Assembly (NCBI RefSeq): GCF_004283755.1 | Contig: NZ_SHMH01000007.1 | Span: forward strand, 186,001-250,000 | Reading direction: 5' to 3' | Source of the DNA: Pseudoxanthomonas winnipegensis | GTDB lineage: Bacteria; Pseudomonadota; Gammaproteobacteria; Xanthomonadales; Xanthomonadaceae | DNA length: 64,000 nucleotides | Shown: one piece after another, positions 1-64,000 of the stretch | Numbering within the stretch: the first letter of the stretch is position 1 | How the letters are laid out: the number at the start of each line of letters is the position of its first letter | Made by a program: the position numbers and the translations under genes | The notes under the pieces: model-generated | Database searches by the model: none | The model's input: the letters and a program-made list of their open reading frames with translations, nothing else | Told to the model about the DNA's origin: nothing

Positions 1-114
1 CGGATTGTTGCCCGAACGGCCCGCCACCGCCAGCACGCCCCGTTCACGCCGCGCACGCCGAGGGACGCACTTCCCTTAAAATGCGCCCCCGCCTCCCTCA
101 GATCCGGCCGCCTT

Positions 115-1182
115 GTGACCCAGCCCAACCCGCCCGCCGCCACGCCCATGACCTACCGCGACGCGGGGGTGGACATCGACGCCGGCAACGCCGTGGTCGA
201 ACGGATCAAGCCGCTGGTCAAGCGCAGCTTCCGGCCCGAGGTGATGGGCGGCCTGGGCGGCTTCGGCGCCCTGTTCGACCTGTCCGGCAAGTACCGCAAG
301 CCGGTGCTGGTCTCGGGCACCGACGGCGTCGGCACCAAGCTCAAGCTGGCCCAGGAGCTCGGCCGCCACGACACCATCGGCATCGACCTGGTCGGCATGT
401 GCGTCAACGACGTGCTGGTGCAGGGCGCCGAGCCGCTGTTCTTCCTGGACTACTTCGCCACCGGCAAGCTGGACGTGGACACGACCGTGGCCGTGGTCGG
501 CGGCATCGCCAAGGGCTGCGAACTGTCCGGTTGCGCGCTGATCGGCGGTGAGACCGCGGAGATGCCCGACATGTACGCCCCGGGCGAATACGACCTGGCC
601 GGCTTCACTGTCGGCGCGGTCGAGAAGGCCGAGATGCTCGACGGCAGCGCCGTAGGCGAAGGCGACGTGCTTATAGGCCTGGCGTCCTCGGGCGCGCACT
701 CCAACGGCTATTCGCTGATCCGCCGCATCTACGACCGCGCCGGTCGCCCCGCCGAGCTGGACATCGGCGGCGTGCCGCTGATCGATGCGCTGATGGCGCC
801 GACCACCCTGTACGTCAAGCCGGTGCTGGCGCTGCTGCGCAGCCACGGCGCGGGCGCGGGCAAGCCCATCCACGCCATGGCCCACATCACCGGCGGCGGC
901 CTGACCGAGAACATCATCCGCGTCGTGCCCGACGGCCTGGGCCTGGACATCGACGCGAGCGCCTGGCCGCTGCCGCCGCTGTTCCAGTGGCTGCAGCAGG
1001 CCGGCGCGGTGGCCGACGAGGAGATGTGGCGCACCTTCAACTGCGGCATCGGCTTCGTGCTGATCGCCGACGCGGCCAGCGCCGCGGCGCTGGAGACCAG
1101 CCTGGACCAGGCCGGCATCGGCCACTGGCGCATCGGCCAGGTGGTGGCCGCCGGCGCCGGCGAGCGCGTGCGGATCGGCTGA
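115..1182 (+). CDS. purM: Phosphoribosylformylglycinamidine cyclo-ligase (AIR synthetase)
   Basis: This enzyme closes the imidazole ring of FGAM using ATP to give AIR, step five of purine synthesis, in the cytosol. The 355-residue product begins its conserved part at [13 protein letters not shown] and carries the family signatures [26 protein letters not shown] and [11 protein letters not shown]. Length is normal for PurM. The start chosen is GTG at 115. An in-frame ATG at 148 would begin MTYRDAGVD and remove only 11 residues; neither has a clear ribosome binding site. purN follows after 40 bp, the usual pairing of the two purine genes. Family assignment is secure; only the start is open. Confidence 0.97.
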
Positions 1183-1222
1183 CGGCCCGGCGCTTGCCCT
1201 GCCCCCGCTCCGGGCGCCGCGC

Positions 1223-1897
1223 ATGACCCTGCCACGCATCGCGGTGCTGGCCTCCGGGCGCGGCAGCAACCTGCAGGCGATCCTCGACGCGATCGCGCAA
1301 GATCGGCTGGACGCGCGCCTGGTCGGCGTCTTCTCCGACCGCCCGCAGGCCGGCGCGCTGATGCGCGTGCCGCCGGAACTGCGCTGGTCGGCCAGGCCGT
1401 CCAGTTTCGAGAGCCGCCAGGCCTACGAACGGGCGCTGGCCGACGCCCTGGCCGCCTCCGGCGCCGACTGGATCGTATGCGCAGGCTATATGCGCATCCT
1501 GGGCGAGGCGCTGATCGCGCGCTTCGCCGGGCGCATGCTCAACATCCACCCCTCCCTGCTGCCGCGCCACCGCGGCCTGCACACCCATGCCGCAGCGCTG
1601 GCCGCCGGCGACACAGAACATGGCTGCAGCGTGCATTTCGTCATTCCCGAGCTGGATGCCGGCAGCCTGATCGCCCAGGCGCGCCTGCCCGTCGAGGCCG
1701 GCGAAACGCCCGAGACCCTCGCCTCGCGCGTGCTGGCACTCGAACACCGCCTGCTGCCCGCGGTGCTGCGCCTGGCCGTGGCCGGGCGGCTGTCTGAACG
1801 TGATGGCACGACCTACGTCGATGGTCAGCCGCGATTTACGCCGCTGACACTAGATTCCCTCGAACGGCGCATGCCCCACCCCGAAGCGACCCCGTGA
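1223..1897 (+). CDS. purN: Phosphoribosylglycinamide formyltransferase
   Basis: PurN transfers a formyl group from 10-formyl-tetrahydrofolate to GAR, step three of purine synthesis. The N-terminus IAVLASGRGSNLQAI is the phosphate-binding loop, NIHPSLLPRHRGLHTH holds the catalytic Asn and His, and ELDAGSLIAQA supplies the catalytic Asp (usually ELDAGPVI). At 224 residues it is family length. It lies 40 bp after purM, and its stop overlaps the start of the next gene by 4 bp. That makes a purine pair coupled to an envelope gene. Confidence 0.97.
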   Translation: MTLPRIAVLASGRGSNLQAILDAIAQDRLDARLVGVFSDRPQAGALMRVPPELRWSARPSSFESRQAYERALADALAASGADWIVCAGYMRILGEALIARFAGRMLNIHPSLLPRHRGLHTHAAALAAGDTEHGCSVHFVIPELDAGSLIAQARLPVEAGETPETLASRVLALEHRLLPAVLRLAVAGRLSERDGTTYVDGQPRFTPLTLDSLERRMPHPEATP

Positions 1898-2706
1898 AGA
1901 CCATCCTGCTGACCGGCATCCTGCTGCTCGCCTGTGCCGTGCCCGCAACCCAGGCCCAGCAGGCGCCGGCTACGCCCAACGCAACACCGCCCGCCGCCCC
2001 AACGGCCGCCGACAGCGCCGCGCCGGACGCTCCCCAGCCCTGGACGCTGGCGCCGTTCACCGCCACCTACGAGGCCTGGTACAAGGGCAAGCGCGCCGGC
2101 GATGCCACCTTGCAGGTGGTGCACCGCGAGGGCAACCAGTGGCGGCTGGACCTGGAGATCCGCGGCGAGCGCGGCGTGGCCAGCCTGCTGCGCCTGAACA
2201 TCCAGCAGAGCACGGTGTTCGACGTCACCGACACCGGTGCCGGCATCCTGCTGCGGCCGCTGAGCCAGAGCACGGTGCGCAAGGCCGTGTTCGGCGACAA
2301 GCAGCAGACCGGCAGCTACGACTGGCGCAGCAATACCGCGCAGTGGGAAGGCAAGGTCGACAAGGACCGGCGCGCGCCGGTCCCGCTGAAGGCCGGCGAC
2401 ATGAGCTCGCTGCTGCTGGACTTGGCGATCATGCGCGACGCCAAGCCGGGCGCGGCGCTGGACTACCGCGTGGTCGACAACGGCCGCGCGCGCCAGTACC
2501 AGTACGCGGTCGCCCCGCAGACCGAGATCGTGCAGGTCGGCGAACTCAGCTACGACGCCATGCGCGTGGCCCGCACCAACGGCGGCGACCGCGAACAGAT
2601 CTTCTGGGTCGCCTCGGGCGTGCCCACCCCCGTGCGCATGCTGCAACGCGACGATGGCGAGGACGCCATCGACCTGCGCCTCATCGATTACCAGGGAGTG
2701 CAATGA
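1894..2706 (+). CDS. DUF3108 periplasmic protein (first of two paralogues)
   Basis: The product has 270 residues with an N-terminal signal peptide (hydrophobic stretch about 3-16, cleavage near ATQA) and a Pro/Ala-rich linker at about 22-50. The rest is a DUF3108 fold, recognised from FTATYEAWYKGKRAGDATL near the start and GDMSSLLLDLAIMRD in the second half. Translation starts at GTG 1894, sharing 4 bp with the purN stop, so translational coupling is likely. The next gene is a shorter paralogue with the same core motifs. DUF3108 proteins are predicted exported proteins of unknown function often found beside purN in xanthomonads. No catalytic residues can be assigned. Confidence 0.85.
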   Translation: MKTILLTGILLLACAVPATQAQQAPATPNATPPAAPTAADSAAPDAPQPWTLAPFTATYEAWYKGKRAGDATLQVVHREGNQWRLDLEIRGERGVASLLRLNIQQSTVFDVTDTGAGILLRPLSQSTVRKAVFGDKQQTGSYDWRSNTAQWEGKVDKDRRAPVPLKAGDMSSLLLDLAIMRDAKPGAALDYRVVDNGRARQYQYAVAPQTEIVQVGELSYDAMRVARTNGGDREQIFWVASGVPTPVRMLQRDDGEDAIDLRLIDYQGVQ

Positions 2707-2707
2707 C

Positions 2708-3400
2708 ATGACATCCAACCCGATCCGCCCGCTCAAGGCGCTGGCCGCCATCGCCGTGCTCGCCCTGGCCGCGGCGCCGGCCCTGGCCCTGCAGCCGTTC
2801 AACGCCACCTACCAGGCCAGCGCGATGGGCATGCAGGGCAACGGCCAGATGACCCTGGCCGCCCAGGGCGCCGGCAAGTGGAAGTACGACCTGAACGTGC
2901 GCAACCAGTTGGTCAACCTGACCCAGTCCACCACCTTCGAGGAGAAGGACGGCCAGTTCCGTCCGCTGTCCTCCAGCGATGCCTCGCTGGTGCTGGTCAA
3001 AAGCAAGCAGGTGAAGACCGCCTACGACTGGGCCAGCAAGCAGGCCACCTGGAGCGGCGACATCAAGGACAACCGCCGCGGCCCGGTCGCGCTGGAGCCC
3101 GGCGACATGGACGCGCTGCTGGTGAACCTGGCCATCGTGCGCGACGTGCACGCCGGCAAGCAGACGCTCAACTACCGAATGCTGGAGAACGGCAAGGCCA
3201 CGCCGATGAGCTACCAGGTCACCGGCAAGGACACCATCACCATCGCCGGCAAGCAGGTCACCGCAACCAAGGTCAGCCAGACCGAGGGCAAGAAGCAGAT
3301 GATCGTGTGGGTGGTGCCGGACATGCCGGTGCCGGTGCGCATGCTGCAGCGGGAGAACGGTCAGGACTCCTACGACCTGACCCTGACCTCGTTCAACTGA
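2708..3400 (+). CDS. DUF3108 periplasmic protein (second paralogue)
   Basis: The product has 230 residues starting at ATG 2708, one base after the stop of its paralogue. The signal peptide (about 1-25, ALAAIAVLALAAAPALA) is followed directly by LQPFNATYQASAMGMQGNG, without the Pro-rich linker of the first copy. Shared signatures include GDMDALLVNLAIVRD and the ending PVPVRMLQRENGQDSYDLTL, matching PTPVRMLQRDDGEDAIDLRL in the neighbour. This indicates an old tandem duplication. Function is unknown; export to the periplasm is inferred from the signal peptide. An upstream in-frame start at 2654 lies inside the previous gene and is not credible. Confidence 0.85.
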   Translation: MTSNPIRPLKALAAIAVLALAAAPALALQPFNATYQASAMGMQGNGQMTLAAQGAGKWKYDLNVRNQLVNLTQSTTFEEKDGQFRPLSSSDASLVLVKSKQVKTAYDWASKQATWSGDIKDNRRGPVALEPGDMDALLVNLAIVRDVHAGKQTLNYRMLENGKATPMSYQVTGKDTITIAGKQVTATKVSQTEGKKQMIVWVVPDMPVPVRMLQRENGQDSYDLTLTSFN

Positions 3401-3409
3401 TCCGCGGCG

Positions 3410-3428
3410 CGGGTTCCTAGCGAACCCG
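3410..3428 (+). terminator. Hairpin after the purMN-DUF3108 operon
   Basis: Perfect 7-bp stem CGGGTTC / GAACCCG with a 5-nt loop, 10 bp after the last stop codon. There is no U-run, so a factor-independent terminator is only possible. It abuts the GTAG repeat element that starts at its 3' edge. Confidence 0.45.
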
Positions 3429-3569
3429 TGGGAGCAGCTGTCTCTCAGATCGAGCGCAGCCTCCTTGTAGAGCGGAGCTTGTGGCAATCCCCTTTGGGGG
3501 ACTCCGCTAGGGCTTCCCGACGATCCGGCCGAAAGGCAGCGGAGCAAGCTCCGCTCTACAAGTGGGAGC
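3428..3569. repeat. Composite GTAG palindromic repeat, copy 1
   Basis: Two GTAG-headed palindromic units face each other. TTGTAGAGCGGAGCTTG at 3465-3481 is the exact reverse complement of 3545-3561. The right unit also forms its own hairpin, AGCGGAGC-AA-GCTCCGCT at 3538-3555. The element is bounded by GTGGGAGC on both sides. The same architecture recurs at 27036-27195 and 47930-48069. GTAG-headed REPs are known from Stenotrophomonas (SMAG family) and related genera and are thought to be moved by RAYT transposases; none is visible here. Confidence 0.8.
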
Positions 3570-3644
3570 CGCCCTTGTGGCGGCGCCCGCATTTTTTTGG
3601 AACGACTCAAGCCGGCGGCATCTGCGCGATGCCGCGCATGCCGC

Positions 3645-5519
<1,875 letters not shown>

Positions 5520-5536
5520 CGGCCTTTCCTCCTAAA

Positions 5537-6580
5537 ATGGCCGACCATTCTAAGCCCAGGCCATCGCCCCCGATGCCTTCCACCGCGCAGCACAGCGTTC
5601 CCGTCGACGATGCCGCCCTGGCCGCCAGTGGCCGTCGCGCGGTGCAGATCGAGGCCGACGCGCTGACCGCGCTGGCCCAGCGCATCGACGGCCCGTTCTC
5701 GGCCGCCTGCCGGATGGTGCTGGCCGGCGCCGGGCGCGTGGTGGCCATGGGCATGGGCAAGTCGGGGCATATCGCGCGCAAGATCGCCGCGACCCTGGCC
5801 TCCACCGGCACGCCGGCCTTCTTCGTCCACCCCAGCGAGGCCGGTCACGGCGACCTGGGGATGATCACCGACGCGGACATCGTGCTGGCCATTTCCTACT
5901 CCGGCGAGTCCGACGAGATCCTGATGCTGCTGCCGGTGCTGCGCCGCCAGGGCAACCTGGTGATCGCCATGACCGGGCGCCCGGCCTCGACCCTGGCCCG
6001 CCAGGCCGACCTGCACCTGGACGTCAGCGTCCCGGCCGAGGCCTGCCCGCTGCACCTGGCACCGACCTCCAGCACCACCGCCACCCTGGCCATGGGCGAC
6101 GCGCTGGCCGTGGCCCTGCTGGAGGCGCGCGGCTTCACCTCGGAGGACTTCGCCCGCTCGCATCCGGCCGGCAGCCTGGGCCGGCGCCTGCTGGTGCACA
6201 TCAGCGATGTCATGCACACCGGCGAGGACGTGCCGACCGTGTCCCAGCACGCCACCCTGGCCCAGGCGCTGGTGGAGATGAGCCGCAAGCGGCTGGGCAT
6301 GACCGCCGTGGTGGACGACCAGCGCGTGCTGCGCGGCATCTTCACCGACGGCGACCTGCGCCGCGCCCTGGACAATGCCGGGCTGGACATCCACACCACG
6401 CCCATCGCCAGCCTGATGACCCATCACCCCGTCACCATCGGGCCGCAGGCGCTGGCCACCGAGGCCGCGCGCCTGCTGGAAACCCGCAACATCGGCAGCG
6501 GCCTGATCGTGGTCGACGCCGACCAGCGCGTGATCGGCGCGCTCAATGTTCACGACCTGTTGCGTGCACGCGTGGTGTAA
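5537..6580 (+). CDS. kdsD: D-arabinose 5-phosphate isomerase
   Basis: KdsD converts ribulose 5-phosphate to arabinose 5-phosphate for KDO synthesis. It has a SIS domain at about 45-185 (GMGKSGHIARKIAATLASTGTP, then SYSGESDEI) followed by two CBS domains at about 215-345. ATG 5537 overlaps the region complementary to the ibaG ribosome binding site and has none of its own. ATG 5573 would give a 335-residue form closer to the usual length and is equally possible. It heads the LPS run kdsD-kdsC-lptC-lptA-lptB. Confidence 0.95.
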   Translation: MADHSKPRPSPPMPSTAQHSVPVDDAALAASGRRAVQIEADALTALAQRIDGPFSAACRMVLAGAGRVVAMGMGKSGHIARKIAATLASTGTPAFFVHPSEAGHGDLGMITDADIVLAISYSGESDEILMLLPVLRRQGNLVIAMTGRPASTLARQADLHLDVSVPAEACPLHLAPTSSTTATLAMGDALAVALLEARGFTSEDFARSHPAGSLGRRLLVHISDVMHTGEDVPTVSQHATLAQALVEMSRKRLGMTAVVDDQRVLRGIFTDGDLRRALDNAGLDIHTTPIASLMTHHPVTIGPQALATEAARLLETRNIGSGLIVVDADQRVIGALNVHDLLRARVV

Positions 6581-6604
6581 GAACCACGCCACCTGCGCCT
6601 ATTC

Positions 6605-7174
6605 ATGAAGGACCGCCCCGTTTTGACCGCCCATGCCCACCTGCCCGACGTCACCGACGCCCTGCTGCAACGCGCCGCGCGCGTGCGCCTGGCCTGCTTC
6701 GACGTCGACGGCACGCTGACCGACGGCGGGCTGTTCCTGGATGCCGAGGGCCGTGAAGGCAAGACCTTCCATGTGCAGGACGGGCTGGGCCTGGTGCTGC
6801 TGCGCCGGCATGGCATCGAGGTGATGCTGGTCACCGCGCGCAGCGGCCAGGTGGTCGAGCACCGCGCGCGCGAACTGGGCATCGGCGTGCACCAGGGCGT
6901 CAAGGACAAGCTGGGCCTGGTCGAGCGGCTGTGCGCCGAGCGCGGCCTGGCGCTGGAGCAGGTCCTGTTCATGGGCGACGACCTGGCCGACCTGACCACG
7001 CTGCGCCGCGTCGGGCTGGCGGTGGCGCCGGCCAATGCCCATCCCTGGGTGGCGCCGCTGGCGCACTGGACGACCCCGGCCGGCGGCGGCCATGGCGCCG
7101 CGCGCCAGGCCTGCGACCTGGTGCTGGCCGCGCAAGGGCATGTCGAGCGGCTGCTGCAGGAGGGCGCCGCATGA
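6605..7174 (+). CDS. kdsC: 3-deoxy-D-manno-octulosonate 8-phosphate phosphatase
   Basis: KdsC removes phosphate from KDO-8-phosphate, giving free KDO for lipid A core assembly. It is a HAD-family phosphatase of class C0 without a cap domain. The nucleophile motif is CFDVDGTLTDG at about 35-45, followed by VTARSGQVVEHRARELG and FMGDDLADL (metal-binding aspartates). The 189-residue length is typical. The gene is 24 bp after kdsD, and its stop overlaps the lptC start in ATGA. Confidence 0.96.
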   Translation: MKDRPVLTAHAHLPDVTDALLQRAARVRLACFDVDGTLTDGGLFLDAEGREGKTFHVQDGLGLVLLRRHGIEVMLVTARSGQVVEHRARELGIGVHQGVKDKLGLVERLCAERGLALEQVLFMGDDLADLTTLRRVGLAVAPANAHPWVAPLAHWTTPAGGGHGAARQACDLVLAAQGHVERLLQEGAA

Positions 7175-7731
7175 ACTGGCGCATGGGGCTGGGACTGGCG
7201 CTGCTGGTGGCGCTGCTGCTGTTCGGCTGGTCGGCCTGGAACAATCGCAAGAAGTCGCACACCAGTGGCCCGGCCGCGCAGTCGGACTACATCATGCACG
7301 ACTTCGAGATGGTCACCCTCAACAAGGACGGGACCGAGGGCGTGACCCTGCGCGCGCCGGAGATGCACCGCACCGCCAGCGATGAGACCTTCAGCATCAC
7401 CACCCCGCTGTTCCTGATGCCCGACAAGGACGGGCACCACTGGGAGATGCGCAGCAAGAGCGCCTGGGTGGCGGCCAAGGGCGAGAAGGCGGTGCTGACC
7501 GGGGATGTGGTCGGCAACAGCCCGCCCGAGGCGGCCACGCGCTCGACCTTCGCCACCAGCCGGCTGGACGTCTTCCCCGACCAGCACGTGGCCAGCACCG
7601 ACCAGCCGGTCACCCTGACCCAGCCCGGAAGCACCCTGCAGGGCACGGGTTTCGAAATCAATACGCAGACCCAACAATACAAATTCAAGTCCAAGGTGAA
7701 ATCCCGCTATGTCCCCAAATCCGCGCAATAA
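7171..7731 (+). CDS. lptC: LPS export protein LptC
   Basis: LptC is the bitopic inner-membrane subunit that passes LPS from LptB2FG to LptA. The 186-residue protein starts at ATG 7171, overlapping the kdsC stop. It has one N-terminal membrane helix (about 6-22, GLGLALLVALLLFGW) and a periplasmic beta-jellyroll. Family features include YIMHDFEMVTLNKDG near the start of the fold and the C-terminal part ending in [12 protein letters not shown]. lptA begins 23 bp inside its 3' end. A longer upstream reading frame from 6931 is only the extension of this frame through kdsC. Confidence 0.93.
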   Translation: MNWRMGLGLALLVALLLFGWSAWNNRKKSHTSGPAAQSDYIMHDFEMVTLNKDGTEGVTLRAPEMHRTASDETFSITTPLFLMPDKDGHHWEMRSKSAWVAAKGEKAVLTGDVVGNSPPEAATRSTFATSRLDVFPDQHVASTDQPVTLTQPGSTLQGTGFEINTQTQQYKFKSKVKSRYVPKSAQ

Positions 7732-8263
7732 GACCGGTCTGGCCGCACTGGTGGCCGCCTGCCTGCTGGCTGTGGCGGGGGGCGCGCTGGCGAAGAAGTC
7801 CGACCGCAACGAGCCGATGAGCATCGAATCGGCCAGCAGCGACGGCACCTTCGCCGACGATGGCGTGACCAATCTGTCGGGCAATGTGGTGATCATCCAG
7901 GGCACGCTGGAGGTGCATGCCGACAACGGCCAGATCTTCCGCAAGAATGGCGAGATATCGCGCGGCATCTTCACCGGCAAGCAGGCGCGCATGAAGCAGA
8001 TCAACGACGACGGCACGCCGATCGACGCCACCGCCGACCGCATCGACTACGACGTGCTCAACAATACAGTCACCCTGACCGGCAACTACAAGATCACCTC
8101 CCCCCGCGGCACCAATGCGGGCGAGAAGATGGTCTACAACACCGTGACCGGCAACATGCAGAGCGGCGGCGACGGCAACCGCGTGCGCACCGTGATCCAG
8201 CCCAAGAACAAGGCCCCCGCCGCGGGCGCCGCGCCCGCTCCCGCCAAGCCGGGGACCAAGTAA
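7709..8263 (+). CDS. lptA: LPS transport periplasmic protein LptA
   Basis: LptA forms the periplasmic filament that carries LPS between the membranes. Its 184 residues begin with a signal peptide (about 1-29, cleavage near GALA), then an OstA-like jellyroll with [19 protein letters not shown] and [20 protein letters not shown]. The C-terminus is a Pro/Ala-rich tail. The start lies inside lptC and the stop shares one base with the lptB start (TAATG). The operon order C-A-B is the standard one. Confidence 0.94.
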
Positions 8264-8982
8264 TGCTGTCGGCCCAGGGACTGCGCAAGCGCTACAAGCA
8301 GCGCGAGGTGGTGCGCGAATTCGGCCTGACCCTCGACCAGGGCGAGGTGGTCGGCCTGCTCGGCCCCAACGGCGCCGGCAAGACGACCTGCTTCTACATG
8401 ATCGTGGGACTGGTCTCGGCCGACGCCGGCAACATCGTGCTGGACGGCCAGGACATCACCAGCGAGCCGATGTACCGCCGCGCCAAGCTCGGCGTGGGCT
8501 ATCTGCCGCAGGAACCCTCCGTGTTCCGCAAGCTGACCGTGGCCGACAACATCCGCCTGGTGCTGGAGCTGCGCGAGGACCTGGACAGCGACGGCGCCGA
8601 GCGCGAGCTGGCCTCGCTGCTGGAAGAGCTGCAGATCAGCCATGTCGCCGACCAGTTCGGCGCCAGCCTGTCCGGCGGCGAGCGCCGCCGCGTGGAAATC
8701 GCCCGCGCCCTGGCCGCCAGGCCGCGTCTGATGCTGCTGGACGAGCCCTTCGCCGGCGTGGACCCGATCTCGGTCGGCGAGATCCAACGCATCATCACCC
8801 ACCTCAAGGACCGCGGCATCGGCGTGCTGATCACCGACCACAACGTCCGCGAAACCTTGGGAATCTGCGACCGGGCGTATATCCTCGCCGAAGGCAGCGT
8901 GCTGGCGCAGGGGGCTCCGGACGAACTGCTGGCCAACGCGGACGTCCGTCGCGTCTACCTGGGAGAGACCTTCCGGCTGTAA
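8263..8982 (+). CDS. lptB: LPS export ABC transporter ATPase LptB
   Basis: LptB is the cytosolic ATPase that drives LPS extraction by LptFG. At 239 residues it has Walker A GPNGAGKT (34-41), Q-loop [11 protein letters not shown], signature [15 protein letters not shown], Walker [14 protein letters not shown] and the H-loop [10 protein letters not shown]. LptB-type wording such as [14 protein letters not shown] distinguishes it from amino-acid importers. It overlaps lptA by one base and is followed by rpoN after 54 bp, an arrangement conserved in many proteobacteria. Confidence 0.97.
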
Positions 8983-9036
8983 GGCGCGCGTGGCGGACGC
9001 GGTAGGCGTTCGGTCCGCTATCCTGACGGTTCGCGA

Positions 9037-10479
9037 ATGAAGCCACGCCTCCAGACATCGCTGGGCCAGCAACTGGTCATGACGCCGCAACTGCGTCAGG
9101 CGATCCGTCTGTTGCAGATGTCCGCGGCCGAATTGGAGGCCGAGATCACCGAGGCGGTGGAGACCAACCCCCTGTTGGACTGGGCCGAGGACGGCCCCGA
9201 TGCCCAGGCCGGCGGCGTCGAACACGCCGACCACGCCCCGGCCGACGAGCCGCCCGAAGAGCGCCAGCCCGAGCGCGAGGACTGGCAGGCCGACGAGAAT
9301 CCCTGGAGCAACGAGGGCGGCGGCGGGTCCGGCGGCTCGTTCGACGACGACGACAACCCCGGCAGCGCGGCCGAGCGGGTGGCCCAGACCGACAGCCTGC
9401 AGGACCATCTGCTGTGGCAGCTGCATCTGTCGCAGCTGTCCCTGCGCGACCGGCGCATCGGCGCGGCGGTGATCGACGCCATCGACGACGACGGCTATCT
9501 GCGCACCGAGCTGGCCGAGATCGCCCAGACCCTGCGGCCGGAGGTCGTGGCCGGCGAGGACGAGATCCAGGCGGTGCTGTGCCAGCTGCAGCGCTTCGAT
9601 CCGGTCGGGGTCGGCGCGCGCTCGCTGGGCGAGTGCCTGTGCCTGCAGCTGGACGTGCTCTCGGCCGACACGCCCGGCCGTGCGCTGGCGCTGACCATCG
9701 CCCAGGGCGCCCTGCTGGAGAAGCTGCCGCGCAGCGGCGTGGCCGGCCTGGCCAGCGAGCTCAAGCGCCCCCAGGCCGAGGTCGAGGACGCCGTGGCGCT
9801 GCTGCGCTCGCTGGATCCCAAGCCGGGCGTGCAGATCGGCGAACTCAGCCAGGACACTTATGTGGTGCCCGACTGCGTGGTCTGGCGCCAGAAGGGCATC
9901 TGGCGCGCGGCCCTGGCCAGCCAGCATCTGCCGCGGGTGTCCATCCACCGCGGCTACGAGTCGATGATCCGCCAGTGCAGCGAGTCGGACGCCGGCTACC
10001 TGCGCGGCCACCTGCAGGAGGCGCGCTGGCTGCTCAAGAGCCTGGAGGCCCGCGGCGATACCCTGCTCAAGGTCACCCGCTGCCTGATCCATCAGCAGGC
10101 CGGCTTCCTGGAATTCGGCGAGGCCGCCCTGCGCCCGCTGACCCTGCGCGAGGTCGCCGGCGAGGTCGGCCTGCACGAGTCCACCGTCTCGCGCGCCATC
10201 GCCCGCAAGTACGTGCGCACCCCGCGCGGCACCTTGCCCCTGCGCGCGTTCTTCGCCTCGGGGGTGAGCACCGAGGGGGGCGGGGAAGCCTCCAGCACCG
10301 CCATCCAGTCGATGATCCGCAAGCTGATCGAGTCCGAAAACCCGCGCAAGCCGCTGTCCGACGCGAAGCTGGCCGACCTGTTGAAATCGTCAGGCGTGCC
10401 GGTGGCCAGGCGCACGGTGGCCAAGTATCGTGAGGCCATGGACATCCTGTCCTCGCACGAGCGCGTGCGGATGGGCTGA
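9037..10479 (+). CDS. rpoN: RNA polymerase sigma-54 factor
   Basis: Sigma-54 directs RNA polymerase to -24/-12 promoters and needs AAA+ activators. Region I is intact: LQTSLGQQLVMTPQLRQAIRLLQMSAAELEAEI. It is followed by an acidic, Gly-rich region II linker at about 50-115, a core-binding domain and the DNA-binding C-terminus. The RpoN box ARRTVAKY is at about 457-464. The length of 480 is normal. It follows lptB and precedes hpf, the classical rpoN cluster. Confidence 0.97.
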   Translation: MKPRLQTSLGQQLVMTPQLRQAIRLLQMSAAELEAEITEAVETNPLLDWAEDGPDAQAGGVEHADHAPADEPPEERQPEREDWQADENPWSNEGGGGSGGSFDDDDNPGSAAERVAQTDSLQDHLLWQLHLSQLSLRDRRIGAAVIDAIDDDGYLRTELAEIAQTLRPEVVAGEDEIQAVLCQLQRFDPVGVGARSLGECLCLQLDVLSADTPGRALALTIAQGALLEKLPRSGVAGLASELKRPQAEVEDAVALLRSLDPKPGVQIGELSQDTYVVPDCVVWRQKGIWRAALASQHLPRVSIHRGYESMIRQCSESDAGYLRGHLQEARWLLKSLEARGDTLLKVTRCLIHQQAGFLEFGEAALRPLTLREVAGEVGLHESTVSRAIARKYVRTPRGTLPLRAFFASGVSTEGGGEASSTAIQSMIRKLIESENPRKPLSDAKLADLLKSSGVPVARRTVAKYREAMDILSSHERVRMG

Positions 10480-10645
10480 TCCTTGCGATTGGCGGCAGGT
10501 TCACCTGCCACCTGCCAGCTTGAACACCGGGCCGACCGGTGCGAACTTGAACCCAACCCCGCCAACCACAGGAGCAGCAAGGAACCCCACACCCGCCCGG
10601 TTTGTCCCAACAACCGACGCAACAACCACTGCAGGAGACAATGCG

Positions 10646-10960
10646 ATGCGAATCGAGACATACGGCCAGTCGATGGAAGTCACCCCCGCACTGCGTGACT
10701 ACGTCGAGACGAAACTCAAGCGCCTTGAACGACATTTCGACCAGCCGCTCGAATGCCGCACGCAACTGGGGTTCTCCAAGCCCGACTACGTGGCCGAAGC
10801 CACGATCAACTTCTCCGGCCGCACGCTGCACGCCGACGCCGGCGCCGAAACCATGTACGCGGCCATCGACATCCTGGCCGACAAGCTGGACCGGCTGGTG
10901 CTCAAGCACAAGCGCAAGCAGATCGACCGCCAGCGCGGCCGCGGCGAGAACGCCGACTGA
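10646..10960 (+). CDS. hpf: Ribosome hibernation promoting factor (short type)
   Basis: HPF binds the small ribosomal subunit in stationary phase and promotes 100S dimers. The 104-residue product starts at ATG 10646 with a GCAGGAGA ribosome binding site at 10631-10638. [27 protein letters not shown]-type beginnings and the basic helix [16 protein letters not shown] near the C-terminus are family marks. It is a short-form HPF with no C-terminal dimerisation extension. The 166-bp leader after rpoN contains a 7-bp inverted repeat (10494-10509) but no coding potential I trust. Confidence 0.93.
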
Positions 10961-10988
10961 GCCTGTCCCGGCCACGATGCATCCTCAC

Positions 10989-11016
10989 CAGACGGCGGCC
11001 CTTCGGCCGCCGTCTG
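10989..11016 (+). terminator. Strong hairpin between hpf and hprK
   Basis: A perfect 12-bp stem, CAGACGGCGGCC against GGCCGCCGTCTG, with a 4-nt loop. It is followed by GCGTTA rather than a U-run, so it may attenuate or protect a 3' end rather than fully terminate. It separates rpoN-hpf from the hprK-PTS genes. Confidence 0.6.
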
Positions 11017-11105
11017 CGTTATGGCGCCGCGCCGCGCGGCCGCGCGCGTGGATGTGTCACCGGCACGTCGTATCATCGCGCTTCGATGCCGCTTTCCCCG
11101 ACGCC

Positions 11106-12056
11106 ATGAATTCCAGCATCACCGCCAGCGAGCTGTTCGAGCAGATGAAGGACAAGCTGGGCCTGCGCTGGATCGCCGGGCGGGCCGGCGGCAAGCGCCA
11201 GATCGACACCGCCGGCAAGGTCAAGCGCCGGCCCTCGCTGGCCGGCTACCTCAATGCGATCTATCCCAACAAGGTGCAGATCCTGGGCACCGAGGAGCTG
11301 GCCTGGCTTGACGGGCTGGATTCGCGCCAGCGGTGGGAGACCATCGAGAAGATGATGGCCGACCGGCCGCTGGCGCTGGTGATCAGCAAGAACCAGTCCT
11401 GCCCCGAGGACCTGCGCGCCACCGCCGAAGAGACCGAGACCCCGCTGTGGGTCTCGCCGCGCCGCGGCCACGAGCTGCTCAACTTCCTGTCCTACCACAT
11501 GGCGCGCACGCTGGCGCCGCGGGTGACGCTGCACGGCGTGTTCATGGAGATCTATTCCATCGGCGTGCTGATCACCGGCGAGGCCGGTTCGGGCAAGAGC
11601 GAGCTGGCGCTGGAACTGCTGACCCGCGGCCATCGCCTGGTGGCCGACGACGCGCCCGAGTTCACCCAGATCGCGCCGGACGTGCTCGACGGCACCTGTC
11701 CGGAACTGCTGCAGGACCTGCTGGAGGTACGCGGGCTGGGCGTGCTCAACGTGCGCGACATGTTCGGCGACACCTCGGTGAAGAAGAACAAGTACCTGCG
11801 CCTGATCGTGCACCTGACCCGGCCGATGACCGAGCCCGGCGTGCACGGCTACGACCGCCTGACCGGCGACTCGGGCGCGCGCCACGTGCTGGACCTGGAC
11901 GTGCCGCTGATCACCCTGCCGGTGATGCCCGGCCGCAACCTGGCGGTGCTGACCGAGGCGGCCACGCGCCTGCATATCCTGCGCACCAAGGGCATCGACC
12001 CGGCGGCGATGTTCATCGCCCGCCACAGCAACCTGCTGGAGCGCAGCACGCCATGA
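11106..12056 (+). CDS. hprK: HPr kinase/phosphorylase
   Basis: HprK phosphorylates HPr on Ser46 and reverses the reaction by phosphorolysis. The 316-residue protein has an N-terminal domain (1-130), then catalytic marks [15 protein letters not shown] with His143 and Walker [13 protein letters not shown] (158-169), and the signature [16 protein letters not shown] in the C-terminal part. HADDAP-type HprK motif reads [11 protein letters not shown] here. Start ATG 11106 matches the conserved N-terminus, and its stop overlaps rapZ by 4 bp. Adjacent HPr carries Ser46, so the substrate site is present in the same operon. Confidence 0.95.
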
Positions 12057-12964
12057 GTCAGGCCCCGACCGACGAGGGCGCCAAGCCCGCCGAACCGGCG
12101 CAGGCGCCGTTCGTGCTGATCGTCAGCGGCCTGTCCGGCTCGGGCAAGTCGGTGGCGCTCAAGACGCTGGAGGACCTGGACTACTACTGCGTGGACAACC
12201 TGCCCATCGAGCTGCTGCCGGACTTCATCCGCAGCCTGATGCGCGAGGACGTGCTGCCGCAGAAGGTCGCCGTGGGCATCGACGTGCGCAACCGCCACAG
12301 CGATCTGTCCAGGCTCTCGCTGTGGCGCGCGGCGGTGGGGCGGCTGGGGCTGGACGCCAAGCTGGTGTTCTTCGACTCGGAAGACGCGGTGCTGCTGCGC
12401 CGCTACTCGGACACGCGCCGGCGCCACCCGCTGAGCCATACCGGCCTGTCGCTGCCCGAAGCGATCGCGCGCGAGCGCCAGGTCACCCAGCCGCTGCGGC
12501 TGGAGGCGGACCTGGTGATCGACACCAGCCAGCTCAACGTGCACCAGCTGCGCCGCCGCGTGGTCGGCGAGTTCGCCTTCGACAGCCGCGACGCGCCCTC
12601 GCTGCTGTTCGAATCCTTCGCCTACCGCCGTGGCGTGCCGGCCGATGCGGACTTCGTGTTCGACGCGCGCGTGCTGCCCAACCCGCACTGGCAGCCCGAG
12701 CTGCGCCCGCTGACCGGCCGCGACGCCCCGGTGCGCGAATACCTCGAGGCGCAGGACGACGTGCAGCGCTATGTGCGGCAGGTCAGCGAATTCCTGGATA
12801 CCTGGCTGCCGCGCCTGCGCGGGGAGACGCGCAGCTACGTGACCGTGGCCTTCGGCTGCACCGGCGGCAAGCACCGCTCGGTCTTCCTCACCGAGCGACT
12901 GGCCGAACACGCCCGCACCCAGGGCTGGGACCAGGTCGCCACCTTCCACCGCGAACTGGACTGA
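12053..12964 (+). CDS. rapZ: RNase adapter protein RapZ
   Basis: RapZ binds nucleotides and, in enterobacteria, recruits RNase E to the small RNA GlmZ to tune glucosamine-6-phosphate synthesis. The 303-residue product has Walker [13 protein letters not shown] at about 24-35, followed by [13 protein letters not shown]. The C-terminal domain ends in [23 protein letters not shown] and is complete. It starts inside the hprK stop codon context (ATGA overlap). The genes next to it (PTS proteins) match the usual rpoN-region context. Whether this organism has a GlmZ-like RNA cannot be told from here. Confidence 0.95.
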
Positions 12965-13066
12965 CGCGCTAAGCGTGCGCCAACGCGTGCTGCGGCGCAT
13001 CGCGGGACGGAGAAAACCGTGATCCCAGGTCGATGCGCGCGGCATCAGCCTGTTAATGTTGTCACC

Positions 13067-13459
13067 ATGACCTGTGGCGTCCTGCTCATCACCCATCCCG
13101 GCATCGGCCCCTCGCTCCTGGCGGTGGCCGGCGGCATGCTGCGCAACCTGCCGTTGAAGGCCGAGGCCTTCGAGGTGCCCTTCGACGCGGACCTGGACGC
13201 GCTGCTGCCGCAGGCCTCGGCCGCGCTGCGGCGCGTGGACGGCGGCGAAGGCGTGCTGGTGCTGACCGACGTCTACGGCGGCTCGCCCAGCAACCTGGCC
13301 GCCCGGGTGGCGCGCCTGGGCACGCCGGTGCGGCGCGTTTCGGCGCTGAGCCTGCCGATGCTGCTGCGGGTGATGAATTACCCCGAACAGGGACTGGACG
13401 AACTCCCGGCCACCGCGGCGGCCGGCTCACGAAATGGAGCCATCCTCGACGATGCTTGA
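13067..13459 (+). CDS. PTS EIIA component, mannose type
   Basis: This is a stand-alone EIIA of the mannose family, 130 residues. The phosphorylation His is residue 10 in VLLITHPGIG, and the segment VLVLTDVYGGSPSNLA is the conserved second motif. The start at ATG 13067 places the His at the expected position. An upstream ATC/GTG-type extension from 13019 is not conserved. No EIIB or EIIC partner is present, so it probably regulates rather than transports. The next gene, HPr, starts inside its last codons (8-bp overlap). Confidence 0.92.
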   Translation: MTCGVLLITHPGIGPSLLAVAGGMLRNLPLKAEAFEVPFDADLDALLPQASAALRRVDGGEGVLVLTDVYGGSPSNLAARVARLGTPVRRVSALSLPMLLRVMNYPEQGLDELPATAAAGSRNGAILDDA

Positions 13460-13721
13460 GCGCGAACTCACCGTCTCCAACGCCTTAGGGCTGCATGCGC
13501 GCGCCACCGCCAAGCTGGTCCAGGTGGTCTCGCCCTTCCGCAGCCACGTGACCCTGGCCGCCAAGGGGCGCCAGGTCAACGCCAAGAGCATCATGGGCGT
13601 GATGCTGCTGGCCGCCGGCAAGGGCACCCAGGTCACCGTGCGCACCGACGGCGAGGACGAGGCCGCGTGCATGCAGGCCATCGTCGACCTGTTCGAACGG
13701 CGCTTCGACGAGGACGCCTGA
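13452..13721 (+). CDS. ptsH: Phosphocarrier protein HPr
   Basis: HPr carries phosphate from EI to EIIA. The 89-residue protein starts at ATG 13452 and has His15 in ALGLHARATAKL and the regulatory Ser46 in VNAKSIMGVM. Having both sites next to an hprK gene implies dual control: His15 by EI/PEP and Ser46 by HprK/ATP. It overlaps the preceding EIIA gene, and its stop shares a base with the ptsI start, so the three are translationally coupled. Confidence 0.96.
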   Translation: MLERELTVSNALGLHARATAKLVQVVSPFRSHVTLAAKGRQVNAKSIMGVMLLAAGKGTQVTVRTDGEDEAACMQAIVDLFERRFDEDA

Positions 13722-15451
13722 TGAGGAAACTGCTGCCGGGCCACGGGGCTTCGCGCGGCAGTGCCCTGGGTCGCGCGCGCGTGCGCCTGCCGCACGCGCT
13801 GGACGTGGCCGAGCAGCGCATCCGCGCGCGCGAGGTCGATGAGGAGCTGGCCCGCCTGCACGGCGCCATCGACGCGGCGCGGGCGGAAATGCGCGAGCTG
13901 CGCACGCGCCTGCACGGCGCGCTGGCGCGCGAGGTCGGCGAGTTCCTCGACCTGCACGCCCTGCTGCTGGACGATCCGGAACTGCTGCAGGGCCTGGACG
14001 ACCTGATCCGCAAGGGCCGCTACGGCGCCGACTACGCCCTGCGCCTGCAGCGCGACCGCCTGGCGGCCGTGTTCCGCGACATGGACGACGCCTACCTGAA
14101 AAGCCGCATGGACGATCTGGACCATGTGATCGGGCGCATCCATGCTCATCTGCACAGCCGCGCCATCGATCCGGAAGGCCTGGCCGGCGAGATCCTGGTC
14201 AGCGATACGGTCGCCCCTTCCGAACTGGCGCAGCTGCAGGCGCAGGGCGTGGTGGCGGTGGTCACCTCCACCGGCAGCCCGCTCTCGCACAGCGCCATCC
14301 TGGCGCGCAGCCTGCACATGCCGCTGGTGGTGGGCTGCAGCGCGGCGCTTGCCAAGATCAACGACGGCGATGCGCTGATCGTCGATGGCGAGACCGGCGA
14401 GGTGGTGGTCGAACCCTCCGCCGCAGACCTACGCGAGTTCCGCCAGCGCCTGAAGGATCTCAAGCGCGAACAACGCGAGCTCGGCCGCCTGCGCAGCAAG
14501 CCCACCCGCACGCGCGACGGCGTGGACATCGCGCTGCACGCCAACGCCGAATCGCGCGAGGACGTGGCCCAGGCCCATGCGCTGGGCGCGGCCGGGATCG
14601 GGCTGTACCGCACCGAGTTCCTGTTCCTGCAGCGCGCCGAGCTGCCCAGCGAGGAAGAACAGTTCCACACCTATCGCGACGTGGTGCTGGGCATGAGCGG
14701 GCGGCCGGTGACCATCCGCACCCTGGACCTGGGCGCGGACAAGGCCGATCGCACCGGCCTGGCCCTGCGCGGCGAGGCCAACCCGGCGCTGGGCCTGCGC
14801 GGCGTGCGCCTCTCGCGTGCGCATGGCGAGGTGTTCGACACCCAGCTGCGCGCCATCCTGCGCGCCTCCGGCTACGGCCCGGTGCGCGTGCTGGTGCCGA
14901 TGGTGGCCATCCGCGAGGAACTGCTCGACGTGCGCAAGCGCCTCAAGCGCCTGGCCCGGCAGCTGGTCAAGGAAGGCCACGAGATCGCGGCGCAGGTGCA
15001 GATCGGCGCGATGATCGAGGTGCCGTCGGCGGCGATCTGCGTGGAGCACTTCATCGACCTGGTCGATTTCCTCTCCATCGGCACCAACGACCTGGTGCAG
15101 TACCTGCTGGCGGCCGACCGCAACAACGAGGCGCTGGGCGAGCTGTATTCGCCGCTGCGCCCGGCGCTGCTGCATCTGCTCGACGGCGTGCTGCGCGCCG
15201 GCCGCCGCCACGGCAAGCAGGTCGCGGTGTGCGGCGAGATCGCCGGCGACCCGGCGATGGCGCCGATCCTGCTGGCCCTGGGGCTGGAACACTTCAGCCT
15301 GCATCCCTCGCACATGCTCGAACTGCGCCGCACCATCCGCGGCCACGACCGCGGCGCGCTGCTCAAGGCCGCCCCCGCCCTGCTCAAGGCGCGCGACCGC
15401 AGCGGCATCGAGCGCTGGCTGGCGAAGTCAGGAGCGAACAACGAGACGTGA
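13721..15451 (+). CDS. ptsI: PTS enzyme I (phosphoenolpyruvate-protein phosphotransferase)
   Basis: EI autophosphorylates from PEP and passes phosphate to HPr. The 576-residue product starts at ATG 13721. The active-site His is residue 190 in TGSPLSHSAILAR, very close to the enterobacterial position. The PEP-binding barrel shows GLYRTEFLFLQR, DFLSIGTNDLVQY and VAVCGEIAGD with the catalytic Cys. There is no N-terminal GAF domain, so it is not the EI-Ntr (PtsP) form. It closes the EIIA-HPr-EI trio; with no permease the system is presumably regulatory. Confidence 0.96.
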   Translation: MRKLLPGHGASRGSALGRARVRLPHALDVAEQRIRAREVDEELARLHGAIDAARAEMRELRTRLHGALAREVGEFLDLHALLLDDPELLQGLDDLIRKGRYGADYALRLQRDRLAAVFRDMDDAYLKSRMDDLDHVIGRIHAHLHSRAIDPEGLAGEILVSDTVAPSELAQLQAQGVVAVVTSTGSPLSHSAILARSLHMPLVVGCSAALAKINDGDALIVDGETGEVVVEPSAADLREFRQRLKDLKREQRELGRLRSKPTRTRDGVDIALHANAESREDVAQAHALGAAGIGLYRTEFLFLQRAELPSEEEQFHTYRDVVLGMSGRPVTIRTLDLGADKADRTGLALRGEANPALGLRGVRLSRAHGEVFDTQLRAILRASGYGPVRVLVPMVAIREELLDVRKRLKRLARQLVKEGHEIAAQVQIGAMIEVPSAAICVEHFIDLVDFLSIGTNDLVQYLLAADRNNEALGELYSPLRPALLHLLDGVLRAGRRHGKQVAVCGEIAGDPAMAPILLALGLEHFSLHPSHMLELRRTIRGHDRGALLKAAPALLKARDRSGIERWLAKSGANNET

Positions 15452-15487
15452 GGGCAGGCCGGTGCTTCGCCTATTGCCTCCATGCTC

Positions 15488-15517
15488 TTCACGCACTCAT
15501 GGCTTAAAAGCGATAAT
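15488..15517 (+). promoter_or_regulatory. Candidate sigma-70 promoter for mgtE
   Basis: TTCACG (15488-15493) and GATAAT (15512-15517) are separated by 18 bp and lie about 75 bp before mgtE in the 139-bp gap after ptsI. This is a pattern match only. It would let mgtE be transcribed independently of the PTS operon. Confidence 0.35.
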
Positions 15518-15590
15518 GCCGCGATGAACACCTGACCTGCAGCGCATCGTCCATCGGCGAGGCGGTGCTTCCACCGACCGCACAGGGGCC

Positions 15591-16955
15591 ATGCGCATGG
15601 CAGAAGCCGTCCGCCACGACAAGACCGCACGCCAGCTGCGCCTGCTTTCCGATGCGCTGGACAGCGGTCGTCTGGGGCCGGTGCGGCGCCTGGTCAACAC
15701 GCTCTCGCCGGCCGAGATCGGCAACCTGCTCGAGTCGCTGCCACCGGGCAAGCGCGAGGTGGTCTGGGGCCTGGTCGATCCGGAGGACGATGGCGAGGTG
15801 CTGGTCCACGTCGGCGAGGAAGTGCGCGAAAGCCTGCTGGCCGAGATGGACCCCGACGAAATCGTCGCGGCGGTCGAGGACCTGGACATCGACGACCTGG
15901 CCGATCTGGTCGAGGACCTGCCCGACACGGTCATCGACGAGGTCCTCAAGTCGATGGACCGCGAGAACCGCGAGCGCCTGGAGCAGGTGCTGTCCTACCC
16001 TGAGGACAGCGCCGGCCGCCTGATGAATCCCGACGTGGTCACGGTGCGGGCCGACGTCAACATCGAGGTGGTGCTGCGCTACCTGCGCCTGCGCGGCGAA
16101 CTGCCCGACCACACCGACTACCTGTTCGTGGTCAGCAAGAAGCACCAGTACCTGGGCCGCGTGCCGCTGGCCGCGCTGGTCACCCACGAGCCGTCTACGC
16201 CGATCAACCGCCTGATCGACGACGAGCAGCCGGCCATCGACGTGGAGGAGCGCTCGGAGGAAGTCGCGCGCAAGTTCTCCGACCACGACTGGGTCTCGGC
16301 GCCGGTGGTGGACGACAACAACATCCTGATGGGCCGCATCACCATCGACGACGTGGTCGACATCATCCGCGACCAGGCCGAGCACCAGGCCATGAGCGCG
16401 GCCGGCCTGGACGAGGACGAGGACCTGTTCTCGCCGATCCGGCGCGCCTTCCGCCGGCGCATGCTGTGGCTGGGCATCAACCTGGGCACGGCCTTCATCG
16501 CCTCCTCGGTGGTCAGCCAATTCGAAGGCACCATCGCCAAGATCGTCGCGCTGGCCGCGCTGATGCCGATCGTGGCCGGCATGGGCGGCAACGCCGGCAC
16601 CCAGGTGCTGGCGCTGATGGTGCGCGGCCTGGCGCTGGGACAGATCGGCGCCTCCAACGTTTACGTGCTGCTGCGCAAGGAGCTGGGCGTGGCGCTGATC
16701 AACGGGCTGGGGCTGGGCACGCTGCTGGGGCTGATCGTGCTGGTGTGGTTCCGCCAGCCTGGCCTGTCGCTGGTGATCGGCACCGCGCTGACGCTCAACC
16801 TGCTGACCGCCGCGGCCGGCGGCGTGGCCGTGCCGCTGGCGCTCAAGCGCATGGGCTTCGACCCGGCGCTGGCCGGCAGCGTGATCCTGACCACCCTCAC
16901 CGACGTGATGGGCTTCATGAGCTTTCTTGGCCTGGCCACCCTGGTGCTGCTCTGA
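15591..16955 (+). CDS. mgtE: Magnesium transporter MgtE
   Basis: MgtE is a Mg2+-gated inner-membrane channel. The 454-residue protein has an acidic N-domain at about 30-130 (for example EIVAAVEDLDIDDLADLVEDLP), tandem CBS domains at about 135-260, a connecting helix, and five membrane segments from about 290 to 454. The pore signature NAGTQVLALMVRGLALGQI is present. Two starts 6 bp apart (15591, 15597) are possible. It follows the PTS genes as in other Xanthomonadaceae. A CorA transporter also lies in this window, at 35.3 kb. Confidence 0.94.
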   Translation: MRMAEAVRHDKTARQLRLLSDALDSGRLGPVRRLVNTLSPAEIGNLLESLPPGKREVVWGLVDPEDDGEVLVHVGEEVRESLLAEMDPDEIVAAVEDLDIDDLADLVEDLPDTVIDEVLKSMDRENRERLEQVLSYPEDSAGRLMNPDVVTVRADVNIEVVLRYLRLRGELPDHTDYLFVVSKKHQYLGRVPLAALVTHEPSTPINRLIDDEQPAIDVEERSEEVARKFSDHDWVSAPVVDDNNILMGRITIDDVVDIIRDQAEHQAMSAAGLDEDEDLFSPIRRAFRRRMLWLGINLGTAFIASSVVSQFEGTIAKIVALAALMPIVAGMGGNAGTQVLALMVRGLALGQIGASNVYVLLRKELGVALINGLGLGTLLGLIVLVWFRQPGLSLVIGTALTLNLLTAAAGGVAVPLALKRMGFDPALAGSVILTTLTDVMGFMSFLGLATLVLL

Positions 16956-16967
16956 AGGAGCGGGCGG

Positions 16968-17588
16968 ATGCGCGACGGCGAGCGGCTGGGCAAGGTGACC
17001 GAGTGGCACGACGCGCGCGGCTACGGCTTCATCCAGCCAGTGGACGGGCCGAAGCTGTTCTTCCACATCCGCGACTACCAGCAGCAGGGGCGCAGGCCGG
17101 AGGTGGGCGAATGGCTGCGCTATACGCAGGGCCAGGGCCGCGATGGGCAACCCGCGGCCAAAAGGGTCCGCCGCGTCGTCCCCCCGAGCGCATCGGCCAG
17201 GCAACGCGCGGCAGCTAACGCGCCTCAGGCCTGGCATGGAGGCTGGCCGGGCTGGTGCATGCTGGTCGCCTACGGGCTGGTTCTTGCGTGGCTGGCCTGG
17301 TCCCATCGCGTGCCGGACTGGGGCGTGATCGGCGTGCTGGCGATGAGCGGCGTGACCTGGACCGCGTACGCCCTGGACAAACGTGCAGCCGGATCCAACG
17401 CATGGCGCACACCGGAACAGACGCTGCATCTGCTGGAATTGCTTGGCGGCTGGCCTGGGGCGCTGATCGCGCAACGCAGTCTGCGTCACAAGAACCGAAA
17501 GCGGAGCTATCAGATCGCGTTCTGGTCGCTAGTGGCGATGCACTGTGCGGTCCTGGCGCTGCTGGTCTACTGGCGTCCGTGGGCATGA
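16968..17588 (+). CDS. Cold-shock domain fused to DUF1294 membrane domain
   Basis: The 206-residue product joins two domains. The N-terminal cold-shock domain (about 5-65) contains GKVTEWHDARGYGFIQP and KLFFHIRDY, the RNP1-like nucleic-acid-binding motifs. After a basic linker comes a membrane part with three or four helices (from about 95). Its conserved segment TAYALDKRAAGSNAWRTPEQTLHLLELLGGWPGA with RHKNRKRSYQ is the DUF1294 signature. It begins 12 bp after mgtE. This architecture recurs across proteobacteria; a membrane-tethered RNA-binding role is inferred, not shown. Confidence 0.88.
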   Translation: MRDGERLGKVTEWHDARGYGFIQPVDGPKLFFHIRDYQQQGRRPEVGEWLRYTQGQGRDGQPAAKRVRRVVPPSASARQRAAANAPQAWHGGWPGWCMLVAYGLVLAWLAWSHRVPDWGVIGVLAMSGVTWTAYALDKRAAGSNAWRTPEQTLHLLELLGGWPGALIAQRSLRHKNRKRSYQIAFWSLVAMHCAVLALLVYWRPWA

Positions 17589-17654
17589 TCTGCTGCAGCA
17601 CGCCATGCGTAAGCCGAGCCAGGGACCTAGGATGCGCGCTGTGTCCGCAGGATC

Positions 17655-18446
17655 ATGCGTTTCATGAAAAGGTTCTCCCTGTTGTTGCTTTGTTCCCTGC
17701 TCGCCGCCTGCGCCACCGGGCCTGAGACCATGTCCGGACGCTTCGTCGAACGCAGCGTGCAGGTCGATGGTGCGACGCATCGCTACCAGGTGTTCGTCCC
17801 CTCGCCGACCGCCTATCAGGGTGCGCCGGCGCTGGTGTTGTTCCTGCATGGCTCGGGCGAGCGCGGCCGCGACAATCGCAAGCAGCTCGACGCCGGGCTC
17901 GGCCCGTATCTGCAGCGGCACCGGCGCGACTTCCCCGCGCTGGTGGTCCTGCCGCAGGTGCCCGACGAGGAGGAATGGACCGGCACCAACGCACGCGTCG
18001 CGCTGGCCGCGCAGGCGGCGACGCTGGCCGAGTTCCAGGCCGATCCCGCGCGCGTCTACGCCACCGGCATCTCGATGGGCGGCTACGGCACCTGGGAAGT
18101 CGCGCTCCTGGCGCCGGAGCGGTTCGCCGCGCTGGCGCCGGTGTGCGGCGCGGTGCATCCGCCGCGCCCGCAGCGGCCGAGCCTGCGCGTCACCCCGGTC
18201 GACGGCCTGGCCGATCCCTATGCCGCCATCGCCACGCGGCTGGGCGGCACGCCGATCTGGATGTTCCATGGCGCGCAGGACGATATCGTCCTGCCAGAAG
18301 ACGACCACCGGCTGGTGGCCGCCTTCGAGGCCGCCGGCCATCCGGTGCGCTACACCGAGTATCCGCACGGCAATCACAACGTCTGGGATGTCACCTACGC
18401 CGACCCGGCGCTGTGGGCCTGGCTGTTCGCCCAGCGCCGGGAATAA
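17655..18446 (+). CDS. Lipoprotein alpha/beta-hydrolase (esterase, PHB-depolymerase-like)
   Basis: The 263-residue protein has a lipoprotein signal with lipobox LLAAC (Cys19 from the first ATG; a second ATG three codons later is also possible). The alpha/beta-hydrolase fold shows VLFLHGSGERG for the oxyanion region, the nucleophile elbow GISMGGYG (Ser140), an acid in HGAQDDIVLP and His in YPHGNHNVW. This is the pattern of phospholipase/carboxylesterase and LpqC-like secreted esterases. Substrate is unknown. It appears to be transcribed alone. Confidence 0.85.
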   Translation: MRFMKRFSLLLLCSLLAACATGPETMSGRFVERSVQVDGATHRYQVFVPSPTAYQGAPALVLFLHGSGERGRDNRKQLDAGLGPYLQRHRRDFPALVVLPQVPDEEEWTGTNARVALAAQAATLAEFQADPARVYATGISMGGYGTWEVALLAPERFAALAPVCGAVHPPRPQRPSLRVTPVDGLADPYAAIATRLGGTPIWMFHGAQDDIVLPEDDHRLVAAFEAAGHPVRYTEYPHGNHNVWDVTYADPALWAWLFAQRRE

Positions 18447-18521
18447 GCCTCACAGCAGTCTCCCACCGCACAACGCGGCGATGGCCCACTTTCTCCACTG
18501 CCGGAACAAGGAAGCCTGCAC

Positions 18522-19250
18522 ATGTCCTGGAACCGATCGCTGCTGCTGATTTCGCTGGTCCCCGCCGTGGCCTGGGCCCAAACGGAGATTGTGGAAAGCC
18601 GTCTTTACTACAGCGCTGAGCCGGGTACCGGTCATGCCTATCGCAAGGACGTCGGCAAGGCGACCACCACGATGCTCCAGGGCGATGTCGACACAGCCAT
18701 GCCGCTGCTGCAGCCGGCCCTTGCCTACTGCGATGCGCAGCGCAGCCAGCCTGGACGCAGGGCAATGAGCTTTTCCAGCCGCCGCGAATACGCGCAATAC
18801 ATGGCCGACGCCGGCAACGGCGAGCCCACCGAGTGGCTGGATATCGCCTGCGCGATGGCCTACCAGCAGGCAGGCTACGGACTGGCGCAGTTGCACAGGT
18901 TCGAGGAGGCGTTGCGCCTGCTGGACACGGCCATCGCGGTGGGACCTTACTACCCCAGTGCCTGGACCGAAAAGGGGTTTGTGCTCAATCAATTAGGGCG
19001 GCCCGCCGAGGCCCTGGACGCGTACAACACCGCGCTCGAACTTGGCCGCAGTCACACCGAAGCGGCCTACATCCAACCAATGGCGCTGCGTGGGATCGGG
19101 TTCTCCAGAACCGAACTAAAAGATCTGGACGGGGCCCGGGCGGCCTATGAACAGTCCCTGCAGTTGGAACCCGGCAACTCGACCGCGCTGCACGAGCTGG
19201 ACTACATCGCCCAGCAACAGCATCCTGCTCCCGCCCAGGCTACCCCATAG
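18522..19250 (+). CDS. Exported tetratricopeptide-repeat protein
   Basis: The 242-residue product has a signal peptide (about 1-19, ending AWAQ). At about 125-225 it has TPR-like helical pairs, for example ALRLLDTAIAVGPYYPSAWTEKGFVL and the later LDGARAAYEQSLQLEPGNSTALHE-type helices. The N-terminal 100 residues are not a recognised domain and contain two cysteines. TPR domains mediate protein contacts. No enzymatic motif is seen, and its neighbours do not suggest a pathway. Confidence 0.75.
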   Translation: MSWNRSLLLISLVPAVAWAQTEIVESRLYYSAEPGTGHAYRKDVGKATTTMLQGDVDTAMPLLQPALAYCDAQRSQPGRRAMSFSSRREYAQYMADAGNGEPTEWLDIACAMAYQQAGYGLAQLHRFEEALRLLDTAIAVGPYYPSAWTEKGFVLNQLGRPAEALDAYNTALELGRSHTEAAYIQPMALRGIGFSRTELKDLDGARAAYEQSLQLEPGNSTALHELDYIAQQQHPAPAQATP

Positions 19251-19324
19251 GCGCCCGTGGCGGCCCGGCGCATTCCTACACGAAAGCTGGCGTATAACGA
19301 CCGCACCCCAATCGGAGCATGACC

Positions 19325-19876
19325 ATGAAGAATTTCCTGCCACGTGCCGTGGCGCTGGCGGTCTCGCTATGCGTTGCGGCGACCGCCTCGGCCGCGCTGA
19401 AGACCGGCGCTGAGGCCCCCGCCTTCAGCGCGCCGGCCTATCTGGCCGGCAAGCCCTTCACCTTCACCCTGGCCGATGCGCTGAAGAAGGGCCCGGTGGT
19501 GGTTTATTTCTTCCCCGCCGCCAACACCGCCGGCTGCAACCTGGAGGCGCACCTGTTCTCCGAGGCGGTGGACCAGTTCAAGGCGCATGGCGCCACGGTG
19601 ATCGGCGTGACCGCCGGCAACACCGACCAGCTGGCGGACTTCTCCAAGAACACCGAGACCTGCGGCGGCAAGTTCCCGGTGGCGGCCGACGCGGGCGCCA
19701 AGATCGCCGCGCAGTACGACGCCACCCTGGCCGAGAAGCCCGGCTGGTCCGACCGCACCTCGTATGTGATCACGCCGCAGGGCAAGGTCGCCCACGTCTA
19801 CTCCGACCGCAGCCCCAAGCTGCACGTGCAGGAAACGCTGGATGCGGTGAAGGCCCTGGAGCACAGCGCGCACTGA
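19325..19876 (+). CDS. Exported peroxiredoxin (AhpC/TSA-Bcp type)
   Basis: The 183-residue thioredoxin-fold peroxidase is predicted to be periplasmic, with a signal peptide at about 1-23. The peroxidatic Cys71 lies in YFFPAANTAGCNLEAHLF, the Bcp-like version of the Prx motif. A second Cys near 121 (NTETCGGKFP) could resolve the disulfide. ATG 19325 is chosen over 19319 because GGAG at 19314-19317 is then correctly spaced. A clear terminator follows. A role in detoxifying peroxides in the envelope is inferred from the family. Confidence 0.88.
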   Translation: MKNFLPRAVALAVSLCVAATASAALKTGAEAPAFSAPAYLAGKPFTFTLADALKKGPVVVYFFPAANTAGCNLEAHLFSEAVDQFKAHGATVIGVTAGNTDQLADFSKNTETCGGKFPVAADAGAKIAAQYDATLAEKPGWSDRTSYVITPQGKVAHVYSDRSPKLHVQETLDAVKALEHSAH

Positions 19877-19903
19877 ATGCTGCAACGCATCACGTTCCCG
19901 GAA

Positions 19904-19930
19904 GGCCCCGCCCGCGCGCGGGGCCTTTTT
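19904..19930 (+). terminator. Rho-independent terminator after peroxiredoxin gene
   Basis: An 8-bp GC stem, GGCCCCGC / GCGGGGCC (19904-19911 and 19918-19925), with a 6-nt loop and TTTTT at 19926-19930. This is a classical intrinsic terminator, 28 bp after the stop codon. Confidence 0.9.
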
Positions 19931-19975
19931 CTTGCATGGGAGTCTGCATAATCGGGCCAAGGGGAGAACCGTCGC

Positions 19976-22900
19976 ATGTCCAAGGCCAGGGCCATCCTGT
20001 GGATGCTGCTGTGCTGCGCCATACCTGCCACGCAGGCTGCGGCCGGCGCCGCGGCGAGCGTGCGTCCGCTCGACCTCACCGATCTGGAGGCGCCGGCCTT
20101 CACCAACTTCGGCCAGGACGAGGGGCTGCCGGACGCGGGCGTGTCTTCGACCTGTGTGGACAAGAATGGCTTCGTCTGGGGCGCCACGCCGGCCGGCGTG
20201 TACCGCTACGACGGGCGCCGCTGGATGGCGGTGGACGAGCCGGCGCTGCGGCACTCGGCCACGCATGTGTTCGTCGACCACGGCGGGCGGGTGTGGGCGG
20301 CGTTCCGCAATACCGGCCTGGCGGTCTATGACGGCAAGCGCTGGCAGGCGGCCAACACCGACACCGGTCTGCCCTCCAACCAGATCAAGCATTTCGCCGA
20401 GACCACCGACCCCAGCGGCGAGGTGGTGCTGTGGGCGCTGACCTGGGATCACGGCCTGATGCGCCTGCGCGACGGGCGCTGGGAGCTGGATCCTGGGAAT
20501 GCCTCGCTGCCGGCCGACCCGCTGCGGTCGATGGCCCAGACCCGGCAGCTGGGCGTGCCCGGCCGGCAGTGGCTGGGCACCAACGCGCGCGGCCTGTGGT
20601 ACCGCGATCCGGGCCAGGTCGCCTGGCGGCGCTGGGAAGGTCATCAGTTCGACGTGGCCCAGGTCGAGGACCTGATGCCGGTGATGCAGCAGGGCCGCGA
20701 GGAACTGTGGATCTCCACCTACACCGGCGGCCTGTGGCGCATGCGCGCCGACGGCCTGCGCCACTGGAGCCACGACCACGACGGCCTGCCCAGCAACGTG
20801 ATCTACAACGTGGCCAATACCGCGCTGCCGGACGGCAACCGCGCGATCTGGGTCGCCAGCCGCGCCGGCCTGCTGCGCCTGCACGAGGACACCCTGCAAG
20901 TGTTCAACCGCCGCCACGGCCTGCGGTCGGACGTGATCCGCGACGTGATCGCCTGGCGCAGCCCCGACGGGCTGGACGTGCTGTGGATGGCCAGCGACTG
21001 GGGCGTGACCCGCACCGTGCTCGGCGCCAGCCCCTGGGTGATCGCCTCGCTGATGGGCTCGGACGGGCTGGGCGTGTTCGGCTTCCTGGTCGAACCCGAC
21101 GGCCAGGGCGGCGAGCGGCTGTGGGTGAGCTCCTCGGGCGAAGGCCTGTCGCTCTACCAGGGCCGCCAGTGGCACCACTTCGGCCAGGACGAGGGCGTGC
21201 CGCCGGACGCCAACATCGGCTCGGTGATCGCCACCCACGACGAGGCCGGACGCGGCACCTACTGGGTCAGTCTGCGCGGCGGCGTGGTGCTGCGCAGGCC
21301 GCCGGGCCAGTCGCGTTTCGCGCCGATCGCCACGCCCTGGAAGCACACCGAGGGCGAACTGCTCTACGACACCCTGGTGCGCACCTACGAGGGCCGGCGC
21401 GAGCAGTGGTTCGCCACCCGCGAGACCGGCCTGTACCGGCTGCGCGACGGCGCCTGGACGCGCTTCCCGCCGCCGGTGAGCAACGCCCCCTGGCGCGCGC
21501 TGCGGGTGCTGGACGTGGTCGATGCGCAGGGTCGTTCGTGGCTGTGGGCGGCCACCAACCACGGCCTGGCGCGCTTCGACGGTACACGCTGGGACACGCT
21601 GGGCACGGACCTGGGGCTGACCGACACCAACGTCATCGGCCTGAGCCTGATCCCCGACGCCGGGCACCGCCAGATCCTGTGGCTGGGCACCAGCAGCGCC
21701 GGCGTGGCACGCGTGGACATCAGCGACCCACGCCAACCCCGGCTACTGCCCGAGCCGCTGCCACCACCACCCGACCCCAGCGTCTACAACGCCCAGGTCG
21801 ACAGCAAGGGCCGGGTCTACCTGTGCACCAACAACGGCGTGCAGTTGCTCACCCCGACCGCGCGCGGTTACGAGAGCCGCATCTTCGGGCGCCACGACGG
21901 TCTGCTGCACCAGGAATGCAACTACGTGCAGTTTCTGGACCGGCACGACCGCTTCTGGACCGGCACGCTGGGTGGGCTGGCGGTCTACGACCCAAGGCGT
22001 GAGCTGCACGACACCCAGCCCAAGCCGCTGCGCGTGACCGGCCTGCGGATCGACGGCCGCCCGGTGGCCGGACCCGCGCTGGAGGTGCCGCCGGGCAAGC
22101 GCGAGCTGCGCATCGACTACGCGCTGCTGTCCTGGTTCCGCGAGGCCGACTCGCGCTTCCGCACCCAGCTGCTCGGCTACGACACCGCGCCGGGCGACTG
22201 GACCGAACAGAATTTCCGCAGCTTCAACGCGCTGCCGCCAGGCCACTACCGCCTGCGCGTGGAGGCGCGCGACCATGCCGGCAACACGAGCACGCCATTG
22301 GAAGTGCCGATCAACATCCAGGCCGCGTGGTGGCAGACGCCGGGCGCGCGGGTGGCCGCGGGGTTCGCCGTGCTGCTGGTCGGCTACGGGCTGGCGGCCT
22401 GGCGCACGCGCCGCCTGCGCGAACAGCGTCGCGTGCTGGAACAGCGCGTGCGCGAGCGCACCGCCGAACTGCACGAAGCCAACGAACGCCTGCGCACCCT
22501 GTCCTACCGCGATGAGCTCACCGGCCTGGACAACCGCCGCCGCCTGCTGGAAGTGGTCTCGCCCTCGCCGGACGGTCCCCTGCCACGCGCCCTGATCCTG
22601 CTGGACGTGGACCACTTCAAACGCTTCAACGACCGCTTCGGCCACCCCGCCGGCGACGAGGCCCTGCGCCAGGTCGCCGCGGCCATGCGCGACTGCGCCG
22701 GCGCACAGGCCACCGTCGCCCGCCACGGCGGCGAGGAGTTCGCCTGTGTGCTGCCGACCACCGACGCGCAGCACGCGCTGGACGTGGCCGAATGCATCCG
22801 CAAGGCCGTGGCCGCCTGCGAGCTGCGCGTGCCCGGCCAGGACGCGCCCTGGCATATCACCATCAGCGCCGGCGTGGCCATCGCCATGGTCCGCACCCGC

Positions 22901-22996
22901 GAGGACACGCTGCGGCTGTTCAACGACGCCGACCTGGCGCTGTACCAGGCCAAGCACGAGGGCCGCGACCGGGTGCAGCTGCATCGTCCGCTGTAG
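19976..22996 (+). CDS. Beta-propeller sensor diguanylate cyclase
   Basis: The 1006-residue protein has a signal peptide (1-24) and a large periplasmic sensor of two-component-regulator propeller repeats (about 40-680, repeated units such as DKNGFVWGATPAGVYRYDGRRW). A Y_Y_Y domain follows (about 700-780, LRVEARDHAGN), then one membrane helix near 790-810, a short coiled coil and a C-terminal GGDEF domain. The active-site loop is GGEEF at 918-922, a functional variant. The usual RxxD inhibitory site just upstream reads GAQA, so product inhibition is probably lost. It should make c-di-GMP from two GTP in response to a periplasmic ligand, perhaps a carbohydrate. Confidence 0.92.
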   Translation: MSKARAILWMLLCCAIPATQAAAGAAASVRPLDLTDLEAPAFTNFGQDEGLPDAGVSSTCVDKNGFVWGATPAGVYRYDGRRWMAVDEPALRHSATHVFVDHGGRVWAAFRNTGLAVYDGKRWQAANTDTGLPSNQIKHFAETTDPSGEVVLWALTWDHGLMRLRDGRWELDPGNASLPADPLRSMAQTRQLGVPGRQWLGTNARGLWYRDPGQVAWRRWEGHQFDVAQVEDLMPVMQQGREELWISTYTGGLWRMRADGLRHWSHDHDGLPSNVIYNVANTALPDGNRAIWVASRAGLLRLHEDTLQVFNRRHGLRSDVIRDVIAWRSPDGLDVLWMASDWGVTRTVLGASPWVIASLMGSDGLGVFGFLVEPDGQGGERLWVSSSGEGLSLYQGRQWHHFGQDEGVPPDANIGSVIATHDEAGRGTYWVSLRGGVVLRRPPGQSRFAPIATPWKHTEGELLYDTLVRTYEGRREQWFATRETGLYRLRDGAWTRFPPPVSNAPWRALRVLDVVDAQGRSWLWAATNHGLARFDGTRWDTLGTDLGLTDTNVIGLSLIPDAGHRQILWLGTSSAGVARVDISDPRQPRLLPEPLPPPPDPSVYNAQVDSKGRVYLCTNNGVQLLTPTARGYESRIFGRHDGLLHQECNYVQFLDRHDRFWTGTLGGLAVYDPRRELHDTQPKPLRVTGLRIDGRPVAGPALEVPPGKRELRIDYALLSWFREADSRFRTQLLGYDTAPGDWTEQNFRSFNALPPGHYRLRVEARDHAGNTSTPLEVPINIQAAWWQTPGARVAAGFAVLLVGYGLAAWRTRRLREQRRVLEQRVRERTAELHEANERLRTLSYRDELTGLDNRRRLLEVVSPSPDGPLPRALILLDVDHFKRFNDRFGHPAGDEALRQVAAAMRDCAGAQATVARHGGEEFACVLPTTDAQHALDVAECIRKAVAACELRVPGQDAPWHITISAGVAIAMVRTREDTLRLFNDADLALYQAKHEGRDRVQLHRPL

Positions 22997-23118
22997 GCAC
23001 GCATCTTGGAACCCGCCTCCGATGCGCTAGGGCGTGGTCGTCGACATGCCGCCGGGTTCGAAACGCCCAGGCCCGCAAAGGCGGCACCTTGACCCCCGGC
23101 AATCTGCCCCATACATTG

Positions 23119-23133
23119 ACGGCAAGTTGCCGT
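23119..23133. promoter_or_regulatory. Candidate operator of the RES/Xre module
   Basis: A perfect inverted repeat, ACGGCAA-G-TTGCCGT, lies 20 bp before the antitoxin start and next to a TTGAC -35-like element. Toxin-antitoxin operons of this type usually repress themselves through the antitoxin, so this is a natural operator candidate. Binding is inferred. Confidence 0.55.
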
Positions 23134-23153
23134 AAGGCCGCAGGAGGTGCATC

Positions 23154-23588
23154 TTGTCCACCATCATCGAAGAAGTCGCACGAAAGCTCGGCGGACCGTC
23201 GGTGCTGGGGCGCGATATTCGCTCACAGGCCGACCTGGCGCTGCTGGTACGCCATCGCTTGCCCTTGCTCGCGCTGCGCGGGCTGACGCAGGCCGGGATC
23301 AGCGAGCAGGAAATCGAACGCTTCGTCATCCCGCAGCGCACGCGACGCCACCGGGCAGAGAAGGCGCAGCCGCTGACCGTGGAAGAATCGGACCGCGCGG
23401 TGCGGCTGCTCCGCGTCCAGACCCTGGCCGAAGACACCTTCAAGGACACGCAGAAGGCGCATCTCTGGCTGCGCAAGCCCTTGGGGGTGCTGAGCCATGA
23501 GACCCCGCTCGATGTCGCACAGACCGAGGCCGGCGCCCGGCTCGTGGAAGCCGTGCTGGCCAGGATCGCCTGGGGCGCCGCCGCCTGA
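23154..23588 (+). CDS. Antitoxin, Xre/MbcA/ParS family
   Basis: The 144-residue protein has a helix-turn-helix-like N-terminal half and a C-terminal MbcA/ParS (DUF2384) toxin-binding domain at about 85-140 (TQKAHLWLRKPLGVLSHETPLDVAQTEAGARLVEAVL). The start is TTG at 23154, supported by AGGAGG about 7 bp upstream. Its stop overlaps the toxin start by one base. It should neutralise the adjacent RES toxin and repress the operon; both are known for the family and inferred here. Confidence 0.92.
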   Translation: MSTIIEEVARKLGGPSVLGRDIRSQADLALLVRHRLPLLALRGLTQAGISEQEIERFVIPQRTRRHRAEKAQPLTVEESDRAVRLLRVQTLAEDTFKDTQKAHLWLRKPLGVLSHETPLDVAQTEAGARLVEAVLARIAWGAAA

Positions 23589-24049
23589 TGCTGCTGTGGC
23601 GTTTGTCCGGCGAGGACTTCGCCCAGGTCTTCGATGGGGGTTATGGGCTGCTGTACGACGGCCGCTGGAATACCGTCGGGCATGCGCTCACCTACTGCGC
23701 CACTTCTCCGTCCCTGTGCGTGCTGGAGAAGCTGGTCCACATCCAGGACCCCGAGCTGATGCCGCCGCAGGTCATGGTGCGCTACGAGGTTCCAGATGAC
23801 CTCGCAATGGAAACGATCGAGGTGACCTCCCTGCAGCCAGGATGGCGCCTGGACGAAACGCTGACCCAGCAGTATGGCGATCGCTGGCATGAGGCCAGGA
23901 CGGCACCGCTGCTGCGCGTCCCATCGGCGATCGTGCCCCTGGACGGTGCGCCGGACCGGAACGTGCTGATCAACCATCGCCATCCGCAGACGGCGGGGAT
24001 CAGGCTCCTTTCCATCGAGCCGTTCGAATTGGATATCCGGCTGTTCTGA
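23588..24049 (+). CDS. RES-domain toxin
   Basis: RES toxins resemble ADP-ribosyltransferases and deplete NAD+, arresting growth. The 153-residue product has the family marks DGRWNTVGHALTYCATSPSLCVLEKL, giving the conserved Arg26, Tyr36 and Glu47, then a Ser in RVPSAIVP and the ending NVLINHRHP. It is coupled to the upstream antitoxin (TGATG overlap). Intact length and residues suggest an active toxin. Confidence 0.93.
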   Translation: MLLWRLSGEDFAQVFDGGYGLLYDGRWNTVGHALTYCATSPSLCVLEKLVHIQDPELMPPQVMVRYEVPDDLAMETIEVTSLQPGWRLDETLTQQYGDRWHEARTAPLLRVPSAIVPLDGAPDRNVLINHRHPQTAGIRLLSIEPFELDIRLF

Positions 24050-24154
24050 GCCGGCGCGGTCGTAGGCCGAAGTTGCCTTCGCCGACCAATGCGTCGCATC
24101 GCAAAGCCCATCGCACGCTCTAGGATGTCGTCCCCTTTCCGGCAATCCGTCGCC

Positions 24155-24634
24155 ATGTCAGAGACCAACCCCTCGGTGCTGTTCGTCTGCACCGGCAACA
24201 TCTGCCGCTCGCCCACCGCGCAGGCGCTGCTGCTGCGCAAGGCGGCGGCGCAGGGCATCGAGGTGGACACCGACAGCGCGGCGGTCACCGACGAGGAAGT
24301 CGGCAATCCGCCCGACCGCCGTGCCCTGCAGGAGCTGCAGCGGCGCGGCGTGCCCATGCCGCCGCATCGGGCCCGGCTGATCGAGGCGCGCGACTACCGC
24401 CATTTCGACCTGATCCTGGGCATGACCGCCCAGCATGTGCGCGCCATCGAGCGCCTGGCCCCGCCCGATGCGCGCGCCCGGATCGGCCTGCTGATGGAGT
24501 ACGCGCCAGGCCAGCGCGCGATCGATGTCCCCGATCCCTGGTACGGCGGACCCCAGGATTTCGTGAAGGCCTTCGACATGATCGAGGCCGGCGTGGACGG
24601 CCTGCTACGCAGCTGGACGCTGGAGCGCGACTGA
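24155..24634 (+). CDS. Low-molecular-weight protein-tyrosine phosphatase
   Basis: The 159-residue enzyme has the catalytic P-loop CTGNICRSPTAQ (Cys12, Arg18) and the general-acid loop VPDPWYGGPQDF. Bacterial homologues act on tyrosine kinases of exopolysaccharide export or on unknown substrates; no kinase or capsule gene is nearby. The start at ATG 24155 keeps the usual short N-terminus before the P-loop; ATG 24125 would add ten residues. It ends at a shared terminator with mqo. Confidence 0.93.
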   Translation: MSETNPSVLFVCTGNICRSPTAQALLLRKAAAQGIEVDTDSAAVTDEEVGNPPDRRALQELQRRGVPMPPHRARLIEARDYRHFDLILGMTAQHVRAIERLAPPDARARIGLLMEYAPGQRAIDVPDPWYGGPQDFVKAFDMIEAGVDGLLRSWTLERD

Positions 24635-24651
24635 GGCGGATCGCTCGCAAC

Positions 24652-24681
24652 AAAAAGCCCGCGGCACGGGGCCGCGGGCTT
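24652..24681 (-). terminator. Terminator between phosphatase gene and mqo
   Basis: An 11-bp perfect stem, AAGCCCGCGGC / GCCGCGGGCTT (24655-24665 and 24671-24681), with a 5-nt loop. The T-run lies on the minus strand, so it best serves mqo, but it can act in both directions between these convergent genes. Confidence 0.88.
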
Positions 24682-24734
24682 GGCGTTGCGTCGTCGCGGA
24701 CCGGCCGCTTGGCGGGGCGATCGGGATCGCAGGC

Positions 24735-26444
24735 TTACAGCGCCTGCATCGCCTTGTTGGTCTTGTCCTCGGTCTTGACCGGCACTTCGGGCTGCGGCTG
24801 CACCGCCGGCTCGGCGGCCGGGGCGGGCTGTAGGCCGGCGTTGTCCGGCACCTCGATGTAGGGCAGGTGCAGCGTCTCGCTGGTCATGCGCCGGATCCGG
24901 TTGGTCAGCGCCGCGCTCTTGTTGAGCTCCTGGCCGTAGCTGGGCACGATCTGCTCCAGCTTCTGCTTCCAGCCGGCTTCCATCTGCTTGGGGAAGGCCT
25001 GGGCCATCAGCTTGAGCATGATCGGCGGCGAGGTGGACGCGCCCGGCGAGGCGCCCAGCAGCGCGGCGATGGTGTCGTCCTGGTCGGTGACGATCTCGGT
25101 GCCGAACTGCAGGCTGGTCTTGCCGGTCGCCGGGTCGCGCTTGATCACTTGCACGCGCTGGCCGGCGGTGACCAGCTTCCAGTCCTCGCGCTTGGCGCTG
25201 GGGTAGTACTTGACCAGTTCGGCCTGGCGATCGGCGTCGGTCAGCTCGGCCTGCTGCAGCAGGTACTTGACCAGGTCCAGGTTCTCCTCGCCCACCTTGA
25301 GCATGCCGCCCACGTTGTGCTGGTTGACCGAGGAATACAGGTCCCACTGCGAGCCGGCCTTGAGGAACTTGGTGCTGTACAGCGCAAACGGCCCGAACAG
25401 CACGACCGGCTTGCCGTCCAGCTTGCGCGCGTCGATGTGCGGCACCGACATCGGCGGCGAGCCGGTATCGGCCATGCCATAGACCTTGACGTCGTGGCGG
25501 CCGGCGATGGCCGGCGCCTGGAAGGCCAGGAACTGGCCGCCCACCGGGAAGCCGGCATAGTTCTTCGCCTCGGGGATGCCCGACATCTGCAGCAGCTTCA
25601 GCGCCGCACCGCCGGCACCGATGAACACGAAGCGCGAGCGGACCGTGCGCAGCTGGTCGGACTTGAGGTCCCGCACGGTGACGTTCCAGGTCTTGTCCTG
25701 GTTCTGGTGCAGGCCCTGCACCTCGTTTTGCAGGTTGAGGTGGAAGTGCGGGTTCTTCTGCAGGGCCGCGGTGAGCTGGTTGGTGATCACGCCGAAGTTC
25801 ACATCGGTGCCCAGCGGCATGTAGGTGGCGGCCACCTTCTGCGCCGGATCGCGGCCTTCCATCACCAGCGGTGCCCAGGCCTTGATCTGCGCAGGATCGG
25901 TCGAGTACTGCATGCCGTAGAACAGCGGATTCTTGACCAGCGCGTCGTGGCGCTTGCGCAGGTACTCGATGCGGTCATTGCCCCAGACGAAGCTCATGTG
26001 CGGGGTGGGATTGATGAAGTCCGACGGGGTTCCCAGCCGGCCCTCGCGCACTTGGTGCGACCAGAACTCGCGCGAGACCTCGAACTGCTCGGCGATGCCG
26101 ACCGCGCGCTTGGTCTCGATGGAGCCGTCGGGCAGCTCCGGGGTGTAGTTGAGCTCGGCGAAGGCCGAGTGTCCGGTGCCGGCGTTGTTCCAGCCGTTGG
26201 AGCTCTCCAGCGCCACGCCGTCCAGACGTTCGAACAGCTGCACGTTCCAGTCCGGCTCTAGTTCCTGCAGATAGGTGGCCAGGGTGACGCTCATGATGCC
26301 GCCGCCGACCAGGACCACATCGACCGACTGGTCGCTGTCGGGCTTGGGGCCGGCCACGTTCTTGATGGGCCAGAACAGGAAGACGACGCCGACCACCAGC
26401 AACAGCAGGACGGCGCCGAGAAGGAATTTGAGGAATTTTTTCAT
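24735..26444 (-). CDS. mqo: Malate:quinone oxidoreductase
   Basis: Mqo oxidises malate to oxaloacetate with FAD and passes electrons to quinone, replacing or supplementing soluble malate dehydrogenase. The 569-residue protein has an N-terminal membrane anchor (about 4-28, then FWPIKNV) that many Mqo proteins lack. The dinucleotide-binding motif [22 protein letters not shown] follows, then [31 protein letters not shown] and [19 protein letters not shown]. The C-terminus is an unusual Pro/Ala/Glu-rich tail after the conserved domain. ATG 26444 is preceded by an in-frame GTG; neither has a clear ribosome binding site. Confidence 0.95.
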
Positions 26445-26733
26445 CACGTATGGGGGATCGCGGGGGGAGACGAGTACGACTGAGCGGGAGGGCGTGACGC
26501 AAAAACGTCATTGCACGCCACATCCTGTATCGCGCGGATATCAAACCACAGCGCTCGGGACGATACTGCGTCAAAGGGTCTTCCTGTCCCGTTGGGCGGG
26601 ATGCGATCCCGTCTTGAACCTCGCTTTGGGTGCCCGCGGGTCGTCCATGTAAGGCAACCGGCCTCGACGCGCGGCCTTCACAGACGGCTGACGAGGCCGC
26701 TGTCATTGATGCAGCACGTTCCACGAGATGCTT

Positions 26734-26904
26734 ATGACGACACTGCGTAGCTCCAAGGCCATGCCGCCGGATATCGAATTCTCCCGCCCGCGCGAGGACA
26801 AGCGCGCCGCGCAACGCCAACTGCAGGACCGCCTGGACGCCTTCGAACGCGCCGGCGGCCGGGTCGAAAAACTCGGCAACACGCCGCTGCGCAAGCGCGG
26901 CTGA
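26734..26904 (+). CDS. Small conserved-looking basic helical protein
   Basis: A 56-residue reading frame starts at ATG 26734, or at ATG 26761 for a 47-residue form. It encodes a charged, mostly helical peptide containing EFSRPREDKRAAQRQLQDRL and ending in GNTPLRKRG. It shows the strong third-position GC of real genes here and fills an otherwise empty gap. No domain is recognised. It is short, so the call rests on codon pattern and composition. Confidence 0.55.
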   Translation: MTTLRSSKAMPPDIEFSRPREDKRAAQRQLQDRLDAFERAGGRVEKLGNTPLRKRG

Positions 26905-26941
26905 CTACCGAAGCTGCACCACCATCGAGCGCTTCTTCCCC

Positions 26942-27045
26942 GCTGAGCTGATCTCTCCCGATAAGCCAGCTGAGCTCATCTCTCTTGGTGGGCTTGCTGA
27001 GCTATGTGTTGTAGGCCTGCTGAGCTCATCGTCCTTGGTGGGAGC
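26942..27045. repeat. Four-copy degenerate tandem repeat of about 27 bp
   Basis: GCTGAGCT recurs at 26942, 26969, 26996 and 27019, spaced 27, 27 and 23 bp. Copies two and four also share CATC and CTTGGTGGG. The array runs directly into the left end of the GTAG composite repeat. It has no coding potential. The whole gap 26905-27376 holds only this array and the repeat element. Confidence 0.7.
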
Positions 27046-27195
27046 AACTGTCTCCTTAAATCTCAGAGGCCTGCATGTAGAGCGGAGCTTGTGGCAATCC
27101 CCTTTTGGGAACTCCGCTGCTCTTCGGTCGATTCGTGGGGAAAGCTCCAGCGGAGCAAGCTCCGCTCTACAGAAGGCGCCATGGCGGCTCCCACG
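27036..27195. repeat. Composite GTAG palindromic repeat, copy 2
   Basis: TGTAGAGCGGAGCTTG at 27076-27091 is the reverse complement of 27156-27171, and AGCGGAGC-AA-GCTCCGCT forms an inner hairpin at 27149-27166. The outer parts GGTGGGAGCAACTGTCTCC and GGCGGCTCCCAC match those of copy 3. The internal segment GTGGCAATCCCCTTTTGGG is shared with copy 1. Same family as 3428-3569 and 47930-48069. Confidence 0.8.
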
Positions 27196-27376
27196 GATGT
27201 CACTGCTTGTGCGGGCAATCGACTGCGATCAATTACCCGCCTACGGCGCTGCCCCAGCAACAACTGATCCCCAAACTCGCCTACTCAGCCAGCGGCATGC
27301 CGTCATCGCCTAGAATGCGCGCCCCTGCCGGCGTCTGCGCCGTTCCTCGGCGTTCGCCGTCCGCTCGAAGTCCTCG

Positions 27377-28012
27377 ATGAATCAGCTCGCCCATTGCGTC
27401 CTCCACTACGCGCGCAGCCTGTGGGAGACCCAGCAGTTGCTGCCACCGGGCGACGCCGCCGACAGGCATGCCGCGGCGCATGCGCGCACCAACCTGCATC
27501 TGGCCAGCCTGGCCGGCTCGGTCGCCGCATTGACCGAGGCGCAGCGCGTGGACCTGGCGCGCGCCGCGCTGCGCGGCTGGCCGCTGCACGTGGCCGGTAC
27601 CGTCGAAGACGCGCCCGATCCGGTGCGCCTGGCGCTGATGGCGGGCCGCGCCCCGACGCCGCTGCACGCGCTACCGGACGGGCTGACGCCATGTATCGAC
27701 GCCTCGCTGGCCGCCATCGCCCTGCGCAGCCTGCGCTACGCGCTGGAACTGACCGCGCTGCTGCCCGACCCGACCCGCCAGCCGCTGCCCGATGACGCCT
27801 CGCCGCTGCTGCTCAGCGCCGCGGCGGCCGTGGACGAGCAGCAGGCCGTGTTGTGGGACACCATCGAGAAGGTCGGCGCCGACGAAGCGGCGCAGCTGGC
27901 CGACGCCGCGCGCGCCATGTTCGACAGCGCCGCGCCGGGCAGCCAGGACGCCGAGCTGCTGGCCTACTTCGCCAGCGGCATGTTCGGCCAGCGCACCTGC
28001 GCGCACCGCTGA
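27377..28012 (+). CDS. Hypothetical alpha-helical protein
   Basis: A 211-residue protein rich in Ala and Leu, predicted all-helical and soluble, with no signal peptide or membrane segment. No known motif is recognised. Recognisable stretches are HYARSLWETQQLLPPGD near the start and WDTIEKVGADEAAQLADAARAM near the end. The two cysteine positions (about 8 and 107) are not in a metal motif. Codon use matches the neighbours. It stands alone between a repeat cluster and a DUF4386 gene. Confidence 0.7.
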   Translation: MNQLAHCVLHYARSLWETQQLLPPGDAADRHAAAHARTNLHLASLAGSVAALTEAQRVDLARAALRGWPLHVAGTVEDAPDPVRLALMAGRAPTPLHALPDGLTPCIDASLAAIALRSLRYALELTALLPDPTRQPLPDDASPLLLSAAAAVDEQQAVLWDTIEKVGADEAAQLADAARAMFDSAAPGSQDAELLAYFASGMFGQRTCAHR

Positions 28013-28138
28013 AGCGCACCGCCGCACGCCGCCGAAGGCCTCCGCCTGCCCGCGCATGACTTCCGGCAGTCACTGCCGACAGGACAGGGGCGGTAGCTTG
28101 CACTCACTCTCAATGCGCGCGCAGGCGCGGGACCGCCG

Positions 28139-28846
28139 GTGGCAACCCAAGGATCGATCGCGCGCTGGACCGGGGCGGTATACCTGGTCGTGGTACTCAC
28201 CGGCATATTCAGCCTGGCCTATGTGCCGGGCCAGCTGCGCGCCGTGGGCGACCCCAGCGGCATGCTCGAACATATCGTGGCGCGGCAGCGGCTGTTCCAG
28301 GCCGGCATCGCGTCCTTCGTACTGGAGCAGTTGGCCTTCCTGGCGCTGCCGTTCCTGCTCTACCGCCTGCTGCGCCACGTGCAGCGCACCCTGGCCGCCG
28401 CGATGGTGGTGCTGGCGGTGATCGCGGTGCCGATCGCCCTGATCGCCGCCGCCCATCGACTGGATGCGCTGACCGCGCTGACCGATCCGGGCCTGGACGC
28501 GGTGTCGAGCAACCTGCGCGAGGCCCTGGCCCTGCATTCGATGACGGCCTACCGGAACGCGATCTTCATGGCGACCCTGTTCTGGGGCCTGTGGCTGCTG
28601 CCGCTGGGGCTGCTGGTCTATCGCTCGCGGCAATTGCCGCGCGTGCTGGGCGCCGCGCTGATCCTGGGCGGTCTTGGCTATGTGTGCAACGTGTTCGGCG
28701 CGCTGCTGGTACCGGGCTACGACCAGGGCGCCTTGTCGAACTACACGACCCTGCCGGCGGCGTTCGGCGAGATCGGCCTGTGCCTGTGGCTGCTGCTGTT
28801 CGGCATGCGACCGGTCGCCTCCACCCTGACGGACACGCTGGAATGA
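28139..28846 (+). CDS. DUF4386 integral membrane protein
   Basis: The 235-residue product starts at GTG 28139 and has about six membrane helices. DUF4386 features include the N-terminal ARWTGAVYLVVVLTGIFSL and the C-terminal GALLVPGYDQGALSNYTTLPAAFGEIGLCLWLLLFG. The family has no established function. Its stop overlaps the start of the next membrane gene, so the two are translationally coupled and probably work together. Confidence 0.82.
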   Translation: MATQGSIARWTGAVYLVVVLTGIFSLAYVPGQLRAVGDPSGMLEHIVARQRLFQAGIASFVLEQLAFLALPFLLYRLLRHVQRTLAAAMVVLAVIAVPIALIAAAHRLDALTALTDPGLDAVSSNLREALALHSMTAYRNAIFMATLFWGLWLLPLGLLVYRSRQLPRVLGAALILGGLGYVCNVFGALLVPGYDQGALSNYTTLPAAFGEIGLCLWLLLFGMRPVASTLTDTLE

Positions 28847-29253
28847 GCTCCCTTCTGCAAGACACGCCCGTCCCCGTGCGCCAGCGCCTGTCGGCGGCCT
28901 GGGGCGCGCTGATGTTCTGCTATCTGTATGGCGACTACTTCGGCCTATACACGCCGGACAAGCTCAAGGGCATGCTCGCCGGCGAAGGCCCGGTCGGCGC
29001 CTACAGCGAGGGCTCGCTGGTCGGGGTCTGCCTGATGATGGCGGTGCCGGCGCTGATGGTGCTCGGCGCGCTGCTGCTGCCGGCGCGCCTGTGCCGCTGG
29101 CTCAACGTGCTGCTGGGCATGGCCTACACCGCGATCATGCTGCTCACCCTGCCCGGCGCGCGGCCGTATTACCTGGTGCTGGGCGGGATCGAGATCGTCC
29201 TGTCGCTGAGCATCGCCGTCATCGCCCTGCGCTGGCCGCGCGCGAGGGCCTGA
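28843..29253 (+). CDS. DUF6326-like membrane protein
   Basis: The 136-residue product has four membrane segments. The N-terminal RLSAAWGALMFCYLYGDYFGLYTPDKLKGML is the most family-like stretch and is what I recognise from DUF6326 proteins. It starts at ATG 28843, overlapping the DUF4386 stop. Such pairs occur in diverse bacteria; function is unknown. The family name is from memory of the motif and is less certain than the membrane topology. Confidence 0.7.
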   Translation: MSSLLQDTPVPVRQRLSAAWGALMFCYLYGDYFGLYTPDKLKGMLAGEGPVGAYSEGSLVGVCLMMAVPALMVLGALLLPARLCRWLNVLLGMAYTAIMLLTLPGARPYYLVLGGIEIVLSLSIAVIALRWPRARA

Positions 29254-29264
29254 CCAACCGGCCG

Positions 29265-29301
29265 CACGGACCGGCGCGGGCATCGCCCGGGCCGGTCCGT
29301 G
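29265..29301. terminator. Long hairpin between convergent genes
   Basis: A perfect 11-bp inverted repeat, CACGGACCGGC / GCCGGTCCGTG, encloses a 15-nt centre that can itself pair (GCGGG with CCCG). It lies between the DUF6326-like gene and the converging M1 peptidase gene. There is no U-run, so it may block read-through only in part. Confidence 0.6.
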
Positions 29302-29313
29302 ATCCAGGCGGCC

Positions 29314-31308
29314 TCAGGCGCCGGGGACGGCGCTGTTGTTGGCGCGGTCGGCGTCGGGCAGCACGTGGTCGGGGTCGATCGTCACCTTGGACACCGGCTT
29401 GCGCGTGGCCAGCAGCAGTTGCGGCGCGGCGCGCTGGATCCAGGTCTCCACCGGCACGCGCCGATCCTCATGCGTGCCATCGGTGTAGTCGATGCGCAGC
29501 GTGGCCGGCATCACCAGCTTCTGCCGGTTCTCCAGCGTCACCGCCAGGCCCTTGGCCGCATCGCCATCGACGTACCTGGCCGCGCTGATGCCCAGGTCCA
29601 GCTGCCAGTTGTTGAAGTACCAGCCGCGCCACCACCACGACAGGTCCTCGCCGGCCTCGCTTTCCATGAAACGGAAGAAGTCCGACGGCGAGGGGTGCTT
29701 GTAGGCCCAGGTGGCGATGTACTTGCGGAACGCCGGATCGAAGCGCGCCGGTCCCAGGATCTGCTCGCGCAGCAGCACCAGACCCAGCGCGCCCTTGAAA
29801 TAGGTCACCGGATGGCGGTACTTCTCGCTGGTCGCATCGGCCAGGTCCATCAGCGTGGGCGCGTCCTTGTCGGCCAGCACCGGCAGGATCTCATCGACCG
29901 GGTTGCCGCCCTTGGGCGCGTATTCGCCGTCGCGCTTGGGCGCGTACTCGCCGTGGTTGAAGGCGTCGGAGGCGTAGACGTCGATGAAGGTGTTGAAGCC
30001 TTCGTCCATGAAGGCATGGCGGCGCTCGTTGGAGCCGACGATCATCGGGAACCAGCCGTGGCCCAGCTCGTGCGCGGTGATCCAGAACAGCTTGTCGTCC
30101 TTGTCCTCGTAGCCGTCGAACACGATGCCGGGATATTCCATGCCGGCGCCGTGGCCGCCCAGGTTGACCGCCACCGGCCACGGATAGGCGTACCACTTGT
30201 CCGAGAAGTGCTCGATGGCGCCCTTGACGTATTCGGTCGAACGCACCCAGTTGGCCGCGCCTTCCACCGGGTAGACCGACATGGCCAGCGCCTGCTTGCC
30301 GGCCGGCAGGTTGATCCGCGCGGCGTCCCAGACGAACGCCGGCGAGGCGGCGAAGGCCACGTCGCGGGTATGGTCCATGTGGAAGCGCCAGGTCTGGGTG
30401 CCGCTGCGCACGGGCCGGCTGGCCGGGTCGGTGACCTCCTCGGGGGTGCGGATCATCACCGTCTTGTCGCTGGCCTGCGCCTGCTTGAGCCGCGCGCGCT
30501 GGGTGGCGGTCAGGACCTCATCGGCATTGGTCAGCGCGCCGGAGCCGGCGACGATGTAGTTCCACGGCACGGTCACGGCGTAGTCGAAATCGCCGTACTC
30601 CAGGTAGAACTCCGAGCCCAGATACGGCTGCGTGTCCCAGCCACGCAGGTCGTCGTAGACGGCCATGCGCGGATACCACTGGGCGATCTCGAAGATGTCG
30701 CCGTTCTTGGTCGGGGTGACCGCGGTGCGTCCACCCCACTCGCCCGGCACCACGTAGCGGTAGGCGATATGCAGCTTGAGCACGCCGGTCCTGGCGGCCA
30801 GGTCGGTCGGCAGGTCCACGCGCATGCGCGTGTCGTCGACCAGATACCGCACCGGCACGCGCTTGCCGCCCTGCTCGACCTCGACGCTGGCGATGGTCAT
30901 GCCGTCGCTGCCGGGCGAGGTGCGGCCGGGACGCGCGGTGCGGGTGCTGGCCGCGCGCGAATCGGCGCGGTAGATGTTCTGGTCCAGCTGCAGCCACAGC
31001 ACGTCCAGCGCGTCGGGGCTGTGGTTGCTGTAGGTGATGGTCGCCTCGCCGCTCAGCGTGTGGCTGGCCGGGTCGATGCTGGCCTTGAGCGCGTAATCGG
31101 CGCGGTTCTGCCAGAACAGCGGGCCGGGCTTGCCGGCGCCGCCGCGCACGGCCGTGGCCGGCGTGGGCAGCTGCAGCGGGGCGAAAGCCTCCAGCGGCTT
31201 GAAGCCGGTGTCCTGGGCGGCGGGCTCGGCGGCCTGCGCGGCCACGCAGGCCAGCAGGGAGGACAGCAGGACCAGGGCGTGCAGCCCACGGCGACGGGAC
31301 GCGGTCAT
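29314..31308 (-). CDS. M1 family zinc metallopeptidase
   Basis: The 664-residue exported enzyme has a signal peptide (about 1-27, VLLSSLLACVAAQA) and an N-terminal beta-saddle domain. The gluzincin motif HELGH is at 413-417, with the third zinc ligand Glu436 in FMDEGFNTF, exactly HEXXH-18-E. A short internal duplication, GEYAPKRDGEYAPK, follows near 447. The family cleaves N-terminal residues from peptides. The GAMEN exopeptidase motif is replaced by GGHGAGMEYPG, as in the cold-active and LTA4-hydrolase-related branches. Probably periplasmic; this fits the peptide-use genes elsewhere in the window. Confidence 0.92.
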   Translation of the reverse strand: MTASRRRGLHALVLLSSLLACVAAQAAEPAAQDTGFKPLEAFAPLQLPTPATAVRGGAGKPGPLFWQNRADYALKASIDPASHTLSGEATITYSNHSPDALDVLWLQLDQNIYRADSRAASTRTARPGRTSPGSDGMTIASVEVEQGGKRVPVRYLVDDTRMRVDLPTDLAARTGVLKLHIAYRYVVPGEWGGRTAVTPTKNGDIFEIAQWYPRMAVYDDLRGWDTQPYLGSEFYLEYGDFDYAVTVPWNYIVAGSGALTNADEVLTATQRARLKQAQASDKTVMIRTPEEVTDPASRPVRSGTQTWRFHMDHTRDVAFAASPAFVWDAARINLPAGKQALAMSVYPVEGAANWVRSTEYVKGAIEHFSDKWYAYPWPVAVNLGGHGAGMEYPGIVFDGYEDKDDKLFWITAHELGHGWFPMIVGSNERRHAFMDEGFNTFIDVYASDAFNHGEYAPKRDGEYAPKGGNPVDEILPVLADKDAPTLMDLADATSEKYRHPVTYFKGALGLVLLREQILGPARFDPAFRKYIATWAYKHPSPSDFFRFMESEAGEDLSWWWRGWYFNNWQLDLGISAARYVDGDAAKGLAVTLENRQKLVMPATLRIDYTDGTHEDRRVPVETWIQRAAPQLLLATRKPVSKVTIDPDHVLPDADRANNSAVPGA

Positions 31309-31409
31309 GGCGTGGCGGGATCCGGGCGGAGAGGGGGACTTCGAATCCTACCTTGCAGTCCGGTCAGGTCATGGGCCATTGGTCCTGGGCGCGGCCCGCC
31401 GCGGATGGT

Positions 31410-31862
31410 CTAGAACGGTTTGGCCAGCACCAGGTAGACGATCACCACCAGCCCCAGCACGGGCAGCTCGTTGAACCAGCGCAGCGCCCGACCCGAGGGC
31501 AGCGCGCCGCCGCGCGCCACGCGCTTGAGCCAGCGCCCGGACACCACGTAGTGCGCCAGCACCAGCACCACCAGCGCCAGCTTGGCGTGCAGCCAGCCGC
31601 TGCCCGGACCGACCATGGTCGGGAAGTCCGGGATGAAGCGGTAGCCCAGCCACAGCACCAGGCCCAGCACCAGCGCGATGCCGAACATCATGTGCCCGAA
31701 GCGATACAGCCGCCGTCCCATCAGCACCAGCCGCGCCTGCACCTCGGGCTGGCCGGCGCTTTCGGCCAGGTTGACCAGGATGCGCGGCAGGTAGAACACC
31801 GCCGCCATCCACGCCACCACGAACACCACATGGAGGGTCTTGACCCAGAAATAAGCCTGCAT
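31410..31862 (-). CDS. hemJ: Protoporphyrinogen IX oxidase, HemJ-type membrane protein
   Basis: The 150-residue protein has four membrane helices. It matches the HemJ/UPF0093 family through WVKTLHVVFVVAWMAAVFYLPRILV, with the conserved His at residue 11, and later WLHAKLALVVLVLAHYV with a second His and the Lys. HemJ oxidises protoporphyrinogen IX to protoporphyrin IX and binds heme b. It is divergent from the methyltransferase gene across 42 bp. CopD-like proteins look similar, but the motif pattern favours HemJ. Confidence 0.85.
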   Translation of the reverse strand: MQAYFWVKTLHVVFVVAWMAAVFYLPRILVNLAESAGQPEVQARLVLMGRRLYRFGHMMFGIALVLGLVLWLGYRFIPDFPTMVGPGSGWLHAKLALVVLVLAHYVVSGRWLKRVARGGALPSGRALRWFNELPVLGLVVIVYLVLAKPF

Positions 31863-31904
31863 CGAATCGGCTCCGTGGCGCGCGCAGCTGCGAAGAGGCG
31901 ATCA

Positions 31905-32528
31905 TTGTCGCTCATCCCTTCCCAGGCCCGCATCTTGGACAAGCGCTACGACGCCGCCTATTTCCAGCACTGGTATCGCGGCGGCGACATCGGCGGCAGC
32001 GCGCGGCTGGCGCGCAAGGTCGCCCTGGCGGTCAGCTGCGCCGAGTACTGGCTCGAACGCCCCATCCGCACCGTGCTGGACATCGGCTGCGGCGAAGGCG
32101 CCTGGCGCGCGCCGCTGCGCAAGCTGCGGCCCAAGGCGCAGTACCTGGGCTTCGACAGCAGCGACTACGCCGTGCGCCGCTTCGGCGCGCGCCGCAACCT
32201 GCACCTGGCCGCCTTCGGCGATTTCCAGTGGCTGCGCCCGTGCGCGCCGGTGGATCTGCTGGTGTGTTCGGACGTGCTGCACTACCTGCCCGACGCCGAA
32301 CTGCGCCGCGGCCTGCCCGGCCTGGCCGAGCTGTGCGGCGGGGTGGCGTTCCTGGAGACCTTCGCCGCGGAGGACGCGTTCGAGGGCGACCACGTCGGCT
32401 TCCAGGCGCGGCCGGCAGCGTGGTACCGGCGCCAGTTCAGGCGCGCCGGGCTGCGCGCGGCCGGCTCGCACTGCTGGCTCGGCCCGGCTCTGGCCGCCGA
32501 GGCGGCGGCGCTGGAAGCCAGCCCCTGA
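31905..32528 (+). CDS. Class I SAM-dependent methyltransferase
   Basis: A 207-residue methyltransferase with the SAM-binding motif I VLDIGCGEGAW at about 58-68, then YLGFDSSDYAV (motif II) and VDLLVCSDVLHYLPD (motif IV region). The start is TTG at 31905: AGAGG at 31894-31898 is well placed, and no ATG or GTG gives a sensible N-terminus. Substrate is not predictable. It is read divergently from hemJ and runs toward the PHB depolymerase gene 88 bp downstream. Confidence 0.85.
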   Translation: MSLIPSQARILDKRYDAAYFQHWYRGGDIGGSARLARKVALAVSCAEYWLERPIRTVLDIGCGEGAWRAPLRKLRPKAQYLGFDSSDYAVRRFGARRNLHLAAFGDFQWLRPCAPVDLLVCSDVLHYLPDAELRRGLPGLAELCGGVAFLETFAAEDAFEGDHVGFQARPAAWYRRQFRRAGLRAAGSHCWLGPALAAEAAALEASP

Positions 32529-32616
32529 GCCGGTCCACGGCGCTTTCATGTGGCGCGCCCGCCGTTGGGCTATCCTGCGCCGCGGCAACCGCCTGATCCA
32601 GCACGGTTTTGTTCCT

Positions 32617-33861
32617 ATGATGCTTTACCAGTGGCATGAAATGGGCCGTCAGTGGATGGCCCCATGGGTCCACCTGGCCGACGCCAGCTCGCGCATTTTT
32701 TCCGATCCCAACAGCTGGCTCTCGGCCCTGCCGGGCGCCGAGCGCATCTCGGCCTACAACGAGCTGATGCATCGGCTGGGCAAGGATTACGAGAAGCCCG
32801 ACTGGGACATCGGCGAGGTCGAGGTCGATGGCCACACCCTGCCGGTGATCGAGCAGGAGATCATCGCCAAGCCGTTCTGCCGGCTGCTGCGCTTCAAGCG
32901 CTTCACCGACGATCAGGCGGTGATCGCCGGGCTCAAGGCCCAGCCCGCCGTGCTGGTGGTCGCGCCCCTGTCCGGCCACCACGCCACGCTGCTGCGCGAC
33001 ACCGTGCGCACCCTGCTGCGCGACCACAAGGTCTATGTGACCGAATGGATCGACGCGCGCCTGGTGCCGGCCGAGCAAGGCGGTTTCGGCCTGGAGGACT
33101 ATGTCGCCTACATCCAGGAATTCATCCGCCATATCGGCGCCGACAAGCTGCACGTGATGAGCGTGTGCCAGCCCACGGTGCCGGTGCTGGCCGCGGTGTC
33201 GCTGATGGCCAGCGCGGGCGAGACCACGCCGCGCTCGCTGGTGATGATGGGCGGGCCGATCGACGCGCGCGTCAGCCCGACCCAGGTCAACGACCTGGCC
33301 ACGCGCAACCCGCTGTCCTGGTTCGAGCACAACGTCATCCATACCGTGCCGGTGAACTACCCCGGCCACGGCCGCGCGGTCTATCCGGGCTTCCTGCAGC
33401 ACGCCGGCTTCATCGCCATGAATCCCAGCCGCCACTTCCAGTCGCACTGGGACTTCTACGCCGACCTGGTCAAGGGCGACCTGGAAGACGCCGACGCCCA
33501 CCGCCGCTTCTACGACGAATACAACGCGGTGCTGGACATGCCGGCCGAGTTCTACCTGGACACCATCCGCGTGGTCTTCCAGGAGTTCCTGCTGCCGCGC
33601 GGGCTGTGGACGATCGACGGCGTCAAGGTCGATCCGTCGGCGATCACCGGCACCGCGCTGCTGAGCATCGAGGGCGAACTGGACGACATCGCCGGCCTCG
33701 GCCAGACCAAGGCCGCGCACGGACTGTGCACCGGCATTCCCAAGGCCAGGCGCAAGCACATCACCGTCGAAGGCGCCGGCCATTACGGCATCTTCAGCGG
33801 CCGCCGCTGGCGCGAGTCGGTCTATCCCGACGTCAAGGCCTTCATCGCCAAGTACAACTGA
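32617..33861 (+). CDS. phaZ: Intracellular polyhydroxybutyrate depolymerase
   Basis: The 414-residue protein starts at MMLYQWHEMGRQW, the typical PhaZ N-terminus. The nucleophile is a cysteine (Cys184) in VMSVCQPTVPVLAA, the cysteine-type lipase box of intracellular depolymerases. The acid lies in SIEGELDDIAGLGQT and the His in GAGHYGIFSGRRWR. It mobilises cytosolic polyhydroxyalkanoate granules. No PHA synthase or phasin is in the window. An upstream extension from 32548 is not conserved. Confidence 0.93.
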   Translation: MMLYQWHEMGRQWMAPWVHLADASSRIFSDPNSWLSALPGAERISAYNELMHRLGKDYEKPDWDIGEVEVDGHTLPVIEQEIIAKPFCRLLRFKRFTDDQAVIAGLKAQPAVLVVAPLSGHHATLLRDTVRTLLRDHKVYVTEWIDARLVPAEQGGFGLEDYVAYIQEFIRHIGADKLHVMSVCQPTVPVLAAVSLMASAGETTPRSLVMMGGPIDARVSPTQVNDLATRNPLSWFEHNVIHTVPVNYPGHGRAVYPGFLQHAGFIAMNPSRHFQSHWDFYADLVKGDLEDADAHRRFYDEYNAVLDMPAEFYLDTIRVVFQEFLLPRGLWTIDGVKVDPSAITGTALLSIEGELDDIAGLGQTKAAHGLCTGIPKARRKHITVEGAGHYGIFSGRRWRESVYPDVKAFIAKYN

Positions 33862-33868
33862 GGCAGAA

Positions 33869-33918
33869 GTGAGTGGAGAGGAGTGAGGAGTGAGCAAAAG
33901 CACCGCCTCTCCACTCAC
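33869..33918. repeat. GAGTGAG-rich inverted repeat after phaZ
   Basis: GTGAGTGGAGAG at 33869-33880 is an exact reverse complement of 33907-33918, and purine-rich GAGGAGTGAG has a partner CTCACTCCTC overlapping the right arm. A strand-biased GA-rich arm followed by a TC-rich arm makes a long hairpin between convergent genes. It may terminate both, or be a dispersed repeat; one copy is seen here. Confidence 0.6.
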
Positions 33919-33944
33919 TCCTCGCTTCGCTCACTCGTCGTCTC

Positions 33945-34850
33945 TCACACCACCGGCGTGCGCACCAGCAGGTGCTTGGCGAGCCAGCCGTGGAAACGCC
34001 CGATCCAGCGCGCCAGATGCAGGGTCAGGAACAGCAGCAGGAATCCGGCCACCGACACGACGATCACGATCCACGGGCCGGTGTCCAGCACGGTCTCGCC
34101 GTTCGCCCAGACCACGTACTGGCTGCCGCTCAGCAGGCTCAGCGGCGAGAGCAGGCAGGCGAACGCGGTGGACCCCAGCGCGACGATCAGCGTGAAGTAG
34201 GCGATGCCCAGCGGCAGCATCAACAGCAGGTAGAGCATCGCCGTCCAGGTGCCCGCATCGGTGAACAACTCCCCCAGACGCTTGAACCAGGACTTGTCGC
34301 GCTGGGTATAGAGCGGGCGCCGCGGCATGCGCACGCCGAGCAGGACTTCGACGATGCGTCCCTCGACCAGCGACAGCAGGCGCACCGACATCAGGAACAG
34401 CAGCAGGATCGGGATGCCGATGATCAGGATCAGCAGACCGACCGACAGGCTGGCGCCGGTCACCACCCAGCTGAAGTAGAAGACGCCGGTGGCCATCGAC
34501 AGCAGCATGTAGAACAGCGCGCCGTAGGTGCGCGGATCGGCGGCCACGCCGAAGAAGCGCCCCAGCCAGGAGCGACGCGGCGGCGGCGGCGGCGGGCGCA
34601 GCGCGCGGCTCACCGTGACCTCGGTCTGGCGATAGATGTCGGCCACCTCCTCCGGCGCGCCGTAGCTGCCGGCGACCGAGGCGATCACCTCGGCCTCGCT
34701 CCTGCCGGGCTGCTCGGCCAGCTCGGCGCGCAGATACTCCTCGGCGTCGTAGAGCGCGTCCTGGATCATGGCCGGGTCGGCGCCCTTCAGTGCCGCACGC
34801 AGCTGGTCCAGGTACTCGGGGATGGTGGTGGGCAAACCTTGTGCGTTCAT
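33945..34850 (-). CDS. HAAS-domain membrane sensor protein
   Basis: The 301-residue product has an N-terminal helical HAAS/DUF1700-type domain at about 8-80 (YLDQLRAALKGADPAMIQDALYDAEEYL, then GSYGAPEEVADIYRQTE) and a Pro-rich linker. The remainder has six to eight membrane helices resembling the putative sensor domain found with it. HAAS proteins are typically co-encoded with PadR regulators, as here: the start overlaps the padR stop by 4 bp. The signal sensed is unknown. Confidence 0.85.
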   Translation of the reverse strand: MNAQGLPTTIPEYLDQLRAALKGADPAMIQDALYDAEEYLRAELAEQPGRSEAEVIASVAGSYGAPEEVADIYRQTEVTVSRALRPPPPPPRRSWLGRFFGVAADPRTYGALFYMLLSMATGVFYFSWVVTGASLSVGLLILIIGIPILLLFLMSVRLLSLVEGRIVEVLLGVRMPRRPLYTQRDKSWFKRLGELFTDAGTWTAMLYLLLMLPLGIAYFTLIVALGSTAFACLLSPLSLLSGSQYVVWANGETVLDTGPWIVIVVSVAGFLLLFLTLHLARWIGRFHGWLAKHLLVRTPVV

Positions 34851-35212
34851 GCGGTGGTCCCCTTGAGGACAAGATCAACGGAATCTCGGGTGGCGCGCCA
34901 GGCGGCGGCCCATTGCGCCAGGACCTGTCGGCCCGCGGCGGTGATGCGGTAGTAGCGGCGCGGCGGGCCGGACGCCGACGGCTCGACCTCGCTCTCCAGC
35001 AGGCCGGCGGCCTCCAGATTGCGCAGCACCGGATACAGCGCGCTCTGCTTGCCGGCCAGCACGCCCTGGCCCAGCTGCTCCATGCGCTTGGCGATCAGAT
35101 AGCCGTACAGCGGCTCCTCGGCCTGGGCCAGCACCGCCAGCAGCGCGAGCGAGACGGTGCCGGCGCTGAGCTCCTTCTGGAACTTCTTCAGTTGGCTGTC
35201 GACATCGACCAT
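34847..35212 (-). CDS. PadR family transcriptional regulator
   Basis: The 121-residue winged-helix regulator has LALLAVLAQAEEPLYGYLIAKRMEQLG (first helices), GVLAGKQSALYPVLRNLEAAGLLES (recognition helix and turn) and PPRRYYRITAAGRQVL (wing), the PadR signature. It is the first gene of a two-gene operon with the HAAS membrane protein. PadR proteins usually repress their own operon; a candidate operator lies immediately upstream at 35230-35271. Confidence 0.92.
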   Translation of the reverse strand: MVDVDSQLKKFQKELSAGTVSLALLAVLAQAEEPLYGYLIAKRMEQLGQGVLAGKQSALYPVLRNLEAAGLLESEVEPSASGPPRRYYRITAAGRQVLAQWAAAWRATRDSVDLVLKGTTA

Positions 35213-35229
35213 GGACGCGGCGTGCGGGC

Positions 35230-35271
35230 ACTAGGTTGAACACAACACTAGTGTGAACTTGGGACTAGTGG
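35230..35271. promoter_or_regulatory. Candidate PadR operator with three phased CTAG sites
   Basis: CTAG occurs at 35231, 35248 and 35265, exactly 17 bp apart. The 17-bp units begin ACTAGGTTGAAC, ACTAGTGTGAAC and ACTAGTGGATGT. The middle one lies in the palindrome ACACTAGTGT (35245-35254). It sits 18-59 bp upstream of padR and close to the corA promoter region on the other strand. A role as operator is inferred from position and regularity. Confidence 0.5.
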
Positions 35272-35332
35272 ATGTGCCGGTGGTCATGCCCGCGGCGGAT
35301 CGTGTTGCCGCCTTCAGCCGCCCGGGCGCAGG

Positions 35333-36382
35333 ATGCCGCGCATGACCCTGCTCCCGCATACCGACTCCCTGCCCCCCGTCCCGCAACCGCCTTCGGCCCC
35401 TGGCAACCCGGCCTGTGTGATCACCTGCGCCGCCTACGACCGGCAAGGCACGCGCACCAACCTGACCCTGGACGAGATCAGCGACGTGCTGGCCCGCGAC
35501 GACGGCTCGTTCGTCTGGGTCGGCCTGTACGAGCCCGAGGAACACGTCCTGCTGAAGCTGCAGGAGGAGTTCTGCCTGCACCCGCTGGCCGTCGAGGACG
35601 CCGGCAAGGCGCACCAGCGGCCCAAGCTGGAGACCTACGGCCACTCGCTGTTCATGGCCATGCACACCGTGCAGGTCATCGACGAACGCATCCGCTACGG
35701 CGAGACCCAGGCCTTCCTCGGCCAGCGCTATCTGATCACCGTGCGCCACGGCGCCTCGCTGTCCTACACCCCGGCGCGCCAGCGCATCGAGCGCGAGCCG
35801 GAGTTGCTCAAGCTCGGCCCGGCCTACTGCCTGTACACCGTGCTGGACTTCATCGTCGACAACTACCTGCCGATCATCGAGGAGTCGCGCGGCACGCTGT
35901 TCACCCTGGAACGCGACATCTTCTCCGAGACCTACCGCGGCGCGGTGGTGCGCCGGCTGTACGACCTCAAGCGCGAACTGACCCTGATGCGCGTGGCGGT
36001 CGGGCCGCTGCAGGACGTCCTGGCCCAGTTGGTGCGCACCCAGAACCCGCTGGTGCCCGAGGAGATCCGCCTGTACATGCGCGATGTCCACGACCACGCG
36101 CTGCGCGTCAACGACGGCATCGACACCCTGCGCGAGATGCTCGGCACCGCGCTCAGCGTCAACCTGTCGCTGGTGACCCTGGGCCAGGGCGAGACGGTCA
36201 AGCGGCTGGGCGCCTGGGCCGCGCTGCTGGCGGCCCCGACCCTGATGACCAGCTGGTACGGCATGAACTTCGAAGGCATGCCCGAGCTGCACGCGCGCTT
36301 CGGCTACTGGGTGCTGATCGGCGCGGTCGCGGTGACATGCGGCGTGCTGTACGTGCTGTTCAAGCGGGCGCGCTGGCTCTGA
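35333..36382 (+). CDS. corA: Magnesium/cobalt transporter CorA
   Basis: CorA is a pentameric Mg2+ channel. The 349-residue protein has a long cytosolic N-domain with the family helix stretch REMLGTALSVNLSLVTL. Two C-terminal membrane helices (about 300-345) follow, with the pore signature YGMNF between them (SWYGMNFEGMPEL). ATG 35333 or 35342 could be used. It is read divergently from padR. Together with MgtE the window has two constitutive-type magnesium channels. Confidence 0.95.
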   Translation: MPRMTLLPHTDSLPPVPQPPSAPGNPACVITCAAYDRQGTRTNLTLDEISDVLARDDGSFVWVGLYEPEEHVLLKLQEEFCLHPLAVEDAGKAHQRPKLETYGHSLFMAMHTVQVIDERIRYGETQAFLGQRYLITVRHGASLSYTPARQRIEREPELLKLGPAYCLYTVLDFIVDNYLPIIEESRGTLFTLERDIFSETYRGAVVRRLYDLKRELTLMRVAVGPLQDVLAQLVRTQNPLVPEEIRLYMRDVHDHALRVNDGIDTLREMLGTALSVNLSLVTLGQGETVKRLGAWAALLAAPTLMTSWYGMNFEGMPELHARFGYWVLIGAVAVTCGVLYVLFKRARWL

Positions 36383-36503
36383 GCGGCGCCGCCGCGCGGG
36401 CGGCTACTAGACCAAAGTAGGAGCCGTCACCAGCACAATGGATGATTGACCCCCGCCGGGGCTTGTTGAACCCTGTCTGCCACATTACAGCCGGGGACAT
36501 TTC

Positions 36504-38576
36504 ATGAAGGGGCTATCCAAGGTCGCCTGGGCGCTGCTCGCGCTCCTGGGCGCGTTCTGTCTGGGGACGGTGGCGCTGCGGCGCGGGGAAACCGTCAACG
36601 CGTTGTGGATCGTGGTGGCGGCCGTCTCGCTGTATCTGGTCGCCTACCGCTACTACGCGTTGTTCATCGCCAACAAGGTGATGCGGCTGGATCCCACGCG
36701 GGCTACGCCGGCGGTGCTGCGCAACGATGGTCTGGACTACGTGCCGACCAACAAGCATGTGCTGTTCGGCCACCACTTCGCCGCCATCGCCGGCGCCGGC
36801 CCGCTGGTCGGCCCGGTGCTGGCCGCGCAGATGGGCTACCTGCCCGGCCTGCTGTGGCTGGTGCTGGGCGTGGTCTTCGCCGGCGCGGTGCAGGACTTCA
36901 TGGTGCTGTTCATTTCCAGCCGGCGCGACGCACGTTCGCTGGGTGATCTGGTGCGCGAGGAGATGGGCCAGATTCCCGGCACCATCGCCCTGTTCGGCGC
37001 CTTCCTGATCATGATCATCATCCTGGGCGTGCTGGCCATGGTGGTGGTCAACGCCCTGGCCGAGAGCCCGTGGGGCACCTTCACCGTGTTCGCCACCATG
37101 CCCATCGCGATCCTGATGGGCCTGTACATGCGCTACATCCGGCCGGGCAAGATCGGCGAGATCTCGGTGGTCGGCCTGGTGCTGCTGCTGGCGGCGATCT
37201 GGCTGGGCGGCAAGGTCGCCGCCGACCCGAGCTGGGGCCCGGCGCTGACCTTCACCAAGGTGCAGATCACCTGGATGATGATCGGCTACGGCTTCGTCGC
37301 CTCGGTGCTGCCGGTGTGGCTGCTGCTGGCCCCGCGCGACTACCTGTCCACCTTCCTCAAGATCGGCACCATCATCGCCCTGGCCATCGGCATCCTGATC
37401 GTGATGCCCGACCTGAAGATGCCGGCGCTGACCGAGTACGCGCACACCGGCAAGGGCCCGGTCTGGACCGGCGGGCTGTTCCCGTTCCTGTTCATCACCA
37501 TCGCCTGCGGCGCGGTGTCGGGCTTCCATGCGTTGATCTCCTCGGGCACCACGCCCAAGCTGCTGGCCAATGAGGCGCACATGCCCTACATCGGCTACGG
37601 CGGCATGCTGATGGAGTCCTTCGTGGCGATCATGGCGCTGGTGGCGGCCTGCATCATCGACCCGGGCGTGTACTTCGCCATGAACGCGCCGCCGGCCGTG
37701 GTCGGCACCGACGTGGTGGCCGTGGCCGCCAAGGTCAGCGAGATGGGCTTCGTCATCACCCCCGACGTGCTCACCGCCACGGCCAAGGACATCGGCGAGA
37801 GCACCATCCTCAACCGCGCCGGCGGCGCGCCGACGCTGGCGGTGGGCATCGCCCAGATCCTGCACGCGGTGCTGCCCACCGGCGACTCGATGGGCTTCTG
37901 GTACCACTTCGCGATCCTGTTCGAGGCGTTGTTCATCCTGACCGCGGTCGACGCGGGCACGCGCTCGGGCCGCTTCATGCTGCAGGACCTGATCGGCAAC
38001 TTCGTCCCGGCGATGAAGCGCACCGAGTCGTGGACCGCCAACATCATCGCCACCGCCGGCTGCGTGGCGCTGTGGGGCTATCTGCTGCATTCGGGCGTGA
38101 CCGATCCGTTCGGCGGCATCAAGACGCTGTGGCCGCTGTTCGGCATCTCCAACCAGATGCTGGCCGGCATCGCGCTGCTGCTCGGCACGGTGGTGCTGTT
38201 CAAGCTCAAGCGCGACCGCTATGCCTGGGTCTGCGGCATCCCGGCGCTGTGGCTGCTGGCGTGCACCACCACGGCCGGGCTGATCAAGCTGTTCGACAGC
38301 AACCCGGGCCAGGGCTTCCTGGCGCAGGCGCACAAGTTCCAGGATGCGATCGGCCGCGGTGAGGTGCTGGCGCCGGCCAAGTCGATGGCCGAGATGCACA
38401 AGGTGGTGGTCAACGCCTACGTCAACACGGCGCTGACCACGCTGTTCCTGCTGGTGGTGGCGATGGTGCTGGTGTATTCGATCAAGGCGATCTTGGTTGC
38501 GCGCCGCAACCCGCAGCGCAGCGATCGTGAGACCGAGTACGTGGCGCTGACGCCGGCCCAGATGGCGGACCTGTGA
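36504..38576 (+). CDS. cstA: Carbon starvation protein A (peptide/pyruvate transporter)
   Basis: The 690-residue polytopic protein with about 16 membrane helices matches CstA/BtsT. The N-terminal signature [28 protein letters not shown] and the central [34 protein letters not shown] are both complete. Family members import pyruvate or peptides under carbon limitation. A ybdD-type gene overlaps its stop by one base, the conserved partner arrangement. The 121-bp upstream gap shows a GC-rich hairpin after corA but no promoter I would defend. Confidence 0.95.
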
Positions 38577-38800
38577 TGGGCACCGCGCTGGTTCCCGTCG
38601 GTCAGTACCAGGTGCACCGCCGCGTGTGGCGGCGCCTGGTGCAGACCGCGCGGCTGTGCTGCGGCATCCCCGACTACGACAACTACGTGCGCCACGTGCT
38701 GGAGAAGCACCCGGACCGCACGCCGATGGACTACAAGACCTTCTTCCGCGAGCGCCAGGAAGCGCGCTTCGGCGGAGGGCGCGGCTTCCGCTGCTGCTGA
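38576..38800 (+). CDS. YbdD/YjiX family small protein
   Basis: The 74-residue protein is the usual companion of CstA. Family marks are the twin cysteines in [21 protein letters not shown] and the ending [18 protein letters not shown], both intact. ATG 38576 overlaps the cstA stop codon by one base, so expression is coupled. Its role is not settled; it is believed to assist the transporter. Confidence 0.92.
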
Positions 38801-38805
38801 ACTGG

Positions 38806-38837
38806 AAAGGGCGGCCTCACGGCCGCCCTTTCTTTTT
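38806..38837 (+). terminator. Rho-independent terminator after cstA-ybdD
   Basis: An 11-bp perfect stem, AAAGGGCGGCC / GGCCGCCCTTT (38806-38816 and 38821-38831), with loop TCAC, followed by a CTTTTT run. A strong intrinsic terminator 6 bp after the stop. Confidence 0.93.
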
Positions 38838-38892
38838 GGCTCTTCTCTCGACGCAGGTATCTTGGCGCAGTGTGGATTGTGGCTTCGGAAGG

Positions 38893-39005
38893 GCAGCGGT
38901 CCGGCGGGCGGTGACCGCTTATCCCTCAATCAGGGCATCCTGCCCTGATTCGGGCGCTCGGCGTCCTGCCTTGCTCGTCGCGGCCACCGCCCGCAGGACC
39001 GCTGC
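38893..39005. repeat. Nested 113-nt inverted repeat of unknown type
   Basis: The arms at 38893-38913 and 38985-39005 are 21 bp each with one mismatch (GCAGCGGTCCGGCGGGCGGTG-type, written in short). Inside is a second perfect hairpin, AATCAGGGCA-TCC-TGCCCTGATT (38928-38950). No reading frame fits. It lies in the 377-bp gap between ybdD and the SDR gene and could be a small non-autonomous element or a structured transcript. Confidence 0.65.
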
Positions 39006-39071
39006 AGCGCGCGTCACGTCCGGAGACCTCGGGGTGGAAAGTCAAAAGAAGTCCGGATTGATCCGCCGCGG

Positions 39072-39097
39072 AGCCTCGACCCGGCCGGGTCGAGGCT
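39072..39097. repeat. Perfect 26-bp palindrome
   Basis: The half-site AGCCTCGACCCGG is followed at once by its exact reverse complement, with no spacer. It lies 81 bp beyond the 3' end of the minus-strand SDR gene. It could be a protein-binding site or a cruciform-forming terminator; there is no T-run on either side. Confidence 0.6.
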
Positions 39098-39177
39098 GGA
39101 CTGCGAAGTGGCGCTCCCGGCTCCGCACTTCAGCGAGAACCCTTCCTTTGCCCGCACCTCTGGGCGAGGCTGCAAGC

Positions 39178-39939
39178 TCAGACCAGCATGCCGCCCGAGG
39201 CCTCCACGCGCTGGGCGTTGATCCACTGCGTGGCCGGGTCGAGCAGCATGGCGATGACCGGGCCGATGTCGTCGGCCTTGCCCGGGCGGCCGAACGCGGT
39301 GACCGAGGACACCATCGCGTTGACCTGCGCATCGTCGCGCACGCGGCCACCGCCGAAGTCCGTCTCGATGGCACCAGGCGCCAGCGTGTTGACGCTGATG
39401 CCGCGCGCGCCCAACTCCTTGGCCAGATACCGGGTGAACACCTCGATGCCGCCCTTCATCATCGCGTAGGCCGAACTGCCCGGCAGCGCGAACCGCGCCA
39501 GGCCGCTGGAGACGTTGAGGATGCGCCCCCCATCGGCGATCAGCGGCAGCAGCGCCTGGGTCAGGAAGTACGGCCCGCGCAGATGCACGGCGACCATCTC
39601 CTCGAACTGCGCCGGCGTGGTCTCGGCGATCGGCGCGTACAGCGCGGTGCCCGCGTTGTTCACCAGCGCATGCAACTTCGTGGCCTGCCACTGGCCAAGC
39701 TGCGCGCGCAGCGCCTCTACGAAGCCGGGCAGCGCCGCGGCGTCGGCCACGTCGAACTGCAGCGCGGCGGCGCGGCGGCCCAGCGCCTGGATCTGCGCGA
39801 CCACCGCCTGGGCTTCGTCGGCATGGCTGCGGTAGGTCAGGATCACATCGCTGCCGGCCTTGGCCACCGCCAGCGCGCCGTTGCGGCCCAGGCCACGGTT
39901 GGCGCCGGTGATCAGGGTGATGCGGGGGGACGTGCTCAT
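39178..39939 (-). CDS. SDR family oxidoreductase
   Basis: A 253-residue short-chain dehydrogenase. It has the cofactor motif TLITGANRGLGRNGALAVA at about 9-27 (TGxxxGxG), NNAG in HALVNNAGTALY, the catalytic Ser in NVSSGLARF and YxxxK as SAYAMMKGG. The C-terminal ASGGMLV is complete. ATG 39939 is chosen because the longer frame lacks similarity to the family. Substrate is unknown. It is read divergently from a LysR gene, the usual pattern of regulator and target. Confidence 0.92.
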   Translation of the reverse strand: MSTSPRITLITGANRGLGRNGALAVAKAGSDVILTYRSHADEAQAVVAQIQALGRRAAALQFDVADAAALPGFVEALRAQLGQWQATKLHALVNNAGTALYAPIAETTPAQFEEMVAVHLRGPYFLTQALLPLIADGGRILNVSSGLARFALPGSSAYAMMKGGIEVFTRYLAKELGARGISVNTLAPGAIETDFGGGRVRDDAQVNAMVSSVTAFGRPGKADDIGPVIAMLLDPATQWINAQRVEASGGMLV

Positions 39940-39990
39940 GGGAAGGCTCCTGGCAGGCGCGGAGTGCGCCGATGTCGCGCACCTTATTGG

Positions 39991-40048
39991 GATTGACGCA
40001 ATCGATAAATCACTCGAATCTGGCATTACTGTTCAACATCGGTGAACA
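39991..40048. promoter_or_regulatory. Candidate LysR binding sites between SDR and lysR genes
   Basis: Two dyads lie in the 112-bp divergent gap: GATTG-ACG-CAATC at 39991-40003 and TGTTCA-N7-TGAACA at 40030-40048, the latter ending 4 bp before the lysR start. LysR proteins usually bind such dyads to control themselves and the divergent gene. Inferred from position and symmetry. Confidence 0.5.
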
Positions 40049-40051
40049 ATC

Positions 40052-40966
40052 ATGGAGTTCGCCCAATCCCTGCGGACCTTCCAGCGCGTAGTCGAGCTGG
40101 GCGGGTTCACCCGCGCCGCCGAATCGCTCGGCCTGCCCAAGGCCAGCGTGTCCACCGCCGTACAGCAGTTGGAGGCGCGCCTGGGCACGCAGCTGCTCCA
40201 CCGCACCACCCGGCGCGTGCAGCCCACCGCCGATGGCCGCGCGTTCTACCAGCGCAGCCGCGACGTGCTGGCCGACCTGGAGGAACTGCAGGGCATGTTC
40301 CTCACCGAGGGCCGGCAGCTGCGCGGCCGACTGCGCGTGGACATGAGCAGCGGCATGGCGCGCCTGCTGGTGCTGCCGCAGCTTCCGGCGTTCCTGGCCG
40401 AGCATCCGCAGCTGGAGATCGAGCTCAGCGCCACCGACCGGCTGGTGGACGTGGTCCGCGAGGGCTTCGACTGCGTGCTGCGCGGCGGCACCCCGCAGGA
40501 CAGCACCCTGGTCGCGCGGCCGCTGGGCGTGATGCACATCGTCAACTGCGCCAGCCCCGCCTACCTCGCCCGTCGCGGCACGCCGCACGGGCTGGAGGAC
40601 CTGGCCACGCACGAGCTGGTGCACTACGCCAGCGTGCTCGGCCAGCGCCCGTCGGGCTTCGAGTACTTCGACGGCGAGGCCTACCGCCTGCTGCCGATGG
40701 GCGGCGCGGTCACGGTTAACAACGTCGAGGCCTACCACGTCGCCGCATTGGCCGGCCTGGGCATCATCCAGGTGCCGCTGCTGAGCGTTCGCGACGCACT
40801 GGCACGCGGCGAGCTGGTCGAAGTGGTGCCGCAGCTGGTGGCCGAACCGATGCCGCTGACCCTGCTCTACGCCCGGCGCAGACATCTGCCGCGACGGGTG
40901 CGGGTCTTCATGGACTGGCTGGCCAGCCTGCTGACGCCGCATCTGGCGCCGCTGCCCCGCGGCTGA
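40052..40966 (+). CDS. LysR family transcriptional regulator
   Basis: A 304-residue LysR regulator. The N-terminal winged helix (1-60) reads LRTFQRVVELGGFTRAAESLGLPKASVSTAVQQLEARLG, with LLHRTTRRVQPT completing it. A periplasmic-binding-like effector domain follows (about 90-295). The subtype with LPKASVS and RVDMSSGMARLLVLPQLPAFL is common among regulators of adjacent SDR genes. It probably controls the divergent SDR gene in response to a small molecule. Confidence 0.93.
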   Translation: MEFAQSLRTFQRVVELGGFTRAAESLGLPKASVSTAVQQLEARLGTQLLHRTTRRVQPTADGRAFYQRSRDVLADLEELQGMFLTEGRQLRGRLRVDMSSGMARLLVLPQLPAFLAEHPQLEIELSATDRLVDVVREGFDCVLRGGTPQDSTLVARPLGVMHIVNCASPAYLARRGTPHGLEDLATHELVHYASVLGQRPSGFEYFDGEAYRLLPMGGAVTVNNVEAYHVAALAGLGIIQVPLLSVRDALARGELVEVVPQLVAEPMPLTLLYARRRHLPRRVRVFMDWLASLLTPHLAPLPRG

Positions 40967-41151
40967 TACGAGGCACGGCCCTCGCCCTGGCGGCGCGCAG
41001 GCGTCATTGCCGTCTGTTCCGGCAGCGCGGCCACGGCAGACCGCCGCGACGTCGCCCGTGCCAGGCCAGAGAGGACTTGAAGCCCCCGCCCTGTCTCTCG
41101 ATGCCGTGACGGATGCACGGTCGCGATGCTCGTCTGGGTGACGCAACGCTT

Positions 41152-41160
41152 TGCTAGTAT
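41152..41160 (+). promoter_or_regulatory. Candidate extended -10 promoter of the effector-immunity genes
   Basis: TGCTAGTAT gives an extended -10 element (TGnTAGTAT) 61 bp before the ankyrin lipoprotein gene. No good -35 is present. The rest of the 254-bp gap after lysR shows nothing else I can name. Confidence 0.35.
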
Positions 41161-41220
41161 CGGAACGCGGCCCGGCACGAGGGCGGGCCGACGCACCCGC
41201 AGACGGAAAGGAACCCCGCA

Positions 41221-41979
41221 ATGCGCAGGCACGTCCCGGCCCTAGCGGCCCTCGCGACTTCCTTGCTCATGGCTTCATGCGCCGCCGGACCGGTCGGCGC
41301 GAAGGAGAAGACCGGCATGTCAGCAACGATGAAGGACAGCTCCCGCATCCCCTTCCACGATCCGGCGATCGTGCCGATGGCACAGGCCATCCAGCACGGC
41401 GACATCGCCCGCATCCGCGCGCTTGCCGGCTCGACCGACCTGGCCGCACACGGCGAGGACAACGTCACCCTCCTCGAATGGGCCATCTGGACCGAACAGC
41501 CCGAGGCGCTGGCGGCGCTGCTCGAGTCCGGCGCCGACGCGCGCCTGCTGGGCATGGACCAGGAGACCGTCGCCCACATGGCCGCCATGGTCGAGCCGCC
41601 CGAGTACCTGCGCGTGCTGATCGCGCACAAGGCGCCGGTGGACATCGTCAGCCCGCGCGGCGGCCGCACGCCGGTGTTCTCCGCGGTGCAGTCCGGCCGC
41701 GCCCCGCAGCTGGAGATGCTGATCGAGGCCGGGGTGGATCTGAATCGCAAGGACAGCATGGGCAACACATTGCTGCACGAAGCGGCCTCGGCGAACAACG
41801 GCAAGGCGCTGCTGCGCCTGCTCAAGGCCGGCGTCGACCCGCGCGCGGTCAACGCGCAGGGCGTGACCTTCCAGCGCTACTTCTTCATGACCCGGGAGCG
41901 GCTGCTCAACGCGCAGGGCAAGCAGGAGCGCGCGGCCGTCGAAGCCTGGCTGACCCAGCACGGGGTCGCCCGCGAGTAG
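41221..41979 (+). CDS. Ankyrin-repeat lipoprotein, predicted immunity protein
   Basis: The 252-residue protein has a lipoprotein signal (lipobox LMASC, Cys20), so it is anchored in the envelope facing the periplasm. It contains four or five ankyrin repeats at about 65-240, for example VTLLEWAIWTEQPEALAALLESGAD and GNTLLHEAASANNGKALLRLLKAGVD. It lies 68 bp upstream of a lipase with a type IV secretion signal domain. In Xanthomonadaceae such effectors are paired with periplasmic lipoprotein inhibitors, so I infer that this protein protects the producer. Direct inhibition is unproven. Confidence 0.8.
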   Translation: MRRHVPALAALATSLLMASCAAGPVGAKEKTGMSATMKDSSRIPFHDPAIVPMAQAIQHGDIARIRALAGSTDLAAHGEDNVTLLEWAIWTEQPEALAALLESGADARLLGMDQETVAHMAAMVEPPEYLRVLIAHKAPVDIVSPRGGRTPVFSAVQSGRAPQLEMLIEAGVDLNRKDSMGNTLLHEAASANNGKALLRLLKAGVDPRAVNAQGVTFQRYFFMTRERLLNAQGKQERAAVEAWLTQHGVARE

Positions 41980-42047
41980 ACCGGTCGGCGGCGGCCCGTC
42001 GCCGATGACGCGGGCCGTGGGCCCGACCAAGACGCAAGGATTGGCGA

Positions 42048-43232
42048 ATGGATGATCGCAACACACCGCAGAACGATGGATTCGCGGCCCAGGTGTCGGG
42101 CATGCAGCCGCGGCCGATCGACCGCGACCTGTCCACCCTGCTCCAGGACAACTATGCCGTGGCCGATCTGCGCCGCGGCGTGTCGGGGCCGGCGCCGACG
42201 CTCCCCGGAGGCTGGGCGCGGATGGGCGACGACGATCTTCGCGCGCTGGGCATCGACCCCGCCTTGCAGCACAACGCCAAGAGCGGCTTCGACGCCTCGT
42301 TCTACCGCGATCCACAGGGCCACGTGGTCCTGGCCTTCGCGGGCACCGACGAGGGCAAGGACTGGAAGCACAACCTCGGCCAGGGCCTGGGCTTCGACGA
42401 CCCGCAGTACCGGCAGTCGATCGAATTGGCCAAGAAGGCCAAGGTCATGCTGGGCGACGACCTCATCCTCACCGGGCATTCGCTGGGCGGCGGACTTGCA
42501 GCGGCCGCGGCGCTGGCGTCCGATACGCCCGCGGTGACCTTCAACGCCTCGGGCGTGCACAACAAGACCTTGGAGCGCGCAGGGCTGGATCCCAAGGAGG
42601 CCAAGGCCTACGCGGCCGAAGGCCTGATCCGCAGCTACGCCGTCAAGAACGAGCTGCTGACCTATCTGCAGGAGGACAGCTTCCCGCTCAAGTACGCCAT
42701 GCCCGACGCGCCGGGGCACCGCATCACCCTGCCCGATCCGGAGCCGCTGGGCGTGTTCGAGCGGCTGGTCCCCGGCAGGATGCTCATGCACCGGTTGGAT
42801 CTGCACTACATCGACGCAGTCATGCAGGCGCAGGATCAAGCCGGCCTCGGCGCGCGCGCCGGTACTGCCGAGGGCGCGAGTGCGCCCACCGCCAACCGCC
42901 TGCTGGACGACGCGGTGCGCGGCCTGGCGCCGCAGCGTCAGCGCCTTGGGCTGCAGGACGACGAGGCCTTCCTCAACACCGCCGCCAGCCTGGCGGCCGA
43001 CGCCCGCCGCGAAGGCCTGCAGCGCATCGACCACGTGCTGCCCGGCCGGCAGGGCGAGGCGGTGTTCGCGGTCCAGGGCGGACTGGCCGATCCGACGCAA
43101 AGGCGCAGCGCGGTGGACCTGGCACAGGCCAGCGCCGAGCCGGCACGCGACAGCGCCGCGCAGCTGCGCCAGCAGGAATCCCAGCAGCTGGCGGCGCAGC
43201 ACGAACCGCACCAGCGCGCACTGCAGGCCTGA
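42048..43232 (+). CDS. Lipase effector with VirD4-interacting domain (X-T4SS effector)
   Basis: The 394-residue protein has two parts. The N-terminal lipase (class 3-like, about 30-260) has VVLAFAGTDEGKDW and the nucleophile elbow LTGHSLGGGLAAA with Ser145, and a His near 248-253 (MHRLDLHY). The C-terminal about 117 residues (from 278) match the XVIPCD pattern: RLLDDAVRGLAPQ, then GLQRIDHVLPG, VFAVQGGLADP, and a Gln-rich tail. This domain targets bacterial-killing toxins to the Xanthomonadaceae type IV secretion system. No signal peptide is present, as expected. ATG 42048 has AAGGA 7 bp upstream. No T4SS genes are in the window. Confidence 0.88.
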   Translation: MDDRNTPQNDGFAAQVSGMQPRPIDRDLSTLLQDNYAVADLRRGVSGPAPTLPGGWARMGDDDLRALGIDPALQHNAKSGFDASFYRDPQGHVVLAFAGTDEGKDWKHNLGQGLGFDDPQYRQSIELAKKAKVMLGDDLILTGHSLGGGLAAAAALASDTPAVTFNASGVHNKTLERAGLDPKEAKAYAAEGLIRSYAVKNELLTYLQEDSFPLKYAMPDAPGHRITLPDPEPLGVFERLVPGRMLMHRLDLHYIDAVMQAQDQAGLGARAGTAEGASAPTANRLLDDAVRGLAPQRQRLGLQDDEAFLNTAASLAADARREGLQRIDHVLPGRQGEAVFAVQGGLADPTQRRSAVDLAQASAEPARDSAAQLRQQESQQLAAQHEPHQRALQA

Positions 43233-43337
43233 GGAGCGCTCGCGGCGACGATCATCGCCGGGTCCGCATCCCTCGCCGCTGCCGCGGTGATGAGACGACG
43301 TAAAACCTTGCCTTGACGCCGCCGCCGGGCGCGACGC

Positions 43338-44486
43338 TCAGGACGCGCCGTACTCCCAGTCGTAGGGCACACCGGTCTTGCCGAGCACGAACTCCACCAG
43401 CTCGGCAAAGCCCTTCTCCGCGCGCACATCGTTGCCCAGCACCAGCACGCAGCGCTGCTGCCGCCGCAGGCAGACCAGCGTGTTGCCGGTGGTGTCGTTG
43501 TGGCCGCCCTTGAAGAAGCCCGGACCCTGCGGCCCGTTGAACGTCACCACGCCCAGCCCGGCGGAAAGATCCTTGCGCCGCTGCGCCGGCGGCAGCTCCG
43601 GCTGCAGCGTGGGGAACTGGCTGCGGGTGGTGATCGGCCGCTGCGGGCGCAGCATCTCGGCCTGCTCGCGCGCGCCGATGCCGCGGCCGGCCACCAGCGC
43701 AGCGGCGAACCTGGCCAGATCGCGGATGGTGGTGTCCATCGAGCCGGCCGCGCGCACCCGCGAGCGCTCGTCGTGCGGCGCTGGCTTGCCGTTCGCGTCC
43801 CAGCCGTCGGCCAGGTTGCCGGCGAAGTCCGGCCGCCATTTCAACGCGGTGCGTGTCATGCCGAGCTCGGCGAACACCGCATCGGTGCCCTGCCCCACAT
43901 CCAGGCCGCGGCCCTGCTCGAGCACGAACTGCAGCGTCGCCAGGCCGTCGCCGGAATACGCGTAGCGCGTGCCGGGATCGAAGTGGAAATGCAGCTTCTC
44001 GTCCGGCTCCAGGAAACCGAAGTTGGCGAATCCGCTGGCATGCTGCAGCAGGATGCGCGGCGTGAGCTTGCGCCAGCGCTCGTCCAGCGCGCTCCAGTCG
44101 GTATAGCGGGTCACCAGGTCCTCGCCGGTGTACTGCGGCAGCGGCTGCGGCAGGTCGTCGGCGATGGAGGTATCCAGCGCGATGCGCTCCTGCCCCACCC
44201 ATCGCATCACGGTATAGGCGAACACCGTCTTGGTGAGCGAGGCGCCGTACATCACCGTGTCGACGGTGAGCGGGTCGCCCTGCGCGTTGCGCTTGCCATA
44301 GGCCTGCACATAGACCGGCTGGCCGCGGTCGATGATGGCGATGGCCAGGCCCTGGGCGCCGGTGCGCTGCATCAGCGTGGCGACCTGCGCGTCGATCTGC
44401 GCAGGCTTGGGCAGGGGGCGGGCGAGCGCGGGCGCGACGGCGAGGCACAGGGTGGTGCACAGCAGACAGCCGATGACGGACTTCAT
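43338..44486 (-). CDS. Exported serine hydrolase, class C beta-lactamase family
   Basis: The 382-residue protein has a signal peptide (1-22, cleavage near PALA) and the beta-lactamase/D-alanyl carboxypeptidase fold. The catalytic SLTK (Ser83-Lys86) lies in MYGASLTKTVFAY. The second motif reads YAYSGDG instead of YxN, and the third is FFKGGHNDTT rather than KTG. These changes argue for an esterase or peptidase role rather than true cephalosporinase activity. Free-standing, convergent with the effector gene. Confidence 0.87.
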   Translation of the reverse strand: MKSVIGCLLCTTLCLAVAPALARPLPKPAQIDAQVATLMQRTGAQGLAIAIIDRGQPVYVQAYGKRNAQGDPLTVDTVMYGASLTKTVFAYTVMRWVGQERIALDTSIADDLPQPLPQYTGEDLVTRYTDWSALDERWRKLTPRILLQHASGFANFGFLEPDEKLHFHFDPGTRYAYSGDGLATLQFVLEQGRGLDVGQGTDAVFAELGMTRTALKWRPDFAGNLADGWDANGKPAPHDERSRVRAAGSMDTTIRDLARFAAALVAGRGIGAREQAEMLRPQRPITTRSQFPTLQPELPPAQRRKDLSAGLGVVTFNGPQGPGFFKGGHNDTTGNTLVCLRRQQRCVLVLGNDVRAEKGFAELVEFVLGKTGVPYDWEYGAS

Positions 44487-44680
44487 GTCGCATCCTCCGC
44501 GGACGGCGGCGAACGGGAATCACCGCGTGCATCCCACGCTAGCGCGCACCGCAGCCCGCGCGCCCATGCCGCAAGTCACGCGGCGCGGCGGACCTGGCGT
44601 GGGCCGACACCTGGCCTGGCCCCACCAGCGGCTGCCTCAGAACACGAGTCTCCCAGGAGAAGCGAACCCACCTCGCCCGC

Positions 44681-45655
44681 TCAGGCCTGCCCGCGTCCCA
44701 GCAGGCGCCTGCCCAGCCGGCGGACCAGGCGCAGCAGCGCACGCGGCTGGCGCGCTTCGACATTGCCGCGGCGGGCACGGGTGGCCGGCTCCTGCTGTGC
44801 ATCGATCAGGGCCAGGCCGCTCAACTGCACGACCGACATCACCCGCCGCACCGTGTGCGGCGCCACGCCGGTCTGGATCACCAGCTCGGCCAGGGTGTAG
44901 TCCTCGTCGCGCAGCCGGGCCAGCACCGCGAGCCAGTCCGGCGGCGTGTTAGCCAGATCCAGCGTGGGCCAGGCGGCCAGCTGCAGACGCGCCGGCGGCA
45001 GCACCGGCAGGGCCAGCGTCGGACGCACCGCCAGGCGCCACCACAGCGGGGCGATGGCGTGGCTGGTGGTGACATCGTCGCGGTAGAGGCGCTGCCAGTC
45101 GGCCTCGTCCAGCACCGTGGACTGCCAGCGCGGGTCTTCGACGTGGTCGAGCAGTTCGTCCAGCGGCATGCGCCGCAGCATGTGCAGCTGGCCGCGCGCC
45201 GGATCGACCACCACACGGAACAGGCCCAGCTCCATCAGCAGCCGCCGCGCGCCCGGGTCGCGCCGGTCCAGGCGCAGGCAGTCGATCAGGCGCAGCGAGC
45301 GCAGGTTGACGCCCGGCTGGCCCGCATGCCCGGCCGCCAGGCCGGCCTTGAGCGCCTCGGCGATGCGCCGCACCGAGGCGTCCGGGCGCAGCTCGCTCTC
45401 GCCCTGGCGGCCGCTGGCCTCGCGCGAGAAGGTCAGCACCGGCAGGCGCGCGGCCCACGCCGCACGGATCGCCTGGACGCCCTCGGGCGCGCCGCCGTCG
45501 GCCACCAGCAGATCGACCTGCGCGCCCGTCCAGGGCACCAGCCTGATGTCGAGCAGGTCGGCCAGCAGCAGGGCGCTGGCGACCTTCAGGCGCGTGGCGG
45601 GCAGCGGCTCGAGGCCGGCGAAGGCCACGGTGAACCGATGCGTTGCGGTGGGCAT
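44681..45655 (-). CDS. Unrecognised protein with C-terminal winged-helix-like region
   Basis: A 324-residue soluble protein starting at ATG 45655 with AGGAG upstream. The N-terminal third alternates strands and helices (FTVAFAGLEPLPATRLKVASALLL and VDLLVADGG), reminiscent of a receiver or Rossmann-like fold but without catalytic residues. The C-terminal region WLAVLARLRDEDYTLAELVIQTGVAPHTVRRVMSVV looks like a helix-turn-helix. A basic tail ends the protein. I do not recognise the family; a regulatory role is only suggested by the helix-turn-helix. It ends before a terminatorless gap of 194 bp. Confidence 0.7.
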   Translation of the reverse strand: MPTATHRFTVAFAGLEPLPATRLKVASALLLADLLDIRLVPWTGAQVDLLVADGGAPEGVQAIRAAWAARLPVLTFSREASGRQGESELRPDASVRRIAEALKAGLAAGHAGQPGVNLRSLRLIDCLRLDRRDPGARRLLMELGLFRVVVDPARGQLHMLRRMPLDELLDHVEDPRWQSTVLDEADWQRLYRDDVTTSHAIAPLWWRLAVRPTLALPVLPPARLQLAAWPTLDLANTPPDWLAVLARLRDEDYTLAELVIQTGVAPHTVRRVMSVVQLSGLALIDAQQEPATRARRGNVEARQPRALLRLVRRLGRRLLGRGQA

Positions 45656-45715
45656 GGACAACTCCTGCGGGGGCAGGTTCGTGAGGGATGCCGCTGCTGA
45701 TGGTGCCTGCAAAGA

Positions 45716-45748
45716 AAAGGCCGCATACGCAGATGGCGTGCGGCCTTT
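45716..45748 (-). terminator. Terminator of the S9 peptidase gene
   Basis: A 10-bp perfect stem, AAAGGCCGCA / TGCGGCCTTT (45716-45725 and 45739-45748). On the minus strand it is followed by TTTTCTTT, an intrinsic terminator 22 bp past the peptidase stop and just before the next minus-strand gene. Confidence 0.87.
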
Positions 45749-45769
45749 CCGACTGCGCATGCGTCGACT

Positions 45770-47836
<2,067 letters not shown>

Positions 47837-47929
47837 TGCGCGGACTCCGAAAACTTCAAAAAGTGGCCGATGGTAGGCCGCCGCGGCACGGCGGCGCAAA
47901 GCGAAAGCGCGATGGTGGTGTGGTGTGGT

Positions 47930-48069
47930 GTGGGAGCCGCCATGGCGGCTCCCACCTGTAGAGCGGAGCTTGCTCCGCTGGGGCTTCCCCATGATCCGGC
48001 CGAAAAGCAGCGGAGCAAGCTCCGCTCTACAGGCAGGCCGCTGCGATTTGAGGAGACTGTTGCTCCCAC
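47930..48069. repeat. Composite GTAG palindromic repeat, copy 3
   Basis: It starts with a perfect 26-bp palindrome (half GTGGGAGCCGCCA, 47930-47955). Two GTAG units in opposite orientation follow: AGCGGAGC-TT-GCTCCGCT at 47962-47979 and AGCGGAGC-AA-GCTCCGCT at 48009-48026. The right edge is GTTGCTCCCAC. The segment GATCCGGCCGAAAAGCAG between units also occurs in copy 1. Three TGGTG units (47916-47930) precede it. It separates the S9 peptidase and OPT genes. Confidence 0.82.
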
Positions 48070-48083
48070 GGAAGCGGGATGGC

Positions 48084-50054
48084 TCAGGCCGCCTGCTCGC
48101 CCTTCTTGCCGGTGCGATACAGCAGCCAGCCGACCAGCGCCAGCACCGCCAGGCCGATCCACTGGCCCAGGTCCAGGCCGACCGACAGCACGTCGGCGCG
48201 GCTGCTGAGCACGATCGGCACCGCGATCGCGATGCCCATCAGCGCCTCGCCGGTGATCAGGCCGGCGGCGAACAGCACGCCGGGGCGATGCACGCGGTCG
48301 CGCGCGTCCTCGTCGTCGGCGCGCATCTTGTGGAAGCGCTCGACCAGGTGCGCGATCAGGCCACCGAGGAAGATCGGCACCATCAGCTCCAGCGGCAGGT
48401 AGATGCCGATGGCCGCGGCCAGCACCGGCACGCGGAAGCGCTTGCCGGTCTTCTTGAGCCATTCGTCGATGGCGATCACCAGCGCGCCGACCACCGCGCC
48501 GAGCGCGATGAAGGTCCACGGCAGCTGGCCGCCGAACAGCCCGCGCGCGACCGAGGCCATCAGGTTCGCCTGCGGCGCGGCCAGCGCGTTGGGGTGCTCG
48601 GGCGTGGGCGCGCCGATGCCGTAGGCCTGCGAGAGCAGGCTCAGCACCGGCGCCATGATCAGCGCGCAGGAGAAGGCGCCGATACCGAGCATCAGCTGCT
48701 GCTTCCACGGCGTGGCGCCGACCAGATAGCCGGCCTTGAGGTCCTGCAGGTTGTCGCCGCCGACCGCCGCGGCGCAGCACACCACCGCGCCGATCATGAT
48801 CGCGGCCACCGCGCCCAGCGGCGCGCCGCCCGTGCCGACCGGGGTCAGGCCGCTGGAACCCATCAGCAGGGCCAGCACCGCCGAGGCGAACAGGATGGTG
48901 GAAATGGTGATGCCCGAGACCGGATTGTTGGACGACCCGATCAGCCCGGCCAGATAGCCGGATACCGAGACGAACAGGAAGCCGGCCACGACCATGATGA
49001 TCGCCATCGGGATCGACACGTGCCACGCGCCGACGATGGCCTGGTACAGCCCCAGCAGCGGCAGGGTGAACACCACCAGCGCCACCAGCATCCACTTCAT
49101 CGGCAGGTCGCGCTCGGTCTCGGCCAGCGCCACGCCGCCGCTGCCCTTGCGCGCGGCGGCGAAGCCGGACTTGATCCCGCCCAGCAGCGACTTGCGCAGC
49201 GAGAACAGCGTCCAGATGCCGCCGATCAGCATCGCGCCCACGCCCAGGTAGCGGATCTTGGCGCTCCAGATGGCATAGGCGGCGTCGGCCGAGGAGGCCG
49301 CGGCGATCTTGGCCGCCAGCGCCGGATCGGAGCCGGCGAAGAAGGCCTGATACAGCGGGATGGCGATGTGCCAGGACAGGATCGAGCCGGACACCACCAC
49401 GATGCCCACGTTCAGGCCGACGATGTAGCCCACGCCCAGCAGCGCCGGCGACAGGTTGGTGCCGATGAAGGCGGTGACCCGGGCGCTGCCCAGGTAGGTC
49501 GACTGGGTCCATGTGTCGGGGATCAGCCGCAGGCCGCTGGCGGCGGCCAGCTTCACGAACGCGCCGATGGCCGCGGACACGGCCAGGATCTTCAGGCCCG
49601 GGCCGGGGTTCTCGCCGGCCTTGAGCACCTCGGCCGCGGCCTTGCCCTCGGGGAAGGGCAGCGGCTCCTCGACGATCATCGAGCGGCGCAGCGGCACCGA
49701 GAACAGCACGCCCAGCAGGCCGCCCAGGCCGGCGATGCCCAGCACCCACCAGTACTTGAACTCCGGCCAGTAGCCCATGATCACCAGCGCGGGGATGGTG
49801 AAGATGACGCCGGCGGCGATCGACGAACCGGCCGAGGCGCCGGTCTGGACGATGTTGTTCTCCAGGATGGTGCCGCCGCCGAGCAGGCGCAGCACGCCCA
49901 TCGAGACCACGGCCGCGGGGATGGCCGTGGCGATGGTCAGGCCGGCGAACAGGCCCAGGTAAGCGTTGGCGGCGGAGAGCACCACGGCCAGCACGACGGC
50001 CAGCACGACGGCACGGAAGGTGAGCTGCCGCGGCGCGGCGACGGGCTGCTGCAT
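48084..50054 (-). CDS. OPT family oligopeptide transporter
   Basis: The 656-residue protein has about 14-16 membrane helices. OPT family marks include the N-terminal VLSAANAYLGLFAGLTIATAIPAAVVSMG and GGTILENNIVQTGASAGSSIAAGVIFTIPALVIMGYW. The N-terminus contains a short iterated VVLAVVLAVVL, encoded by a repeated 12-bp unit that could vary in number. Bacterial OPT proteins are proton-coupled peptide or metal-chelate importers. It is divergent from a POT transporter and next to an S9 peptidase, suggesting peptide uptake. Confidence 0.92.
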   Translation of the reverse strand: MQQPVAAPRQLTFRAVVLAVVLAVVLSAANAYLGLFAGLTIATAIPAAVVSMGVLRLLGGGTILENNIVQTGASAGSSIAAGVIFTIPALVIMGYWPEFKYWWVLGIAGLGGLLGVLFSVPLRRSMIVEEPLPFPEGKAAAEVLKAGENPGPGLKILAVSAAIGAFVKLAAASGLRLIPDTWTQSTYLGSARVTAFIGTNLSPALLGVGYIVGLNVGIVVVSGSILSWHIAIPLYQAFFAGSDPALAAKIAAASSADAAYAIWSAKIRYLGVGAMLIGGIWTLFSLRKSLLGGIKSGFAAARKGSGGVALAETERDLPMKWMLVALVVFTLPLLGLYQAIVGAWHVSIPMAIIMVVAGFLFVSVSGYLAGLIGSSNNPVSGITISTILFASAVLALLMGSSGLTPVGTGGAPLGAVAAIMIGAVVCCAAAVGGDNLQDLKAGYLVGATPWKQQLMLGIGAFSCALIMAPVLSLLSQAYGIGAPTPEHPNALAAPQANLMASVARGLFGGQLPWTFIALGAVVGALVIAIDEWLKKTGKRFRVPVLAAAIGIYLPLELMVPIFLGGLIAHLVERFHKMRADDEDARDRVHRPGVLFAAGLITGEALMGIAIAVPIVLSSRADVLSVGLDLGQWIGLAVLALVGWLLYRTGKKGEQAA

Positions 50055-50206
50055 GGTCTTGGGGCCCTGCGGAAGACGTAAAACGGCAACGCTACTCCAA
50101 GCCGGCGAGCCGGGCCAAGTGACGATTGCCACGGTCGGGCGCCACCGGCCCCGTCCCGGCGGCGCACTGGCATACTCGCGCGCCTGTCATTGCCGCAAGG
50201 TCGCCC

Positions 50207-51970
50207 GTGTCCGCCACCTCCGCCGCCCTGCCCGCCCGCGAGGACTTCCTAGGCCATCCCAAGGGCGTGTACGTGTGCTTCTTCACCGAGATGTGGGAGC
50301 GCTTCTCCTTCTACGGCATGAAGGCGCTGCTGCTGCTGTACCTGACCAAGCATCACCTGTTCGGCGACGACGCCGGCTACGACCTGCTGGGCGCCTACGG
50401 CGGGCTGGTGTACTGCGTCCCGGTGATCGGCGGCCTGCTCGCCGACCGCTGGCTGGGCATGCGCAAGGCGGTGATCTTCGGCGGCCTGCTGCTGGTGGCC
50501 GGCCACGTCGGCATGGCCTTCGAGGGCCACACCGCCACCGTCAGCGGCGGCCAGGTGCTGCGCGATGAGGGCAGCCTGCGCATCACCTATCTGTCGCTGG
50601 CGCTGATCATCATGGGCGTGGGCTTCCTCAAGCCCAACATCTCCACCATCGTCGGCAGGCTCTATGCGGACGACGACCCGCGCCGGGACTCGGGCTTCTC
50701 GCTGTTCTATGCCGGCATCAACCTGGGCTCGCTGTTCGCCTCGCTGGTGTGCGGCTATCTGGGCGAGGCCTACGGCTGGCGCTACGGCTTCGGCGCGGCC
50801 GGCATCGGCATGCTGGCCGGGCTGGCGATGTTCCTGTGGGGCCAGAAGTACCTGCACGGCCATGCCGAGCCGGCCAACCCGGCCTCGCTGCGCGAGCGCG
50901 TGGCCGGCCTGCCACGCGAATGGCTGATCTACCTGCTGGCCATCGTCGGCGTGCTGCCGATCGCCTGGCTGATGTGGGCCACGGCCAACGGCGCGTTCGC
51001 GCTCGGCGGCGAGGTCACCCTGGCCCAGCTGCTGATGCTGGTAGTGCTGGGCGGGGTGCTGCTGTGGTTCGCCTGGTTCCTGGCCACCCAGTGCACGCCC
51101 GAGCAGCGCCGCCAGATGCTGGCGCTGATGGCGCTGATCTTCATGGCCCTGGTGTTCTTCACCCTCTACGAGCAGACCTACGGCTCGTGGGTGACCTTCA
51201 ACGACCGCCTGCTGACCAAGGACATCGTGCCGGCGCTGGTGATCCGCGACGGCACGCCGCTGCCGTGGTCGATCGTCTCGCTGCTGCTGGCGCCGATCGC
51301 GTTCGTGGCCGCCGCCTCGCTGTCGGACCGGCATCCGCAGTCCAAGGCGCCGCGCACCGTGTTCGCCATCGCCGCGGCGATCATCGTGGTGCTGCTGGTG
51401 CGCGACTGCCTGGTGCTGCCGCAGACCGCCGGCTCGCTGACCTACCTCGGCGCCCTGTTCCTGGTCCTGCTGGCGCCGATCTTCGCCGCGCTGTGGGCCT
51501 GGCTGGACCGGCGTGGGCTGGACCCGTCCAAGCCGGTGAAGTCGGCCTGGGGCCTGCTGCTGGCCGGCGCTTCCTTCATCCCCCTGGCGCTGGCCGCGCA
51601 GCACGTGGGCAGCACCGGGCAGATGGCCAGCGTGTGGTGGATCGTGGCCGCGTACTTCGTCCTGGAGCTGGGCGAGATGTGCCTCTCCCCCGTCGGCCTG
51701 TCGGCGGTCACCCAGCTGGCCGTGCCGCGCGTGGTCAGCCTGATGATGGGCACCTGGTTCCTGGCCACCGCGTTCTCGGAGATGCTGGCGGCCATGTTCG
51801 GCAAGCTCGCCTCCATCGACGTGCCCCAGGGCCAGACGATGGACCTGGTCGAGGCCTCGGCCCGCTACGCGCATCTGTTCTGGCTGATGATGTGGATCGG
51901 CCTGGGCTGCGGCGTGATCGCACTGGTCGCCGCCCCGCTGCTCAAGCGGATGATGCGGCCGCATCGCTGA
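50207..51970 (+). CDS. POT/PTR2 family proton-dependent oligopeptide transporter
   Basis: The 587-residue major-facilitator protein has 12-14 helices. POT signatures are FTEMWERFSFYGMKALLLLYLT near the N-terminus, with the ExxER proton-coupling motif, and GVGFLKPNISTIVGRLYADDDPRRDSGFSLFYAGINLG. GTG 50207 gives a start shortly before DFLGHPKGVY, as in relatives. A TTG at 50126 would add 27 unconserved residues. It imports di- and tripeptides with protons. It faces the OPT gene across 152 bp. Confidence 0.93.
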   Translation: MSATSAALPAREDFLGHPKGVYVCFFTEMWERFSFYGMKALLLLYLTKHHLFGDDAGYDLLGAYGGLVYCVPVIGGLLADRWLGMRKAVIFGGLLLVAGHVGMAFEGHTATVSGGQVLRDEGSLRITYLSLALIIMGVGFLKPNISTIVGRLYADDDPRRDSGFSLFYAGINLGSLFASLVCGYLGEAYGWRYGFGAAGIGMLAGLAMFLWGQKYLHGHAEPANPASLRERVAGLPREWLIYLLAIVGVLPIAWLMWATANGAFALGGEVTLAQLLMLVVLGGVLLWFAWFLATQCTPEQRRQMLALMALIFMALVFFTLYEQTYGSWVTFNDRLLTKDIVPALVIRDGTPLPWSIVSLLLAPIAFVAAASLSDRHPQSKAPRTVFAIAAAIIVVLLVRDCLVLPQTAGSLTYLGALFLVLLAPIFAALWAWLDRRGLDPSKPVKSAWGLLLAGASFIPLALAAQHVGSTGQMASVWWIVAAYFVLELGEMCLSPVGLSAVTQLAVPRVVSLMMGTWFLATAFSEMLAAMFGKLASIDVPQGQTMDLVEASARYAHLFWLMMWIGLGCGVIALVAAPLLKRMMRPHR

Positions 51971-51999
51971 AGCCGGCCGGCGGTGCGATCGGGCAGGAG

Positions 52000-52022
52000 G
52001 AAGCCCCGGCCATGCGGGCTTC
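52000..52022. terminator. Bidirectional hairpin between POT and adhesin genes
   Basis: A 7-bp stem, GAAGCCC / GGGCTTC (52000-52006 and 52016-52022), with a 9-nt loop, flanked by AGGAG and TTCCT, which extend the pairing imperfectly. It serves both converging genes. Confidence 0.65.
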
Positions 52023-52066
52023 TTCCTGTCGCGTGCTGGCCCGCTCCGCCACCGATCTCGGTCGCG

Positions 52067-55000
52067 CTACCAGCTGAATCCCGCACCGCCCGACACGCCG
52101 CGATCGCTGCCGCTGAACGCGCCGCCGAGGGAGACGGAGATGTTCTTCTTCTCGCCCACGATCCGTTGGTAGCCGATCGCCAGCGCGCTGCGTCCGTTCT
52201 GAGATCCGACACCGGCGCCCAATCGGTTGTCGCCCGCGAGCCCGGCCGTGTTCAACGCCATGCCCGCGTAGGCGGCGCTCATCGCGCCCATCCTGTCGAT
52301 TCTCCTGTCCACCTCGCGGAAGCGTTGCGAGGCCCAGTCCCGCTCAGCCTGGACGACCTCACGCATCTGCTGGAGGTTCACCGCGTCGGTGGGCGCCACA
52401 CCTGCGGCGACGTTGGAGACCCGACGTTCGGCTCCGCTCGAACCAACCGAGACCTCGTTCTCGCCCTCCGCAACCGAGCCCTTCCCGATGGCCACCGAGT
52501 TCGTTCCGGACGCGCTCGCGCCTTCGCCAACGGCCATCGAATCCTGCCCGTCGCCATGGATCAGTCCATCGCCCTCGCCAGCAGGACCCGATCCGAGACC
52601 GTCGGCGACGGCATGCTCGACGGCCTCCACGCGACCGCTCAAGCCGTCGATCCTGCCTTCGAGCAGCGTCTTGATGTCGAACAGCTGCCCGCCATTCACC
52701 GCCTCCATGCTGTCCGCGGCGATCAGCCCGCGCCCGACATTGGCCAGCACGGTTCCACCCCATCCGCCGAAGGTCGCCCGGCCCAAGCTGACATCGTCAT
52801 AGGTCAGCACGGTAAGCGGATTTCCGGAGACTGGATCGATCGCGCCCGCAGCGCGAAGCTGCGCCATGGTGACGACATCCTGGTCCTTCACGCCGTTGGC
52901 CACGCCCGTCAGGCGTCGGTCGCCTTCGGCGCCGGAGAAGTCCACTTCATTGCCCATTCGGCCCGCGCCCACCTTGATGCTGTCGCCGGGGTCGGCCTGG
53001 GTGACCAGGCCTACGCCGCCACTGGAGAGGTTGGAAACCGCATCGACCAGGTGGGTGACGCTGGATTCCGCACTGACCAAGCGTCCATCCATCTCCCCTA
53101 GCGCATGCTCCGCATCGCGCATGCGGACGTTCGTCTCGGCCAGCTGTGCGCCATTGACGGCGTCCTTGCTGTCGGTGGCGATCTGGCCGGCGGCCACGCC
53201 GGTCAGCACGCGCGTGCCAGCCGTGCCGGTGAAGTCCACACGATCGCCGCCCGTGTTCGCCCCCATCGTCAGGACAGACCCGGGCGAGATCTGCTGGACC
53301 AGGCCCGAGGTGCCGCTGGCCAGGCCATTGAGGCGCCCGTTGATCGTGTTGATGCTGGCGGTGTTGATGGTGGTTCGACCATCGAGGTTGGCCAGCGCCT
53401 CTCCCACGCTGGAGACGCCCTTGCCGTCTACGATGTAGCTGGGGGCCGTCACGGCACCCGTCACCGGATCGACACGCGCGCCGCCGCCCAGGGCGGCCGC
53501 CATCCCTTCTCCCAGCCGCGTGGTTCGGCCGCTCTGGACACCGATCGCTGCCAAATTGGCAGCCACATCGGCATTGGTCGCCGCGAGCTGCGCGCCGTTG
53601 ACGGCCTCGTCGCTGTCGGCCCCAACGCGTCCCGCGGCAAGGCCAGCCAGGGTGCGGCGACCCGAAGTGCCACCGAAGTCCACTCGATCACCATCCGTCG
53701 CCGCGCCCACCGTTAGAGCGGCCCCGGGCGAGGCCTGCTGAACCAGCCCCGAGGTGCCGGTGGCCAAGCCATCGAGACGACCGTTGATCGTGGTGATGCT
53801 GGCGGTGTTGTCTGTGGTTCGACCATCAAGGTTGGTCAATGCGGCCCCGACGCTCGAGACGGCCTTGCCTTCCACCATGTAGCCGGGAGCCGTCACAGCA
53901 CCGGTTGCCGGGTCGACGCTGGCACCGCCACCCAACACGGCCGCAATGCCATCGGCGATGTTGACGGTGCGAGCCGCTTGGGAGCTCAGCGAGGCTGCAT
54001 TGGCTGCGACCTCGACATTGGTGGCTGCAAGCTGTGCGCCATTGACAGCGTCAGCGCTATCCGCCGCGATCTTGCCGGCGGCCACGCCGGTCAAGGTGCG
54101 CGCGCCAGCGGTCCCGACAAAATCCACTCGGGCACCATCCGTCGCCGCGCCCACCGTCAGCGCAGCCCCGGGCGAGGCCTGCTGGACCAGGCCAGCGGCA
54201 CCGCTGGCCAGACCATCGAGGCGTCCGTTGATCGTCGTGATGCTGCTGGTGTTGCTGGAGGTTCGACCGTCAAGGTTGGTCAATGCGGCCCCGACGCTCG
54301 AGACGGCCCTGCCTTCCATCACGTAGCTGGGAGCCGTCACGGCACCAGTCGCTGGATCGACGCTGGCACCAGCGCCCAACGCAGCCGCGATGCCATCGGC
54401 GATGTTGGTGGTGCGAGTCGCTTGGGAAATGAGCGAAGCAACATGAGCCGCCAACTCGGCGTTGGTCGCTGCGAGCTGCGCACCATTGACCGCGTCGACG
54501 CTGTCGGTCGCGACGCTGCCCGCGGCCACGCCGCTCAGCGTGCGCGCGCCAGCGGTCCCGGCGAAGTTCACGCGATCACCGTCGGTACCAGCGCCGATCG
54601 TCAGCACCGACCCAGCAGAGACCTGCTGGACCAGGCCAGCGGCACCGCTGGCCAGACCATCCAGGCGTCCGTTGATCGTCGTGATGCTGCTGGTGTTACT
54701 GGAGGTTCGACCATCGAGATTGGTCAATGCCGCCCCCACGCTCGAAAAAGCCTTGCCCTCCAAGGTGTAGCTGGGCACCGTCACGACACCGCTCACCGGA
54801 TCAACGCTGGCGTCGCCGCCCAGCGCGGTCGCGAGGCCGTCGGCGATACTGGTGGTGCGAGCCGCTTGGGACGTCAGCGAGGCGGCATTCGCGGCCACAT
54901 CGGCCTTGGTCGCGGCCAGCTGCGCGCCATTGATGGCGTCGGCGCTATCGGCTGCGACCTTGCCAGCGGCCACGCCCGTCAGCGTACGCGCCCCCCCGGT

Positions 55001-56290
55001 CCCAACGAAGTCGACCCGATCACCGTCAGTCCCGGCACCCACCGTCAGCGATGCCCCGGACGAGGCTTGCCGGACCAGGCCAGCACTGCCGATGGTCAAT
55101 CCGTCTAAGCGGCCGCTGAGGTTGGCGATGTTGCTGGTATTGCTGATGGTTCGGCCATCGAGATTTGTCAGCGCGGCCCCGACGCTCGCAACCGGCTTGC
55201 CCTCCAGGCTATATGCCGGGCCGCTGACGGCACCGGTCGAAGGATCGACGCTGGCGCCGCCGCCCAACGCCGCTGCCACGCCCTCTCCGAGACTGGTCGC
55301 GCGAGCGGTCTGTTGACTGAGTGAGGCGAAGTTCGCGGCCACGTTGGAATTGGTCGCAGCAAGCTGCGAACCGTTGACGGCCTCGGTACTGTCGGCGACG
55401 ACCTTGCCCGCCGCGACCCCTGTCAGCGTGCGCACGCCGGCGGTGCCAACGAAATCCACCCGATCGCCGTCGATGGCAGAACCGACCATCAGCGGCGCAC
55501 CAGGCGCATGTTGCTGGACGAGGCCGGACTTTCCGCTGGCCAAATCCTCGAGGCGGCCGTCGATCGTGGTGATGCTGCTGGCGTTCTGCGTCGCGTGCGC
55601 ATCGAGCTTGGTCACTGCCTCGCCAACGCTCGAAACCGAGGTGCCGGCCACACTGTAACTGGGAGCAGTCACCGCACCGCTCACCGGATCGACACTGGCG
55701 CCGCCGCCCAGCGCGGTCGCCAGACCGGCGCCCAGACTGGCCGTGCGAGCAGTCTGCGCACTGAGCGCGACCGCATTGGTGGCGACGGCCGCGTTGGTGG
55801 AGGCCAACTGCGCGCCGTTGACCGCGTCGGTGCTCGAAGCCGACAGTTCCGCAGCCTTCACACCCGTCACGCGATTGTTGCCAAAGCTGGCAATGGAATC
55901 GAAGTTGGCCGCGCCGACGATGCTCACTCCGCCGTTGCCTTTCAGCACTAGCCGACCATCGCTATAGCCGACGACCTGTGCCGTCGAGTTGGCGAATCCA
56001 TTACCGCCTGAATCGTTTCCATTGTTGTTGAGCGCAAAGGAGGCGGCGCCCTTGCTGCAACTCAGCGTCGCTGGCGCCGTCGAGCCTACGCCAAGCATTT
56101 TTCCTGAGCCTGAGCCATCAGCGACCGTCGGGCATAGCTGGAGTGACCCATTTCCGTTCGCTTGAGCGAAGGCGGGCCCTGCAGCGAAGGAGAGCGCAAG
56201 CAGTCCCAGCGAGGGCAGCGCCACCGAAGGCGCCTCAGGCCGATCAGCCTTGTTGGAACCGCAAGCGAATGCCTTGAACAGTGAGGTCAC
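52067..56290 (-). CDS. YadA-type trimeric autotransporter adhesin
   Basis: A 1407-residue surface adhesin of type Vc. The GTG start at 56290 has GGAGA 7 bp upstream; the frame continues upstream to 56437 without support. A signal peptide (about 1-42, ending AFAQ) is of ordinary length, lacking the extended ESPR form. Then comes a short head and a stalk of repeats (about 256-995) rich in GVAAGKVAADSADAVNGAQLAATN-like YadA stalk motifs. A second head-like part has GEGASASGTNSVAIGKGS. The C-terminal anchor (about 1335-1407) ends in GGAGFSW, the usual aromatic terminus. Trimerises in the outer membrane; likely binds surfaces or host matrix. Confidence 0.92.
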   Translation of the reverse strand: MTSLFKAFACGSNKADRPEAPSVALPSLGLLALSFAAGPAFAQANGNGSLQLCPTVADGSGSGKMLGVGSTAPATLSCSKGAASFALNNNGNDSGGNGFANSTAQVVGYSDGRLVLKGNGGVSIVGAANFDSIASFGNNRVTGVKAAELSASSTDAVNGAQLASTNAAVATNAVALSAQTARTASLGAGLATALGGGASVDPVSGAVTAPSYSVAGTSVSSVGEAVTKLDAHATQNASSITTIDGRLEDLASGKSGLVQQHAPGAPLMVGSAIDGDRVDFVGTAGVRTLTGVAAGKVVADSTEAVNGSQLAATNSNVAANFASLSQQTARATSLGEGVAAALGGGASVDPSTGAVSGPAYSLEGKPVASVGAALTNLDGRTISNTSNIANLSGRLDGLTIGSAGLVRQASSGASLTVGAGTDGDRVDFVGTGGARTLTGVAAGKVAADSADAINGAQLAATKADVAANAASLTSQAARTTSIADGLATALGGDASVDPVSGVVTVPSYTLEGKAFSSVGAALTNLDGRTSSNTSSITTINGRLDGLASGAAGLVQQVSAGSVLTIGAGTDGDRVNFAGTAGARTLSGVAAGSVATDSVDAVNGAQLAATNAELAAHVASLISQATRTTNIADGIAAALGAGASVDPATGAVTAPSYVMEGRAVSSVGAALTNLDGRTSSNTSSITTINGRLDGLASGAAGLVQQASPGAALTVGAATDGARVDFVGTAGARTLTGVAAGKIAADSADAVNGAQLAATNVEVAANAASLSSQAARTVNIADGIAAVLGGGASVDPATGAVTAPGYMVEGKAVSSVGAALTNLDGRTTDNTASITTINGRLDGLATGTSGLVQQASPGAALTVGAATDGDRVDFGGTSGRRTLAGLAAGRVGADSDEAVNGAQLAATNADVAANLAAIGVQSGRTTRLGEGMAAALGGGARVDPVTGAVTAPSYIVDGKGVSSVGEALANLDGRTTINTASINTINGRLNGLASGTSGLVQQISPGSVLTMGANTGGDRVDFTGTAGTRVLTGVAAGQIATDSKDAVNGAQLAETNVRMRDAEHALGEMDGRLVSAESSVTHLVDAVSNLSSGGVGLVTQADPGDSIKVGAGRMGNEVDFSGAEGDRRLTGVANGVKDQDVVTMAQLRAAGAIDPVSGNPLTVLTYDDVSLGRATFGGWGGTVLANVGRGLIAADSMEAVNGGQLFDIKTLLEGRIDGLSGRVEAVEHAVADGLGSGPAGEGDGLIHGDGQDSMAVGEGASASGTNSVAIGKGSVAEGENEVSVGSSGAERRVSNVAAGVAPTDAVNLQQMREVVQAERDWASQRFREVDRRIDRMGAMSAAYAGMALNTAGLAGDNRLGAGVGSQNGRSALAIGYQRIVGEKKNISVSLGGAFSGSDRGVSGGAGFSW
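53306..55525 (-). repeat. Five tandem 444-bp repeats inside the adhesin gene
   Basis: Five in-frame units of exactly 148 codons each begin at GLVQQ or GLVRQ and contain DRVDFVGTAGARTLTGVAAGK, NGAQLAATN, GGGASVDP and ALTNLDGRT segments. Partial units flank both ends (a first part before 55525 and a shortened sixth from 53305). Units three and four are the most alike. Such repeats can change number by recombination or slippage. Confidence 0.9.
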
Positions 56291-56465
56291 CTGTTTTTCT
56301 CCACTCTGATTGACGAATCCCCGCTCGACCGCGACCTGCGGTGGCAGAAGCCAGGCCCCCGAGGGCAGCGCGCGTGCCGGGTGGACCTGCATGGATCTGC
56401 GGCGCATGCGCGCCATCAAGCCGATGGGACTACGCAAACTAGTCGCCGCCTGAGGCAGGCGACAT

Positions 56466-56481
56466 CAGGCAATTCCTAAAT
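56466..56481. promoter_or_regulatory. Shared 16-bp motif upstream of adhesin gene
   Basis: TCAGGCAATTCCTAAA, an imperfect dyad (TTTAGGAATTGCCTGA on the minus strand), lies about 175 bp before the adhesin start. A near-identical copy (14 of 16) is at 56968-56983. The gap 56291-56602 also has a 9-bp hairpin (56442-56463). The form resembles LuxR/NarL-type response-regulator sites; this is inference. Confidence 0.5.
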
Positions 56482-56602
56482 CGCAGGCACCTGAGCTGCG
56501 GAGGCCAACTCGCCAAGGCGCAGCCTTAGCACCAGAGCTCGCGCAGGTGCGCTGCGTTCTACCGTGAAATGACCGAGGCGGACGGCAGGCCCCTGCCCGG
56601 CC

Positions 56603-56878
56603 TCAGAACACCATCCTGAGCAGATTCGACATGGCCGCAAGCGCCAGCACGATCTCCTGCCAGCGCCTTGAACCGACCAAGGAAAAAGCGGCGTAAAGCA
56701 GGCTGTAGCCCCCTAGAATGAGCGCCAGCACCGTGAACCATCCGCCCGCAGGATAGGCGCACACCGACAGCATCAGCGTCACCGCAGCAATGCCGCGAAG
56801 AAGCGCCGTCAGGGCGCAGTCGGTGGAGGCGACTGCGGCAGACCTAGGAGCTTTGTTTGCCAATGCGGATCTCTTCAT
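56603..56878 (-). CDS. Small predicted membrane protein
   Basis: A 91-residue protein starting at ATG 56878, with three hydrophobic helices at about 22-42, 45-62 and 72-88 (for example FTVLALILGGYSLLYAAFSLVG). The start at 57037 would add an unconserved-looking 53 residues. No family is recognised. It lies upstream of, and in the same direction as, the adhesin gene, and shares its 16-bp upstream motif. Confidence 0.6.
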   Translation of the reverse strand: MKRSALANKAPRSAAVASTDCALTALLRGIAAVTLMLSVCAYPAGGWFTVLALILGGYSLLYAAFSLVGSRRWQEIVLALAAMSNLLRMVF

Positions 56879-56967
56879 ATGCGTCCGCCAAGCCCGGCCC
56901 AATGCCGGACATCCGAGCTGGGATGCTCCCGATGCCCACCCTAAGACCCCCTTCAGGGGCCCCTCAA

Positions 56968-56983
56968 TCGGACAATTCCTAAA
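56968..56983. promoter_or_regulatory. Shared 16-bp motif upstream of small membrane gene
   Basis: TCGGACAATTCCTAAA matches 56466-56481 at 14 of 16 positions, including 11 consecutive bases. It lies 90 bp before the small membrane protein start. Pairing with the adhesin copy suggests one regulator for both genes. Confidence 0.5.
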
Positions 56984-57110
56984 GCCGCCCTGATCCAGAC
57001 ATCGCGGCACGCAATCGTTGCAGCGATGCGCATTCAAACAACATCGAAAGAACTGAAATCTAAGGTATGCCTGATGTCCTTGGCGATACAGGCGGACCTA
57101 TTCTCGAGCG

Positions 57111-59858
57111 ATGTTGAAGATCCATGCGCGACTGCTGCGCAGCCTGAAGGTTCCTGCCATCGCCTCGACGCTGCTGAAATTGCTGACCGGTTGCGTCTTT
57201 CTGTGCCTGACGTGTGCCACCTGCCTGTTCCTGCATGCCCGGCTCGCCGACGCCGTGTCGACGCATCGTCGCGAAATGAACGCAGTCGCATACGAGGCGC
57301 AGCTCTACTTCGACCAGCGAGAGGCACTGCTGCGCTACCTCCGCGACTCCGTGCTGCCGGGCGATGGAGCTCGTCCCGCCGCGTTGGGTGAGGGCGCGCG
57401 CGAGGTGGCGCTGGGAGACGCTGGCAGTGGCCGTCTGGTCCTGTCCTCGCGTGCCGAACACACACTGCAGGAGCTGCAGACGCAGCTTCGTGCGATCGAC
57501 GCGCAGGGCGCCCATCGATTGGCGGGGGCCGATATCGAGGTCGATCCTGCACGCATGCCCTCGCTGCAGGAGCTTCTGGCCCGCCTGCGCCGGTCCAAGG
57601 ACGCTAATCATGTGTACTGGATTGGCCTGGGCGAGAGCGGCCTTGCCCTGGCTCAGCCGATGCAGGTCGATGGCGAGCCGACCCAGTGGCTATTGCTGCT
57701 TCTGGAGCGTGCCGCGACCGAGGCCATCCTGGAGGGCGAGCGTGTCGCCGATTACGCGCTGATCGATCCCGCGGGCAGGTCCGCGCCGGTCCGTCACGGG
57801 AATCCGAACCAAGGTGCGGACTGGGAGGCGCTGCGCAAACAGGAAAGCGATCACTTCGGCATGCTCTGGCGCCATGGCCTTCCGCATGGCCTGGCCCTCA
57901 TCAAGCGTCTCGGCGATGACGGCTGGCGCCTGGTCTATCGCCTGCCACCCACCCGGCTGCTCGACGACCTCTCCGCGCCCCTGCTGGCCTGCACGCTGAT
58001 GCTGCTGATCGCGGGCATCGCTCTTCGACTCCTGCGACATTGTGTCGACCGCCAGCTGATCCAGCCGGCGCTGCGACAGCATCGGCGTCTGCTGGAGAAC
58101 CTGGACTTCAGCTCGACGGTGATCGACATGGCGCCTGCCGGCATCTGCGTATTGCGCCGGAGCGACCGTCATCTGCTGCTCTCCAACCAGTTGCTGCGGG
58201 ACTGGCTGGGTGAGGACCATGAGTACAGCGACTGGAGAGCGCCATGGCGCGGGCATGCCGGCGAGCACGGCCGTGGGCTGGAGTTCACTACGCGCGACGG
58301 GCGGCAGCTGCAGGTGCTGCATGCCGCCTGCCGCTACCAGGGCGACGACGTTCTGCTGTGCGTGTTCCATGACATCTCCCGGCATCGGCAGGCGCAGGCA
58401 GCGCTGTCCTCGGCGCGCCAGGCCGCGGACGCCGCCAACCAGGCCAAGAGCGCCTTCCTGGCCACCATGAGCCATGAGATCCGCACCCCCTTGTATGGCG
58501 TGCTGGGCACGCTCGAACTGCTCGGCCACACCTCGCTCGACGCGCGACAGTCACAGTATCTGCGCACGATCGAAAGCTCATCGTCGGTGCTGTTGCAGCT
58601 GATCAGCGACGTGCTGGACGTCTCCAAGATCGAATCGGGTCAGCTCAGTCTCAAGCCGGCGCCGTTCTCGCCGCGCGAACTGACCGAAAGCGTGCTGCGC
58701 AGCTTTGCCGCTGCCGCGACCCGCAAGGGCCTGCATGTGCTGGTCTGCACCGACCCCGCCCTGCCGACCCGCGTGCTTGGCGACGCCGACCGCATCCGGC
58801 AAGTCCTCGGCAACCTGCTCAGCAATGCCATCAAGTTCACCGAGCATGGCCGCGTGGTGCTGCGCGTGCGCCAGTCACAGCATGAGGAAGAGTCGAGCGT
58901 ACTGGTCTGGCAGGTCACCGACACCGGGGTGGGGATCGCAGCAGAAGAGCAGGATCGGTTGTTCGAGCCCTTCCGCCAGGTGCGCAGCGCGACCAGCACG
59001 CAGGGCACGGGACTGGGCCTGTCCATCAGCGATCGTCTGGTGCGCCTGATGGGCGGGGAACTCCAGGTGGTCAGCGAGCCGGGACTCGGCAGCAGTTTCA
59101 GCGTGCGCCTACCGCTGCCGGTACTGGACACCACCGAGGACGGCCCGGTGTTGCGGCCGGAGCCGCCGATCCTGGTCCGCGGCCGCGACCGCGAACTGGT
59201 CGACAGCGCGTGCGGCTGGCTGCGCCGCTGGGGCGCCAACGCCCAGCCGCTGCAGGGCGACCCGGCCCTGCTCGACCGCGACGGGGCAATCCTGATGGAC
59301 GGCGAAGCCGGTATGCCATTGGCGTGGAGGGGGCCGCGGGTGGTAGCGTCGATCGATGGGGGCGACCAGCCCCACGTGGCCGCCGACGGTAGCCTGATGG
59401 TCACCCTTCATGGCATCACCGCGATCGGCAAGGCCCTGGCCTGCCTGCAGCAACGGCGCACCGCCTTGCCGGAGACCACGCGCGCAACGCCTCCCACGCC
59501 GCTGGGTCTGCACGTGCTGGCCGTGGAGGACAATCCGATCAACCGGGTGATCCTGGCCGAGCAACTGCGCGCGCTCGGCTGCGAGGTGGAACTGGCTCAG
59601 GATGGCGCGGAAGCGCTGCGGCTGTGCCGCGAGCAGGCCTTCGACTTGGTGGTGACCGACATCAACATGCCACGCATGGACGGCCACTCGCTGGCCCGCC
59701 GCTTGCGCGACGAGGGCAACCCGGTGCCTGTGGTCGGCGCCACCGCCAATGCCACCGCCGAGGAGCGCGAGCGCTGTCTGGCCAGTGGCATGCGCGGCTA
59801 CCTGAGCAAACCCATCGATATCGCCCATCTGCGCAGAGCCCTCGCCGCCCTGCGCTAA
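57111..59858 (+). CDS. Hybrid sensor histidine kinase (first paralogue)
   Basis: The 915-residue kinase has a membrane helix at about 15-35, a periplasmic sensor (about 40-285), a second helix near 290-310, a PAS-like domain (about 335-430) and then HisKA with His455 in ATMSHEIRTPLYGVLG. HATPase_c follows (DTGVGIAAEEQDRLFEPF, GTGLGLSISDRLV), then a degenerate receiver (about 685-790) without phosphoacceptor. The C-terminal receiver has Asp850 in VVTDINMPRMDG. No HPt domain is present. It is 11 bp upstream of the REC-EAL gene and strongly resembles the kinase at 61201. Confidence 0.93.
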   Translation: MLKIHARLLRSLKVPAIASTLLKLLTGCVFLCLTCATCLFLHARLADAVSTHRREMNAVAYEAQLYFDQREALLRYLRDSVLPGDGARPAALGEGAREVALGDAGSGRLVLSSRAEHTLQELQTQLRAIDAQGAHRLAGADIEVDPARMPSLQELLARLRRSKDANHVYWIGLGESGLALAQPMQVDGEPTQWLLLLLERAATEAILEGERVADYALIDPAGRSAPVRHGNPNQGADWEALRKQESDHFGMLWRHGLPHGLALIKRLGDDGWRLVYRLPPTRLLDDLSAPLLACTLMLLIAGIALRLLRHCVDRQLIQPALRQHRRLLENLDFSSTVIDMAPAGICVLRRSDRHLLLSNQLLRDWLGEDHEYSDWRAPWRGHAGEHGRGLEFTTRDGRQLQVLHAACRYQGDDVLLCVFHDISRHRQAQAALSSARQAADAANQAKSAFLATMSHEIRTPLYGVLGTLELLGHTSLDARQSQYLRTIESSSSVLLQLISDVLDVSKIESGQLSLKPAPFSPRELTESVLRSFAAAATRKGLHVLVCTDPALPTRVLGDADRIRQVLGNLLSNAIKFTEHGRVVLRVRQSQHEEESSVLVWQVTDTGVGIAAEEQDRLFEPFRQVRSATSTQGTGLGLSISDRLVRLMGGELQVVSEPGLGSSFSVRLPLPVLDTTEDGPVLRPEPPILVRGRDRELVDSACGWLRRWGANAQPLQGDPALLDRDGAILMDGEAGMPLAWRGPRVVASIDGGDQPHVAADGSLMVTLHGITAIGKALACLQQRRTALPETTRATPPTPLGLHVLAVEDNPINRVILAEQLRALGCEVELAQDGAEALRLCREQAFDLVVTDINMPRMDGHSLARRLRDEGNPVPVVGATANATAEERERCLASGMRGYLSKPIDIAHLRRALAALR

Positions 59859-59869
59859 GGAGACCTCGC

Positions 59870-61066
59870 ATGACCCAGCGTGTCCTGATCCTGGAAGACC
59901 AGCCGTTCCAGCGTGGCTACCTCGCCAACCTGCTCGGCAACCGCATCGGCGTAGAGGTGGACGCCTGCGAGGACGTGGATGCCGCCGTCGCCTTGTGCGC
60001 GTGCCGATCCTACGATCTGGTGCTCAGTGACCTGCTGATGCCCGGCCAGGACGGCATCCAGTTCATCCAGGCACTGGCCGCGCAATCGCGTCCGCCACGC
60101 CTGGCAGTGGTCAGCGCGGCGCCCAGGCGAATGATGACCTCGGCCCGGCTAATGGCCGAGTCGCTGGGGCTGGACGTGATTGCTCTGTTGGCCAAACCAG
60201 TGGCTGAGAACGACGTGGAGGCCTTGTTCGAAACATTGGCGCAGGCTCGTCCGCCCGCAGCGACAGCGATAGTGGCGAGCGCTGTGCCGGATCCCGATGC
60301 CCAGGAGTTGCGCCAGGCCATGGCCGAGGGCCGCCTCACCGCCTGGTTCCAACCGAAGAAATCCCTGCGGTCCGGGCGGGTCGTGGCCGCCGAAGCGCTG
60401 GTACGCTGGCGCCACCCGCATCTGGGGACGCTGACCGCGAGCAGTTTTCTCCCCGCGATCTGCCACCACGGCCTGGAAGGCGAGCTGCTTCGGATGGTGC
60501 TCAAGGCAAGTATCGCGGCACAGGCGCGCTGGCGCAGGCGAGGCTTCCGGGTGCCGGTCTCGATCAACCTACCCCCGCATCTGCTGGAGCAGCCCGACCT
60601 GCCCGATGCGCTGCTGGCGCTGACCCTGGAGCTGGGCGGCACGCCAGGGGAACTGTGCTTCGAACTAATGGAGAGCAGCACCACCCGGCACGTCAGCGAC
60701 TTCTACGCCGGCGCCTGCCGTCTGCGCATGAAGGGCTTCGGCCTGGCCCAGGACGACTTTGGCCAAGGGCTGAGCTCGGTCCACGACCTGGTCAATACCC
60801 CTTTCACGGAAGTCAAGATCGACCGCATGCTCGTCAGCGGCTGCGCCAGGGATCCGGCCCTGTATCAGACCCTCTCGACCATCGTCGCCTTGGCCAAGCA
60901 GCTGGGCTTGACCATCGTGGCTGAAGGCGTGGAAAGTGACGCCGACCTGGCCGCGCTTCGGCAACTGGGCTGCAGTCAGGTACAGGGCTTCCTGATCTCG
61001 CAGGCGGTCCCGTCGGACGATTTCACCCAGCTGCTGGAGGATGAAGTACCGCTCGATACTTCCTAG
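59870..61066 (+). CDS. REC-EAL c-di-GMP phosphodiesterase, RocR/PvrR type
   Basis: The 398-residue response regulator has a receiver domain (1-120, LILEDQPFQRGYLANLL; phosphoacceptor Asp54) and an EAL domain (about 145-390). Catalytic residues are present: Glu175 in EALVRW, Asn233, Glu265 and Glu268, Asp295-Asp296 in DDFGQG, Lys316 and Glu352 in AEGVES. It should hydrolyse c-di-GMP when phosphorylated. Architecture and wording resemble Pseudomonas RocR and PvrR, which oppose fimbrial expression. AAGGAG overlaps the kinase stop, and it lies between two hybrid kinases. Confidence 0.93.
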   Translation: MTQRVLILEDQPFQRGYLANLLGNRIGVEVDACEDVDAAVALCACRSYDLVLSDLLMPGQDGIQFIQALAAQSRPPRLAVVSAAPRRMMTSARLMAESLGLDVIALLAKPVAENDVEALFETLAQARPPAATAIVASAVPDPDAQELRQAMAEGRLTAWFQPKKSLRSGRVVAAEALVRWRHPHLGTLTASSFLPAICHHGLEGELLRMVLKASIAAQARWRRRGFRVPVSINLPPHLLEQPDLPDALLALTLELGGTPGELCFELMESSTTRHVSDFYAGACRLRMKGFGLAQDDFGQGLSSVHDLVNTPFTEVKIDRMLVSGCARDPALYQTLSTIVALAKQLGLTIVAEGVESDADLAALRQLGCSQVQGFLISQAVPSDDFTQLLEDEVPLDTS

Positions 61067-61200
61067 GTTGCCACGCGTTGAAGCGCGCTCCATGCTGCTC
61101 GAATCCACGCCGTGGCGTTGACGATTTGCCTGTGCCGGGGCACTGAACGGTCTCCCCCGCGGCCAAGTCGCGCTGCTTTCCCGCCGCTCCGAGACCCGCC

Positions 61201-64000
61201 ATGCCGGCCGAGGCCGTTCCCGTACGTCGACTCGCACGCCGCTCCCTGCGCGTCCATGCCCTGCTGATCGGGGTCGTGGTGCTGGCGACCCTGCAGGCTG
61301 GGCTCCTGCTCTCCACCGGCAAACAGCTGTTGAACGAGGAACGCGGCAAGATCGAGTACCACTTCCGTCGCCTCGACGGCACGCTGCGCGAACAGGAACG
61401 CTTCCTCAGGCAGTGGCGTCTGCACGATGTCGGCGAGCAGGGGCGTTCCGTTCCTGAGGCCGGGGTGGAGCGGCGGCGCGGTCCGCTCTTCGCCGATTTC
61501 GCCTTGGTGGGAACAGCAGGCGCCGATACCCCAAGCCCGGACGCACTGGGTGATCGCTTCCTGCGCTTCTATGGCACGTTTTGGTCAGCGTCGCACTATC
61601 CACCGCCACAGTGCCTGCTGGTCGATGGACAAGGCACGCGCGGGCTGCTGGCACCGGTGCAGATGAGCGATGCGGATGCGAGCCTGAGCAGTCCGCATCA
61701 CCTGCGCCCGACGATCGCCCAGATCCATCGTGCGCTGGGCACACAGCCGGTTCTCAAGCGCGGTGGCATCGTCTGGGCCGCCGTGCCCTGGCGCGATCGG
61801 CAGACCCGCCTGCTGGCCATCGCCCATGCCCCACAGGACGCGCACCTGTGGGGCGAGGCGGAAGACGGCTCGCTGGCCGTACTGGCCTGCCTGCTCGACC
61901 CCGGACGCATCGACGACTACAGGCAGGTGCTGGGCGTTCCCGTGTTCCAGCGGCTATCGCTGTTCGATCCCACCGGCCAACGGCTGCTGGGCGAGGAGGC
62001 GGATCTGAGCGAAGCGGGACCTTCCGTCCAGGCCGGTCGGGACGGTCTGCGGTTCTACATGCGCAGCGACAGCGGCTGGCGCGCCGTCTATCAAGTGAGC
62101 TGGCGGCAGCTCTGCCAGAACCCGCAAGGTCCGGTGCTGGGCGCGATGCTGGTCGCCCTGGTGCTGGCGCTGGCCGGCGTGCTCGCGCTGCGTGCCTATC
62201 GACGCTCGGTCATCGAGCCGTTGCGCAACAACCACGCACGCCTGCTGGAAAGCGAGGCGTTCATGCGCACCCTCCTGGACCACGCGCCGATCGGGCTGTG
62301 CCTGCTGCGAAGCGCGGATGGCGAGGTCCTGCTGGACAACGCTTTCGCCCGCCGCTGGCTGGGCGAAGACCATCACGCGGACGGCTGGTCCGGCCACTGG
62401 CGGCACACCGTGCTGGCAGCCGGAGGTGCCGTGCCAGGCGACGGACTGCCTTACACCACGCCCGAGGGCCTGCATCTGCTGGTGACGGCAACACCGGCGC
62501 GCTATCGCGGGGAGCCGGCGGTGCTATGCCTGTTCATCGACCTCAGCAGCCAGCGAGAGGCCGAGCAGGTCCAGCAGCAGGCACGCCTTGCCGCGGACCA
62601 GGCCAACCGGGCCAAGAGCCAGTTCCTGGCCACCATGAGCCACGAGATCCGCACCCCGCTTTACGGCGTGCTGGGCACCCTCGAACTGTTGGGGCTGACT
62701 CCGCTCAGTGCCCGGCAGGAGGGCTATCTGGCCACGATCCAGCGCTCATCCTCGACGCTGATGCAGCTGATCAGCGACATCCTCGACGTGAGCAAGGCCG
62801 AGGCCGGACAACTGAGCCTGGAGCCGAGCCCCTTCGATCCTGCCCGACTGACCGAGGATGCGATGGACTCGTACGCCGCCGCAGCGGCGAACAAGGGCCT
62901 GCAGTTCTATGCCTGCATCGACGCAGACCTGCCCGCCATGGTCTGCGGCGATGCCGCGCGGATCCGTCAGATCCTCAACAACCTGATCAGCAACGCGCTG
63001 AAGTTCACCGACAGCGGCCGCGTCGTGGTGCGCGTCTCACGACGCTGGCATGGCGAAGACTGCTGGCTGCAGTGGCAGGTCGCCGACACTGGCATCGGCA
63101 TCGCCAGCGAACACCAGGCGCATCTGTTCGAACCTTTCTACCAGGCCAACCCCGGCACCGATGCGATGCGTGGCACAGGCCTGGGCCTGGCCATCTGCGC
63201 GCATCTGGCGTCGCTGATGCAAGGCCACCTGCGCGTGGTCAGCGAAAGCGGCCTGGGCAGCAGCTTCAGCGTCGATCTGCCGCTGCCGCCAGCGCCGCCC
63301 GACCCTCAACAGCCGCCCGCCCCGCGTCTGCCGGCAGGCCTGCAAGTGCAAGTCCGCGGCCAGGTGCGCGAACTGGTGCAATCACTGTGCGAACGCCTAC
63401 AACAGCGCGGTGCCCACGCCAGCGTGCATCGCGCAGAAGCCGTTGCGGGTGGGCCGTCCACGACGGTGCTGCTGGACCTGGTGCTGGACGGCCCGCCAGC
63501 GGCCTGGCAGGTCGGCCCGCGCGTGGTCGCCTGTCCCCAAGCAGGCGTGCGGCCACAGCGGACAGGCGACACCTGGCAGGTGGGCCTGCATCGACTCGAC
63601 GCCATCGTGGCCGCGCTGGCCACCGCCAGCAGCCCTTCGGCATCGGGCGGGGCGGAAAGGTGCGTGCCCGCGCTGCACGATTTCGGTCTGCAGGTGCTGG
63701 TGGCCGAGGACAACCCGATCAACCAGGCCATCCTGCGCGACCAGCTGGAACAGCTCGGTTGCCGCGCCGTGGTCGCCAGCGACGGCAACGAGGCGCTAGG
63801 CTATTGGCAACAGGGCACCTTCGGGCTCGTACTGACCGATCTGAACATGCCGCGGCTGGATGGCTACGGCCTGGCCCGCGCACTGCGTGCGCGCGGCGTG
63901 GGCGTGCCGATCTATGGCGCCACCGCCAACGCCGACCCAGCCGAACGCCAGCGCTGCGAGGAAGCGGGCATGCAGGGCGTGCTGGTCAAGCCGATCTCCC
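61201..64000 (+). CDS. Hybrid sensor histidine kinase (second paralogue, cut by window end)
   Basis: The open frame runs from ATG 61201 through the window end (933 codons), so the C-terminus is missing. Order: membrane helix about 20-40, periplasmic sensor about 45-310, second helix about 315-335, PAS-like domain, HisKA with His481 (ATMSHEIRTPLYGVLG), HATPase_c (DTGIGIASEHQAHLFEPF, GTGLGLAICAHL), a degenerate receiver, and a receiver with Asp880 in LTDLNMPRLDG. The receiver is nearly complete at the cut. The kinase core is almost identical in plan and wording to the first kinase, but the sensor differs. It is 134 bp after the REC-EAL gene. Confidence 0.92.
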   Translation, partial: MPAEAVPVRRLARRSLRVHALLIGVVVLATLQAGLLLSTGKQLLNEERGKIEYHFRRLDGTLREQERFLRQWRLHDVGEQGRSVPEAGVERRRGPLFADFALVGTAGADTPSPDALGDRFLRFYGTFWSASHYPPPQCLLVDGQGTRGLLAPVQMSDADASLSSPHHLRPTIAQIHRALGTQPVLKRGGIVWAAVPWRDRQTRLLAIAHAPQDAHLWGEAEDGSLAVLACLLDPGRIDDYRQVLGVPVFQRLSLFDPTGQRLLGEEADLSEAGPSVQAGRDGLRFYMRSDSGWRAVYQVSWRQLCQNPQGPVLGAMLVALVLALAGVLALRAYRRSVIEPLRNNHARLLESEAFMRTLLDHAPIGLCLLRSADGEVLLDNAFARRWLGEDHHADGWSGHWRHTVLAAGGAVPGDGLPYTTPEGLHLLVTATPARYRGEPAVLCLFIDLSSQREAEQVQQQARLAADQANRAKSQFLATMSHEIRTPLYGVLGTLELLGLTPLSARQEGYLATIQRSSSTLMQLISDILDVSKAEAGQLSLEPSPFDPARLTEDAMDSYAAAAANKGLQFYACIDADLPAMVCGDAARIRQILNNLISNALKFTDSGRVVVRVSRRWHGEDCWLQWQVADTGIGIASEHQAHLFEPFYQANPGTDAMRGTGLGLAICAHLASLMQGHLRVVSESGLGSSFSVDLPLPPAPPDPQQPPAPRLPAGLQVQVRGQVRELVQSLCERLQQRGAHASVHRAEAVAGGPSTTVLLDLVLDGPPAAWQVGPRVVACPQAGVRPQRTGDTWQVGLHRLDAIVAALATASSPSASGGAERCVPALHDFGLQVLVAEDNPINQAILRDQLEQLGCRAVVASDGNEALGYWQQGTFGLVLTDLNMPRLDGYGLARALRARGVGVPIYGATANADPAERQRCEEAGMQGVLVKPIS

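Follow-up and report, generated by a model that had tools for sequence, protein, structure and literature searches.

Signalling modules that join two sensor kinases, a REC-EAL response regulator and an RcsB-like regulator are already known from Pseudomonas and Stenotrophomonas. According to the accessible part of PMC3842833, PvrS of P. aeruginosa PA14 is the kinase and RcsC the relay and phosphatase, both cupD and pvrR are activated by RcsB, and the GAA of an RcsB-type box is needed for cupD. In S. maltophilia, as described in the available text of PMC5498567, BsmT binds and activates the promoter of its own operon (DP16_RS18240 - bsmR - DP16_RS18250 - bsmT) and BsmR degrades c-di-GMP independently of its phosphorylation. 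The same text reports less biofilm upon bsmT overexpression and no clear phenotype upon bsmR or bsmT deletion; for the two kinases it finds neither phosphorylation in vitro nor a marked effect. The DNA half-site of RcsB is known from a crystal structure, where TTAGGAA is contacted by residues K180 and S184 (PMC5829831, in the part available).

The locus described here lies in a 64-kb window, that is, the whole analysed stretch G000:C17:186001-250000 of a 4.49-Mb genome; the contig runs on past the window edge, and window numbering is continued there. Pfam identified a gene row K1 / REC-EAL / K2-Hpt / RcsB-like regulator with an adhesin gene upstream of K1 on the opposite strand:

52067..56290, minus strand: trimeric autotransporter adhesin (type Vc) with YadA stalk repeats, head repeats and membrane anchor (Pfam PF05662, PF05658, PF03895)
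56464..56482, minus strand: predicted RcsB-type box 1, GATTTAGGAATTGCCTGAT, 174 nt before the adhesin GTG (matrices, pattern search)
56603..56878, minus strand: small hydrophobic open reading frame, 91 aa with its ATG, which may not be a gene
56967..56985, minus strand: predicted RcsB-type box 2, GCTTTAGGAATTGTCCGAT, facing the adhesin, upstream of the small frame (matrices, pattern search)
57057..57075, plus strand: weak candidate RcsB-type box of the operon, AATCTAAGGTATGCCTGAT (second matrix, ranked fourth in the window)
57111..59858, plus strand: K1, PvrS-like hybrid kinase of 915 aa with periplasmic sensor, HisKA, HATPase and REC (Pfam)
59870..61066, plus strand: REC-EAL response regulator, BsmR/PvrR/RocR-like, EAL active-site motifs present (Pfam, PDB match)
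61201..64416, plus strand, cut by the window edge at 64000: K2, RcsC-like unorthodox kinase HisKA-HATPase-REC-Hpt, 1071 aa (Pfam)
64413-65054, outside the window: RcsB-like REC-LuxR gene, 213 aa (Pfam, PDB match)

The four-gene content and order are the same as in the bsmR operon as given in the accessible text; the presumed identity with that operon is based on organisation and species, and the identities given below come from five loci of the S. maltophilia-complex clade and not from the DP16_ sequences. The surface proteins differ, since S. maltophilia has a type Va autotransporter after the regulator, whereas the type Vc adhesin of this locus is encoded upstream of K1, in the opposite orientation. 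Likewise, the PvrSR/RcsCB system with cupD of PA14 is described in its available text as a hybrid kinase, a REC-EAL protein, an Hpt kinase and RcsB, with a box before the adhesin genes, but its output is chaperone-usher fimbriae; P. aeruginosa PA7 (L062), standing in for PA14, shows 41-53% identity over the four proteins. To RocS1/RocS2/RocR/RocA1 of P. aeruginosa the locus was compared for one protein, RocR as the relative of the REC-EAL protein, and, unlike in Roc, the local regulator is closest in PDB to RcsB. Finally, the RcsB regulator and the TTAGGAA half-site are shared with the Rcs phosphorelay of Enterobacteriaceae, where Hpt resides on the separate RcsD and not, as here, inside the kinase.

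These comparisons point to a PvrSR/RcsCB-type (Bsm-type) phosphorelay operon with the type Vc adhesin as its dedicated target, a reading to which we assign a probability of about 0.77 and in which adhesin and module would have a common function. The likely output of the Roc/Pvr-like switch postulated in the initial annotation was a type Vc adhesin; the Hpt domain, the RcsB-like regulator, the gene order and the adhesin box all support this proposal.

K1 carries the motifs SHEIRTP at residue 454 (HisKA) and TDINMP at residue 849 (REC), and gave no Pfam match to Hpt. K2 has an Hpt domain beyond the window edge (PF01627, E 2.5e-9), and its end overlaps the REC-LuxR gene by 4 bases. Thus, the initial view that both kinases end in a receiver holds for K1 and fails for K2, which appeared to do so because the window edge cuts it there; the HPt and the LuxR-type regulator that were to be sought past 64 kb are both present, at the end of K2 and directly after it. 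Identity between the two kinases is 64% over the HisKA-HATPase core, 54.5% over REC and 16% over the sensors (the model of the K1 sensor has a mean pLDDT of 83.2), so that the description of nearly the same core with different sensors was right in kind.

The protein between the kinases is a REC-EAL protein, as first annotated. Its open frame spans 59624-61066, the gene start being taken as 59870. RocR is its best full-length PDB relative (residues 4-386), and the RocR alignment and positions showed the EAL, N, E, DD, K, E and Q motifs all to be present, which we take to be the catalytic residues. The REC-LuxR regulator has RcsB as its best PDB match (5vxn, E 4.9e-42, versus E 2.9e-17 for EvgA) and carries K and T where RcsB has K180 and S184; its recognition helix is the same in 13 of 13 S. 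maltophilia-complex loci.

The neighbour of the module is a YadA-type adhesin and not a chaperone-usher fimbria, in agreement with the trimeric autotransporter annotated beside the kinases. Its frame is open to position 56437, and we propose the GTG at 56290 as the start; the initially annotated position, 56291, is one base off this codon. An extended signal peptide occurs in some type Vc members; no Pfam match to this domain (ESPR) was obtained in the adhesin, whose start codon is uncertain. The small frame at 56603..56878 had no Pfam match at E 0.01, and tblastn over the compared loci matched it in this genome only. The S. maltophilia autotransporter had no match in this genome or in G017, whereas the control genomes (those of L032, L041 and L044) matched; a partial query likewise found none in this genome.

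The adhesin is preceded by an RcsB-type box, TTTAGGAATTGYCYGAT. Box 1 is followed 22 nt on by TAG, as part of a putative -10 element CTAGTTT, and box 2 by TAG 23 nt on, although the frame downstream of box 2 may not be a gene. The half-site of the window boxes equals that of the RcsB crystal paper in its available part (PMC5829831). The string CAATTCCTAAA has two occurrences in the window, one at 56470 and one at 56973, and each falls between the adhesin and K1; the mean in shuffled sequences, with one mismatch allowed, is 0.01. In the whole 4.49-Mb genome, the 15-mer TTTAGGAAWYGNCYG with at most one mismatch finds two sites, which are these two adhesin-side boxes, versus one for the reversed control. 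The candidate box of the operon at 57057 is weaker (13.5 versus 22.6 and 22.0 bits for the adhesin-side sites) and has no TAG at the usual spacing; the K1 ATG lies 36 nt from its last base, at the same distance as in L032.

Two recognition matrices were used. The first, built from seven distinct K1-upstream sites of 16 Stenotrophomonas loci, gave 56466 and 56969 the two highest scores of the 64-kb window (16.8 and 15.1; next 14.3). The top scores of 43 shuffled loci range from 8.7 to 16.3, so that the window scores, being near the top of that range, are modest, and it is their rank and place that carry the weight. The second, built from 11 operon sites (10 of Pseudomonas and one of SAM-B; nine distinct) and containing no S. 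maltophilia operon sites, again gave the adhesin-side sites the top two scores (22.6 and 22.0; next 14.3). A still earlier matrix had both window sites among its eight seeds and was left out as evidence. RcsB-type boxes in front of the type Vc adhesin constitute new evidence that supports its predicted control by the module.

Binding by some regulator other than the local RcsB-like protein is very unlikely. It would be compatible with the presence of further RcsB-like proteins in the relatives, at 31-42% identity, and binding by the local protein is itself a prediction; against it stand the identity of the half-site with that of RcsB and the distribution of the pattern TTTARGRAWYRNCTGAT. In 22 whole genomes this pattern occurs 33 times, by position always within module loci (reversed control, 0), and it has no occurrence in four congeners that lack the REC-EAL gene. 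Since the pattern was drawn from module-locus sites, only its absence elsewhere is informative; it misses box 2 of the window and the SAM-B adhesin box. Other RcsB-like loci of the relatives (L011-L018, L020) were tried as box carriers with the first matrix and rejected, as their best scores of 9.3-13.3 are inside the shuffled range. In two of them, L017 and L020, trimeric autotransporter adhesins (TAAs) adjoin the RcsB-like genes.

In the proposed mechanism of the phosphorelay operon, the PvrS-like K1 and the RcsC-like K2 would sense different periplasmic signals, and the RcsB-like regulator would receive its phosphate from the Hpt of K2 and may also be dephosphorylated by K2. The regulator would bind the TTAGGAA-type box, which is followed about 22 nt on by a TAG-type -10 element, and turn on the trimeric adhesin; via a further box it would turn on its own operon, including the REC-EAL phosphodiesterase, which would lower c-di-GMP so that attachment is limited or ended. 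The joint switching-on of adhesin and phosphodiesterase is suggested by analogy. Repression of the adhesin by the RcsB homologue would invert this scheme. Sequence gives no direction, and RcsAB of Yersinia is called a biofilm repressor in the accessible part of PMC4381331, but the putative -10 element follows the box after about 22 nt, as in the listed Stenotrophomonas K1 promoters, and in the available texts BsmT activates its operon (PMC5498567) and RcsB activates cupD (PMC3842833). We consider repression improbable.

Among 28 promoters listed by hand, a set chosen and not sampled, the distance from the box to TAG is 22-23 nt for 20 and 19 nt for one; the other seven, including window K1, the SAM-B TAA and five of the seven cup promoters, have no TAG at 14-28 nt. 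The first matrix finds a site after the RcsB gene in 13 of 13 S. maltophilia-complex loci (20.3-23.6) and in L041-L043 (15.0, 20.6 and 22.4), and none after RcsB in L044, where the adhesin faces the other way. With the second matrix, all 12 tested of these 16 loci have a site after RcsB (15.3-19.8); in six of them one other site of the locus scores as high or higher. The top-scoring site of L084 in SAM-B (20.3, first matrix) is upstream of its YadA adhesin. For Pseudomonas the first matrix mostly fails, with four of 23 K1-upstream and two of 20 after-RcsB stretches scoring above 16.3, the highest value in shuffles; the boxes of Pseudomonas have a different central part. The second matrix finds a site in seven of eight loci with a same-strand usher gene after RcsB (eight of the 21 usher loci were tested), the remaining one, L045, having no such site before the usher.

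A search of genome contigs with the REC-EAL query yielded 56 loci, of which 13 weak ones (L071-L083) were set aside and 43 used (17 Stenotrophomonas, 24 Pseudomonas, two Achromobacter). The order K1 / REC-EAL / K2 / RcsB is kept in 37 of the 43 (17/17, 20/24 and 0/2, respectively), which provides the synteny comparison called for by the initial annotation; L044 has an extra LuxR gene within the module. An open reading frame follows RcsB in 16 of 16 Stenotrophomonas loci and encodes a pertactin-like type Va autotransporter: 13 of the 16 were aligned and are 57-94% identical to the first, and two were run through Pfam, the second without a match to the beta-domain. An usher gene is found in 21 of 24 Pseudomonas loci, where the module mostly adjoins chaperone-usher genes.

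Among 395 sampled genomes of the family, the REC-EAL query matched at E 1e-90 in 12; besides this genome, these are 11 genomes from a single other genus, taken to be Stenotrophomonas. The 37 other sampled congeners had no match at E 1e-60 among the 18 candidates scored per genome. Three of the 11 were already in the locus set, six were examined, and G400 and G462 were left out. In four of the six, a box precedes a type Va autotransporter. The adhesin of G474 is of the YadA type, with its promoter outside the examined stretch, and a box is present at K1 of this genome. G414 carries fimbrial and usher genes, and inspection by eye showed a box followed by TAG after 22 nt. The module partners in Stenotrophomonas are type Va autotransporters, type Vc adhesins (two genomes) and fimbriae (one genome).

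Absence of conserved linkage between adhesin and kinases in relatives had been named initially as evidence against a common function. This holds in part: some adhesin usually adjoins the module, but the loci with a TAA as neighbour were this one and those of SAM-B and G474 only; the latter two have an extra LuxR gene in common and may represent one event. This rarity would fit a module that acts as a stand-alone regulator of c-di-GMP and motility, as described for BsmR/BsmT, with the adhesin as a chance neighbour, and so would the S. maltophilia work, which reports effects on swimming and biofilm and in whose available text (PMC5498567) the words "autotransporter", "adhesin" and "pertactin" are absent. 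Nevertheless, chance neighbourhood appears unlikely, as the best-scoring boxes of the window are oriented towards the adhesin, a surface autotransporter preceded by a box also follows the regulator in S. maltophilia, and G017 lacks adhesin and operon together.

The type Va, type Vc and chaperone-usher neighbours together mean that one switch has been joined to three unrelated adhesin classes, which suggests that bacteria have reused a single regulatory switch for unrelated ways of surface sticking. We somewhat favour the broader view of the Pvr/Rcs/Bsm module as a portable switch for adhesins, its RcsB box and promoter layout having been joined in separate lineages to chaperone-usher fimbriae and to type Va and type Vc adhesins; one and the same regulator would turn on both the adhesin and the phosphodiesterase, so that attachment carries its own limit irrespective of the adhesin class. 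We found neither adhesin exchange nor an adhesin-side box outside Pseudomonas in the titles and abstract openings of the open-licence papers listed, and "Stenotrophomonas" is absent from the accessible part of the first cupD paper (PMC2696094). The BsmR/BsmT system thereby gains a concrete surface target to test, with a short, testable operator, and offers a case in which signalling module and operator stay much alike while adhesin class and secretion pathway change.

In a tree of 45 REC-EAL rows (quick method), the window gene and a second copy fall in one clade with 13 S. maltophilia-complex loci (SH-aLRT 100), and the placement of the window genes inside the S. maltophilia-complex clade has a node of 86. 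Identities to five Stenotrophomonas loci of that clade are 72-79% for K1, 82-85% for REC-EAL, 76-79% for K2 and 86-89% for RcsB. Tgt is 80 and 82% identical to two genomes of that clade, a weak comparison with the module since it is as low (80 and 82%) to the congeners G004 and G036. In G017, the closest genome among those compared (Tgt 97%), window positions 51978-65478 (~13.5 kb), with both adhesin and operon, are replaced by ~450 bp, and 67490-69528 by ~76 bp, the two genes between the gaps being common to both genomes; G010 has no match anywhere between 50040 and 69597. The simplest explanation is that the genes were gained from a Stenotrophomonas-like donor and not lost elsewhere, G017 alone being consistent with either. 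Plasmid carriage was considered and rejected, no plasmid match being obtained at E 1e-60.

A kinase tree of 44 rows (22 of the 43 loci plus the window; quick method) requires two changes each for the K1 and K2 labels. Recent gene conversion of the kinase cores was rejected on this ground, and so few label changes indicate that the K1/K2 paralogy is old; Stenotrophomonas K1 is nearer K2 in this tree, which is compatible with an old conversion event. The second REC-EAL gene lies about 3 kb downstream and is 86% identical to the first. It is preceded by remnants of K1 and of an adhesin C-terminus in the same relative order, and the two REC-EAL genes of this genome are sisters in the REC-EAL tree.

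A second copy of the REC-EAL gene is located past the window, in a stretch of the same genome about 3 kb downstream (L010). It is intact, its product being 86% identical in amino acid sequence to the REC-EAL protein of the window, and is preceded by leftovers of the hybrid kinase K1 and of a YadA C-terminus.

L010:5197-6402, second REC-EAL gene
L010:4561-5190, upstream remnants

Together, the remnants and the second REC-EAL gene make up a decayed copy of adhesin-K1-REC-EAL. An intergenic repeat is found close to the right-hand boundary of the stretch missing in G017, a close relative lacking the adhesin and the operon; similar copies occur in L010 (~9741) and also in G017, there at two or more positions.

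about 65106-65314, intergenic repeat

In both Stenotrophomonas genomes with a trimeric autotransporter adhesin (TAA), the gap between REC-EAL and the second kinase, K2, holds an additional LuxR-type regulator gene.

L044:11212-11886, LuxR-type regulator gene
L107:9694-10356, LuxR-type regulator gene (REC-GerE by Pfam)

At two other loci of relatives (L017 and L020), TAAs adjoin different RcsB-like regulators and hybrid kinases, the L017 kinase carrying SBP_bac_3 sensors; a matrix scan of both loci did not find the RcsB-type box of the adhesin.

Two further ORFs were recorded in the window.

56603-56878, small ORF with a hydrophobic predicted product, downstream of box 2 (RcsB-type, 56967..56985, minus strand)
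42048-43232, ORF with the Pfam domain 'X-Tfes, XVIPCD'

The former had no Pfam match and no relative among the loci compared; the domain of the latter is a marker of type IV secretion effectors against bacteria.
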